Below, one piece after another: positions 1 through 41,943 of a stretch of DNA of 41,943 nt. Both the position numbers and the translations under genes were made by a program. The notes under the pieces are model-generated. The model was not told the DNA's origin. It did no database searches and saw only the letters and a list, made by a program, of their open reading frames with translations. The first letter of the stretch is position 1. Each line of letters starts with the position of its first letter. The stretch spans positions 1 to 41,943 of IMG/VR virus record IMGVR_UViG_3300045947_000108; one strand, given 5' to 3'. This stretch comes from a virus.

Positions 1-127
1 CACCGGCCGCACCGATGAGCAGTGCGTATTTATTCTCTATGGCACGGGGCGCAACGGAAAAAGTCGATTCATTGAAGCCTGTCATGAGTTACTCGGACCC
101 TATGCCAAATCCGCGAACATGCAGAGC
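1..127. repeat. Terminal direct repeat (circular-contig overlap)
   Basis: Bases 1-127 are identical to bases 41817-41943. The helicase-primase frame is continuous across the join, so this is the overlap of a circular assembly or the redundancy of a permuted genome, not two genomic copies. A length of exactly 127 matches a common assembler k-mer size, which favours an assembly overlap. The unique genome is then about 41,816 bp. Confidence 0.95.
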
Positions 128-820
128 TTTTTGCATCAAGAGCGCGAAACGGTCCGGAATGATCTGGCAGACCTGCATGGCGTGCGGCTCGTCTCCGCGA
201 TCGAAGCGAACCAGGGCCAGAAATTCAGCGAGGGACTATTGAAGCAGCTCACCGGGGGCGATCGCGTGAAAGCGCGGTTTTTGTTCAAAGAGTATTTCGA
301 GTTTCTGCCGCACTTCAAGCTCTTTCTGGCCTTCAATCATAAGCCCGTGCTCAAAGGGAACGACATGGCCGTGTGGGAACGGGTCAGGATGATCCCGTTT
401 GATGTGTATATCCCTCCGCATGAACGTGATCCATATCTACAAGAAAAGCTGCGGGCGGAGCTGCCAGGCATCCTCACATGGGCGGTCGATGGATGTCTCG
501 CGTGGCAGGTCGGCGTCAATGGGAGCCCAAGTGGCCTCCGTCCACCAGAAGAAGTCACACAAGCCACCGAAGCGTACCACCGAGAAATGGACGATCTGGG
601 GGAATTTCTGGATGAGCGATGCCTCCGTTCAGATCTGGTCCGGGTCGACGGCAAGGATCTGTATCAAGCGTATGTCGACTGGTGTGCTCACGAGAATCAA
701 CCGCCGATGCATGTGAGAACCTTCGCACTTGACTTGCAACATCGAGGCGTAACTCGGCAGAAAAGCAACGGAAAAGTCTGGTACAAGGGCATTGCTCTCA
801 AAGACATAAGCAGTGACTAA
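2..820 (+). CDS. Helicase-primase of phage/plasmid P4 family, C-terminal part (continues from window end)
   Basis: This is the 3' part of the gene that starts at 41203; joined, the protein is about 477 residues. It is a superfamily 3 helicase of the kind that unwinds DNA at phage or plasmid origins. The Walker A motif GTGRNGKS is encoded at 41-64. Downstream come an acidic Walker B stretch (LVSAIEAN), a motif C region ending in FLAFNHKP, and an arginine-finger-like RVRMIPF. The C-terminal 90 residues resemble the winged-helix tail usual in this family. No catalytic primase domain is visible in the joined protein, so it is probably helicase only. It heads the + strand early genes. The stop codon TAA (818-820) lies in a cluster of GTGAC repeats. 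Confidence 0.9.
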   Translation, partial: TGRTDEQCVFILYGTGRNGKSRFIEACHELLGPYAKSANMQSFLHQERETVRNDLADLHGVRLVSAIEANQGQKFSEGLLKQLTGGDRVKARFLFKEYFEFLPHFKLFLAFNHKPVLKGNDMAVWERVRMIPFDVYIPPHERDPYLQEKLRAELPGILTWAVDGCLAWQVGVNGSPSGLRPPEEVTQATEAYHREMDDLGEFLDERCLRSDLVRVDGKDLYQAYVDWCAHENQPPMHVRTFALDLQHRGVTRQKSNGKVWYKGIALKDISSD

Positions 821-906
821 GTGACGATAGTGACTCATTTCCCAAAGGGTATAGGCGCGTATATAAGGAGGTTACGAAAAACGCATCACCGCCGTCACTT
901 CGTCAC
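813..906. repeat. GTGAC/GTCAC repeat cluster with inverted-repeat arms
   Basis: GTGAC occurs at 813, 821 and 830, and its complement GTCAC at 894 and 902. The outer arms (813-826 and 893-906) match as an inverted repeat at 13 of 14 positions, with 66 bases between. The cluster follows the helicase gene and precedes the next start codon. It could be an operator, iterons of a replication origin, or a long stem in the early mRNA; sequence alone does not decide. Confidence 0.5.
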
Positions 907-925
907 TAGGAGAGGATTGGGAGAA

Positions 926-1126
926 ATGATCGAGAATATTCATGGTGTCGTGACATTTGATCAGCGGCGAACATCTCGAGAGAAGGCCACACATGAGCGG
1001 CTGTGCAGATACCTCAGAGAGCAGCCGTTAGACGATATTCGCCAAGCATCCGTGGTGTTCTGGTATGCGCATCAGCCTGTACGTATGTCCGCGCTACGCT
1101 ATCTGGCGTACGTCGCGGCCAAGTGA
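926..1126 (+). CDS. Small early protein, unknown
   Basis: The 66-residue product has no family I recognise. The ATG at 926 is preferred because it follows AGGAGAGG (909-916) and GGGAGAA; the frame is open further upstream, but only a GTG at 821 without a Shine-Dalgarno would serve. The protein is mixed-charge and basic (arginine-rich, about residues 13-30), with no membrane segment or signal. It lies 105 bases after the helicase gene, downstream of the GTGAC repeat cluster, and starts a tightly packed series of small early genes. Confidence 0.5.
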   Translation: MIENIHGVVTFDQRRTSREKATHERLCRYLREQPLDDIRQASVVFWYAHQPVRMSALRYLAYVAAK

Positions 1127-1137
1127 GGAATGTACCC

Positions 1138-1392
1138 ATGCTGACCCCCCACGGCGCCACCATCCACCTGGAGCTCCCCGGCTGGCTGCTGATCTTCGAG
1201 GCCGGCGCCTTCACCGACGCCTCTGTGAGCGTGGGCGATGATCAGGTACAAGTGCATCTCACCTGCAGCCATGCGGCGCTGGTGCAGGCCCAAAAGCGGG
1301 GCAAAGCCTACAAACGTGCCATGGCGCGGCAGGGACGGGAGCAGCAGATGGCGGAAGCCGTGACCCGCAAACGAGAGGAGCGCACGCGATGA
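1138..1392 (+). CDS. Small early protein, unknown
   Basis: An 84-residue product starts at the ATG at 1138, 11 bases after the preceding stop, with GAGGAA upstream. The N-terminal half looks like beta strands (alternating hydrophobic residues, about 7-50). The C-terminal 30 residues are strongly basic and helical, ending in a run of R/K/E residues. No family was recognised. Its stop overlaps the next start (ATGA), indicating translational coupling. Confidence 0.55.
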   Translation: MLTPHGATIHLELPGWLLIFEAGAFTDASVSVGDDQVQVHLTCSHAALVQAQKRGKAYKRAMARQGREQQMAEAVTRKREERTR

Positions 1393-1586
1393 CGCGCACG
1401 AAGCCACCATGGACGCCGACGCCAGATGATCCCTGGATTTTTGGCAAGCCGCCAATGGTGAAACAGCCTGACGTGCCACAGGTTGAATCCGATGATTCGG
1501 AGGTGATTGTAGAAGGGGTAGGACGAGAACGTGCAGCCACGAGGATGCTAGACCCCTTAGACGCGATTCTGGAGGAGACACGATGA
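1389..1586 (+). CDS. Small proline-rich early protein, unknown
   Basis: The 65-residue product overlaps its upstream neighbour by ATGA and the following exonuclease gene by 4 bases, so it sits in a coupled operon. The first 30 residues are rich in proline and tryptophan (PPWTPTPDDPWIFGKPP), and the rest is acidic. It has no recognisable domain and is probably a short, largely unstructured accessory protein. The coupling supports it being a real gene. Confidence 0.55.
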   Translation: MTRTKPPWTPTPDDPWIFGKPPMVKQPDVPQVESDDSEVIVEGVGRERAATRMLDPLDAILEETR

Positions 1587-2179
1587 CTCACCTCATTTTG
1601 GACATCGAGATTCAACGCACCATCGAAGATACGCCGGGTGGGTGGGATGCGACAGATGTCTTGGGTGTGTCGGTCGCCGTCGTTTATGACGTAGGCGAGG
1701 ACCGCTATACCATCTATCGGGATAGTCTCCAGGACCGCATCGACTTGCAAACGCACCTCAACCGTGCCGATCGGCTTACCACATTTAACGGGTGGAAATT
1801 CGACTTGCCGGTTATCTGGGGTAAGCCGCAACCGAAGCGGGTTGAGCATCTACGCGCTCGCTCAGACGACCTCTTACGGCGCATCTGGCAGGGACTCGGG
1901 CTCAATCCTGACGTGTTCACGAAAGACCACAGCGGGTGGGGCCTTGATGCCGTCTGCAAGGCGACACTGGGGCGCGGCAAAACCGGCAACGGGGGCGATG
2001 CTCCACGGCTCTACCAGCAAGGCCGATGGGTCGAGCTGATCAACTACTGCCTAGAGGACGTTCGGCTCACGAGGGACTTGTGGAGGGCGTCAGAGGAGAT
2101 GCCTATTGCTGGCCCCAAGGGAATTGTCACCCTTGCGCCATGGCCGAATGGCACAACACAGGAGGCATCCCATGGCTAA
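1583..2179 (+). CDS. DEDDy-type 3'-5' exonuclease (RNase H fold, DnaQ-like)
   Basis: The 198-residue protein has the three exonuclease motifs of the DEDDy group. Exo I is D7-x-E9 (LILDIEI), Exo II contains N69 and D74 (FNGWKFDLPV), and Exo III is Y155-x3-D159 (NYCLEDVRLT). Such enzymes remove nucleotides from 3' ends using two metal ions. There is no polymerase domain in the protein or the genome, so it probably works in recombination or end processing, perhaps with the RecT-like protein downstream, or supports a host polymerase. The length suits a stand-alone RNase_H-like exonuclease. It is coupled to both neighbours by short overlaps. Confidence 0.8.
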   Translation: MTHLILDIEIQRTIEDTPGGWDATDVLGVSVAVVYDVGEDRYTIYRDSLQDRIDLQTHLNRADRLTTFNGWKFDLPVIWGKPQPKRVEHLRARSDDLLRRIWQGLGLNPDVFTKDHSGWGLDAVCKATLGRGKTGNGGDAPRLYQQGRWVELINYCLEDVRLTRDLWRASEEMPIAGPKGIVTLAPWPNGTTQEASHG

Positions 2180-2273
2180 CCAGTTATCCCTGATCCCCGT
2201 CAGTCCGCTGGAGTTCACGAAGGCCGCCTATGACCTGGCGGGGCTGCTACAGCAACTTGGAGGGACTCCATGA
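2172..2273 (+). CDS. 33-residue early peptide
   Basis: A very short frame begins with ATG at 2172, five or six bases after GGAGG (2161-2165). It overlaps the end of the exonuclease gene and ends in ATGA shared with the next start. The product is mildly hydrophobic without a clear membrane span. The Shine-Dalgarno and double overlap make it a plausible translated cistron; alternatively it only couples translation to the coiled-coil gene downstream. Confidence 0.45.
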   Translation: MANQLSLIPVSPLEFTKAAYDLAGLLQQLGGTP

Positions 2274-2695
2274 GCGAGATTCGACTCGACCCGGAATATA
2301 TCGCCTTGCTGGATGCGTGGCAGGATCTCCAGGTCCAGGTACAGGCGCTGGAAGCGGAGAATGCTCGGCTGCAAAGCGATCTTCGCGCGACACAGGAGGG
2401 CTACATGGCGCTGAATCTCCAGCTGGTTGAGGCCCAACGGGCGCTCGACACGTGCCAGCGCGCGCGGCAGGAGAGCGATGACGAGATGGCCCGAGAAATA
2501 CGGGCATTGAAGGAACAGAACACCGCCCTGCGTCAGCCCTATACCCACACGCCACCGGGGAGCGACCCGACCTGTGTGCTGTGTCGGGTGCGGACGGCGC
2601 TGTTGAAACAATTCGAGGACTTGACATTTCTGAGTCAGGACGGCATTGGGCGCCTGTTTGATGCCGCCGTGCAGGCGGTACGGGAGGGGGCATGA
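2270..2695 (+). CDS. Coiled-coil early protein with a CxxC pair
   Basis: The 141-residue product is dominated by a long heptad-rich helix (about residues 10-95), rich in Q, E, L and R, which should form a coiled coil. A C-terminal segment after a proline-rich hinge carries C-x2-C (CVLC, about residue 106) followed by a short helix. It might oligomerise or bind a metal through the pair, but no named family fits. It starts in the ATGA overlap with the 33-residue peptide and overlaps the next gene by 4 bases. Confidence 0.6.
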   Translation: MSEIRLDPEYIALLDAWQDLQVQVQALEAENARLQSDLRATQEGYMALNLQLVEAQRALDTCQRARQESDDEMAREIRALKEQNTALRQPYTHTPPGSDPTCVLCRVRTALLKQFEDLTFLSQDGIGRLFDAAVQAVREGA

Positions 2696-2886
2696 GCTAT
2701 CTGCTACGCGAAGAGCTGCTTGATCGGTTGGGCCGTGACTTTGATATCCGTCTGCTCTATCCCGAGCGCATCGATCGTCAGGATTTGCAGGCCATCTATG
2801 ACGCGCTCCAGGAGAAACACGAGGTCATCACAGACCTGTTTGCCGAGGTGGAGATCGGCCTCGAACGTCAGCGCAAGGAGCGCTAA
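2692..2886 (+). CDS. Small acidic/basic helical early protein, unknown
   Basis: A 64-residue, highly charged helical protein overlapping its upstream neighbour by ATGA and followed immediately by the next start codon. It has no signal peptide, membrane span or known motif. The even spacing of leucines suggests a small helical bundle. Confidence 0.55.
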   Translation: MSYLLREELLDRLGRDFDIRLLYPERIDRQDLQAIYDALQEKHEVITDLFAEVEIGLERQRKER

Positions 2887-3186
2887 ATGCCGCACCATCG
2901 CAGCCGTAGCCATGATGCCGCCCGAGATCGTCTCGCCCCGGTGACGGTGGAGCCGATCGAGGCGCTCTGGCCCGCGGCCCCCAAGGGCGTACCGGCCCCG
3001 CAGCGCACCTATGCGGCCTATATGGATGTCCTCGATCGAGCCTTTCGCGGCTTGGCGTCCATGGCCGACGTCGGGCTGGCACGCGCCGCGTGGTGCCAGG
3101 CGTGCAGTGCCGAGGTCGAACGTCGCCGGCATGAGCGCAAGCCCCTGGAGGGACCGAAGGGGCGGGGATGGAGGCGTGAGGGGTGA
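2887..3186 (+). CDS. Small basic early protein, unknown
   Basis: A 99-residue arginine- and alanine-rich product whose ATG directly follows the previous stop, with AAGGAGCGCTAA as ribosome-binding site. A single C-x2-C (WCQACS, about residue 71) could be half of a metal site. The tail is basic (RRRHERKP and GRGWRREG). The gene ends in a GTGAGGGG tandem (3175-3196). No family recognised. Confidence 0.5.
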   Translation: MPHHRSRSHDAARDRLAPVTVEPIEALWPAAPKGVPAPQRTYAAYMDVLDRAFRGLASMADVGLARAAWCQACSAEVERRRHERKPLEGPKGRGWRREG

Positions 3187-3205
3187 GGGGTGAGGAGAGC
3201 AACGC

Positions 3206-3487
3206 ATGGGCTGTGAGCGAGTGATCACCAATGATGGGAATATGATGATCGTCTGCACACGCGGACGCCAACCATGGCCGAAGTGTTCCGTCTGTCAGGC
3301 ACGCCCGATGATGCGCCTGTGCGATGCACCACTGAGCAAGATCCGGACGTGTTCCGCTCCGCTGTGCGTACAGTGCGCGATTCGTGTCAGCGACGAAGAG
3401 GACTATTGCCCGACGCATGCGCCCGCCGCGTATGCCGAGCGGGCAGCGCAGATTTTGGGCGAGGCGCAGCGAAGGAGGGTGATGTGA
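3206..3487 (+). CDS. Small cysteine-rich (zinc-binding) early protein
   Basis: The 93-residue protein contains several Cys pairs in order: CSVC (about residue 27), a lone C, C-APLCVQC, and a C-x2-H near YCPTH. This spacing is typical of treble-clef or zinc-ribbon folds. It probably binds zinc and could contact nucleic acid or protein; no named family fits. It is followed in GTGA overlap by a second zinc-ribbon gene, so the two may act together. Confidence 0.6.
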   Translation: MGCERVITNDGNMMIVCTRGRQPWPKCSVCQARPMMRLCDAPLSKIRTCSAPLCVQCAIRVSDEEDYCPTHAPAAYAERAAQILGEAQRRRVM

Positions 3488-3840
3488 CCCGCAGCGAACG
3501 CCAACAACGCTACCGTGCCGAGCGTAGAGCCCTGGGGGAATGTAGCTATGGACGCCACCCGGCCACGCCGGGGATGGCCTCCTGTGCGGCCTGCCGAGCG
3601 CGCTATGGGCGGGGCGCCCAGGCCAAGACGGAGGCCCGCGAGCGGAACACCTATGAGCGCAAGGTGCCGGCGCAGCAGATGACCCGGCGCGAGTGCCTGC
3701 GCTGTGATCGCGCCTTTGACTCCTGGGGGAAGGCGAACCGCTTGTGTCCGGCGTGCCGGCACCCACAGCATGATCCAGGCCCAGGGGCGCGGCCCCTGCC
3801 GGAGCATATGCATGAGATTGTCAATGGGTGGAGCCACTAG
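3484..3840 (+). CDS. Zinc-ribbon early protein
   Basis: The 118-residue protein starts with GTG at 3484, overlapping the previous TGA, with AGGAGGG at 3473-3479. Two metal sites are visible: an N-terminal C-x5-H-x8-C-x2-C element and a C-terminal zinc ribbon, C-LR-C-x13-C-PA-C. The latter has the spacing and F-x-S-x-K-x-N-R core seen in many small phage zinc-ribbon proteins. Its likely role is nucleic-acid binding or regulation, but no specific function can be given. Its 3' end overlaps the end of a leftward gene by 4 bases, so the two are convergent. Confidence 0.65.
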   Translation: MTRSERQQRYRAERRALGECSYGRHPATPGMASCAACRARYGRGAQAKTEARERNTYERKVPAQQMTRRECLRCDRAFDSWGKANRLCPACRHPQHDPGPGARPLPEHMHEIVNGWSH

Positions 3841-3995
3841 GGGCGAGGCGTGCGGGGGTGCCCACGCTTGCGCTTAGGCTCTTTCGGTTGGTTCCAACGC
3901 ATCGAACGGCAGCCTTTGCGAGCACAGCGCTTGGGGTACTCATCGCTGACCCATACGTAGTCACACTGATTGCAGGAATAAGGCGTTCGTGGCAT
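3837..3995 (-). CDS. Leaderless zinc-ribbon protein, candidate regulator
   Basis: The 52-residue product has one zinc ribbon, C-NQ-C-x13-C-x4-C, with an aromatic core (YVWV), followed by a strongly basic tail (KEPKRKRGHPRTPRP). The A of its ATG (3995) is exactly the predicted +1 of a TTGACA-17-TATATT promoter, so the mRNA would have no leader, as for some phage repressor genes. A second possible start at 4022 has AGAGG upstream but would fall outside that transcript. It is the only leftward gene in the early region and diverges from the promoter at 4037-4065. A regulatory role is inference from position and fold. Confidence 0.6.
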   Translation of the reverse strand: MPRTPYSCNQCDYVWVSDEYPKRCARKGCRSMRWNQPKEPKRKRGHPRTPRP

Positions 3996-4001
3996 AGGGT
4001 G

Positions 4002-4030
4002 AATATAAAATAATTGGCGCATGGTGTCAA
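4002..4030 (-). promoter_or_regulatory. Leftward sigma70 promoter, leaderless transcript
   Basis: Reading leftward: TTGACA (4030-4025), a 17-base spacer, TATATT (4007-4002), then CACCCT and the ATG of the zinc-ribbon gene at +1. The -35 box is perfect and the -10 box has one mismatch. Confidence 0.75.
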
Positions 4031-4042
4031 TACCTCTTGACA
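4025..4042. promoter_or_regulatory. Palindrome formed by back-to-back -35 boxes
   Basis: TGTCAA-tacctc-TTGACA: the -35 boxes of the two divergent promoters form a perfect 6-bp inverted repeat with only 6 bases between. A protein bound here would block both promoters, and polymerase at one should exclude the other. Confidence 0.6.
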
Positions 4043-4065
4043 TCTCTCCTGTGTGGGTATAGATT
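4037..4065 (+). promoter_or_regulatory. Rightward sigma70 promoter
   Basis: TTGACA (4037-4042), 17-base spacer, TAGATT (4060-4065); predicted start near 4072. It would drive the 44-residue gene, the 66-residue gene and recT. An 8-bp palindrome TGATATCA follows in the leader and may be an additional operator. Confidence 0.7.
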
Positions 4066-4114
4066 AAATGGTACAAAACGCCAATAACTGATATCACACT
4101 GGAGATACGACACC

Positions 4115-4249
4115 ATGACCGACGCCGACATCTACCGCCTCGAATGTTTGCTCGAAGAGCTCGTGACCCGCCTCGGCTGGCAGCCGCATGATTGCGACCG
4201 CTGGGCACCCGCGATCGCCAAAGTGGCACGGGAGTATCTCAACAAGTAA
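4115..4249 (+). CDS. Small acidic early protein (44 residues)
   Basis: The first cistron after the rightward promoter, starting at ATG 4115 with TGGAGAT about ten bases upstream. The 44-residue product is an amphipathic helical protein with two cysteines and two tryptophans and no recognised domain. Small proteins at this place next to a divergent switch are often regulators or anti-host factors, but nothing in the sequence shows which. Confidence 0.55.
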   Translation: MTDADIYRLECLLEELVTRLGWQPHDCDRWAPAIAKVAREYLNK

Positions 4250-4254
4250 CCCCT

Positions 4255-4329
4255 GGCGCCGCACCGCAGCGAACGGCGGGAACGTGTGGTATCGCCCACT
4301 GCCCGGCCCGGCTGACCCGGTGCGGCGCC
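4255..4329 (+). repeat. 11-bp perfect inverted repeat with 53-base loop
   Basis: GGCGCCGCACC (4255-4265) is exactly complementary to GGTGCGGCGCC (4319-4329). The arms fill most of the gap between two small genes. In RNA this would be a very stable stem closing a 53-base domain; there is no U-run, so it is not a simple terminator. The right arm ends 28 bases before the next start codon. Confidence 0.6.
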
Positions 4330-4357
4330 TGACCGACTATGAGAGGAGACGCCGATC

Positions 4358-4558
4358 ATGACCGATGACTATCACGCTGTTCTCGGACTCATTGCCGACC
4401 ATTTATGCGCGATACACCGCTCCATCGAGGGCCTGAATCGCCACGCCGCCCGGCTGGATTTGCTCCTCACCACGTATGTCATGCCCCAGCAAGACGAGCT
4501 GCACAAGGCGCAGCAGGCGCTCAGGCAGGTCGAAATGCTCCTAGGACCAGCGGCATGA
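4358..4558 (+). CDS. Small helical early protein, unknown
   Basis: The 66-residue product starts at ATG 4358 after GAGAGGAGA. It is a leucine-rich amphipathic helical protein, probably a coiled coil, without a membrane span. Its TGA overlaps an ATG (4555) in the frame of the RecT-like gene, so it probably belongs to the recombination operon. No function recognised. Confidence 0.6.
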   Translation: MTDDYHAVLGLIADHLCAIHRSIEGLNRHAARLDLLLTTYVMPQQDELHKAQQALRQVEMLLGPAA

Positions 4559-4614
4559 CGCCAGCCGTCCAGCGCGCCATGACGCGCTTTTATGATCGAT
4601 TGGAGGAGATTCAG

Positions 4615-5793
4615 ATGGACGACAACGGAGTACCGTCCACCAGGCCAGCCCCCCTGGCCTTGGGGCACCGTGGCCTCGAGATTAGCACGCTGGAAGAGCT
4701 GTACCGCTTTGCAAAAGCTGTTTGCAGAACGGCCTTCGTGCCAAAAGACTTTCACAATGACCCGGAAGGGACGATGGTCGCGCTGGAGTATGCCATCGAG
4801 CTAGGCTTGCCCATGCTGCAAGGGCTGCAGAATATCTACGTCGTTGGCGGGCGCCCCAGTATCTTTGGCGATCTCGGCCTCGCCATGGTGGAAGCCTCGG
4901 GGCTCATGGAAGATTTCTTCGAGGACTTCGAGGGAGAGCCCTACAAGGATGATTTCAAGGCCATTTGCATCAGCAAGCGCAAAGGCCGTAGTCGGCCCAC
5001 GATTTGGCAGTTTTCCGTGCAAGATGCCAAGATGGCCAAGCTCTGGGGGAAGTCCGGCCCCTGGAGCGAGAATCCAAAGCGCCAACTCCAGATGCGTGCC
5101 CGGTGGTTCGTGCTGCGCAATGCCTATGCTGACGTGCTACGTGGGCTGTACGGACGTGAGGAGATGGAGGACTCCATCACCATGGCGCAGACACCACAAG
5201 GCTACCAGCAGGCTCCCGAGACGGCCCTCCCCGCCACCGTGGCGGCCCAGCTCGAAGCCCCCCCAACGCACCCCAGCGCCCAGCACATTAAAGACTTGCT
5301 GACCCTGATGACGCATGCTGGCGTGCCGAAAGAGTTGCATTATATCGAGCTACGCAAGGCCGTACCGCGCCTCGAAGAGGGCAAGACCACGCAAAAATAT
5401 CTGCAGGAAACGCTCACGACAGACGAATTCGAGGATCTGAGGACGGCTTACCAAGAACGCCTGCAGCTCCTTATCGAGTCCGATGTGCCTCTCAATGATG
5501 CCCAGGAAGGCACCCAGGAGGCGCCAGAATCATCGAAGGATGACGCGCGGCTGGATCCAGACAGTGACCAGACTGCATCTCAGGGCGAGCGAGACGCCAA
5601 ATCACCCCATCGGGAGGGTATGGCCTCGACCGAGGCGGTGATGCGCGTGGCACACTTTGCCGAGGCGCACAACCTGGGCAGTCTCTTTAGTCAGGCCATG
5701 CGGCGCTGGCCCGATGGCATCACGCCCGAGGCGCTCGATCGGGTTCTCGCCAATCTCAAGGACAGGGTTGAAACTGACAATATCTCTGGTTAG
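4615..5793 (+). CDS. recT: RecT-family single-strand annealing recombinase
   Basis: The 392-residue protein matches RecT/Redbeta-type annealases, which coat single-stranded DNA and promote strand annealing. Diagnostic stretches are MVALEYAIELGLPMLQGLQN followed by I-x-V-x2-GRPSIFGDLGLA, then FSVQDAKMAKLWGKSGPW and LQMRARWFVLRNAYAD (roughly residues 40-190). The last 150 residues are acidic and low-complexity, then helical, possibly a partner-binding tail. The ATG at 4615 is chosen for GGAGGAG at 4602-4608; an in-frame ATG at 4555, overlapping the upstream stop, would add 20 residues. No lambda-type exonuclease is seen beside it, so the DEDD exonuclease at 1583 or the VRR-NUC at 7000 may supply the nuclease. 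Confidence 0.85.
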   Translation: MDDNGVPSTRPAPLALGHRGLEISTLEELYRFAKAVCRTAFVPKDFHNDPEGTMVALEYAIELGLPMLQGLQNIYVVGGRPSIFGDLGLAMVEASGLMEDFFEDFEGEPYKDDFKAICISKRKGRSRPTIWQFSVQDAKMAKLWGKSGPWSENPKRQLQMRARWFVLRNAYADVLRGLYGREEMEDSITMAQTPQGYQQAPETALPATVAAQLEAPPTHPSAQHIKDLLTLMTHAGVPKELHYIELRKAVPRLEEGKTTQKYLQETLTTDEFEDLRTAYQERLQLLIESDVPLNDAQEGTQEAPESSKDDARLDPDSDQTASQGERDAKSPHREGMASTEAVMRVAHFAEAHNLGSLFSQAMRRWPDGITPEALDRVLANLKDRVETDNISG

Positions 5794-5932
5794 GTGCGGC
5801 AAGGTCTGATCAGGCGAGGCCGGCTGTGGTGAGGTGCGGCCAGGTGCGGAGAGGTAAGGTGTGGCCTGTTTCGCTCGGGTGAGGTGCGGCACGGTGCGGC
5901 AGTGGTTAGGTGTGGCCTGGTAAGGAGTGATC
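5794..5932 (+). repeat. Pentanucleotide-phased GGYNN array
   Basis: The gap between recT and the next gene is built of units starting GG every five bases (GGTGC, GGCAA, GGTGA, GGTAA, GGTGT, GGCCT and so on), with one interruption near 5867. GGTGCGGC recurs four times and GGTGTGGCCTG twice. The frame is not coding. Arrays like this next to recT could be recombination or replication signals, or a repeat grown by slippage. Confidence 0.7.
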
Positions 5933-6556
5933 ATGACACCGAAGAATACGCTTGAAACGTATCATCCCGTGAGTAACGGGGCAGAACCGTCAATCATTCA
6001 TGAATTGCCGTATCGTGTGGAATTTGTGCTCGAAGGCGTGTGTCCGCTCCTGTTCCATGCCTGGAATAATGAGGCCGTTGAAGAAAAGTCCAAAGCGAAG
6101 AAAGGCAGTGCGGCCAAGAAGTCCGACAATATTGAGAGTTACGTGTATCGCAATGAACAGAACGAGATTTGTCTGCCTTCCGAATATGTGAGGCAGGCCA
6201 TCATTAAAGCCGCACGGTTCCGGCAAGATCCGAGATCGCCGCGCAAGAGCGCCATGGATCTCTTTAAGGCTGGGATTGCCTCAGAGATCGAACTCGCATC
6301 GTTAGGCAGTACGGAATGGGACTACGTTGACAAGCGCCGTGTCGTAGTCCAGAGGAATGCCGTTACCAGGATGCGTCCGGCGTTTCAGAAAGGATGGACC
6401 GCCACCTTTCAGTTCCTCATCTTATTGCCAGAGTATATCGATGCGGCCATGCTCCTCGAAACGTTGACACAGGCCGGGCGTGTGATCGGTGTCGGAGACT
6501 TTATTCCCTCGTTTGGACGATTCCAGGTTGTCCGGTTTGATGTCTTGAAAGCCTAA
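5933..6556 (+). CDS. Conserved phage protein of recombination region, unknown
   Basis: The 207-residue protein starts at ATG 5933, five bases after AAGGAG (an in-frame GTG at 5927 overlaps that site). The pattern EFVLEGVCPLLFHAW at the N-terminus, a lysine-rich loop, then SYVYRNEQNEICLPSEY and RQAIIKAAR resembles a group of phage proteins that I recall near annealases and single-strand-binding genes, with a beta-rich RRM-like appearance. I cannot name a function; nucleic-acid binding is a guess from position. A separate promoter is not evident. Confidence 0.55.
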   Translation: MTPKNTLETYHPVSNGAEPSIIHELPYRVEFVLEGVCPLLFHAWNNEAVEEKSKAKKGSAAKKSDNIESYVYRNEQNEICLPSEYVRQAIIKAARFRQDPRSPRKSAMDLFKAGIASEIELASLGSTEWDYVDKRRVVVQRNAVTRMRPAFQKGWTATFQFLILLPEYIDAAMLLETLTQAGRVIGVGDFIPSFGRFQVVRFDVLKA

Positions 6557-6854
6557 CCCCACACGCCCGCCGCAGTCCGGGTGAGGGCCTGGCCCCAGAA
6601 GCGCACCGTTCGAGAGACCCGACGGTGAGATGGCGGTGCCATGCGGAGGTCGGGGGCGCTGAGCGGAGCGAGCGACTCCGCCGGCGGGTATGTCGTAGGA
6701 AACTATATCCCTTGAAGGGATATGGTTTATTTCGAGGTTGTCGACATGTGCGACAACCTCATAGAAATGAGGTGATCTATCAAGATGATACAGGTCGTAG
6801 GCTACCTCTCTAGTCATTGTCGCTTCCGCCATCACACGCATAAGGAATCGCCTC
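6557..6854 (+). other. Hairpin-rich gene-free region
   Basis: No convincing gene occupies these 298 bases. It holds a chain of stems: CACCGT/ACGGTG (6604-6627), ATGGC/GCCAT (6630-6642), GCGGAG/CTCCGC (6663-6681), ATATCCC/GGGATAT (6705-6723), GAGGTTGTCG/CGACAACCTC (6734-6760) and ACCTCAT/ATGAGGT (6756-6773). The last two share CCTC and cannot form together. GTCGTAGG occurs twice (6692, 6794). The region may be a structured RNA or 5' regulatory leader of the zinc-ribbon/VRR-NUC genes, or an origin. Confidence 0.6.
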
Positions 6855-7124
6855 ATGACGATCGACCTGCCCCCACGCAAAGGTCAGTGTACCGGCTGCG
6901 GCTTCGTCACGAAGGAGACGTATCTTGAGCTCATCACCATCTGGGACTACGCGCAGCGCCGCGAAATCCCACACCGCCACTGCTGGCGCTGTCGGAAGCG
7001 TGCCGGAAACGGAAGCGGGCTTTTTGGAGGCCGTGATTGCGCTGGCAAGACTCCGCGGCTGGAAATGCTTTCACCCCAGGCCAGCCCGCACGGCTGCCGG
7101 CTGGCGGACGGCACTGCAGGGTGA
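6855..7124 (+). CDS. Zinc-ribbon protein overlapping the VRR-NUC gene
   Basis: The 89-residue frame starts at ATG 6855, eight bases after AAGGA. The first 55 residues carry a zinc ribbon, C-TG-C (residues 12-15) and C-WR-C (about 43-46), around an aromatic helix. The last 35 residues overlap the VRR-NUC coding sequence in another frame and look like out-of-frame sequence. Either the ribbon protein simply reads through, or ribbon and nuclease were once, or are by frameshifting, one protein. Function probably nucleic-acid related; not recognised precisely. Confidence 0.55.
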   Translation: MTIDLPPRKGQCTGCGFVTKETYLELITIWDYAQRREIPHRHCWRCRKRAGNGSGLFGGRDCAGKTPRLEMLSPQASPHGCRLADGTAG

Positions 7125-7311
7125 TGCCGGATGGCCAGATTTGGTACTCTGCCGGCCCCCGCGGCTCATCATTGCGGAACTGAAGACGGAACGAGGGCGG
7201 GTAACGCCAGAACAAGACACTTGGCTGCAGGCGCTAGCGTTGGTGCCGGATGTGCATGTCTTTGTGTTTCGGCCCCATGATTGGCCCGCGATCGAGGCCA
7301 TTCTCCAGTAA
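7000..7311 (+). CDS. VRR-NUC domain nuclease
   Basis: The 103-residue protein fits the stand-alone phage VRR-NUC family, PD-(D/E)XK-like enzymes linked to junction or flap cutting. Visible landmarks are an N-terminal helix with E (GFLEAVIALARLRGW), G-D-A-GWPDLVL with the catalytic Asp, IAELKTERG with the E-x-K, and the family's closing VFRPHDWPAIEAIL. Start choice is uncertain: GTG at 7000 gives a normal family length, and the frame is open back to TTG 6925. It overlaps the upstream zinc-ribbon frame by over 100 bases. It could act as a resolvase for recombination intermediates. Confidence 0.75.
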   Translation: MPETEAGFLEAVIALARLRGWKCFHPRPARTAAGWRTALQGDAGWPDLVLCRPPRLIIAELKTERGRVTPEQDTWLQALALVPDVHVFVFRPHDWPAIEAILQ

Positions 7312-7321
7312 GGAGGTGTGC

Positions 7322-7567
7322 ATGTGCTGGCTCGGATTTCTCTATGGTGTGGGAACGACGCTCGTCTTATTCACGGCCAGTGTGGCGGTCGCCTCGCTCC
7401 GGCTGAAAGATCCGGAGGGCTGCGACGTGGCGGAACGGCTGCGCTGCGCAGAGGCATTGCAGGGCCAAAACGGTCATGAAATCGAGATTGACATTGGCCA
7501 CGATTCACGGGAAATGATTGCGGCGAAACTCGATGAACTCAGACGGAGGATACACCCGCATGCGTAA
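7322..7567 (+). CDS. Small membrane protein
   Basis: The 81-residue protein begins at ATG 7322 directly after AAGGAGGTGTGC. Residues 4-28 form one transmembrane helix (FLYGVGTTLVLFTASVAVAS) and the rest is a soluble charged tail with two cysteines close together. Its end overlaps the start of the next gene, which encodes a protein with a signal peptide. The pair may act together at the envelope, possibly in lysis or exclusion, but this is not shown by sequence. Confidence 0.6.
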   Translation: MCWLGFLYGVGTTLVLFTASVAVASLRLKDPEGCDVAERLRCAEALQGQNGHEIEIDIGHDSREMIAAKLDELRRRIHPHA

Positions 7568-8063
7568 ATTACTCATCGGCCTCATGCTCAGTCTAGCCCT
7601 GGGTGGACTGAGTCATGCCCAGTCATCGTTTGGCATCACCCCGCAGCAGAAATGGTGCCTCGTGGACAACTACGACAATTTCTTTGAGCTACGCATCTAT
7701 CAACCGGATAACGGGCAGATGATCCTCTTCGGCCATGTGCATAACCTGGCACTGCCGAACCATGACCCCTGCTACACCCAGGACTATACCGGGACGGGGC
7801 GCCTGTGGGATGCCACGAGCCGCACGCCCTTGGTGGCGAGTTTTACGCTGGATCTGAAAGATGCCCGGCCCGAGTGTCGATCACTGGTGGCGACGCTCAG
7901 TGGCAGCGTGGATGCCCGGCCCATTATCTATGCAGGGGAGGTGATTATCACCACGAAGGAATTGTACTACAGCCCCACCGGCGATCCGTTACTCGTATCC
8001 ACAGAAACGTACCTAGACGATTATGTGAGTGAGCTATTGCCCGATTGCTCGACGCATCCCTAG
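7560..8063 (+). CDS. Secreted protein with Sec signal peptide, unknown
   Basis: The 167-residue product starts at ATG 7560, overlapping the preceding gene by 8 bases. Residues 1-20 are a clear Sec signal peptide (MRKLLIGLMLSLALGGLSHA, cleavage after SHA). The mature part is beta-rich with four cysteines spread along it, fitting disulfides in the periplasm. No family recognised. In an early-region position it may be a lysogenic-conversion or exclusion factor rather than a virion part. Confidence 0.6.
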   Translation: MRKLLIGLMLSLALGGLSHAQSSFGITPQQKWCLVDNYDNFFELRIYQPDNGQMILFGHVHNLALPNHDPCYTQDYTGTGRLWDATSRTPLVASFTLDLKDARPECRSLVATLSGSVDARPIIYAGEVIITTKELYYSPTGDPLLVSTETYLDDYVSELLPDCSTHP

Positions 8064-8076
8064 GCTGGAGACGACC

Positions 8077-8322
8077 ATGAACGACTGGCAAGAGATCGAC
8101 ACGGTGAGTTTGTTTGAGGCTTTGGGCGCGTGGTTGGCAAAAGCGCCCTGTACTGTCACGACGAAGGAAACGCCACACACGTTGCTGATTGAGTTGCAGG
8201 TTCCCCCCGGACAGGTCGGACGGCTCATCGGCAAAAAGGGCCGCACGATTGACGCACTACGGACACTCGCCAGCGTCGGACGCACCCCCGCGCAGCGGCT
8301 CGTGCTGGAGGTAATCGAGTAA
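8077..8322 (+). CDS. KH-domain RNA-binding protein (KhpA-like)
   Basis: The 81-residue protein starts at ATG 8077 after GGCTGGAGA. It is a single KH domain: the GxxG loop is G52-K-K-G55 in VGRLIGKKGRTIDALRTLAS, preceded by a beta strand (HTLLIELQVP) and followed by a terminal strand (RLVLEVIE). Size and layout resemble bacterial KhpA/YlqC, an RNA chaperone. A phage copy could bind host or phage RNA, including the structured leaders in this genome, though that link is speculation. It is the last + strand early gene and converges with the late operon 3 bases away. Confidence 0.75.
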   Translation: MNDWQEIDTVSLFEALGAWLAKAPCTVTTKETPHTLLIELQVPPGQVGRLIGKKGRTIDALRTLASVGRTPAQRLVLEVIE

Positions 8323-8325
8323 GCA

Positions 8326-9030
8326 CTACGGCCCTGGGCGCACGCCCAAGCGCTGCAAGAGCCACGGAATCAGCACCGCCGTCAGCATCGCCCCGATCGC
8401 CGCAATCACCTTGCCTACCATGCCCCACTTGCCCTTCTCGCGCTCGGCTTGCCGGGCGCTGAGTTGGGCTTGCAACAACTCCAGCTTGGTCTGTAGCGCC
8501 CCGATATCCTCTTCATCTTGCGCCCGCCTAGCTTCAGTCACGGCCAGTTGCTCCCGCACCTGGCGCAGCTCTTTGATCTCGCGCTGCAGTTGCTCTACGG
8601 CTTTCGCATTCTGGCTCATCGACAGGAGTTGTTGTTGTTGGGCTTGATGGCGCGCCACGGCGAAGAGCATCGCCTCCCGTAACAGCCGCTCGGCAATCTC
8701 CGGCTCCATCGCGGCATCAGGTTTGAATACACAACTCACCGCCCCCTGGCGAATCAGCGAGGCGGCGTAGGCCGGATAATGGAGGGCGGTATAGACCATC
8801 ACCGCGGTCTGCGGGCAGACTTCCAAGACTTTGGTGAGGGCATCACCGTTCGTGGTGCCGGGCATGCGGAGATCGGTGAGAATCAAATCGTATTCCTCAG
8901 CCTCAGCCGCGCCAATCCCCTCGGCCAGGCCGCAGGCATAGGTCAACGTGGCCCCCTCGGGAATGGCCTGTTGCACCATCGTAAACGCCTCGATATCGTC
9001 GTCTATCAAGAGAATTTTTATTGTATTCAA
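8326..9030 (-). CDS. Membrane-anchored receiver (REC) domain protein
   Basis: The 234-residue protein has three parts. Residues 1-120 are a two-component receiver domain with the acidic pocket D10-D12, phospho-acceptor D53 (LTDLRMPG), T81 and K103 (FKPD). Residues about 125-198 are a Q/E/R-rich coiled coil. Residues about 206-230 are a transmembrane helix (VIAAIGAMLTAVLIPWLL) near the C-terminus. There is no DNA-binding output domain. It is the last gene of the late operon, after the membrane/lysis genes. It could read host phosphorelay signals or act as a sensor for lysis timing; this is inference. The start is doubtful: TTG at 9030 touches AGAGG, while ATA at 9021 has proper spacing and would give the usual KILLIDDD beginning. 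Confidence 0.75.
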   Translation of the reverse strand: MNTIKILLIDDDIEAFTMVQQAIPEGATLTYACGLAEGIGAAEAEEYDLILTDLRMPGTTNGDALTKVLEVCPQTAVMVYTALHYPAYAASLIRQGAVSCVFKPDAAMEPEIAERLLREAMLFAVARHQAQQQQLLSMSQNAKAVEQLQREIKELRQVREQLAVTEARRAQDEEDIGALQTKLELLQAQLSARQAEREKGKWGMVGKVIAAIGAMLTAVLIPWLLQRLGVRPGP

Positions 9031-9049
9031 CCTCTTAACGTGCTATTAT
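9021..9049 (+). promoter_or_regulatory. Extended -10 promoter of HNH gene A
   Basis: TTGTAT (9021-9026), 17-base spacer, TATTAT (9044-9049) with TGC directly before the -10 (extended -10). Predicted start 9056-9057, at the first base of the leader helix. The -35 box overlaps the 5' end of the opposing receiver-domain gene. Confidence 0.7.
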
Positions 9050-9055
9050 GAATTG

Positions 9056-9139
9056 TGCGGCTAGGGTCTGCAGCCTGACAAGCCCGTCACCCGAACGGGT
9101 TGCCGCACATCGTTTCGGGAGAACCCACGGGAGGTTTGT
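9056..9139 (+). ncRNA. Pseudoknotted leader RNA of HNH gene A
   Basis: Outer helix P1: GCGGC (9057-9061) with GCCGC (9102-9106), extendable to TGTGCGGC/GCCGCACA. P2: AGG/CCT (9063-9076). P3: CCCGT/ACGGG (9083-9099) with loop CACCCGA. Loop bases CCCGA (9090-9094) are complementary to TCGGG (9115-9119), a pseudoknot. A last hairpin AACC/GGTT (9122-9136) holds GGGA of the Shine-Dalgarno in its loop. The leader of HNH gene B has the same order of elements with different bases. Confidence 0.65.
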
Positions 9140-9637
9140 ATGGCACTGAGCAGCCGTAAGTCTCGCGCACTGGCCTACCGAAACACCCGCTTCTGGTCGC
9201 ACGTCAAGAACACTGATACCTGCTGGTGGTGGACCGCTGCCATCCTCAAAACTGGTTATGGCCGATTTTCGCTCGGCGTTGGCAAGGCCGTTTCGGCTCA
9301 TCGTTATGCCTACGAAATTTCGTATGGCCCAATCCCTGACGGCTTATGTGTCTGTCATCGCTGCGACAATAAAAGTTGTGTGCGACCGTCGCATCTCTTT
9401 CTTGGAACACGCCTTGATAATATGCAAGACATGATCAGAAAAGGACGCCAGATCGTTGGCGTCCGGCGAAGAGGACTTGAGCCAGTCAACGCGAAGCTGA
9501 CGAGTCGAGACGTTCTTGACATTCGCAAACGATTCACTGATGGGGAATCCAGCAAAAGCATCGCCGCCGAATATCCGATTCATGTCAGCTATATTCGCCA
9601 GATTGCCATGAAAAAATGCTGGAAACATCTGCCTTAA
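9140..9637 (+). CDS. HNH endonuclease A (HNH_3-type homing endonuclease)
   Basis: The 165-residue protein has a classic phage HNH core: HRYAYEI (H54), CHRCDN (72-77), then C-x2-P-SHLFLGT (H85), and a C-terminal helix-turn-helix-like region (SSKSIAAEYPIHVSYIRQI). Such proteins make a nick or break at a target to spread their own gene. ATG 9140 follows GGGAGGTTTGT. It sits between the receiver-domain gene and the membrane gene at 9651, opposite to both, with its own promoter and structured leader. This suggests a free-standing mobile cassette. It is clearly related to HNH gene B (28012). Confidence 0.85.
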   Translation: MALSSRKSRALAYRNTRFWSHVKNTDTCWWWTAAILKTGYGRFSLGVGKAVSAHRYAYEISYGPIPDGLCVCHRCDNKSCVRPSHLFLGTRLDNMQDMIRKGRQIVGVRRRGLEPVNAKLTSRDVLDIRKRFTDGESSKSIAAEYPIHVSYIRQIAMKKCWKHLP

Positions 9638-9650
9638 CCATAGGCCCCTG

Positions 9651-9917
9651 TCAGGAGCGCCGCACCGATTGCTGAAAGAGATGCGCAATCGCCGCCCCGG
9701 TCAACATGGTCATGATTTGATTATCGCCCGCCACGCTGCGCAAATACCCGACCAGTTGCACCAGGAGAATCAGACAGGCCATCACGTTGGGCAGCGTGAC
9801 GCGGAGAAAATCCGCCACATTGTTCACCCATAAGCTCTCGATCTTGCGGTCATCGTAGAATTCGATCGGCTCGTCAACCAATTTTGGTGCCTCAATCGCT
9901 TTCACCGCTTCGTCCAT
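9651..9917 (-). CDS. Small membrane protein, holin candidate
   Basis: The 88-residue protein starts at ATG 9917 after AAGGAGG. The N-terminal 36 residues are acidic. A transmembrane helix spans about residues 44-62 (LPNVMACLILLVQLVGYL), and a second weakly hydrophobic helix (MLTGAAIAHLFQQ) precedes a basic end (VRRS). Size, charge layout and place next to other small membrane genes after the internal virion proteins suit a holin, but no holin family is diagnostic here. It overlaps the upstream TM/coiled-coil gene by 26 bases. Confidence 0.55.
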   Translation of the reverse strand: MDEAVKAIEAPKLVDEPIEFYDDRKIESLWVNNVADFLRVTLPNVMACLILLVQLVGYLRSVAGDNQIMTMLTGAAIAHLFQQSVRRS

Positions 9918-10197
9918 GACCCTCCTTTTGATGCGCCAGGAGAAAGTCCCGCAGGCGGTCGACGCGGGCCTGCAGCTCGGCCATCTCCCGATCACGCGCC
10001 AGCTCCCCGCGCCGAATCACGCCTAAGTCCGTGCGCAGCTCATAGCATTGCGTCCTGACGCTCATCAGCTCATCCCGCAGCGCCTCGATGCTACCCTGCA
10101 TCTCGTTCGCCACGTAGCCAATCACCGCCATGCAGACGGCAAAGAGGCCGCCGAGGATGAGCTTCAGGACTGTGCCGTTGCCGTGCTCATTGGTCAT
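9892..10197 (-). CDS. TM plus coiled-coil protein, spanin-like
   Basis: The 101-residue protein starts at ATG 10197. Residues about 9-28 form an N-terminal transmembrane helix (LKLILGGLFAVCMAVIGYVA), followed by a long charged coiled coil (residues 30-92). This layout matches inner-membrane spanin subunits (Rz type) and some coiled-coil lysis proteins. A matching outer-membrane lipoprotein frame was not found inside or beside it, so the assignment stays tentative. It overlaps both neighbours. Confidence 0.55.
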   Translation of the reverse strand: MTNEHGNGTVLKLILGGLFAVCMAVIGYVANEMQGSIEALRDELMSVRTQCYELRTDLGVIRRGELARDREMAELQARVDRLRDFLLAHQKEGHGRSGESD

Positions 10198-10480
10198 CAG
10201 TCGGCGCCAATTGCGCTTGTCCTGTGGTGCGTACAAAGCCCCGGAGCGCTGCCGAACCTTCGGGACTCAGGAGCTTTCCAGACTTGGCGAGCCCGCGCAC
10301 CATGGCCCGTCCCGGTTCGCTCACCAGTACAAATGGTAGCGCCGTCATGATGGCCGACTGCCGCCATATGATCAGCCCTTGCCCAATCATGGCCACAATG
10401 AGGCCCGCCACAATGGGCTTAAAAAAGGCAGCCATCCAGCGGTCGATCGCGCCAGGCGTGACGGGTGCCTGATCGTCCAC
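10187..10480 (-). CDS. Small membrane protein sharing a C-terminal motif with the upstream internal protein
   Basis: The 97-residue protein (GTG start at 10480) has one transmembrane stretch (about 22-39, IVAGLIVAMIGQGLIIW). Its C-terminal part, GRAMVRGLAKSGKLLSPEG then SAALRGFVRTTGQ, is nearly the same as the C-terminus of the 468-residue protein encoded just upstream (GRGLVKGLMRADRLLTPTG then AAALRGFLQTSGQ). The two genes are one base apart, so this may be a partial duplication or a shared docking tail. Function unknown; it could be a minor virion or membrane protein. Confidence 0.6.
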   Translation of the reverse strand: MDDQAPVTPGAIDRWMAAFFKPIVAGLIVAMIGQGLIIWRQSAIMTALPFVLVSEPGRAMVRGLAKSGKLLSPEGSAALRGFVRTTGQAQLAPTDDQ

Positions 10481-10481
10481 C

Positions 10482-11888
10482 TCACGGCGCCGCCAGTTGG
10501 CCAGAGGTCTGCAGGAAGCCTCGCAGCGCCGCCGCGCCGGTTGGCGTCAACAGGCGATCAGCGCGCATGAGGCCCTTGACGAGGCCGCGCCCCGGCGCAC
10601 TCGCCAGCGCCATGCTCAGCAGCCAGGGCATTGAGGCCGCGAGACCGGTCATCAGGGGATCGCCGCCAGACGCCGCAAATGTGGTGCCTCCGAGCCCAAC
10701 GCCCATGCCCGAGCCGAACATAGCCCCCGCGACTGGCCCTATGACGGGAATGGTGGACAGGTCTTTGAGGAGGCCGCGAATCTGGGCTTGTTCTTCGGCG
10801 CTGAATGCTCCCGCAAACAGGTCATCATGCCGCACTTTCTGGTCGAATTTCCGCAACATGGCCCCAGCATTCAGGCGCCCCGTGCCTTGGCCCTGTACGG
10901 ATTCCGTGATACTGCCCTCGATGATATCGCGGAGGTCATCTACGGCCCGCTCTTTGCGATAGGTCTTGTTGGCCGCTCGCAAGAGGCTGGCCAGTGGGGT
11001 GCCTTCCTCCGCTGCCATGCGTTCGATATCGCGCCAAATGGCACCGTCGAGCTGCGCCAGCGCATGTCGTTCCTCGCCCTTCGCGGACCATAGCGCATCT
11101 CTGACGCGCTTCTGGGCCAACCAGAGGGTCTGAAAATCCGTACCTTCGTCGGCCATGGTGCCGAGCGCTTCCGCGGTGTCTCGAATCAGCGGCGATTGCA
11201 GCGCACGCGGGAGTGTGCCCTCTTTGCCTAAGAGCTTCCCCACCTCGCTGGCCACTTCTGGCAGCTTCACCGGCATATTTTCTTTCGCTACGGCGGCATA
11301 GAGCACGTCGCTGGTCACGTTCGGCGTGAGACTCGTTGGCAAGGCCCTGGCTTGCTCCATGCCAATATCCTGCATGGCCGTCCCGACACCGGGTAAGCGC
11401 CGCGCGACGCCCTTCACCAGCGCCCCAGCGGCCCGCCCCGCCGCGGGAAATGCCAATGAGGCCACATCCCCGCCCATGCCCGGTTCTTCCAGCCCCAGCG
11501 CGACATTGGCCCGCCGTGCCGCAAAGCTGCCAGCCGTCTCGCCTAACAGTGTGCCACCCGGCACGGGAGACGCCGCCCCGAGAGCGGCACCGGCCACCGG
11601 CAAGCCAATGCCGAGCGCTTGCGCCAGACCGAATTTCACGGCAGGCATGGCCCCTGCGGCCATCTCGCCATAGAGCTGGTGGGTGCCTTCCGGCGTGGTT
11701 GCCAGGGGCATCCCGCTCATCGGGTCGGTCACAGAGCGGGGTGTGGGCGAGGTGCCCGGTACAGGTGCCTGCGGCTGACCTGGCGTGGGCACCTCGCCCG
11801 TCTGACGTGCGCGATCCAGCATGGCTTGCTGCTTCGGTGTCAGCTTCCCCGCCCGTTCGGCTTGTATCCACAGATCCCAGTCTGGCAT
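10482..11888 (-). CDS. Internal virion / DNA-ejection protein candidate
   Basis: The 468-residue protein is rich in Gly and Ala, with several hydrophobic or amphipathic stretches (for example ALGIGLPVAGAALGAAS near residue 100 and VAGAMFGSGMGVGLGG near 395). It follows the transglycosylase-bearing protein in the late operon, the place of ejection proteins in podoviruses. Those proteins leave the capsid and form a channel through the envelope. A helical middle part (residues 200-370) is charged. No named family was recognised. The last 35 residues are shared with the next gene. Confidence 0.6.
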   Translation of the reverse strand: MPDWDLWIQAERAGKLTPKQQAMLDRARQTGEVPTPGQPQAPVPGTSPTPRSVTDPMSGMPLATTPEGTHQLYGEMAAGAMPAVKFGLAQALGIGLPVAGAALGAASPVPGGTLLGETAGSFAARRANVALGLEEPGMGGDVASLAFPAAGRAAGALVKGVARRLPGVGTAMQDIGMEQARALPTSLTPNVTSDVLYAAVAKENMPVKLPEVASEVGKLLGKEGTLPRALQSPLIRDTAEALGTMADEGTDFQTLWLAQKRVRDALWSAKGEERHALAQLDGAIWRDIERMAAEEGTPLASLLRAANKTYRKERAVDDLRDIIEGSITESVQGQGTGRLNAGAMLRKFDQKVRHDDLFAGAFSAEEQAQIRGLLKDLSTIPVIGPVAGAMFGSGMGVGLGGTTFAASGGDPLMTGLAASMPWLLSMALASAPGRGLVKGLMRADRLLTPTGAAALRGFLQTSGQLAAP

Positions 11889-11889
11889 G

Positions 11890-13623
11890 TTATTGCCCCA
11901 GGGCTTTGCGAATGCTGTCCTCTTCGGCCTCCATGGCCGAATTGAGCGCCTTGAACCGCTGGCGCTCTTCGCGCTCTTGCCGCCGCTGCTCCTGAAGAAT
12001 CGCCCCGGCTTGACCCGGCTTCGCTCGTGCCAGATTCTCGGTGGTCTGCACTTTACGGCTCAGCACGTCCTTGACCGCCTGCAGCTTGACGCGATAGTGC
12101 GGCCCGCCCCCCAGCTCGCGCCCGGTGGCAATGGCTTGCAAGAGGTTGCTGGCCTCGGTCGGGGTCAGCGCCGCGCCACCGCCTTCCGTGCGACTAAAGA
12201 GCTGTGAGTTGCGGAGCCTGACGTTGATCGCATCCCAGCGTTGAAATTCCGGGTCGGACGAAAACGCTTGCGAGGCTTGCTTGGCGGGTAGGCGGAGATA
12301 GCCCGCCCAGCGGTCAATGGCCTCGGGGGGAAACTCCTCGAGTTCGTCAATGATCGACAGTCCTTCATTCAGCGCGTTCAGCTTCTCTTGCTGTACCGGC
12401 GTATAGCGCAAGTTCTCTAGCGCCACATCCGCCTTCGCCTGGCCCTCCGCTTGGGCAATACGCACCCGTGCCGCTTCCACCTCGGGGTTGAGAATTGACT
12501 CGCGCTCTTGCCGAGATTCTTGCTGCTGCTGTCGTGACTCCGTGATGGCAAATTGGCGCTGCTGCATGAGCCGATCGCGCTCTTGCTGGAGATTATTCAG
12601 GCGCTTCTCGATGCGTGCCGTCGGCGGGGCCTGGTTGAGGACATCGATTTGCCGCTGGATGCTGGCAATCTGGTTGTTGACGCCCATCAGATCCGGCCCA
12701 CCCATGGCCTTGTAAACGCCCATGACCCGCGAGGCATAGGCGCGGCCTTCGGGACCAAGCGTGCTCGCCTCCGCATTGCCCGGCCCGGAATGGTAGGCCG
12801 TTAGGGCTTTTTCGACATCCCCCCCGAACCGCTGCAGCATCTGCCCCAGGTAGGTCACACCCGCCTTGATATTCGCCTTCGGGTCAAAGGCTTGCGGGCC
12901 AGGCGTCAAGCCCAGCTCGCGTCCCGTCTCTGGCATGATTTGCATGAGCCCCTGCGCCCCAGCCGGGCTCACCGCCTGTGGATTGCCACCCGATTCCACA
13001 CGCATCACCGAGGCGACTAAGCGCGGGTCAATCCCCTGTGCTGTGGCTTCGCGCTCGATGTCGGCTTGCCAAGCGGAGGATGGCACCATGGAGGTCTGTG
13101 CCGGGGGCGTCTCGCCCGTCTGCGCCGATTGCAGCCAGCGCTGTTCCATCTCGCGCTCTTCGCGCTGCTGCTTGAGTTCAATCCCTTTGCCGATGGTGGT
13201 CGCCATGGCGTTGAAATCCATGCCGAGATCGGCCAGCTTGGCGGCACCAAAGGAGGCATCAGCCCCGAAAATCTCCGTCATGGCGTCCAGCATCATTTGC
13301 CGGTCATCGTCGGTGGCTTTCCCCATGGCGTCGACAATGGTCTGATCAATCGGTTGCCCGGTGAGTTGCCCCGCCTGGGTGAGGTAGTGATTAATCCAGA
13401 CCTTCTTGAGCGCGGGAGAGACCTGGGCCTTAAAGATATTCCCGAGCCCTTGGAGCATATTGAGCCCTTGCTGGCGGTCCTGCATCTGGGCGAGACGTTC
13501 CTCGCGCTGCTGCTGGATCTGTAGTAGCTCATCCTGCCGGGCTTGTTCGACGCCGCGTAAGCCAAGCTGAATGCCCAGCGGGAGCCCACCCGACAATCCA
13601 CCCCAGAATCCGCCTTGTGCCAT
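11890..13623 (-). CDS. Internal virion protein with SLT lytic transglycosylase domain
   Basis: The 577-residue protein has an SLT domain at about residues 185-300. Catalytic Glu is E210 in RVESGGN; GLMQIMP (225-231) and AYHSGPG (276-282) follow as expected for family 1 transglycosylases (Slt70/gp16 type). It is flanked by long Q/E/R-rich helices (20-60, 150-165, 330-420). Such virion proteins cut peptidoglycan locally so that DNA can enter. Its place between two probable internal core proteins supports this. No separate soluble endolysin is evident in the genome, so it could also contribute to lysis. Confidence 0.85.
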   Translation of the reverse strand: MAQGGFWGGLSGGLPLGIQLGLRGVEQARQDELLQIQQQREERLAQMQDRQQGLNMLQGLGNIFKAQVSPALKKVWINHYLTQAGQLTGQPIDQTIVDAMGKATDDDRQMMLDAMTEIFGADASFGAAKLADLGMDFNAMATTIGKGIELKQQREEREMEQRWLQSAQTGETPPAQTSMVPSSAWQADIEREATAQGIDPRLVASVMRVESGGNPQAVSPAGAQGLMQIMPETGRELGLTPGPQAFDPKANIKAGVTYLGQMLQRFGGDVEKALTAYHSGPGNAEASTLGPEGRAYASRVMGVYKAMGGPDLMGVNNQIASIQRQIDVLNQAPPTARIEKRLNNLQQERDRLMQQRQFAITESRQQQQESRQERESILNPEVEAARVRIAQAEGQAKADVALENLRYTPVQQEKLNALNEGLSIIDELEEFPPEAIDRWAGYLRLPAKQASQAFSSDPEFQRWDAINVRLRNSQLFSRTEGGGAALTPTEASNLLQAIATGRELGGGPHYRVKLQAVKDVLSRKVQTTENLARAKPGQAGAILQEQRRQEREERQRFKALNSAMEAEEDSIRKALGQ

Positions 13624-13625
13624 GG

Positions 13626-14405
13626 CTATCTCCCGTAGAGCCCACCCAACCGTCGCCCGAAGGCCCCACCGATCCCGCCCAGGAACGAGCCCGCGCCGAT
13701 GCCGAGTAGTTGCCCCAAGAAATCCATAGCCCCCGGCTGCTGCGCATTAAACAGGCTCGCCTGGAATTGCCCTTGCCGCTGGCCCCCATACAGCCCCAGC
13801 GCTTGCCCGAGGGAATTGAGCGCGCCCACGCTATTGCCAAAGCCCGCGCCGGGCACCTGAAACGCGCCCGCGAGGTTGGCGAGCTGCTGCTGCAATCCCC
13901 GCGCGTTCGCATCCCCACGCGCCAGGCCCAGCCCTTCGGCCAGGCTCATCTCGCCGCGCCGGGCGGAGGCCCGGAGCTCGTTGGCGCGGCTGCTCGCTTC
14001 GGCTAAGGCTTGCACGCCAGGCGTGCTGGTCGCATAGCCTGGCCCGAGCTGCTGCGCCAGGCTCTGCTCTAAGGATTGCCGACTCTCCGCAATGCCCCGC
14101 TCCAGCGCCGGGTCGACATCGAGTTCTCCCTTCAGTGCCTTCTGGCTGCGCTCGAGGTAGCCCTTCTCGATGTCTTTGCGTAGTGGGTCCAGTTCGTCAG
14201 GGATTTCCTCGAATCCCACGATCTTGCCGCCGTCATAGCGTGGCTTGAGCCCGGCCTGCTTGTACAAGAAGGGCGCAAACAAGTCTTGTAAGCGCAGTTG
14301 TTCGCTCAGCATCTCGCGTTGCTGGCGCAGCAGGTCGAGCTGAAAGCCCTGGAGTTCGCGCTCTTGGGATGACGCTTCAGGAAACCGTACACGCTTCGAG
14401 CCCAT
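13626..14405 (-). CDS. Internal/core virion protein candidate
   Basis: The 259-residue protein has an N-terminal charged helical region, a central helical segment rich in A, S, E, Q and R, and a glycine-rich C-terminus (FLGQLLGIGAGSFLGGIGG) that may be membrane active. It ends two bases before the transglycosylase protein gene and probably belongs to the same ejection module. No family named. ATG 14405 is the only sensible start. Confidence 0.55.
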   Translation of the reverse strand: MGSKRVRFPEASSQERELQGFQLDLLRQQREMLSEQLRLQDLFAPFLYKQAGLKPRYDGGKIVGFEEIPDELDPLRKDIEKGYLERSQKALKGELDVDPALERGIAESRQSLEQSLAQQLGPGYATSTPGVQALAEASSRANELRASARRGEMSLAEGLGLARGDANARGLQQQLANLAGAFQVPGAGFGNSVGALNSLGQALGLYGGQRQGQFQASLFNAQQPGAMDFLGQLLGIGAGSFLGGIGGAFGRRLGGLYGR

Positions 14406-14407
14406 GC

Positions 14408-14809
14408 CTAGCCCTCCAGGGTGCGCCGATACCAGGCCGCGTCCTCATCCTGGTAGAAAGGCTCAAAGTTGAGTTTATCCAGAATGCCCCGCCAGACCGT
14501 CTGGCTGTGCTCCACACCGAAGCAATAGGAGCGTACCCCCGCCTGCCACAGCACCCGTTCATACGCCTCACAGAGCCGCAGCAGCGTCACAAAAGGATGC
14601 CGAGACGTGGCGACAATCGGGCCGGCAATAATGGCTTTGTCGCTGGGAATCGTACCCAGGCAGCCAATCAGCTCGTTCTCCCGAAGCGCCACGATCGTCG
14701 GCCAGCTCAGGCGGTCGGATTCGATGCCCTGATCTTTCAAGAGCTGATGACACCGCTGATAATCCTGCGGGCTGTGGGCCAGACGATACAGGGTCTTCGT
14801 CGGGTGCAT
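14408..14809 (-). CDS. GNAT-like acetyltransferase of the virion module
   Basis: The 133-residue protein resembles the GNAT fold: a strand pair with VALRENELIGCLGTIPSD, a mid-region helix (FVTLLRLCEAYERVLWQ), and a terminal FGVEHSQTVWRGILDKLNF then EPFYQDEDAAWYRR. Small GNAT-like proteins are regularly encoded among podovirus tail genes and may modify or simply be part of the particle; the substrate is unknown. The acetyl-CoA pyrophosphate loop is weak, so catalysis is uncertain. Confidence 0.6.
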   Translation of the reverse strand: MHPTKTLYRLAHSPQDYQRCHQLLKDQGIESDRLSWPTIVALRENELIGCLGTIPSDKAIIAGPIVATSRHPFVTLLRLCEAYERVLWQAGVRSYCFGVEHSQTVWRGILDKLNFEPFYQDEDAAWYRRTLEG

Positions 14810-15856
14810 CTATTCGGCTCCATTGGGCACGTGATAGCCAACCACTTCGATAATCGCCCCGCCACTGGTCGCCGGCGCGGCGCTGAGCTTGTAATCGAGC
14901 GAGGCGTTCGTGGTCAACCACTTGACCCAGTTGGCCGACGCCACTGTCACGCCGGTCACTTGTGCCGAGGCCGCCGCCACCACAATGCCGGCCGTCATAT
15001 AGGTCGCGCTCGCGGGTCGCAAGAACAGGCCAAAGGCCGCGGTAGCGTTGTGCACAAAATTCAGGCGACAATTCAGTAGCACCTCGCGGCTGATCGATTG
15101 GGGCACTAGCGGTCCGAGATCGACGTTCGTAAATGTCGTCGCGGCGCCGTTGTTGACGATGCGAGTCACGCCGCCGTCATCGATTTCATAGTAGACCCAG
15201 CCGTTACAGGTTCGCGTGCGCAGAAACTCCGTCGACGCATTCAGGCGCAGCGTGGTCAGATACGCCCAATGAGTATAACCTGAAGGCAAAGCTGGCCCCG
15301 CAAAGGCGCTGGGACCAACGGTGCTGGCAATCAGCCCCGGCGTGGTGCCATCGGTAATGTAGTACAGATGCACGTAACTGTTCGCGCTAAACACCCCCGC
15401 CTGGTCGCGTCCATTGAGCACTGGCCCGGTCTGCGTGATGTCGACGGTGAACACGGTATTATTCACATCGTATGCGGGTTTCTTCGTGAGACTCGCCGCC
15501 GCAATGGTATGGGCTGAGAGGTCATACTGGGTCGTTGGGGTTGTCGCATTATTCGCCCCCAGCAGCCCCTTGACGGCCGACGTGCTGCCGGTGGGTTGAT
15601 ACCAGTAGGCAGTGCCATTCAGCGCCGCGATGGCATAGCGCAGCCGTTCCAGCTCCCCGGCGAGATTCGTCGCCAGGGACTCACTACCGACGCCGCCAGG
15701 GCTCGTTTGCACCCGCATCTCGGTCACGTTCGCGCTGTAATCGTCGGCGTCTTCCGGGATGTTATGGTCGACGTGGTTCTGATGATCGGCGTTATACTTT
15801 GTATGCGTGATCGTTTCCCCGTCGACGCGGCTCACAATACTATACGGATAGGGCAT
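14810..15856 (-). CDS. Tail fibre / appendage protein
   Basis: The 348-residue protein opens with SIVSRVDGETITHTKYNADH, a stretch that I recall from the N-termini of podovirus fibre-type proteins. The rest is beta-rich and low in charge, with a C-terminal domain suited to trimeric fibres. It follows the hub gene with a 1-base overlap. It probably attaches to the tail hub and may bind receptors. Exact role inferred from position and composition. Confidence 0.55.
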   Translation of the reverse strand: MPYPYSIVSRVDGETITHTKYNADHQNHVDHNIPEDADDYSANVTEMRVQTSPGGVGSESLATNLAGELERLRYAIAALNGTAYWYQPTGSTSAVKGLLGANNATTPTTQYDLSAHTIAAASLTKKPAYDVNNTVFTVDITQTGPVLNGRDQAGVFSANSYVHLYYITDGTTPGLIASTVGPSAFAGPALPSGYTHWAYLTTLRLNASTEFLRTRTCNGWVYYEIDDGGVTRIVNNGAATTFTNVDLGPLVPQSISREVLLNCRLNFVHNATAAFGLFLRPASATYMTAGIVVAAASAQVTGVTVASANWVKWLTTNASLDYKLSAAPATSGGAIIEVVGYHVPNGAE

Positions 15857-17841
15857 TAGCGCGTCCTCTCGCTGCCAGCCGTAAAGCTCAGAAATGCCTT
15901 GGCAATACTAAAATCCTGGCCCGGTTGATCGTTCGACACCTCGAGGCTCATGCGTCGCCCGCCACCCGTCAGGCGAAAGCGCCGAATCAACACGGCGCTC
16001 CCATCGGCCAGCACGCCGGCCCCGAGCTGCCAGGTGCCTAGATAATAACCGACAGGATCCGCCGGGATAAAGCTCCCCTGCGTGGCGACTCGGGCATCCC
16101 ACCAGACCGTCAGATTCACCGGCCAGCGCCCGGTGGGATTAAAGGCCAGCTCCAGAAAGGCGGCGTTCTTATCGCGGACCGCCAGGGATGGATCGGCAAA
16201 GCTGAGATCCGTCCACATGGTTTGAAATCGGCTGTCGTAGCCGACCCCATTTTTCTCATTGCCCGGCTGATCAAGATGCCAAATCTGCCCCGCATTATCG
16301 CCGGCCATCAGCTCGTGATCCTTGCCGCTGGCGCTAAAGATCGTCCCGCGCCGAATCCACAGCGATTGACAGATATCCCGATTGGAGACGCGGAAGCGCG
16401 GGCGGTCGCTGCGGTTGAGATCGAGCACGAGGCGCTGCGTATTGACGCTCTCCCCCTTCACGCGTAGGGCAATATGCACCTCGCGCCGATAGGGGTAATA
16501 GATCATCCGTGCCCAGCGCAAGGCGTGCGTATCGGCATAGGCCCGGACGAGCTGGTCAATCTGCGTGGCACGGCTGAGGGATTGGCTGCCCAGGTTGGTA
16601 AACTCTTGCACGGCGCTCAAGAGTTGCACATCGCCCGAGGGATCGAGGAATACCACATCATTCTCGATTTGCACTTGCGTGACGCCGTTCAGACCTCCGT
16701 AGGCGGTCGTCAGGCGTTCGACGTGCCACGCTTCGGTGCCGATGCCTCTGGTATGAATCGTATAGATGCCCTTGGGATACTTCCAGACAATCAGAATCCC
16801 CGAGAAACTGAGCATGCCGGAAATGTATTGCCCTTCGCCAGGGAAGACTTCCAGACTGCCAGCGCCGGCGTTGACGCTCATGAAGTTTTCATGGTCGGTG
16901 GGCGTGGAATAGTAGACGCGGTGTGGACTATTGGCGTTACCCGCCGCCCAAAGGCGATTCGCATGCAGGCTAGCACAGTGGGGCCAGTTCGTCCCGCTCC
17001 AATCGCTCGGGCGCCCATTCGTCGTGTTCACCGTGGGCGGGTCTTCATCGGGCAAACTCCCCTGCGCGGTGACATCGTAGAACTCGGTATCTGAGTTGTT
17101 GTTGATCGTCGCCACCAACTTATAGCTGCTCGCGCCCGACTTATAGCGGAAGAGCCGGCGCCCTGTCGTGGTCGGGCCACCGATCGCAATCCCGACCACC
17201 TTGATCACCCCGCCGCCCGCTTGCGGCTGATAGACAGGACCGGATGGCGGGCTGGCCGTGGTTTCCCCTTCGGCGGTCAGGAACGTGATCACATAATGGT
17301 AAAAGCCCTGATCGACGTTGCCCGCGCCGACTAAGCCTGTATCCAGCGCGGCGCAGGCGGGTGGGGCCGCTAAGGGCGTGCCGCCGAGGACATTCAGGAT
17401 GGTCTCCGTGCCACGCACAACGCCCGCAATGGTATTCTGGGCGAATACAAACAGTTTTTTGGAATTGCCCGCTATTTCGGCCCCGCCTTCGACAAACATG
17501 GGGGGCAGGATTTGCCCGATAAAGGCCACACCGCTCGCCACAAAAAAGGCGCCGTTGTTGTCGTCCATCTGGAGTTCGGCATTCGCCCCGTCGCTCACCA
17601 CAATGACCGTGCGTTGCATCGTGGGCGTTGGCCACCAGTCAAAGCCCGCTTCGACAAAGGGCACGCTCAGCACGTTATTATTGTATTTCGTCGCGCCGCC
17701 CTCTTTGCGAATGGCCCCATCGACAAAGGAGACGTTGGTCGCCTGCAAGAGGGTATCCGGGGGCGCCTGACCCGAGTTATTCGGCCCGATGAGCCCGCTC
17801 TCGCCCAATGGGAGTTGTAATACCTGGCCGCGGTAGGGCAC
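15856..17841 (-). CDS. Tail hub / DNA-stabilisation protein (P22 gp10 or T7 gp12-like)
   Basis: The 661-residue beta-rich protein begins like stabilisation proteins of podoviruses (PLGESGLIGPNNSGQAPPDT then LLQATNVSFVDGAIRKEGG). Repeated strand patterns through residues 80-480 suit a beta-propeller-like hub. It follows the adaptor gene with a 1-base overlap, as in podovirus gene order adaptor then nozzle. It would close the portal channel and connect fibres. Family membership is inferred from order, size and the N-terminal pattern. Confidence 0.65.
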   Translation of the reverse strand: MPYRGQVLQLPLGESGLIGPNNSGQAPPDTLLQATNVSFVDGAIRKEGGATKYNNNVLSVPFVEAGFDWWPTPTMQRTVIVVSDGANAELQMDDNNGAFFVASGVAFIGQILPPMFVEGGAEIAGNSKKLFVFAQNTIAGVVRGTETILNVLGGTPLAAPPACAALDTGLVGAGNVDQGFYHYVITFLTAEGETTASPPSGPVYQPQAGGGVIKVVGIAIGGPTTTGRRLFRYKSGASSYKLVATINNNSDTEFYDVTAQGSLPDEDPPTVNTTNGRPSDWSGTNWPHCASLHANRLWAAGNANSPHRVYYSTPTDHENFMSVNAGAGSLEVFPGEGQYISGMLSFSGILIVWKYPKGIYTIHTRGIGTEAWHVERLTTAYGGLNGVTQVQIENDVVFLDPSGDVQLLSAVQEFTNLGSQSLSRATQIDQLVRAYADTHALRWARMIYYPYRREVHIALRVKGESVNTQRLVLDLNRSDRPRFRVSNRDICQSLWIRRGTIFSASGKDHELMAGDNAGQIWHLDQPGNEKNGVGYDSRFQTMWTDLSFADPSLAVRDKNAAFLELAFNPTGRWPVNLTVWWDARVATQGSFIPADPVGYYLGTWQLGAGVLADGSAVLIRRFRLTGGGRRMSLEVSNDQPGQDFSIAKAFLSFTAGSERTR

Positions 17842-18845
17842 TAGCGGAGGCTCCTCATCGTGTCGCGTGGGGGAATCATGGCCTGCCGGGGGCGCAGCGC
17901 TCCGAAGGCGTTGCTACGATCGTAGGCGCGAATTTGATACTGATTTTCGTGGGCCATGGCTTCCAGGCCACTCTTCGCGGATAGGCCGACATGCTCAGCC
18001 CGGTCTTCGTTCTTGTCCACCATAAGCCAATGTACCGCCCAATCGGAGAGCACGCGGCGCCATTCCCAGGGCACTAAGGGCTCCTCACTGGTCCCAGGAC
18101 TCGTCAGTAGCGCCGGCCGCCGAATATAGGCATATTCCACGCGAAAGAATTGATTATAGGGGCCCGTGGGATAGCCATCGGCGTAGCGGTTGAACCGTAT
18201 CGTTTGCTCGTTCACCCGCGCAAAGACTTCCGGCATGCCCGGTTGGACATCGGCCAGGGGATATTCTTGTTCGAGCCGTTCGAGATCGACCTCGAAGATT
18301 TTATAAGGATCATCATTTGTGTTCTTACGAAAGCACCGCATGGGACTCAGCAGCCGCATGACGTCGGAGGCCAGGCTATACTCCATAGCCCCGGTAATGT
18401 AGCTGTAACTGCCGGAAGTAGCATTCCAGGGCTGATCCAGGGTAATGGCCGCGGTATTGATCGTATGCGTGGCAATGCGGTAGAAATCGGGGTTGTCGCC
18501 AATCTTGATAAACCACCCGGCGAGGCTCACCAGATTTTCACCGATCGGCCCGCTAAAGGTCCCGCTCGTGCTCGCAAACGTGACCGTGAGCGTGGCAGGG
18601 GAATTATAAAGGCCGGGATACAAGAGGGGAAACACGAAAATGACCCCTGGCGGGTCTTTCTTGAGCCAGCGCCATTCCTCGCGCATCCCCGGCACCAGCT
18701 CACCCCCGCCCGCACAGATCCCCAGGTACGCCCGGTTGAGGTATTCCAGGGCGCGGGCGTTGTATTGACTCGTCCCGTCGGTCGCCTCGCCGGCGCGAAA
18801 GAGCACGTCAAAGATCAGGTCGGCAGTGAATTGTCCGTTTGCCAT
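17841..18845 (-). CDS. Head-tail adaptor protein (tail tubular A-like)
   Basis: The 334-residue protein starts MANGQFTADLIFDVLFRAGE, with helical ends and a beta-rich insert (about 65-150). The ALEYLNRAYLGICAGG segment and the later DWAVHWLMVDKNEDRAEH helix resemble adaptor/tubular proteins that dock under the portal. The gene order adaptor, hub, fibre agrees. ATG 18845 lies 6 bases after the preceding stop. Confidence 0.6.
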   Translation of the reverse strand: MANGQFTADLIFDVLFRAGEATDGTSQYNARALEYLNRAYLGICAGGGELVPGMREEWRWLKKDPPGVIFVFPLLYPGLYNSPATLTVTFASTSGTFSGPIGENLVSLAGWFIKIGDNPDFYRIATHTINTAAITLDQPWNATSGSYSYITGAMEYSLASDVMRLLSPMRCFRKNTNDDPYKIFEVDLERLEQEYPLADVQPGMPEVFARVNEQTIRFNRYADGYPTGPYNQFFRVEYAYIRRPALLTSPGTSEEPLVPWEWRRVLSDWAVHWLMVDKNEDRAEHVGLSAKSGLEAMAHENQYQIRAYDRSNAFGALRPRQAMIPPRDTMRSLR

Positions 18846-18851
18846 AATTCC

Positions 18852-21839
18852 TCAGTACGGCGGTATGCAGCGCGTGCCTGCCGCCGCATGCAGGTTGAGC
18901 CGTTGGTGCACCCCGATACATGAAGAGGCCGCGCTATCGTTCACGCCGGCCACCGTCGCCCCACAGCCATAAAACAGGTAGTCACTCCCGCTGAGAAACA
19001 TGGGCAGCGATGTTTTGATGCCGTCTACGTAGCGGTACATGGCATCGGCGCCGATATCCGCACCTCCAATGCCGGCGCCTTTGTAGGGCGAGCCTGCTGG
19101 GACCATGGTATAGCAGCCGCCCATGTTGGGGTTGCTCGTCAGCTCCCCGGTGATATCCGCATGGCTTGCGGCTGGATCAAAGGCCGTCGCGACGTTAGAA
19201 ATGCCGAAATTCTGGACATTGATTACATCCTGATCAATGAGACGCAAACCATAGCCCGCGCCAGCCCCACGAATCAGTGTGTTCAGCCCAAAAAATTGAT
19301 AGTTGCCATCACCAAGATTGCCAGTTACGCGGCTAATAATTCCTGTATTAGATGACGCCGAGGGAAAAATCGAGCATTGTTCACAACTTGGAAACGATGC
19401 CGAATTGCGGGCTGACCGCAAATCAACGCCGTACACTTTTGATCCTACCACCACAAAGTCCTTGGTCCAGGTATTCAGCGGCATTTGTGTGACCGAGTTC
19501 CCCCTGGTAACAATAAACGATCCGTAGTCGGGATTGATAGCAATGTTACCAAAGAACCGATTGTTGTTTGAGTTCTGTGTCGCATCCACAGTAAACCCAG
19601 CGGACGCAAATGTACCCGTGGTCATTTCGCTAATATTCGATTCAACCAGATTATTTGCCCCAGGATATGTACTGACAGCTTCAGAAACTTGGCTTGTATA
19701 TCCACCAGAAATATTGCCTACACCCATGGAGTTAAAGTAATTGCCCCGAATAGTGTTATTGGCAGAAATATAGATTTGAATGGCTTTCCGATGGAAATTG
19801 TAAAACTCATTGTTTTCCACCAACACACCCGAGGAGCCATCCCGAACCATCATGAGTTGCACATTGGCATAGCGGTTGTTTTTGTAAATCAGATTTCCGC
19901 GAACAGTAATATTTGTTGAATTGCGAATGCCAAGGTTCGTGCCGGCGCCAGGATCGTTCAAATCTGCATTGGAAATACGGAGATTCTCGATATTCCAATG
20001 GGCGCAGTTTTCTAAGCGAAACACGCTTTGGGCTCCAGTGCCCGAAAAATGGGCCTGCCTAGCGTTCTCCGCTCGTACGGTGATCTTCGCACTCGCCGTG
20101 CCGTTGAATTTGCTGGGGTTGGCGCTGCACAGAATATTGGGATAGTTCGTATAGGTGCCGTTGCCAATGAGAATCGTATCCCCAGGCCCAAAGCCAGCCT
20201 TGGCCATCACACCCGCAATGGTCGCGCAGCGCGAGCCGGTCGTGCAAGCATTGCTATCGCTGCCACCGGATGCCGCGATGTAGAACGTATCTCCCGACGG
20301 TGCGGCGGTCGTTTGATCGCCAACCGCGCTGGTGCCTGTCAAGCCTGCACTATTGGTGGCTTTGACCACGACCTCGTAGGCCGTTGAGGCACTGAGCCCT
20401 GTGACGGGACAGACACAACTGCCGCCCTGGGGCAGTCCACAAGAGATGAGCGCCGACGCATCGCCGCCAGAGACGGCGTTATCGTTATCGGTGTCATATT
20501 GCACCTGGCAGGCACTCACCGTGCTTTCGGCCTCAGTAACGGTCGACGTGGCGGTGAAGCCGCTACTGGTGACGTTGACGAAGCTCACAGCGCCCATCGA
20601 GGGCGGCGTGCTATCCGCGGGTGGCGCAGCTACAGTAGTTGTACTGAGCTGGCAAATCCCCGCCGTCGCCAGCGTGTCATCGGTGGAGTAGGCCCGCTTC
20701 GAGGTAAACGCGCTACCAGTCACTTTTTCTTGCGCTCGCAGATCACAGCGAAATGTCTGGCCCGCGACCAACGCCGTTGGTAAGTCAAAGCATGTCTCGA
20801 TCCTGAGCAGATTCGCGGCGTAGCTGCGCCCGCTGCTGCGGTTGGCGAAATCGAGCGTGCTGCTAAAGGCGTCCGCCTCATTAAATTGCCCGTCCCGCGT
20901 AGTGGGTGTGGCATTGCCATTCGTGGCAGTCGAATAGCTCAAGGGGCGCACAGTGCCAACATCCTCGCGGAAGTCGAAACGCAGCGCCGTGTCACTGTTA
21001 AAGATCGCGCTACTGTCCTCCGTCGTGGTCGGAAACTCGGCATTGGCCAGCGTGCCCTGATGCAGCAGGCATATCCGCCTGGGGCTGGCATCCTGCTTAT
21101 ACAGCGCTCGCGTATCCCAGGCGGCGGTGGCACTGCCATAGCCCGCATAGTTCACCATGGCGGCGTTCGTCCAAATCGTGTCCAGCGTGCCGTCTGGGGT
21201 GGGTAGGGTGTCCGCATGGTAGATGACGAGGTTGACCGTTTGCGCGGGCGCATCGTCACAGCTTGGGGTGGCGTTGGCATTGGTGGAGAAGAACACATAA
21301 TCGAGCTGCACACCTGGCTGCGCCTGGATATAGAGCGCCTGATCCTCGGTGATGGCAAAACTGCGTTGTACGGTATCGCTGGGCGTCAGGGCACGGCGTA
21401 GATCCTCATCCGTGCGGGCGCCAATCGGTGTCACCGCCACTTCACCGCCAAGAGGAAACTTTGTCGCCAGCGTATTGCTTGGGGTGCGGGGCAGCAGGTC
21501 AATATGCTGCACCCACACGGCGCAGCGGTCGCCCTCGGTGCAGCGGCCCACGATCCAGCCATAATATGTAGCGCTGGCAAAGCCTAAGCTGGCCGCAATT
21601 TGCGAGCCAAACGTGTTGGCTTGCAGCGTATGGCCCCCAGAGGCCGCGGCATCGGTAAGGTCTGTCCAATCGCCGGTATTGAATTGTAGCGTTTCCGCTT
21701 CGGCACAAAACCCCGCATCAGCCCCGACGCCTGTCGCGGTGAACACATCCGGCACGACTGGGGGATGGTAGAACCATCGAGACGCGTGGACAGGCCAAGA
21801 AATCAGGAGGAAGGCTAAAAAGCACCATAAACCTATCAT
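18852..21839 (-). CDS. Tailspike-like protein with signal peptide, FN3-like and beta-helix domains
   Basis: The 995-residue protein starts with a Sec signal peptide (MIGLWCFLAFLLISWPVHA). A beta-rich, cysteine-bearing N-terminal half follows, then a fibronectin-III-like domain around residue 410-510, then a right-handed beta-helix. The helix starts with FYIAASGGSDSNACTTGS and carries repeated N-x-I/V-x2-N turns (NITVRGNLIY, NTIRGNYFNS). That helix fold is shared by phage tailspikes and pectate-lyase-like enzymes. A signal peptide on a tailspike is very unusual, and the many Cys residues also fit export. It may be a surface or periplasmic protein rather than a virion part; the context says tail region. 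Confidence 0.65.
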   Translation of the reverse strand: MIGLWCFLAFLLISWPVHASRWFYHPPVVPDVFTATGVGADAGFCAEAETLQFNTGDWTDLTDAAASGGHTLQANTFGSQIAASLGFASATYYGWIVGRCTEGDRCAVWVQHIDLLPRTPSNTLATKFPLGGEVAVTPIGARTDEDLRRALTPSDTVQRSFAITEDQALYIQAQPGVQLDYVFFSTNANATPSCDDAPAQTVNLVIYHADTLPTPDGTLDTIWTNAAMVNYAGYGSATAAWDTRALYKQDASPRRICLLHQGTLANAEFPTTTEDSSAIFNSDTALRFDFREDVGTVRPLSYSTATNGNATPTTRDGQFNEADAFSSTLDFANRSSGRSYAANLLRIETCFDLPTALVAGQTFRCDLRAQEKVTGSAFTSKRAYSTDDTLATAGICQLSTTTVAAPPADSTPPSMGAVSFVNVTSSGFTATSTVTEAESTVSACQVQYDTDNDNAVSGGDASALISCGLPQGGSCVCPVTGLSASTAYEVVVKATNSAGLTGTSAVGDQTTAAPSGDTFYIAASGGSDSNACTTGSRCATIAGVMAKAGFGPGDTILIGNGTYTNYPNILCSANPSKFNGTASAKITVRAENARQAHFSGTGAQSVFRLENCAHWNIENLRISNADLNDPGAGTNLGIRNSTNITVRGNLIYKNNRYANVQLMMVRDGSSGVLVENNEFYNFHRKAIQIYISANNTIRGNYFNSMGVGNISGGYTSQVSEAVSTYPGANNLVESNISEMTTGTFASAGFTVDATQNSNNNRFFGNIAINPDYGSFIVTRGNSVTQMPLNTWTKDFVVVGSKVYGVDLRSARNSASFPSCEQCSIFPSASSNTGIISRVTGNLGDGNYQFFGLNTLIRGAGAGYGLRLIDQDVINVQNFGISNVATAFDPAASHADITGELTSNPNMGGCYTMVPAGSPYKGAGIGGADIGADAMYRYVDGIKTSLPMFLSGSDYLFYGCGATVAGVNDSAASSCIGVHQRLNLHAAAGTRCIPPY

Positions 21840-22864
21840 GGCAGTACAATCCTCACCCGCTGCCGATCACTGGTCATTTCTGTGATCATGAAATAATACA
21901 CATCTATACCACTTGGATTGCAATTAGTCTCATTCCCCAGGACAATTCCATTCGAGAGAAGCCCTGTAATGCAACCTGTCACATCGGCCAGATTGGAAAA
22001 TGGTGAGGCTGCATCGGTGTTGTTCTGTGCTTCAAACCGCATCCGTCCAATTGAATTTGCGTTGGCTTTGACCCACCCAAATTTCGGCATAAATCCAATA
22101 TCAGTAATCTCTAACCCGGCGTTGCCATCGCCCTTAAACGTGCCAACTTTTAATTTTGTGCCAAGGTTCCGAAAGGCAAAATACCGATAGGTAATCGTAT
22201 TACTGTTGACTGATGCATTGTTAGCAACCGAAAATCCATTAGTGGTGATTTGTGTAATGCCATTGGTATCACAGTCGGTAGCAGTAAAATAGCAGCTGGT
22301 CGTTGAAGTCATAGCCGAGGAACGCCAACGAGCGACACCCGCTGTCGTCGTAGACTTGAGTACAATGAGATCGGCCTGAAAGTCTGCCACGCTCGGGCTT
22401 GACGTATCGCTAATATCAACCGTTTGGGTCGACCCGTTTCCAACGTAAGAGCCGGTCGCGATGTCGTTATTCACACCGTCAGGACCAAACACGGCGTAGT
22501 AACAGGTCGAGTTTTCTAGCTGGGCATCGTCCGCCGTACCAATCACGGGACCGTTCACGGTACAGCTCTGAACCACGTTTGAACCAGAGGCGCTGGTGGC
22601 GCCCATATGCTGCGTGGAATCTGTGCATGTGGAATTGTATCGCGCAAATTGCGTGGCGTTGCATTTGACAATCGTTAAGGTGGGAGTAAAATCAGCAACA
22701 CTCGGGTCGGTCGTCGCGCTAATGTCTATTTGAAGATCATCCACCGATATCGCGCCGACGTTGTAACTCCCCGAGGCAAAGTTATAGGCATGTGCGGTGC
22801 CAAGCCACAGAGCACAGAGAAGCGCGAGGATTAGTTGTATGTGTACGACACGCTGATTATGCAT
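21836..22864 (-). CDS. Exported repeat protein in tail region
   Basis: The 342-residue protein starts at ATG 22864 (a longer in-frame opening upstream overlaps the previous gene and looks non-coding). Residues 1-26 are a Sec signal peptide (IQLILALLCALWLGTAHA). The mature part has three similar beta-rich units, each with G-x-Y/F then V-x-I-D/T and a PSVADF-type turn, and about ten cysteines. No family was recognised. It overlaps the next gene by ATGA and its predecessor by 34 bases, so it belongs to the exported cluster. Confidence 0.6.
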   Translation of the reverse strand: MHNQRVVHIQLILALLCALWLGTAHAYNFASGSYNVGAISVDDLQIDISATTDPSVADFTPTLTIVKCNATQFARYNSTCTDSTQHMGATSASGSNVVQSCTVNGPVIGTADDAQLENSTCYYAVFGPDGVNNDIATGSYVGNGSTQTVDISDTSSPSVADFQADLIVLKSTTTAGVARWRSSAMTSTTSCYFTATDCDTNGITQITTNGFSVANNASVNSNTITYRYFAFRNLGTKLKVGTFKGDGNAGLEITDIGFMPKFGWVKANANSIGRMRFEAQNNTDAASPFSNLADVTGCITGLLSNGIVLGNETNCNPSGIDVYYFMITEMTSDRQRVRIVLP

Positions 22865-23634
22865 CGTTTGCCCGCCGTGGGGGTGTTGGTTGTATTGAAC
22901 ACGAGCAGCTCGCCGTCGGTTAAGGTGTTGCCGGCTGTGATAGCCGCGGCACTCTTCGCGGCGCTGTAGCTGGTACACGTGGGGTTCGTGCCCGTAATAG
23001 TCAAAGCATTGCCAGCACCATCAGCCAGGGTGAACGTGGGCAGTGTGCCAGAGGTATCCGAGCAACGACACCAGACTTCCGTGATCGTCACGGCCCCGCC
23101 AAAGCTGCCCATGGGGATATTGTCGTCAGCTGCCGCCACCTCATCCAGCACCACCTCTCGCGGCGTGTTGACTTTCGTCACCGTGAGGGTTTTCGTGGTG
23201 TTATTCCCGGCAGTGCTAATCCCGTTGGTCCCGGTCAGGGTGACACTCGTGGGGCCTGACATGACGACGGTGGTGCCCTGTGTGGCAAACTCCACCGGGC
23301 TATCGCCATACTCATCAATCCGCTGCGGATTACCGCCGACGGCGTTACAGATATACCCGTACAGCTGCCCACCGGGCGCGGTATAGCGGATTTCCTGAGT
23401 CGCGAAGTCGCAATCACCCGCCCCAGGCTCGGCGGTGACAAATTTGACGGCTTCAGACAGCCGCGCATCGGGATCGTTCAGGGCGCCGCTGTCATCAATT
23501 CCTGCTACCCCGCCGGGCTGATCCACGATACCCGAGACATCGGCACTGCCCCCTTCGGGTGGCACGTACTGCACCTGGCCGTGGCTGATGGCCACGCTGA
23601 TCAATAGGCTGAGTAGGACCACGCGCCAGCGCAT
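22831..23634 (-). CDS. Exported beta-rich protein in tail region
   Basis: The 267-residue protein begins with a Sec signal peptide (MRWRVVLLSLLISVAISHG, cleavage near SHG). An N-terminal Gly/Asp-rich part follows, then a beta-sandwich-like half with cysteines at GDCD, YICN, WCRC, PTCTS and KRCI. Its C-terminal half resembles small jelly-roll domains of phage appendages, but no family is certain. ATG 23634 directly abuts the preceding stop. Confidence 0.55.
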   Translation of the reverse strand: MRWRVVLLSLLISVAISHGQVQYVPPEGGSADVSGIVDQPGGVAGIDDSGALNDPDARLSEAVKFVTAEPGAGDCDFATQEIRYTAPGGQLYGYICNAVGGNPQRIDEYGDSPVEFATQGTTVVMSGPTSVTLTGTNGISTAGNNTTKTLTVTKVNTPREVVLDEVAAADDNIPMGSFGGAVTITEVWCRCSDTSGTLPTFTLADGAGNALTITGTNPTCTSYSAAKSAAAITAGNTLTDGELLVFNTTNTPTAGKRCIISVSYTYN

Positions 23635-24045
23635 CTAACGGGCTCCCCCATGGGCTTCTAAAAAGGCGTTGATCGTCCCGCTGGTGTAGGCCGTCACCCG
23701 TACCTTGATCCAGCGCACATTCAGGGTGATCATGACCACCTGGTCTGCCGTGATATCGGTGGCGTTCAGCTTGATGCCGTGGGTATTGTCGGCGGGCTTC
23801 GTGGCGGCGTTCGAGCCGTCGATCTCCACGGTGGCTGTGGTAATCCCGCTGACATGCACGCTCATCGTTCTGAGGCCGCTCGCGTCGATCCACTCCCCGT
23901 CGGTGGTGGCGGCTTGATCGGTGAGCATCTGGGCGCGGACAATGGTCACACCCCAGACATTCTGGCTCGTGGTGGCAATAGCGGCCATTGCTGGCCCTGG
24001 CTGCCAGAGCCCTAGACACAACGCAAGGACCGCTAATCGTTTCAT
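23635..24045 (-). CDS. Exported small beta-rich protein in tail region
   Basis: The 136-residue protein has a textbook Sec signal peptide (MKRLAVLALCLGLWQPGPAM then A, cleavage around AMA-A). The mature part of about 114 residues is beta-rich and lacks cysteines. It resembles small head or tail decoration proteins in composition. It is the first of four neighbouring late genes whose products carry signal peptides. It starts 2 bases after the stop of the preceding gene. Confidence 0.6.
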   Translation of the reverse strand: MKRLAVLALCLGLWQPGPAMAAIATTSQNVWGVTIVRAQMLTDQAATTDGEWIDASGLRTMSVHVSGITTATVEIDGSNAATKPADNTHGIKLNATDITADQVVMITLNVRWIKVRVTAYTSGTINAFLEAHGGAR

Positions 24046-24047
24046 GG

Positions 24048-24332
24048 CTACCTCCGTCGCCCACGGGAGACTGGCACGGGCTCAGGGTAGGGACCACCCC
24101 ATTGCACCGCCTGCAAGGCTTCACGGGTGCAGAGCATCAGCGCCGGCAGAAACCACTCGGGCCACTCATCCTCTGTTAGGGCCTCGCCCGTCTCACAGAC
24201 CACCTGCCCATGCTGGATATACAGCGCTTCCCCCTCGCCACTCAGCCGCAAATAATGATGCTCGGCAATCTGCTGGCGGAGCGGAGAGGCGGGTGTCATG
24301 GCAAATTCTTGCACTTGGAAATTGACCGGCAT
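24048..24332 (-). CDS. Small late protein, unknown
   Basis: A 94-residue protein starting at ATG 24332 with GGAGGGTGC upstream. The first 60 residues could be strand-rich with a GEGEALYIQHGQVV turn; the C-terminus is basic (VPVSRGRRR). It has two isolated cysteines, no signal peptide and no recognised family. It lies between the head-protein genes and the exported cluster. Confidence 0.5.
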   Translation of the reverse strand: MPVNFQVQEFAMTPASPLRQQIAEHHYLRLSGEGEALYIQHGQVVCETGEALTEDEWPEWFLPALMLCTREALQAVQWGGPYPEPVPVSRGRRR

Positions 24333-24341
24333 GGCACCCTC

Positions 24342-24701
24342 CTAAAATCCCACGGCTTCATAATCGAGCGTTACAGCGGCCGGAGCTTCTGAGGTGTCAG
24401 CTTCCAAAAGTGGCCCCCCTGCCGCCGTACCTTCCTCTTCGTAGACCAAGAGCTTATGTGCGCTTTTGTTGTACTGAAAGAGGTAGCTCACCGTGCGGGC
24501 GTTGTTGCCAAACACTATGAGGCTATCCATCTGCTGTAAGAATCCAAAGGCACTGATCGCCGGGAGCGGTATCCCTGCCGTGGGATACGTCGGCCCCGCG
24601 CCAGCCACGGTCATAGTCCCGATCGACAGCTTTTTCTTCGGGCCAATGCGTTCTAAGGACGTGACCATCACGGTCACATCCCCTGCCACATAGGCTGCCA
24701 T
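24342..24701 (-). CDS. Small structural protein candidate
   Basis: A 119-residue beta-rich protein: MAAYVAGDVTVMVTSLERIG start, PTAGIPLPAISAFGF core, hydrophobic strand-rich end. Similar proteins occur after capsid genes in phages, so a head-completion or decoration role is plausible. Strong ribosome-binding site (AGGAGG at 24715-24710). Confidence 0.5.
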   Translation of the reverse strand: MAAYVAGDVTVMVTSLERIGPKKKLSIGTMTVAGAGPTYPTAGIPLPAISAFGFLQQMDSLIVFGNNARTVSYLFQYNKSAHKLLVYEEEGTAAGGPLLEADTSEAPAAVTLDYEAVGF

Positions 24702-24712
24702 TATCTATCCTC

Positions 24713-25141
24713 CTATGCGGTTGCTTGCATGGCGGTCATGTTCGCCGGCTCTTCTGGAACAACCTCGACCAATAGGCCAAAAGTTCCCAAGTCTCCGGCC
24801 GCTGTGGCGTCTGTGAGCTGGAATACTGCCTCGGTGCCCGGTTCCATCACCACGGGGGGACTACAGCGCTTGTAGAGCACCTTGGCGGCTGCTAGTGCAT
24901 TGGGAATGACAAGGATGGCAATGTCCCCGTCGCCGCGTCCGGTATCGCTCGCAAAGGTGACGCGCTTATCCACCCGCACTTCGCCAGCGCCGCCGATGAC
25001 ATTATGATTGGCCATCCAAACGGCATGGATCTTATGTTTCATGAAACCGGGCGACCACGTACCACCAGAGATATCGGCAGGCGAAGCATTGAGGTCGACG
25101 GCCTTGACGACCGTCACCTCGTAAAAGTTATATGGAAGCAT
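24713..25141 (-). CDS. Capsid decoration protein candidate
   Basis: A 142-residue beta-rich protein immediately after the major capsid gene (37-base gap), with AGGAGG before its ATG. Composition is hydrophobic with few charges; a glycine-aspartate turn (DTGRGDGD) is prominent. Position suggests a head decoration or stabilising protein. No family recognised. Confidence 0.5.
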   Translation of the reverse strand: MLPYNFYEVTVVKAVDLNASPADISGGTWSPGFMKHKIHAVWMANHNVIGGAGEVRVDKRVTFASDTGRGDGDIAILVIPNALAAAKVLYKRCSPPVVMEPGTEAVFQLTDATAAGDLGTFGLLVEVVPEEPANMTAMQATA

Positions 25142-25178
25142 ACAATCCTCCTACATCAAGAAGTTACGTCACAACCCA

Positions 25179-26126
25179 CTAGGCTGACCCGACGTGAATG
25201 AGATTGGCTTCGCCACTATTGCTTGAGTCTTCCCATGCCAATCGGAATCGAATGATGCCGTAGAAGCTCACCGCCTTGAACCGGCCCGCATGGCCCTGCG
25301 GCACGCTGGCGTACAATTCAGGTGTTCGGGCTTCTGCCATGGCGATCGCATTCTTGCCGAACACAATACCTTCGCCTAACACGGAGCTAGTACCGACGTT
25401 GCCGAACGTGGCATGATTCGTGGGGATAATCCGCACGCTCTCAATCCGCCCCGCTTCGCCGTTATACTTGGCCTGGGGGTCGGTGTACTGGTGCCAAATT
25501 TCCCACGAAGGATCATCAATAATGCCGCGAATCGACTTCTGCCGGAACACGCCGACATAATCCCCACCCCGCGCCGGTTTGGCTTTCAGCGTGTCATACA
25601 GCAAGTCGTGTAGTTGCTCGACATGGTACACGTTCATGTTGCTGGTTGCGGTGGCGCCAAACGTGCCGTTGGTCGTCACCGTCGCACTGGCCGCGCCGGT
25701 AGGCGCATACTTGTACTTGCCCAGCTTCGAGGCGGCGATCGCCAGCGAATCAAGCGCGAGGCTCATTTCATCGGTGAGGCTATCCCGAATGCCGTTATCC
25801 AAATCGATCATGCTGAGATCGCTCGCAAATCCGGTAAAGGGCACCGCCGACCCAATCTCTTGCATGACCAGATCAATCGCGCTCATGGCGAACGCACGCT
25901 CGGGAATGTCCTGCAACTCATTCAGGACATAGCTGGTTTTCTCGACCGGTGCCGCGATGCGTGGCAGGGTGACACTCTCGCCTCGCCCGGTGCCAAACGC
26001 GGGCCTGACTTGTACGTGATCCATCATGACCGTATCGGCAATGGCGCCCCGGAGCACCTGCCGACTCACTTCATGCTGCTTGTACGCACCAGAAGGTGCG
26101 TCGTAGGTCCATGTAAACGTGGGCAT
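25179..26126 (-). CDS. Major capsid protein (N4 gp56-type HK97 fold)
   Basis: The 315-residue protein follows the scaffold gene by 3 bases. It has the pattern of N4-gp56 family capsids: an N-terminal arm, a spine helix with IDLDNGIRDSLTDEMSLALD, a mid-domain FRQKSIRGIIDD, and a C-terminal G-x-I-x-F-R-L-A-W strand. About 400 copies would form the shell. The start ATG 26126 has GGAGTGAT upstream. No sign of a fused scaffold or protease. Confidence 0.8.
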   Translation of the reverse strand: MPTFTWTYDAPSGAYKQHEVSRQVLRGAIADTVMMDHVQVRPAFGTGRGESVTLPRIAAPVEKTSYVLNELQDIPERAFAMSAIDLVMQEIGSAVPFTGFASDLSMIDLDNGIRDSLTDEMSLALDSLAIAASKLGKYKYAPTGAASATVTTNGTFGATATSNMNVYHVEQLHDLLYDTLKAKPARGGDYVGVFRQKSIRGIIDDPSWEIWHQYTDPQAKYNGEAGRIESVRIIPTNHATFGNVGTSSVLGEGIVFGKNAIAMAEARTPELYASVPQGHAGRFKAVSFYGIIRFRLAWEDSSNSGEANLIHVGSA

Positions 26127-26129
26127 TTA

Positions 26130-26909
26130 TCACTCCGCAGCCGCTCGAAATCGTCGTTGGCGGCGTTGAATCTCGCTCGATAAGCTCACCGGCCCGGTGT
26201 CGGCCGCGGGGGCTGCGGCCCGGCGTTGCCCACCGCCCTCGACGGGCCGGCGCTGATTCGGCAGCGTCTCGGCTGGGGCATCCGCTTCTCGGCTTCGTCG
26301 GGAAATGCGCAGCAGCTCGCCCCGCGCTTCTTGCGCGACAGCGCTCAGAAACCCACGCATATCCTGACTGCCGTCCCACTCGGGGGCCTGCAGCAGCTCC
26401 GTCGCAATGGCGCGCACCAGACGGGGCTCATCAGCGAGATCGGGGTTGTCTTTGTAAAACCGTTGCCAGGTTTGTTCTTGCTGGCGTTCGGCGTGGTAGG
26501 CGGAGCGCATCTCGGAGATGGCCTCCTCCTTCGCCTCGCGCTTCACGCGCATCAACGCTTCTTCGGGGGCTTCGAACAGGCGCACGTTGTAGTTGTAGGC
26601 GTTCGGGTCTGGCGTGGTCGGCGGCCGTTGGGCCTCCATCTGCCGGCGCCAGGTGCGGAGCTCGCCGACTTCGCGGCCCTGTTCGCTCAAGCGGCGGTTG
26701 AACTCTTGCTCGCGGCCTTCGAGGGCTGATGCGAGCTCAGAATCCACCGTAAACTGGCGCCCGTTGATGGTAATGCTGGTCCCAGTGGGCGGTTCCGGGG
26801 GCGTGGGCTGCGGTTGCTCTTGGAGATCCTCCGGTGGCAGCTCAGCCCCTGGCGCGTTCATCATGTCCGCCATGGTCTGCGGTGTCCGGGGTGGTCGACT
26901 CTGGGCCAT
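26130..26909 (-). CDS. Scaffolding protein
   Basis: The 259-residue protein is acidic and proline-rich at the N-terminus, then a long charged helix with E/Q/R (residues 60-150), and a basic C-terminus (about 195-259, many Arg). This is the usual build of podovirus scaffold proteins that guide capsid assembly. It sits directly before the capsid gene. AGGAGTAGGAG precedes ATG 26909. A terminator-like hairpin lies 45 bases upstream. Confidence 0.75.
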   Translation of the reverse strand: MAQSRPPRTPQTMADMMNAPGAELPPEDLQEQPQPTPPEPPTGTSITINGRQFTVDSELASALEGREQEFNRRLSEQGREVGELRTWRRQMEAQRPPTTPDPNAYNYNVRLFEAPEEALMRVKREAKEEAISEMRSAYHAERQQEQTWQRFYKDNPDLADEPRLVRAIATELLQAPEWDGSQDMRGFLSAVAQEARGELLRISRRSREADAPAETLPNQRRPVEGGGQRRAAAPAADTGPVSLSSEIQRRQRRFRAAAE

Positions 26910-26952
26910 CTCCTACTCCTCGGGCTGTGCCTCTTTCGAGGTCCGGGCCAAT

Positions 26953-26995
26953 AAAAAAGGGCCAGCCGCCTTGCACGCTGCAAGACTACTGGCCC
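26953..26995 (-). terminator. Rho-independent terminator inside the late operon
   Basis: Reading leftward: GGGCCAG, TAGT, CTTGCA, GCG, TGCAAG, GCGG, CTGGCCC, then TTTTTT. Two stacked perfect stems (7 and 6 bp) and a six-U run make a canonical terminator. It stands between the 67-residue gene and scaffold, with no clear promoter after it; it may attenuate or process the transcript. A small CCTC-GAAA-GAGG hairpin follows in the scaffold leader. Confidence 0.75.
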
Positions 26996-27021
26996 TCGGT
27001 TTATCCGGTCGGGCGTGCTAC

Positions 27022-27225
27022 CTAATCGACGTCTTCCATCACTTCGGAGCGAAACACCAGCTCAATGGTCGCATTCGCGGTGATGTTGGTACTCTGATCG
27101 CCCACCACGATCCCCACGAGCGTATAGCCGTCGGGCATATTCAGCGCGGGCACGAGATCAGCCGGGCTGACCATCTCTCGAATCACCCGCACGACGCGAG
27201 CCTGGCGCTGGCGGAGTTCGCTCAT
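27022..27225 (-). CDS. Small late protein, unknown
   Basis: A 67-residue protein starting at ATG 27225 in an ATGA overlap with the preceding gene. It has an N-terminal basic helix and a beta-rich end (YTLVGIVVGDQ, ATIELVFRSE). It ends before the intra-operon terminator. No family recognised. Confidence 0.5.
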   Translation of the reverse strand: MSELRQRQARVVRVIREMVSPADLVPALNMPDGYTLVGIVVGDQSTNITANATIELVFRSEVMEDVD

Positions 27226-27428
27226 CGCCAATCCTCCGCCAGAATGCGATGGTGCTCTTTCAGCTCAAAGCTCTGCGGTTCACCCCCATTGAAATTGATC
27301 AGCACCTGGCCCACGACGCCGCGCATCATCGTCTCGGCCAGACATCGCTTGACCTTTGATGGCAAGTGCTGGATCAGGTACTCGTCAATCGTCGCGCCCA
27401 TCTGTGGCAAGCGGCCAGGGTCGCTCAT
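27222..27428 (-). CDS. Small late protein, unknown
   Basis: A 68-residue protein overlapping both neighbours by 4 bases. It contains a helical N-terminus and a single strand pair (VLINFNGGEPQSFEL). No domain recognised; probably a head-region accessory protein. Confidence 0.5.
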   Translation of the reverse strand: MSDPGRLPQMGATIDEYLIQHLPSKVKRCLAETMMRGVVGQVLINFNGGEPQSFELKEHHRILAEDWR

Positions 27429-27682
27429 CCGCGCCGTGCCTCCTCAATGTCCTGTTGCCCCAAGCGTATCAGCCGATCCAGCTCCCTGGGTAGCTCATCC
27501 AACACCGCCAGCATGGCAATCCCTGAGCGCATAAGGCCCTCGGTCAACGTCTCGTTGCGGTGATGTAGCACAAGATTGGCAATAGCCTTCTCACGCAATT
27601 TGTTGAGCTGTGGTCGTAGGCGCCCCAGCACATACGCCGCCTCTTGCCCCTCGTGGTGATAGTCCTTATCCAGGTCCAGCAT
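27425..27682 (-). CDS. Small helical late protein, unknown
   Basis: An 85-residue, all-helical protein starting at ATG 27682 (the upstream extension of the frame overlaps the next gene and is poor coding sequence). Leucines at heptad spacing suggest a coiled coil. Coupled by ATGA to both neighbours. Confidence 0.5.
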   Translation of the reverse strand: MLDLDKDYHHEGQEAAYVLGRLRPQLNKLREKAIANLVLHHRNETLTEGLMRSGIAMLAVLDELPRELDRLIRLGQQDIEEARRG

Positions 27683-27903
27683 CAGAGGCTCACCTTCACG
27701 CCGTTGGGCGTGAATAGGACCGGGCTGCGCCCTTCGGCCTTGCGCAAATCCTCGATCATCATGGCCTGCAGGCGAATGACGTTGGTCAGGGCTTTGATGG
27801 TGAAAAACCATCTCTGATTAGGATCTTCTACACCGTTTCGACCATAATTATTTTCCCACCAAGTCACAAGGTCAGAATATGCATCTTCCGTTCTCTTTGA
27901 CAT
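27682..27903 (-). CDS. Small late protein, unknown, start abuts HNH cassette
   Basis: A 73-residue protein (SDLVTWWENNYGRNGVEDP near the start). Its ATG at 27903 lies 5 bases from the opposing -10 box of HNH gene B, and the ribosome-binding region is poor. The cassette appears to have inserted right in front of it, separating it from the gene at 28580. No family recognised. Confidence 0.5.
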   Translation of the reverse strand: MSKRTEDAYSDLVTWWENNYGRNGVEDPNQRWFFTIKALTNVIRLQAMMIEDLRKAEGRSPVLFTPNGVKVSL

Positions 27904-27904
27904 G

Positions 27905-27913
27905 TGGTATACT
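27905..27913 (+). promoter_or_regulatory. Extended -10 promoter of HNH gene B
   Basis: TGG followed by TATACT (27908-27913), an extended -10 of the same type as at the other HNH genes; the -35 at 17-base spacing is poor. Predicted start 27920-27921, again the first base of the leader helix. GGTATACTATACC around it is a near-perfect palindrome. Confidence 0.6.
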
Positions 27914-27919
27914 ATACCT

Positions 27920-28011
27920 CGCGGCTAGAGGGACGCCTCGAACCTCCGATGCCTTGATCGGACCGCCGCGCACTCATCAAGGCTCTACGCAACCAACAAG
28001 GAGGTTGCATC
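27920..28011 (+). ncRNA. Pseudoknotted leader RNA of HNH gene B
   Basis: P1: CGCGGC (27920-27925) with GCCGCG (27965-27970). P2: GAGG/CCTC (27928-27939). P3: TCCGAT/ATCGGA (27945-27962), loop GCCTTG. The loop is complementary to CAAGGC (27978-27983), a pseudoknot. A final hairpin GCAACC/GGTTGC (27989-28008) places AAGGA of the Shine-Dalgarno in its loop. Same order and near-equal spacing as the leader at 9056, with compensating base changes in P1, P3 and the pseudoknot. Confidence 0.65.
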
Positions 28012-28560
28012 ATGGCTACCTATACTTGCCCTTACTGCAATAAACCATTTTACGACAAACCGAGCAACCGACGAAAATTCTGCTCTCGATCTTGCCAGTA
28101 TGCTAGTCGCCCAAAAGTTCCACCAGAAACTCGATTTTGGGCACTCGTCGATCAGTCCGACGGCGAAGATGCATGCTGGCCCTGGCTTGGATTTCGAGAT
28201 GCCAAGGGCTACGGTAGCTTTATGATTGGTCGTGGCATTCGTGCTAGGGCACATCGCTTTGCTTATGAATCTCATTATGGCGTACTTTTGCCTGAATTGC
28301 TCGTTTGTCATCGATGCGATAATCCGCCTTGCTGCAACCCGAAACATCTGTTTATTGGTACGGCTGCTGCGAACACGGCCGACATGATGAAAAAATCCAG
28401 GCATCGTAGCACCAAGATGACGTCGTCACAAGTTCAAGAAGTCATGAACCTGAAAGGTATTGAGTCTTCGTATTCCCTTGCGCAACGTTTTCATGTTACT
28501 CAGGGCAATATTATATTCATCTGGCAAGGAAAAACGTGGCGCAATCTAACATCTTCGTAG
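28012..28560 (+). CDS. HNH endonuclease B (zinc finger plus HNH_3)
   Basis: The 182-residue protein has an N-terminal zinc finger (C6, C9, C24, C28; FCSRSC) followed by an HNH core: HRFAYES (H81), CHRCDN (H100, N104) and KHLFIGT (H112). A C-terminal helix-turn-helix-like segment ([19 protein letters not shown]) follows. It is a homing-endonuclease-type protein related to gene A, from which it differs by the finger. It is opposite to the late operon, has its own promoter and the structured leader, and lies between two small head genes. Confidence 0.85.
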
Positions 28561-28579
28561 ACTGGTGCGGCTCGTGAAT

Positions 28580-28771
28580 TCATGCCTGATCCTCATCGTT
28601 CAATGCCCGCAGCGCCTCTTGTAGCGCTGGCGTATAATCGCCTACGTCGAAGTCGTCAAGGTCGTACCGGCGCTCTTTGCCGATTGAGCCGTGCAGAATC
28701 TCCGGCAAGGTGTCTATAAGGTCGTCAAACTTCTGGCGTTCCTGTGCGGCCTCGGCTGATAGGTCGTTCAT
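28580..28771 (-). CDS. Small acidic late protein, unknown
   Basis: A 63-residue acidic protein (LDDFDVGDYTPALQEALRAL) starting at ATG 28771, overlapping the preceding stop. Helical ends, no membrane span. Lies just after the portal-adjacent basic gene. No family recognised. Confidence 0.5.
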   Translation of the reverse strand: MNDLSAEAAQERQKFDDLIDTLPEILHGSIGKERRYDLDDFDVGDYTPALQEALRALNDEDQA

Positions 28772-28956
28772 CAGCGTTTCCTGGCCTTTGCAAAGGCAAT
28801 GGCCCGCAACATGGCCTCTTTCTTCTGGCCCTTCACCTTGGCCCGCGTAACCGTGCTCGGGATGTTGCGATGGACCTCAGCCATCGCCGCTTCTACCTTC
28901 GATCGACTAGGCTGACTGTGCCACTTGTGCCGTGGTGTATGCTTGGGTGCCTTCAT
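28771..28956 (-). CDS. Small basic late protein, unknown
   Basis: A 61-residue protein with high Lys/Arg content, starting at ATG 28956 in a TGATG overlap with the portal stop (a GTG one codon earlier is also possible). Its charge suggests nucleic-acid binding, but there is no domain to name. Confidence 0.5.
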   Translation of the reverse strand: MKAPKHTPRHKWHSQPSRSKVEAAMAEVHRNIPSTVTRAKVKGQKKEAMLRAIAFAKARKR

Positions 28957-30899
28957 CACATCCCCCCCGCAATCGGCATGCGTTCAAGGGGTAGGTTGCC
29001 CGGCACCTCAGCCGGCATCTGTGGGCCTGTAGGTCCGCCCCCCTGGCCGCCCTGCTGCTGCATCAGCATCTGCTGCATCTGGCCCATCTGGGCCTGTTCT
29101 TGTGGGTCTGGCTCCAGCGTGGATGGATCGAGGTTGACGCTCTTGAACAAGTGATTCCAGATTTTTGTCGGGCTGAACCGCTGCCAAAAGGTGAGGCCCA
29201 TGACCGGATTGCTCCCCGCCAGTTGCAAAATGGCCATGAGCTTCTGGAAGTCCCGCACCCGCGCCACAATAGCCGATAGGCCGGTGACTTTGAATTGACA
29301 CCCGGCGAGCTGGGCATAGCGCTCAGCCGGACTGAGCATGGCGAGGCGTAGTGCGGCCTCTTCCCCTACCGCGGACACGACTTCTTCGGCGTCGGCATCG
29401 TCCATAAATTGCATCAGGTTCGACCACATGAGCGAGAGGGCTTGGCTGATCGTCTTTTCGGTGTCTTTGATCATCCCATCGAAGAAGTTGGCACTCTGCG
29501 CTTGCGCTTCCACCACGGCGGTCGCCGTCGTCTCCCCGCCCGGCGTCTGCCCCATGCGGGTCGCATTCACCTGTGTGGCAATCTGAAACTCCTGATCGGT
29601 GAGCTGAAACGCGGCCAGCGCTTCTGGGGGCACTTTGCCCGTCACCACTTGCTCTACCACCTTGAGCCCCGGAGGCGCCCCCTCTTTGATAATCAGCGTA
29701 TCGCCCTGTACAATGCCGTCTTTCACCTGTCGTGGATCGTCCAGGTACTCGGGATAGAGTTGCTTGACGCCCCACACGGAGGCAATGCCACCGTCCAGGA
29801 TCAGGTTATACAGCTCGTCCTCAGCCTTATTCAGCGCGACGGCATGATCAAAGAGTGCCTTGTGCCACGTACTGAACGGCACACGCAGCAAGGGACGGCT
29901 AGCAAAGGGGTGCTTACCATGCCAATAGGGGTTGGGCTCTGGGGGCCTGATCAGATACTTGTTGTTGGCCATGGCGCACACGATATTCCGCTCGGCATAC
30001 CGCCCGCGGTCATCAAGAATATCCCCCCAGCACTCCAGAATGACCACCCGCCGCCGAAAGTCTGGCGGGGTCGCATCGGTTCGATCCCGCGAGCGCTCAT
30101 CGGTGCGATAGGCTCTATCCTCCTCCTGGGCGTAGTCCTCTTCGATCTGATCGACCATCGCCTGATCATACACGCCCGCGTCGGCCATGGCCTGCACCTG
30201 GGCCAAGTCGCGCTCAACTTCGTGCATCTCGTACAGCTTGCGCCCGGTGGGATCGGGTAAGTAGTCCTCGGGCGCCACGAGATCAATCACCGATTGCCAA
30301 TAGTCCACCTGCCGTCGCACGAGGTTCGACACAATCTGCGGTACCACGGAGCCATCAGGCGCGGGAATATACTGAATCCCCCGCTCGGCTCGAAACACGT
30401 CTTTAGTGGCGTCCCGCCCATGGATTTTAAGAATCATGAGGCTACCCATGAGCGCCACGGTGATGAGATCCGCCACGAGCGCCGGGAAATCCTCATCCGG
30501 CACACTGCCGCTCGTGCTGGCGCTATCTAGGGCATATTGCAGCAGCTTCCGGGCTTGCTCATCGCTCAAGACATCCTCTTGCTTCAGATCCGTGGTAAAC
30601 CAATCGCCAAAGTCGGTCAATCCCCGCTCGATGAAGGCGCTAATCTGCTCTTTGGCCATCGCCACTTTGGGCAAATGTTCGCGGCTCTGGCCCTTCTGCT
30701 TGTGCGACCAGTCCATGACCCCCATGAACATATCCCAATTGGCCTTGGTGAGGCGTAGGCGCTCTTCGCGGGCCTTGTGCGCCTCGGCTCGGTACGCTCG
30801 TAGCGCGGCCATGACGGTCAGGCTGGCGCCTTGAACCACCGGGGGGTCAGCGGTGATTGGTGTGGCTTGTGGGCCTGTTCGTCGTCTAGCTTGCGCCAT
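28956..30899 (-). CDS. Portal (head-tail connector) protein
   Basis: The 647-residue protein has the features of podovirus portals: an alpha/beta body, conserved segments such as PYWHGKHPFASRPLLRVP followed by HALNKAEDEL-type helix (DHAVALNKAEDELYNLIL), and IATQVNATRMGQTPGGETTA preceding a long crown/stem helix region. The end is Q/M/G-rich and flexible. Twelve copies would form the DNA channel and the docking site for terminase and adaptor. Gene order (terminase, portal, scaffold, capsid) agrees. Confidence 0.8.
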   Translation of the reverse strand: MAQARRRTGPQATPITADPPVVQGASLTVMAALRAYRAEAHKAREERLRLTKANWDMFMGVMDWSHKQKGQSREHLPKVAMAKEQISAFIERGLTDFGDWFTTDLKQEDVLSDEQARKLLQYALDSASTSGSVPDEDFPALVADLITVALMGSLMILKIHGRDATKDVFRAERGIQYIPAPDGSVVPQIVSNLVRRQVDYWQSVIDLVAPEDYLPDPTGRKLYEMHEVERDLAQVQAMADAGVYDQAMVDQIEEDYAQEEDRAYRTDERSRDRTDATPPDFRRRVVILECWGDILDDRGRYAERNIVCAMANNKYLIRPPEPNPYWHGKHPFASRPLLRVPFSTWHKALFDHAVALNKAEDELYNLILDGGIASVWGVKQLYPEYLDDPRQVKDGIVQGDTLIIKEGAPPGLKVVEQVVTGKVPPEALAAFQLTDQEFQIATQVNATRMGQTPGGETTATAVVEAQAQSANFFDGMIKDTEKTISQALSLMWSNLMQFMDDADAEEVVSAVGEEAALRLAMLSPAERYAQLAGCQFKVTGLSAIVARVRDFQKLMAILQLAGSNPVMGLTFWQRFSPTKIWNHLFKSVNLDPSTLEPDPQEQAQMGQMQQMLMQQQGGQGGGPTGPQMPAEVPGNLPLERMPIAGGM

Positions 30900-31164
30900 A
30901 CCGTGCCCCTGGTATCCGTACCGGCCCTGATTCGGCTTTCTGTAGACACTCGCTGCACAGCCCGATTGTGACGGTAGCCCGGCTCAACACCAGCCCACAG
31001 TGCCGACAGTCGGCGTCCCACTGGTAGGGCACCATCGGTTCATACACCCCGACGGGCGAGGCCGGTGGCTCGGGCTCAATGACTGGCCTTGGCGCCTTGG
31101 CGCGTCCAGTAGGGGCGACTCTGCCGCCGCCGCGGGCGTTGCTCTTCTTCGCTGGTGCCTTCAT
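30886..31164 (-). CDS. Small zinc-ribbon late protein
   Basis: A 92-residue protein with a basic Ala/Arg/Pro-rich N-terminus and a ribbon, C-RH-C-x14-C-SE-C. Its start region overlaps the end of the repeat-protein gene by 89 bases in another frame, so the true start could be later (for example the Met before VPYQWDADC). Role unknown; such ribbons before the portal gene may help packaging. Confidence 0.5.
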   Translation of the reverse strand: MKAPAKKSNARGGGRVAPTGRAKAPRPVIEPEPPASPVGVYEPMVPYQWDADCRHCGLVLSRATVTIGLCSECLQKAESGPVRIPGARYGAS

Positions 31165-32335
31165 GTCGCATCCCGATGAGAGCCATCCGTCGATATCGTG
31201 ACCCGGTGCCTCCCATGCCCCCCTGGATGATCATCCCACCACTGACGGTCATCGGCTGCGCCAGATCAGTCTCTAGCGCCTGACTGACCAAGCGCCGCTT
31301 GGGTGCCCAGGCAATAGGACGGGCCAGATCAGTCTCGACCACTTGCCCGACGGCCTTGAGCTTGCGCTTCGTGAGCGCTTGTGCAAGGTCCGTCTCGCTC
31401 ACCTGCCCGACGGCCTTGAGCTTGCGGCTGGTCAGGGCTTGGGCGCTATCCGTCTCGAGGGCTTGCCCAATCAGGATCGCATGTTGCGCTCGGATGGCTT
31501 GGGCGAGATCGGTTTCGGTCGCCTGCCCCAGCGTCCGGCGTTTCTGGCCTGTCAGCGCTTGCGCACTGTCGGTCTCCGTCGTCTGCCCCAGCGTAATACG
31601 ATGCTGCGCCGTGATCGCTTGGGCGAGGTCGGTTTCCAGCGCTTGCCCGACGGCCTCCACCATCTGCTGACCAAGGGCTTGCGCGGTATCGGTCTCTTCG
31701 GCCTGGCCCAACGTGCGACGTTTGGCCGTGGTGAGCGTTGAGGCACTATCGGCCTCGGTGGCTTGTCCAACCAGACGGAGCTTGCGAACCGTCAGCGCTT
31801 GAGCACTGTCCGTCTCGGTGGCCTGCCCCACGAGGCGCCTGATCGCCCAGGTGATGGCTTGCGCGGCGTCGGCCTCGGCGGACTGCCCTACGGCAATAAA
31901 CTGCTTGCCAACCAATGCCTGTGCGGTGTCGGCTTCGAGCGCTTGCCCAACCGTCTGCTGCTTGCGGCGTGTGAGCGCCTGCGCCAGATCGGTCTCCGTG
32001 GCTTGTGCCACCGCCAGGAGCTTCCGTCTGGTAAGGCCCTGGCTGCTGTCCGTTTCCGTCGCTTGGTTGACCGTCGCCCGCTTGAGGGACGTCAGCGCTT
32101 GCGCCGCGTCAGTTTCCAGCGCCTGACTGACCGTGACGAGCTTACGGACGCTGATGGCTTGGGCTAGCGTCGTTTCCGTGGCTTGCCCGATTAGACGATC
32201 TTTCGGCGCCCAGGCGATCGTCTGCGCGGTATCGGTCTCGACCACTTGCCCGACGGCAATTGTCTGCGGGCCAGCGGTTTTGACTCGCGCCAGGAGACGT
32301 GACCGAAAAGGAAAACTGCGCCCAAAAATCGGCAT
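31076..32335 (-). CDS. Protein built of about sixteen 20-residue repeats
   Basis: The 419-residue protein consists of a short basic start, then about 16 tandem 20-residue units of the form GQATETDLAQAL-T-x-RKL-x2-V, then a Gly- and Arg-rich tail. The unit length is constant except for 22-residue units with WAPK(R/D) near the ends. The DNA shows the same 60-base period. The pattern predicts a regular beta solenoid or fibre. It lies among head/decoration genes, so a virion fibre or length-measuring role is possible. Repeats of this type occur in other phage proteins that I recall, but I know of no assigned function. Confidence 0.65.
   Translation of the reverse strand: MPIFGRSFPFRSRLLARVKTAGPQTIAVGQVVETDTAQTIAWAPKDRLIGQATETTLAQAISVRKLVTVSQALETDAAQALTSLKRATVNQATETDSSQGLTRRKLLAVAQATETDLAQALTRRKQQTVGQALEADTAQALVGKQFIAVGQSAEADAAQAITWAIRRLVGQATETDSAQALTVRKLRLVGQATEADSASTLTTAKRRTLGQAEETDTAQALGQQMVEAVGQALETDLAQAITAQHRITLGQTTETDSAQALTGQKRRTLGQATETDLAQAIRAQHAILIGQALETDSAQALTSRKLKAVGQVSETDLAQALTKRKLKAVGQVVETDLARPIAWAPKRRLVSQALETDLAQPMTVSGGMIIQGGMGGTGSRYRRMALIGMRHEGTSEEEQRPRRRQSRPYWTRQGAKASH
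31210..32270 (-). repeat. 60-bp coding tandem repeat array
   Basis: About 16 degenerate units of 60 bases inside the repeat-protein gene; GGTCTC/CGTCTC-type cores and CTTG(C/A)CC blocks recur in phase. Divergence is mainly at third codon positions, showing selection on protein, so it is not a CRISPR array. Confidence 0.8.
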
Positions 32336-32345
32336 ACGTTATGCC

Positions 32346-32819
32346 CTATGACGCCCGGAAAAATCCAGCAGTCGCTATCTGGGCTACAATATCGCTGCCA
32401 TCCGGAGTCACGACGAAATCATGCGCTGTCAACGGGATAATCGCGCTATCCGCCCCGCCCGTGCTATCGGGGTCATAACACACTAGGAGTTTACTCCAGC
32501 CATCACCCGCCGCCACCGCCGTCCAGGTCTGATCGGCAATATCCACGTCTACACGATCGTTGGTGTCATCCACGGTCACGGTAATGCCGGCCGTGTTATC
32601 CAAGACCTTCCGCGCATAGCCCGAGTTGGTGACTTCGTTCGTCGTCCCAGCCACCACAGCCGCGAGGTCGTTCATGTCGATCAAGGTCGCGTCGGATTCG
32701 AGCCCGGAGGTCGCTAACACGACGATCACAAACACGCTATTGGTCGGGTCGTTCGCATTCACGCGGGCCGCGTATTCGGCCACTTTTCCTTTGGCTACAT
32801 TGAAAACGAAATTAGCAAT
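32346..32819 (-). CDS. Conserved phage structural protein, ATT start proposed
   Basis: The frame from 32819 encodes 157 residues reading (I/M)ANFVFNVAKGKVAEYAARVN and later DDTNDRVDVDIADQTWTAVA. I recognise this as a common small phage protein that normally begins MANFVFN. Here the first codon is ATT, with GGAGG six bases upstream. The next possible start, GTG at 32783, has no Shine-Dalgarno and cuts off conserved residues. Thus either a rare AUU start or an ATG-to-ATT change. Probably a virion or head-associated protein. Confidence 0.6.
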   Translation of the reverse strand: MANFVFNVAKGKVAEYAARVNANDPTNSVFVIVVLATSGLESDATLIDMNDLAAVVAGTTNEVTNSGYARKVLDNTAGITVTVDDTNDRVDVDIADQTWTAVAAGDGWSKLLVCYDPDSTGGADSAIIPLTAHDFVVTPDGSDIVAQIATAGFFRAS

Positions 32820-32853
32820 GGCACACCTCCATTCAATATACTAGAGTGCATCC

Positions 32854-33318
32854 TTAGCCCTCTTCGAATTCTAAATACGCCTGAACATTCACCGTCGCCG
32901 GTGCTGTGCACCGAATCAGCAACGCATCAGCCGTCACGGTCTGCTCAGGCTCCCGACCCAGCGGAAACTGGATCACAAATGGCAGCCCGGCCGGATGCAC
33001 CAGCCAGCGCTTCAGCACGGTAATCGTCGTCGGCTCCGCCGTGAAGTTCCGTGCCCCCGTCGCCTGCACGGTGCGGGTGGGGCCCCGAAGTTGGACGATG
33101 GTATGCGCCGTACTCGTCCCGGCACCCGCCTGGGTACAGGAGCACAGCTCAACCGTGACCGGCTCCGCCGTGACGCTGGTGCCATCGAAGCTCGCGCCCA
33201 GCTCAACGATGCGAATCAGCGAGTTCGCGGCGTTGATTACACTCACCACCGTTTTGGCGGTGGCTGCTGTCAGCGCGATATCGCCATTCGACTCGACGGT
33301 ATAGCCTGGACTGCTCAT
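32854..33318 (-). CDS. Small structural protein candidate
   Basis: A 154-residue, beta-rich protein beginning MSSPGYTVESNGDIALTAAT, with PAGLPFVIQFPLGREPE in the second half. Proteins of this appearance are frequent among phage head or decoration genes. Starts 9 bases after the preceding gene. Precise role unknown. Confidence 0.5.
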   Translation of the reverse strand: MSSPGYTVESNGDIALTAATAKTVVSVINAANSLIRIVELGASFDGTSVTAEPVTVELCSCTQAGAGTSTAHTIVQLRGPTRTVQATGARNFTAEPTTITVLKRWLVHPAGLPFVIQFPLGREPEQTVTADALLIRCTAPATVNVQAYLEFEEG

Positions 33319-33326
33319 CGCATCCC

Positions 33327-34040
33327 CTAGAAATATGCTGCACGCATCATGGGTACTGGCACCCGTAAGGCTGAGGGTAATTTCTCGGCGGCGGCGGCTG
33401 CCCCCTTGAAGCTAGCCAAGCACGCAAACCAACTCCGACTTGCACCCAGGGTAAAATTGACCACTTGGCTCGTAGTAGCTGCGACAATTTTGTACTGGCT
33501 GCTATACGTCTGGCCGTTGTCGTTGTCCTCGTTTTCGCTGATCTCTGTATAACTATCTGCCGTATCCACCGCCCAGGTCGTATCATTGCCGGTATGCGAG
33601 CCCATGGCAATCACGACTTCATCGGCTTGTGCCAACGTGCCACTGGTGACTGAAGGGCCACTGGACGAGCCGCTATTCGTCACATTGGCATCAAGCCCTG
33701 CAGCGGTAGCAGCAGAAGAAAACTCCAAAATATCCCCTTCAAGTTGACCATCGAGGCTTCCTGCGCTCCACGTATATGTTAGTGTTGTATTACCACTCGC
33801 AACATTCAAGGCATAAATAATGGCAATATGACTATTTGCATCACCATTAGCAATAACCGCTTGCTGCCAACTATTACTAGGACTACTTGTAATCGTAATT
33901 GTACGCCCTTGGCCATGATAATACGCTATCGGTGCCACCAACAAACTACCCGCCGCGACGCCATTGATTAGTTGCGTAGTCGTATTGGGAAACGTCGTCC
34001 GCGTCTTATGCACAATCGCTTGCGCAAGCGTGATCGCCAC
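33327..34040 (-). CDS. Beta-rich structural protein candidate
   Basis: A 237-residue protein with GTG start at 34040 and AGGTGG eight bases upstream. Alternating strand-like segments, many T/S/N and no cysteine-rich region suggest a lectin-like jelly roll, as in phage decoration or fibre proteins (WFACLASFKGAAAAAEK near the end). Base composition is more AT-rich than neighbours at 33700-33960. No family named with certainty. Confidence 0.5.
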   Translation of the reverse strand: MAITLAQAIVHKTRTTFPNTTTQLINGVAAGSLLVAPIAYYHGQGRTITITSSPSNSWQQAVIANGDANSHIAIIYALNVASGNTTLTYTWSAGSLDGQLEGDILEFSSAATAAGLDANVTNSGSSSGPSVTSGTLAQADEVVIAMGSHTGNDTTWAVDTADSYTEISENEDNDNGQTYSSQYKIVAATTSQVVNFTLGASRSWFACLASFKGAAAAAEKLPSALRVPVPMMRAAYF

Positions 34041-34043
34041 ACG

Positions 34044-34337
34044 CTAGCCCACCTGATCAATGAGCGTGAGTGCATCGGCACTTTGAATGACACCCTTGAT
34101 CGCGCCCAGTGTGCCAGCGATGAGGTTGTAACAATCATCCCCAGTACCCGCGCTAAGGCCAAAGAGCGTTTCTACACCACCATAGTTCGTATCGTTGATA
34201 TTATGTTCCATAATGCCCTTGATCTTTTCAGCCTCGTCAATCACATTGCGCAAGTGATCGACAAAGCGCTTGAGATCGCCCGCAAATTTATGCGTGAGCG
34301 GTGCTGATTCGTTGATCGTGATAAAGTCTTGTGCCAT
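34044..34337 (-). CDS. Small helical late protein, unknown
   Basis: A 97-residue protein starting at ATG 34337 (MAQDFITINESAPLTHKFAG). Mostly helical, with a central coiled stretch (LRNVIDEAEKIKGIMEHNIN). The longer frame upstream overlaps the next gene and is less likely. Found among head genes; function unknown. Confidence 0.5.
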   Translation of the reverse strand: MAQDFITINESAPLTHKFAGDLKRFVDHLRNVIDEAEKIKGIMEHNINDTNYGGVETLFGLSAGTGDDCYNLIAGTLGAIKGVIQSADALTLIDQVG

Positions 34338-34345
34338 AGCCGTGC

Positions 34346-34585
34346 CTACCTCTGCTTGCGACCTACCTTCGCCCGGTAGCACTCAAGGCAGATATCTTCT
34401 TCCCGTAGCGGGTCGTAACTGTGACTACTCGAAATGTGTCCGCAATCCCGCAGATCTTTGACCCCGCCTTGCGCTTCCAAGGGTGGCCCCCAATCCACGG
34501 TGATCAGCGGATAATGCTCGGCTGGGGGCTCTGGCGTCGTCCAGAGGCGCTGCCAGTAGTCACACAGCCAGGCCCACGCGCTCAC
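34346..34585 (-). CDS. Small metal-binding late protein candidate
   Basis: A 79-residue protein with GTG start at 34585 (AGGAGG four bases upstream, GTGA overlap). The C-terminal half has CGH and CLEC elements that together could hold zinc (C, H, C-x2-C). The N-terminus is Trp-rich. No named family. Confidence 0.45.
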   Translation of the reverse strand: MSAWAWLCDYWQRLWTTPEPPAEHYPLITVDWGPPLEAQGGVKDLRDCGHISSSHSYDPLREEDICLECYRAKVGRKQR

Positions 34586-34941
34586 ATGACCTCCTGCTTG
34601 AACAAGCTCACCTGTACCTCGCCGGTGATACTGCCCACCAGCACGCAGCGTAAGCGTTGATCCTGCGTGACCTGGATCTTGTTGGGCAGCATCAAATCGT
34701 CATTCTTGTTGCTGTCCGTCGCGGCAAACCGCCGCCGCTGGCTCTGCACGGTGGCATCATTGGCCGCATTCCTGAGCTGCAGGTCGTACACCACAGCCAC
34801 CGTCGCACTGGCCACCACACCCACGAGGTAATAGCCTCCCCGCAGCGCACTCAATGGCCCCGTGTCGACTAGCACATCCCCGTTGCTGGGATTGGTGAGC
34901 ACGTTGCCGGTATGCCATTGCCCGATAAGTGCCGTCGTCAT
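34582..34941 (-). CDS. Small beta-rich structural protein candidate
   Basis: A 119-residue protein resembling small head-fibre or decoration proteins: GQWHTGNVLTNPSNGDVLVD start, repeated strands, and KIQVTQDQRLRCVLVG near the end. Coupled by ATGA to the upstream gene. Role inferred from composition and position. Confidence 0.5.
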   Translation of the reverse strand: MTTALIGQWHTGNVLTNPSNGDVLVDTGPLSALRGGYYLVGVVASATVAVVYDLQLRNAANDATVQSQRRRFAATDSNKNDDLMLPNKIQVTQDQRLRCVLVGSITGEVQVSLFKQEVM

Positions 34942-35132
34942 GGGCGAGGCTCCGGGAATGGCTTGGGGGTCTGTCGCACGGTCATGATGCCCTCATGCTC
35001 CTCAATCCATTGCATCCACCAGCGGCGAAGGGCTTCACGCCGGGCCAGCCAGGGATCATACTGCATCACGCGATAGAGCGCATTCAGCGCGGCGTCATCG
35101 ATGCCGAGGTGGGTGCAGGTCTCTCGCGTCAT
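34938..35132 (-). CDS. Small late protein after terminase, unknown
   Basis: A 64-residue, tryptophan-rich helical protein (REALRRWWMQWIEEHEGI) with a proline-rich end, overlapping the terminase stop by ATGA. No recognised family. Similar short helical proteins occur beside terminase genes. Confidence 0.5.
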   Translation of the reverse strand: MTRETCTHLGIDDAALNALYRVMQYDPWLARREALRRWWMQWIEEHEGIMTVRQTPKPFPEPRP

Positions 35133-37486
35133 CGTCCCGCCCCCACACCATACGCGGCGGATTTCACCGACACCCGCCCTTGCGGCGCACGCTGCTGTCG
35201 CACCGGGCGCTCGGTGATGCAGAGATAAGAGGCCCCGTCACTTAAATGGGTCAACTGGCTGTACGGGTCACGGTGATTGTAGGTCTTCTTGAGCCCACCA
35301 TGCGGGTCCATCAAGACTTGCTCAAAATCTCGAATCATCGCCACGCACTTGGGGTCGATCAGGATATGGCTCGCCCCCTGCGCGTCCTTAAAGGCGGCGT
35401 TCATGGCGTTCAGGCGATCAACCTCCAACGGATTCGCGGCGGGCACTTTCATCTTGACCGGGCTCGGATACCGCTGCAAGCGCGACAGGATCAGATCATA
35501 GCTGCTCCGCGGCTTCCCGGCTGTCGTATGGCTGCGGTTGCCTCCATTGGCATCGCCATAAATCCAGAGCTCATGCGGGTGCCGGGGGTAGCGCCGCTCA
35601 AACTCATCGAGCATGGCGTCGATGTTGCCCTCATCGAGCACGATCTCATCGTAGCAATACATCTGATCGGGATGCACCTGCCAAAGCGAGGTGCAGAACG
35701 GGCTGACGTTAAAGTCCCAGGCCCAGCACAAGGGCCGGTGTGGTGACAGCGGCGGAAGCTTGCGCACATGCACGGCGCGGGCAAAGTTCCCATACGCCAC
35801 GGCGCCTGCAATCCCCGGCAGAATCTCGCCATTCAGTCGAATGCGCCGCGATAGGGAGCCCAATGGGTAGCGGGATTCAAGCTGCTGAATCTCTTCGCCG
35901 CTCAGGTGGGGATTATCGTAGATGCTGGCCTGGAACAGCCCGACATCGGTCACACGGCCTTGAATGATCGGCTCGAGGATTTCCTGGTACACCCAGGAGA
36001 TGCTTTCGACATGCCCCTGGGGTGGGAGAATGGTGGCGGTGAAAAACTTGCGAAAGCGCCGTCCCGCGCCGATACGGATCAAGAGCTCGTCATAGTGCGG
36101 CTTCTTCGGCGGTTCATCGCCATGCAGCCAATCGATCGCCCCGCCTGCGACCTTAAGGGCGTCCTGCTCCCCCGACTTCCAGCCGATAAACGAGCCGTTG
36201 CGCAGCTTGAGGATCTGCGCCTCGACTTCCCACTTCGCAATCTCCCGCTCAGGGATAAAGGGCTCGGGCATCCCCGGCTTGAGGTAGCCATTGTCGAAGT
36301 ATCTCGGCTGGATAATGTCGCGGTTCGTATTGCTATCGAGGCCCAGCACCCAGCCCGCCGTAGCCTTGTCCCGTACGTCCATGCTCGTGCCATCAGGCAA
36401 ACGGCTGTACGCGGTGCCGACCGGCTCAGGAAGGCCCTGCCGGGCCAGCGTGGCACCACAGTACGCCCCGACGCTCGTGTTGTGGTGCAGCACGCCTGAT
36501 GCCCAATAGCAATGTGTCCCTTGTACCTCAAAGTCTACTATTGGACGTAAACCGATTTTCTGGTATGCTATTAGCCTACAACCACCCACCAGGAGGATCG
36601 GCCATGGCAATACGTGCCAATCGTTGCTACCGTACCACGCAAGACCTTGAATCTCGTGGTATTGCTGTTCTGTTGGAGCAGGGCTTGACCCGTCGTCAGG
36701 TCGCTGAATCTCTTCATTGCCACAAGTCGACGGTCGATAAGTGGTGTCAGAAGCATCAGTGGTCCACAGGGCGAACAGGGCCGAGAGCAGGTGAGGGTCA
36801 TCCCTCGTGGAATGGGGGAAGGCGCCTAGACAAGCACGGATACGTTCAGGTGTGGGCACCGTTACATCCACAATCTCACCAGGATGGCTATGTGTATGAG
36901 CACCGCTTGCTAGCAGAGGTCTTGCTATGGCGCTATCTTCGGACGGAGGAAGTTGTAGACCATATTGACGACTGGCCCTATCATAATTGGCCTGATAATC
37001 TTCGTCTCTTTCCGTCCAACGCGGATCACCTATCCTGGACAACAAGCTACCGACCGCAATCCACCCGGCGCGGGTCAATACCCGGTGCCTATACGTCGCC
37101 TCAAAAGCTTCCCCAGTGTCCAGATGCAGACGCAACGCTGGCTCAATGCTCCGCAGAAATACGGCAGAGGCTTGACTGGCACATCGAGTCACACCGTCCC
37201 AGGATTGAACATCGAAACTTGCCTCGCCGATCATTTCGGCAGGTAGGCGCGTGGCGGAACCCATTTCCACGGGTGTCCATGGGGTAAGACACTTGCCCAC
37301 ACGATTGGCGCCCACGAACCAATTTTCCCAGTGGCCCCCGTCCTCCGGGTGCAGCACGCTCTGGATAAAGGGCTGATGCACAATGAGCGGCTGCCACAGG
37401 CGCAACGGGTCGCTGGCCTGACGTTGGGCCAAGGTGAGACTGGCGATGCGCTGGAGGAGTTGCAGCTCTTCTGCCGTCGGCATCAA
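35129..37486 (-). CDS. terL: Terminase large subunit interrupted by an intein
   Basis: The 785-residue precursor would splice to a 514-residue packaging ATPase-nuclease. The Walker A motif GANRVGK-T is split after K65; residues 66-336 are the intein, and T337 is the +1 residue. After the intein come Walker B (IDWLHGDEPP), the WAWDFNVSP start of the nuclease with its first catalytic Asp, and IYGDANGG with a second. ATG pairs at the start overlap the upstream TGA. The protein cuts concatemers and drives DNA into the portal. The gene is functional only if splicing works. An HNH gene lies antisense within the intein part. Confidence 0.9.
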   Translation of the reverse strand: MMPTAEELQLLQRIASLTLAQRQASDPLRLWQPLIVHQPFIQSVLHPEDGGHWENWFVGANRVGKCLTPWTPVEMGSATRLPAEMIGEASFDVQSWDGVTRCASQASAVFLRSIEPALRLHLDTGEAFEATYRHRVLTRAGWIAVGSLLSRIGDPRWTERDEDYQANYDRASRQYGLQLPPSEDSAIARPLLASGAHTHSHPGEIVDVTVPTPERIRACLGAFPHSTRDDPHLLSALFALWTTDASDTTYRPSTCGNEEIQRPDDGSSPAPTEQQYHEIQGLAWYGSNDWHVLPWPILLVGGCRLIAYQKIGLRPIVDFEVQGTHCYWASGVLHHNTSVGAYCGATLARQGLPEPVGTAYSRLPDGTSMDVRDKATAGWVLGLDSNTNRDIIQPRYFDNGYLKPGMPEPFIPEREIAKWEVEAQILKLRNGSFIGWKSGEQDALKVAGGAIDWLHGDEPPKKPHYDELLIRIGAGRRFRKFFTATILPPQGHVESISWVYQEILEPIIQGRVTDVGLFQASIYDNPHLSGEEIQQLESRYPLGSLSRRIRLNGEILPGIAGAVAYGNFARAVHVRKLPPLSPHRPLCWAWDFNVSPFCTSLWQVHPDQMYCYDEIVLDEGNIDAMLDEFERRYPRHPHELWIYGDANGGNRSHTTAGKPRSSYDLILSRLQRYPSPVKMKVPAANPLEVDRLNAMNAAFKDAQGASHILIDPKCVAMIRDFEQVLMDPHGGLKKTYNHRDPYSQLTHLSDGASYLCITERPVRQQRAPQGRVSVKSAAYGVGAGR
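36541..36569 (+). promoter_or_regulatory. Extended -10 promoter of the antisense HNH gene C
   Basis: TTGGAC (36541-36546), 17-base spacer, TATGCT (36564-36569) with TGG directly before it. The promoter lies inside the coding sequence for the C-terminal splicing domain of the intein. Predicted start near 36576, leader 28 bases with AGGAGG (36591-36596). Confidence 0.7.
36604..37287 (+). CDS. HNH endonuclease C, antisense inside the terminase intein
   Basis: The 227-residue protein starts at ATG 36604 with AGGAGG seven bases upstream; the frame is open to 36499 but without such a site. A helix-turn-helix lies at about residues 28-48 (LTRRQVAESLHCHKSTVDKW). The HNH core follows: EHRLLAEVLL (H100), VDHIDD (H120), then N132 and NLRLFPSNADH. 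Beyond residue 150 the sequence is Arg/Pro-rich and looks like read-through opposite the intein N-terminal domain; the stop TAA lies one base from the intein boundary. It presumably cuts intein-free terminase genes, taking the place of an in-frame endonuclease. Confidence 0.85.
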   Translation: MAIRANRCYRTTQDLESRGIAVLLEQGLTRRQVAESLHCHKSTVDKWCQKHQWSTGRTGPRAGEGHPSWNGGRRLDKHGYVQVWAPLHPQSHQDGYVYEHRLLAEVLLWRYLRTEEVVDHIDDWPYHNWPDNLRLFPSNADHLSWTTSYRPQSTRRGSIPGAYTSPQKLPQCPDADATLAQCSAEIRQRLDWHIESHRPRIEHRNLPRRSFRQVGAWRNPFPRVSMG

Positions 37487-37626
37487 GGCTTCTCCACCAC
37501 GGGCCCCAACGTGCCCCCAAGTCGGGTCGCCGCGGGCCTCTTCAGCAGCAACAGCTCATTAAACGCCTGCAAGATGAGCTGTTGCCCTCGCAAAAAGGTG
37601 GCTTGAATCCGCTCCAGGTCGGTCAC
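37483..37626 (-). CDS. 47-residue late protein between terminase genes
   Basis: A short helical protein with GTG start at 37626 overlapping the preceding TGA, and TGATG overlap with the terminase start. The sequence VTDLERIQATFLRGQQLILQ is amphipathic. Coupling on both sides supports a real gene; function unknown. Confidence 0.5.
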   Translation of the reverse strand: MTDLERIQATFLRGQQLILQAFNELLLLKRPAATRLGGTLGPVVEKP

Positions 37627-37973
37627 GGCTTCGTCTGCGGCACGCCGAACGCCCCGCCCAAGCTGGACGCCTGATTGATCACATGCAGCGTAACCACCTC
37701 GCTGATATGCTGCACGCCGGCGCCCAGGTCCACATCCGCCTCGACGCTGTAGGCCGTATCCACGGGGCCAGCCTCGCCGTCGGGCAGAGTGTCGGAGACG
37801 AGAAACATCTGATAGCCGGCAGGCTTCGACGCATCCCAGGCGGGATGGAGCGGATCGTCCAACAGCGTGCCATTGCCACTGACCACGGTCCACACCGGCA
37901 CACCATCCAGTGGGCCATCGGGGTTGAGCGTGTAAAGCACCATCTGTGTATCACCAATCGTCGCTTCCGGCAT
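37623..37973 (-). CDS. Small late protein, Ig-like/beta-rich
   Basis: A 116-residue beta-rich protein starting at ATG 37973 after AGGGGAGAACGCC. The pattern with VPVWTVVSGNGTLLDDP and VDLGAGVQHISEVVTLHV resembles an immunoglobulin-like or bacterial Ig domain, often found on phage surfaces. Lies between the putative small terminase and the large terminase. Role uncertain. Confidence 0.55.
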   Translation of the reverse strand: MPEATIGDTQMVLYTLNPDGPLDGVPVWTVVSGNGTLLDDPLHPAWDASKPAGYQMFLVSDTLPDGEAGPVDTAYSVEADVDLGAGVQHISEVVTLHVINQASSLGGAFGVPQTKP

Positions 37974-37992
37974 GGCGTTCTCCCCTGTGTGA

Positions 37993-38415
37993 CTACGCCG
38001 CACTCCCCGGCAACAGGCGCAACGCGCCGTCGGTGTCCCTGGCTTCCATGGCGGACAGAAATGCGCCGAGCTCCAGGTCACTGAGACTCAGTAAGACGCT
38101 GATATGGGTCTGGGTAATGTTCAGGTCGACCGTCTCTTTGGGCTTGCCCCAGAGGTGTTCGGCAAAGAATTTTTCCATGTGGGGCGCATCGCCGGCCTTG
38201 AGGCGAATAGCGAGGGCTTTAAGGTACTCGGGTTGTTGCAGCAGCTCAGCCGCCATCTCCTTGATGGGAATGACTTCGAGGGTGGCACGGCTCACGGAGC
38301 CTTTAGGTCTGCCAGGGCCAGGCATGCCCTGACCAAACCGTCCGTTCGACAGCCGAATAGGAGGCTTGGGAACGATCCGTTTTCGACCGTTTGAGGGCCG
38401 TTTGTCGGACGCCAA
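37993..38415 (-). CDS. Terminase small subunit candidate
   Basis: The 140-residue protein is the first gene of the late operon. It has a basic N-terminal part with GRFGQGMPGPGRPKGSVSRA, common in putative small-terminase/DNA-binding proteins of phages, then helices (MAAELLQQPEYLKALAIRLK, HMEKFFAEHLWGKPKE). Such proteins recognise the packaging site and deliver DNA to TerL. It starts with TTG (38415), GGAG eight bases upstream. Assignment rests on the pattern and position directly ahead of terL. Confidence 0.6.
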   Translation of the reverse strand: MASDKRPSNGRKRIVPKPPIRLSNGRFGQGMPGPGRPKGSVSRATLEVIPIKEMAAELLQQPEYLKALAIRLKAGDAPHMEKFFAEHLWGKPKETVDLNITQTHISVLLSLSDLELGAFLSAMEARDTDGALRLLPGSAA

Positions 38416-38450
38416 CCATCTAACTCCGCGAATTTTGGCAGGTATGAGCG

Positions 38451-38479
38451 AGTATACGGCAGGATATGCGAGATGTCAA
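38451..38479 (-). promoter_or_regulatory. Late operon promoter
   Basis: Reading leftward: TTGACA (38479-38474), 17-base spacer, TATACT (38456-38451); start near 38444. Perfect -35 and near-perfect -10. It precedes the small-terminase candidate and could drive the whole 30-kb late operon. Confidence 0.8.
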
Positions 38480-38480
38480 G

Positions 38481-38510
38481 AATGATGAAAGCAGACATGG
38501 CGTCTGCCTA
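38481..38510 (-). terminator. Probable terminator after the lipobox gene
   Basis: GCAGAC-GCCAT-GTCTGC followed leftward by TTTCATCATTCTT: a 6-bp stem and an interrupted U-run directly after the stop codon at 38508, just before the late promoter. Confidence 0.5.
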
Positions 38511-39056
38511 GCGGGTCATCGAGCGCCAGGCGGTGAGGGTGCCATCAGGGCCAAAGCGCAGCATGAGCACCTGTCGATCCTCGTCCACCATCGTCTGGAC
38601 GCCGGCACCCGCGGAGAGGCCAGCCATGGCACCGCCCCAGACGCCCGTGGTCGGACCCTGATAGGCCGGATACGGGCGATAGCTGTAGGCGCTCGTCTCT
38701 GAGCGCTCCCAGGCGAGGAGCGTGTCAGATCCCAAATGTCGCTCATAGGTGGGAGGCCCCAGGCGCATCAGCGCCTCATCCATCGTCAGGCGTCCCACAG
38801 CGGCATCCATGTTCGCCTCAAAGCGTGAGGTGGCGCAGCCAGCGACGAGCACGACCAACATCAACACCATGAGCGGTAACCACATCAACCGAGACACGAG
38901 ACGCTGGACCCGATGCCGCACACACCAGGCCTCAATGGTGTCACCCCACAGGGACGCCGTGGTGATCATGGCGAATCCCATCACCACAAACGCCCAGGCC
39001 CACCACGGGGCCATCTGCATGTTATTGAGCACAGATCTCAGCACATCCGTCAGCAT
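38508..39056 (-). CDS. Membrane protein with internal lipobox and SmpA-like tail
   Basis: The 182-residue protein starts at ATG 39056, nine bases after GGAGGG. It has a first TM helix (about 18-37), a basic cytoplasmic loop, then a second hydrophobic helix ending in the lipobox LVAGC (C74). The region after it (RLTMDEALMRLGPPTYERHL) resembles small outer-membrane assembly lipoproteins (SmpA/OmlA type). An internal Met58 (MWLPLMVLMLVVLVAGC) could start a separate lipoprotein. Likely an envelope protein made by the prophage, possibly for superinfection exclusion. Confidence 0.6.
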   Translation of the reverse strand: MLTDVLRSVLNNMQMAPWWAWAFVVMGFAMITTASLWGDTIEAWCVRHRVQRLVSRLMWLPLMVLMLVVLVAGCATSRFEANMDAAVGRLTMDEALMRLGPPTYERHLGSDTLLAWERSETSAYSYRPYPAYQGPTTGVWGGAMAGLSAGAGVQTMVDEDRQVLMLRFGPDGTLTAWRSMTR

Positions 39057-39244
39057 CCTGAGCCCTCCGCCGTCGACCCACCGAAATCCTCTGGAGATTG
39101 TAGCAACATTTCCTTCGCGTTCGCCACCATATGCAAGCATAGGCGAATGACCGCCGATTCATTTTGCTGGCCCCAGCGGCGCATAACTTTTTTGAGCGCT
39201 TCCTCGTCGGCATCGGTCAGATCCACCGTCGTCCGCTTGGCCAT
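39050..39244 (-). CDS. Ribbon-helix-helix DNA-binding protein
   Basis: A 64-residue protein starting at ATG 39244 with GAGG seven bases upstream. TTVDLTDADEEALKKVMRRW and then SAVIRLCLHMVANAK match the strand-helix-helix fold of Arc/CopG/MetJ repressors, which bind DNA as dimers through the N-terminal strand. Two ATTGTCAT boxes 10 bp apart lie 30 bases upstream and are probable autoregulatory operators. It overlaps the membrane protein gene by 7 bases. Probable regulator of lysogeny or immunity. Confidence 0.7.
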   Translation of the reverse strand: MAKRTTVDLTDADEEALKKVMRRWGQQNESAVIRLCLHMVANAKEMLLQSPEDFGGSTAEGSGC

Positions 39245-39273
39245 CGCAGACCTCATGCACCATATCCTCACAT

Positions 39274-39291
39274 ATTGTCATACATTGTCAT
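39274..39291. promoter_or_regulatory. Tandem operator boxes ATTGTCAT x2
   Basis: ATTGTCAT at 39274-39281 and again at 39284-39291, exactly 10 bp apart, between the leftward start site (about 39303) and the ribbon-helix-helix gene. One-turn spacing on one DNA face suits cooperative binding by a MetJ/Arc-type protein. Confidence 0.6.
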
Positions 39292-39309
39292 GGAATCACG
39301 TCACCATAG

Positions 39310-39338
39310 AATATATCTCCAGTATTTAATATATGCAA
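39310..39338 (-). promoter_or_regulatory. Leftward promoter of the ribbon-helix-helix gene
   Basis: TTGCAT (39338-39333), 17-base spacer, TATATT (39315-39310) in an AT-rich stretch; start near 39303. Confidence 0.6.
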
Positions 39339-39364
39339 TAAATTTTTATATGTGCCAATTTTGG

Positions 39365-39404
39365 GCTTGACTTTATTCCATCACCAGCCCATATTAAGTC
39401 AAGC
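39365..39404 (+). promoter_or_regulatory. Rightward promoter flanked by a 9-bp inverted repeat
   Basis: TTGACT (39367-39372), 17-base spacer, CATATT (39390-39395); start near 39402. GCTTGACTT (39365-39373) and AAGTCAAGC (39396-39404) form a perfect inverted repeat covering the -35 box and the start site, as expected for an operator. Confidence 0.6.
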
Positions 39405-39436
39405 ATTGGCTCAATTCGAGGCACTAGAGGAGAGTG

Positions 39437-39628
39437 ATGGTTATGGTTGACCATAACTTAATGACCGTTCCAGTGGATAGGCGCACCCATCAAATTCTTC
39501 GAGTGCTCGCCGCAGGGAAGGGCATCAAAATGCGTGAGCTGCTCGAAGAAATGGCCAAGCCCTATGAGCATATACTGATCCCCTTCGACACACCGAACGG
39601 GCACAAAGCCAAAGCATCTCACGACTAA
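39437..39628 (+). CDS. Small ribbon-helix-helix-like regulator
   Basis: A 63-residue protein starting at ATG 39437 after AGGAG (GTG 39434 and ATG 39443 are alternatives). A short strand (LMTVPVD) is followed by two helices (THQILRVLAAGK, KMRELLEEMAKPYEH), the layout of Arc-type proteins. It diverges from the other ribbon-helix-helix gene across the control region. A palindrome GTTATGGT-TG-ACCATAAC (39440-39457) overlaps its start and may shield the start codon in RNA or bind protein. Probable partner in a lysogeny switch. Confidence 0.55.
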   Translation: MVMVDHNLMTVPVDRRTHQILRVLAAGKGIKMRELLEEMAKPYEHILIPFDTPNGHKAKASHD

Positions 39629-39654
39629 GCCGGGCTCCTGACACCCAACTCGCC

Positions 39655-39674
39655 GGTCACAGAATAGGTCACAG
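39655..39674. repeat. Direct repeat GGTCACAG x2 near integrase
   Basis: GGTCACAG at 39655-39662 and 39667-39674, 12 bp apart, in the gap between the small regulator and the integrase stop. Short direct repeats next to a tyrosine integrase are candidates for arm-type integrase sites; an attachment core could not be located. Confidence 0.4.
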
Positions 39675-39733
39675 GTCGTATGCTCATTCTTCCACAATGC
39701 CAGGCACCATTTGTTGAGCCAGATGCTCACGCC

Positions 39734-40753
39734 CTAGCTCACACCCTCCTGATCAAGCGATGCGGGCAGGCGTGTGGCCGCATCGAGGCGATGGATCGCC
39801 TGGCGTTCATGCTCCACGCTCGGATGCGTATAGGCGGCGGTCATCGTGATTGTCGCGTGCCCGAGCCAGCGTTGCAGGGTTGGCAAGTCGACGCCGGCCT
39901 CGATGGCTCGGGTGGCAAACGTGTGGCGACAACTGTGGGGTGTGATCGCCAGATCCAGCCCCGCCCGCTCCACCGCCCGCCGAAACATCGTCCGAATACT
40001 CTTGTAGCCAAAGATACGGCTGTCGCGGCCGTGCATGGGGAGGTGTGCCAGCACCTCCCGAGCCGTGCGATTCAAGGGCACCTGTCGTGCCCGTCCGCTC
40101 TTGGCCACATCGACGCCTACCTGTACCAGACCCGCCTTGAAATCCAGATCATCCCAGCGCAAAGCCATCAGCTCCCCGAGGCGAAGGCCCGTATGCAACG
40201 CAAAGCGCGTCAGCAGGGCCAATCGGCTCGGCATGGCGGCGAGCAGCGCGGTCTCTTCTGCCAGGCTGATGATCCGTCGTGGAGCCTGCCGGGTGCGCAG
40301 ATTCCGCACCGTGGGAATGCGCTCCAACACGCCCCACTGACCCGCCACTTTGAGGGCGTGTTTGATCGGCGTCAGGTAGACGTTGATCGTGCTCGGCGTC
40401 AGGCCCCGATGCAACCAGGTCGTCTGCAGCAAGGCCAGCGTTTCCCCGGTGATCGCGGTGAGGGGCATCTCGCCCAACACCTCACAGGCGAGGCGAAAGG
40501 CGACGTCAGCCACGCGCACCGTGTTGGGCCGGCGTTGCGGCTCCCACCAGCGCTGAAAACGTCGGAGAAACTCCGCGAACGACGTCATCTGCGGTGGCGG
40601 CGGTCTGAGGATACCCTCGGCTACCTCCACCCGGCGTTTACGCTCGGCTTGCAGCGCCGTCTGATAGCTCACCGGGCCAAGGGATTGGCGATAGCGTTTC
40701 CCACGAAACCGAAAATCGTATTGATACGAGTGGCCACGTCGGTACACAGCCAT
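39734..40753 (-). CDS. int: Tyrosine integrase
   Basis: The 339-residue protein has all catalytic residues of the tyrosine recombinase family: R191 (HTGLRLGEL), K218, H273-x-x-R276 (HSCRHTFATR), H299 (LGHATI) and nucleophile Y308. An N-terminal basic/arm-binding part (MAVYRRGHSYQYDFRFRGKR) and a SAM-like core-binding domain (about 57-145) precede the catalytic domain. ATG 40753 follows AGGAGG. It would integrate the circular phage genome into the host chromosome, so the phage is temperate. No excisionase was identified; the small regulators nearby could fill that role. Confidence 0.92.
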   Translation of the reverse strand: MAVYRRGHSYQYDFRFRGKRYRQSLGPVSYQTALQAERKRRVEVAEGILRPPPPQMTSFAEFLRRFQRWWEPQRRPNTVRVADVAFRLACEVLGEMPLTAITGETLALLQTTWLHRGLTPSTINVYLTPIKHALKVAGQWGVLERIPTVRNLRTRQAPRRIISLAEETALLAAMPSRLALLTRFALHTGLRLGELMALRWDDLDFKAGLVQVGVDVAKSGRARQVPLNRTAREVLAHLPMHGRDSRIFGYKSIRTMFRRAVERAGLDLAITPHSCRHTFATRAIEAGVDLPTLQRWLGHATITMTAAYTHPSVEHERQAIHRLDAATRLPASLDQEGVS

Positions 40754-40943
40754 GATGGTCCTCCTACGTTCGGCGCGTCAGGAGCCCAAAACCATCATAT
40801 CGGTGCATCGGCGTGGCGTCTAGAGGGTGCGCTCCAGGCCAGGGATGGGAGGCTCGTGCTGGGCACCTTGGCAGGCACCAGCGCGAGTTGAAGAGCGCCG
40901 GGGGGCGCCACCTGGCCTGGGGTGCATCGGGAAGGGAGAGGGC
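40754..40943. other. Gene-free gap between integrase and early genes
   Basis: 190 bases between the divergent integrase and the first + strand early gene. It holds a GC-rich hairpin (GCGCC-gggg-GGCGC near 40896-40909) and the integrase ribosome-binding site. No convincing promoter was found for either direction. Confidence 0.4.
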
Positions 40944-41213
40944 ATGGATGGACATCTGTTGATCGCGGTGCAAGCCATCATGATCTGGAAGACCGGGCAC
41001 TTCCTGCCGTCGCAGACCTGGCATCTCACAGGCCCCTATGCCCCGCTGCTGAAGGCGCTGCAAGCCTGCCTGATCACCTGTGACGACTGGACACCCGCAC
41101 AGCGGGCGGTGATGTGTAGGGACATCTGGTCGGCGGTGGGGGCCTGGCCACGCTTCAAGGTGCTCGGGGATGGGGTGCAGGCATTCGAGGAAAGGGTGGC
41201 CAATGCCCGGTAG
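40944..41213 (+). CDS. Small early protein before helicase, unknown
   Basis: An 89-residue protein starting at ATG 40944 after AAGGGAGAGGG. It is hydrophobic-aromatic with several Trp and Cys (HFLPSQTWHLTGPYAPLL, CLITCDDWTPAQRAVMCRDI). No membrane span is clear. It overlaps the helicase start by 11 bases and is probably coupled to it. No family recognised. Confidence 0.55.
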   Translation: MDGHLLIAVQAIMIWKTGHFLPSQTWHLTGPYAPLLKALQACLITCDDWTPAQRAVMCRDIWSAVGAWPRFKVLGDGVQAFEERVANAR

Positions 41214-41943
41214 CCTGGACACACTTCCAGACATCCCGTATGGCGATGTCTTCAACGCCGCCTGCCTGATCCAGCTCTATGGGCAGGATTTGCGGTTCTG
41301 TAAGCCGCTGGGTGGCTGGCTGCATTGGACCGGGACGCATTGGAAGCTCGATCAAGTCGACCACATCATGGAATTGGCGCGCCAGACGATTACAAGGCTC
41401 GGTGAAATCGCCTTACAGCGGCAAAACACCGAAATGCTCAAGCACATTTCTCGATGTTTTCAGCATCGACAGCTCACGAACATGCTGCGGCAGGCAGAAA
41501 CCTTCCCTCATGTGGTGGCGACAACCGATCAATTCGACCAAGACTCCTGGCTGCTCAACTGCCAGAACGGGACCATCGACCTCCGCTACGGCCTGATCGA
41601 TCAAACGAGACCCCATCGGCGTGAGGATTGGATTACCCGATGCCTCGATATCCCGTATAGTCCCGACGCCGAGTGTCCGACGTGGCAAGCCTTTCTCTGG
41701 CGGGTCATGGGTGGCCCCCTTCCCGAAGAAGAGGGCAGTGAGTCCGCGCTGCTTGAGCGCCATGAACGGGCCGAACGCCTCGTAAGCTTTCTTCAACGCG
41801 CCGTCGGGTATGCCCTCACCGGCCGCACCGATGAGCAGTGCGTATTTATTCTCTATGGCACGGGGCGCAACGGAAAAAGTCGATTCATTGAAGCCTGTCA
41901 TGAGTTACTCGGACCCTATGCCAAATCCGCGAACATGCAGAGC
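41203..41943 (+). CDS. Helicase-primase of phage/plasmid P4 family, N-terminal part (continues at window start)
   Basis: The 247 residues here continue in frame at base 2 of the window, giving about 477 residues. The N-terminal 190 residues correspond to the D5-N region that precedes the helicase in P4-family proteins: WLLNCQNGTIDLRYGLIDQ, HRREDWITRCLDIPYSPDA and CPTWQAFL are typical. The Walker A Lys is encoded at 41875-41877 (residues 219-226 GTGRNGKS). ATG 41203 overlaps the preceding gene. The enzyme likely unwinds the origin for phage replication. Confidence 0.9.
   Translation, partial: MPGSLDTLPDIPYGDVFNAACLIQLYGQDLRFCKPLGGWLHWTGTHWKLDQVDHIMELARQTITRLGEIALQRQNTEMLKHISRCFQHRQLTNMLRQAETFPHVVATTDQFDQDSWLLNCQNGTIDLRYGLIDQTRPHRREDWITRCLDIPYSPDAECPTWQAFLWRVMGGPLPEEEGSESALLERHERAERLVSFLQRAVGYALTGRTDEQCVFILYGTGRNGKSRFIEACHELLGPYAKSANMQS

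Follow-up and report, generated by a model that had tools for sequence, protein, structure and literature searches.

Terminase gene and its intein

The window, by which we mean the whole stretch of DNA analysed, is a virus record of 41.9 kb and contains a large terminase (TerL) frame that is open from 37486 to 35129 on the minus strand (785 aa). The frame was assigned to TerL with PHROG_2 (E 1e-7) and through tblastn matches to phage TerLs. It is split inside the Walker A motif (GANRVGK/TSVGA, where the slash marks the insertion point) by an intein of 271 aa encoded at 36479..37291 on the minus strand, and both junctions given in the original prediction, 36479 and 37291, proved exact. The N-extein (37292..37486, minus strand) has TTG at 37486 as its first in-frame start codon and ATG at 37483, and its C-terminal end reads VGANRVGK. 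The C-extein (35129..36478, minus strand, including the stop codon) resumes with TSVGAYC.

The intein contains all the residues of a class 1 intein: Cys1, T66xxH69, D253, His270-Asn271 and Thr at position +1. Among 44 diverse relatives, C1 and H69 are invariant, and D253, H270 and N271 are conserved. Its profile aligned with DnaB mini-inteins (E 6.8e-19), the N-terminal domain matches the intein part of PRK07773, and Pfam Intein_splicing matched 28 of the 44 relatives. In the AlphaFold2 model, two confident halves flank a mostly disordered middle. The N-terminal splicing domain (residues 1-88, 37028..37291, minus strand) contains blocks A and B with TxxH69 and has a pLDDT of ~96, and the C-terminal splicing domain (residues 222-271, 36479..36628, minus strand) contains blocks F and G and has a pLDDT of ~95. 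The top Foldseek matches of the model were DnaB/RecA mini-inteins, which places it in the HINT fold. The linker between both halves (residues 89-221, 36629..37027, minus strand) has a pLDDT below 50 across most of residues 91-201, and this disordered middle is the antisense reading of a helix-turn-helix (HTH) domain and most of an HNH core. No LAGLIDADG or HNH domain was found in the sense-strand intein frame, and no endonuclease family matched the polypeptide (P0002). The insertion is thus a bona fide intein, as its splicing blocks had suggested, and to judge from its residues it would be able to splice; it is not a canonical intein with an in-frame endonuclease.

An assembly error, a possibility raised when the locus was first described, is excluded because the identical element is present in five further IMG/VR contigs, so that six assemblies agree. 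The comparison of the window with two of the contigs (L013 and L014) revealed a mosaic boundary at 32.82-33.41 kb, with lower identity beyond it. Over 8.6 kb, 43 of the 45 SNPs cluster in this interval, at 32.87-33.41 kb, and none falls in the intein; being clustered outside the element, they are unusable as a test of selection on it.

The antisense HTH-HNH gene

On the plus strand, wholly within the intein, lies a gene for an HTH-HNH endonuclease of 227 aa (36604..37287, ATG start). The stop-free overlap had been put at about 145 codons, which was too short: it comprises the entire HNH gene, 228 codons. Its location inside TerL rules out a free-standing phage HNH gene between other genes. The HTH domain (residues 20-58, 36661..36777, plus strand) matches Pfam HTH_23 (E 1.1e-6) and is helical in the model, and the HNH core (residues 70-148, 36811..37047, plus strand) matches PHROG HNH families (E 1.7e-19), in agreement with the original prediction of both domains. 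The catalytic motif is intact, with D119-H120, N132 and H142 invariant in the 44 relatives, as are N128 and N139. The C-terminal tail (residues 149-227, 37048..37284, plus strand) lies antisense to the intein N-domain. In a model with a mean pLDDT of 84.9, this tail is confidently helical (residues 171-200, pLDDT ~92-97). Structural comparison of the HNH core with VIA-align retrieved I-HmuI (1u3e) in second rank (rmsd 3.8 over 81 residues, Z 5.3); it was the only HNH enzyme at this level, a supportive but modest likeness. Foldseek searches with the HNH model gave no match at E<0.001.

As a separate gene, the nuclease carries its own translation signals. The predicted Shine-Dalgarno sequence AGGAGG is present at 36591..36596 (plus strand), 7 nt ahead of the ATG. 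Matches of at least five bases were found in 18 of 46 relatives, compared with 2.2% of control start codons, and in most of the shorter elements the HNH start is located ~122-150 nt inside the 3' end of the intein. An extended -10 promoter had also been proposed. A candidate does exist (TGGTATGCTATTAG, 36561..36574, plus strand), but it is weak and probably better read as TGC-TATTAG (36566-36574), one along from TGG-TATGCT. The motif recurs in three of four close relatives: L038 has TGC-TATAAT and L039 TGC-TAGAAT at the same place, while L037 has lost the TG. This recurrence says little about a promoter, since these bases also code for conserved intein residues, and the extended -10 of the HNH gene was not among the promoters listed by a scan at standard stringency. 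Besides its own start codon and ribosome-binding sequence, the gene probably has a promoter of its own.

The length of the open frame was rejected as evidence, as the same genome contains an unrelated antisense ORF of 283 aa. This ORF (29409-30260, plus strand) lies inside a minus-strand gene of 647 aa (28956-30899) and shows no sign of being a gene. Chance antisense ORFs reach 283 aa in this genome, nearly all of them in other phases. What goes beyond chance is the homology of both the HNH protein and the intein, together with the comparative tests below.

Distribution of the element

Searches of phage genomes with the HNH protein (tblastn) retrieved eight Pectobacterium/Dickeya phages. In these, the match is antisense within an unnamed CDS of 754 aa that directly precedes the portal gene and is a TerL with a 288-aa intein at AGFG/TGKS. 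Pseudoalteromonas phage PHS3 has the same layout at GGAG/SGKS. With a profile built from five HNH proteins, 80 viral loci and 6 in genomes were detected, among them prophages of Enterobacter cloacae DSM 26481 and Acinetobacter. Carriers include phages of Pectobacterium and Pseudoalteromonas as well as prophages of Enterobacter and E. coli. Except for a weak match (L117), every locus found with this profile has an open antisense frame, which spans 547-1151 codons. A second profile scan added 49 loci of the same layout. Altogether, 149 distinct HNH segments were collected. Of these, 142 run antisense through an open frame with a mean length of 757 codons and share one phase; the remaining seven belong to free-standing HNH proteins or to weak outgroup members. 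HNH codon position 1 is opposite intein position 1 throughout, and the other two antisense phases are never open in the 142 embedded segments. Almost all complete relatives have two precise splice junctions, with the HNH gene contained entirely in the intein or, in a few relatives, extending beyond it by a few codons.

The HNH-profile search made no use of the other strand, and a second route was provided by the intein N-domain. All 80 loci retrieved this way contain an antisense HNH gene, no stop in the intein frame and no sense-frame HNH match, although the single search pattern falls in the part that the HNH tail covers in most members. Searches without a profile had a narrower reach: tblastn of the window intein against phages gave no match, a genome-contig scan with a single HNH protein gave none either (the loci came only with the profile), and single-sequence viral scans returned only near-identical contigs. 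At E 1e-15, the HNH family was detected in 9 of 50,697 phage records, all from Pectobacterium, Dickeya and Pseudoalteromonas, and in none of the actinophages of this collection. Among 295 genomes surveyed in the Enterobacter family, no carrier was found besides the one already known.

Nearly all host genes encode P-loop ATPases, mostly TerLs of several families. The others are SNF2-type helicases, an AAA_30/UvrD_C_2-type helicase and an AAA_24 ATPase (L099, L121, L123, L063 and L139), all interrupted at Walker A. Only the P-loop codons are conserved around the insertion sites. The elements of the window and L037 interrupt Walker A (GK/T and GK/S) three residues beyond the site occupied in their relative L038 (GGNR/SGK), whose HNH protein is 70% identical; closely related elements therefore use two sites in one loop.

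Two further observations concern individual loci. The linker of one relative (L161:3339-3357, minus strand) contains a single in-frame TAA, followed 15 nt later by a TTG in the same frame that could restart IntC and the C-extein. This locus is a candidate for a natural split intein with an antisense HNH gene across the break, or else for a sequencing error or a decaying copy. Signs of a second intein downstream were seen as a Hint_2 domain in L124 and a second HN/T or HN/C junction in L050 and L174.

Selection on both frames

Comparing substitution patterns on the two frames, as the original prediction had suggested, revealed selection in both. In 53 elements recoded synonymously, given each HNH protein and host codon usage, about 334 stops were expected in the intein frame and none was seen; for the window alone, P was ~0.03. 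The reverse test (~294 HNH-frame stops expected, 0 seen) is biased, as the loci were found via HNH.

In nine pairs of elements, differences in the C-extein fall at the third positions of TerL (0.466). Within the HNH core, it is the third position of HNH codons, equivalent to the second position in the intein frame, that differs (0.241, versus 0.041 at HNH second positions; p 1e-25), so that intein-frame second positions vary freely in the linker. At the intein N-terminal end, beyond the HNH stop codon, intein third positions differ 40 times and second positions never. Where the HNH tail and the intein N-domain overlap, all three positions are slow (0.054/0.067/0.095). The intein third-position rate of 0.095 in this overlap compares with 0.487 in the non-overlapped N-domain of short-HNH controls and 0.370 in the non-overlapped part of long-HNH pairs. 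Selection for the HNH protein is therefore seen over the linker, selection for the intein at its ends, and both in the overlap of tail and N-domain. Because the overlap is suppressed relative to the short-HNH control, we consider about 80 codons to be doubly constrained, whereas the linker and HNH core are combined with little conflict.

Empty sites and mobility

Uninterrupted terminases provide precise empty sites. The TerL of a prophage in E. coli ET729 reads AGFG-SGKTWVGCGG, and in its occupied counterparts in Enterobacter and E. coli MEI003 the element lies exactly between G and S. Escherichia phage KW1E_UTAR has the empty site AGFG-TGKS, and its sequence corresponding to the C-extein is 71% identical to that of the Pectobacterium phages. 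No close intein-free relative was found for the TerL of the window itself.

Inteins are also more alike than the DNA around them. Identity of the intein is 95.1% between L069 and L071, compared with 64/80% in the 150-nt flanks, 92.2% between L112 and L118, with flanks at 71/75%, and 70.7% between the window and L038, with flanks at ~53%. In the intein of L069/L071 outside the assumed HNH span, third positions differ in 5 of 111 codons versus 161 of 400 in the C-extein, though some of the 111 may be HNH-coding, the gene being longer in that group. Double constraint explains the excess of intein over flank identity in part, not in full. Given the precise empty sites and the inteins that are more alike than their flanks, the unit has moved, and it has been transferred among divergent host genes. 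These comparisons favour the suggestion made from the window alone that the antisense HNH protein is the probable homing enzyme.

A probable two-strand mobile element

We consider it very probable that the locus is a two-strand mobile element made of an intein and a separate antisense HTH-HNH homing endonuclease. On the TerL strand, the splicing domain (residues 1-88 and 222-271) would excise itself after translation and rejoin the Walker A loop, and by doing so would allow the host gene to survive. The antisense nuclease would cut the P-loop-coding DNA of intein-free alleles, and repair from an intein-bearing copy would insert the whole unit. The linker, as the antisense reading of the HTH domain and HNH core, would need only to stay free of stops, and the superimposition of the HNH tail on the intein N-domain would constrain both proteins. 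Beyond the window, the survey points to a distinct and widespread class, as seems likely, in which intein and homing endonuclease lie obligately on opposite strands in a fixed phase. Such a class would derive from one founding fusion and would have spread across phage terminases, helicases and AAA ATPases, its doubly coded segment of ~80 codons kept by selection on two unrelated folds.

Alternatively, the HNH gene might be an independent selfish gene that invaded an intein linker and homes for itself, with the intein as an independent safe harbour. Free-standing HNH relatives do occur in phages, and the constraints on HNH core and intein linker are largely separate. Yet phase and place are identical in all embedded copies, and none of the 80 relatives found through the intein lacks the HNH gene. 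The set distance of the HNH start from the intein end in most shorter elements and the use of P-loop sites throughout, in different gene families, also make such an invasion unlikely. A different objection applies to the view that the intein frame is a non-functional relic, or open merely by chance, with TerL inactive or restored in another way. TerL is essential for tailed phages, the splicing residues are nearly invariant in 44 diverse inteins, and the DnaB-like fold is modelled with confidence. Together with the third-position pattern at the intein ends and the absence of any of the 334 expected stops, this leaves a relic very improbable.

The nuclease could also serve the phage, for instance in packaging together with TerL, its mobility being secondary. 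Certain HNH proteins do help TerL to package DNA (cited in PMC11855218) and TerL is the host gene in most cases; however, the same unit interrupts SNF2-type helicases and AAA ATPases, close relatives with an intact TerL lack it and it is rare among phage records (only nine at the threshold above), so that we regard this role as quite unlikely. Gene callers disagree at these loci, as might be expected of an assembly or annotation artefact, but with six concordant assemblies and the same layout in complete phage and bacterial genomes its probability is negligible.

Implications and annotation

In the two-strand element, the putative mobility enzyme is no part of the spliced polypeptide and yet inseparable from it in the DNA. 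It offers a natural, many-times-sampled case of two unrelated folds encoded on both strands, useful for studying the evolution of overlapping genes. It raises the questions of how a nuclease gene facing late transcription would be expressed and whether its antisense placement guards it against loss, given that no relative without HNH was seen.

The annotation of these genes is also corrected, as current pipelines call the terminases incomplete, truncate them or miss the nuclease. PGAP describes the TerL of L118 (E. coli MEI003) as incomplete, with its N-terminus missing. In the PHS3 record (L032), HNH is annotated and TerL truncated, and in Pectobacterium records (e.g. L022, from Ymer) HNH was missed and TerL called hypothetical.

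Comparison with known systems

Antisense homing endonuclease genes occur in nuclear group I introns, where the nuclease is likewise encoded on the strand opposite the splicing element. That element is an RNA intron, so no second protein frame has to be maintained through the nuclease gene. In 'fractured genes', where a split intein is accompanied by a free-standing endonuclease gene, the nuclease is also kept apart from the splicing polypeptide. There, however, it lies between two genes, whereas here the host gene is unbroken and overlapped. I-HmuI resembles our protein in its HNH core fold (residues 63-151) and in having a DNA-binding side domain, but it is encoded in an intron, and here the HTH domain is N-terminal and the tail is additional.

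Inteins with an in-frame endonuclease, such as PI-MtuI, DnaB inteins and the dCTP deaminase intein of cyanophage CL131, which has an in-frame HNH_3 domain (PMC6293099), share with the present elements the splicing fold, the conserved active-site loop as insertion site, the disjunct distribution and a nuclease within the intein DNA. Their nuclease and splicing domains form a single polypeptide in one frame, whereas here the nuclease is a separate gene on the opposite strand and the linker contains no nuclease. Mobile inteins are a known kind of element. The antisense endonuclease architecture is apparently undescribed, in line with the original prediction, which knew of no well-described case: we found none in published full text, a coverage that excludes a preprint on actinobacteriophage inteins of 'non-canonical architecture' (10.1101/2025.01.02.630785), and priority is to that extent not fully certain.

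The nearest precedent is the methylase insertions of ShiLan and Pacc40, which contain a 'hidden' HNH read out of frame (Arsenault et al. 2025, PMC11855218). In both arrangements the insertion keeps the host frame open while HNH is read in another frame, and the HNH is of the same broad kind. The ShiLan HNH is on the same strand as its host gene, and the insertion has neither a splicing domain nor a detectable ribosome-binding site (PMC11855218). In contrast, the HNH gene described here is antisense, is preceded by a Shine-Dalgarno sequence and lies in an intein with a clear splicing domain, and its opposite-strand position holds in 142 of 142 embedded cases.
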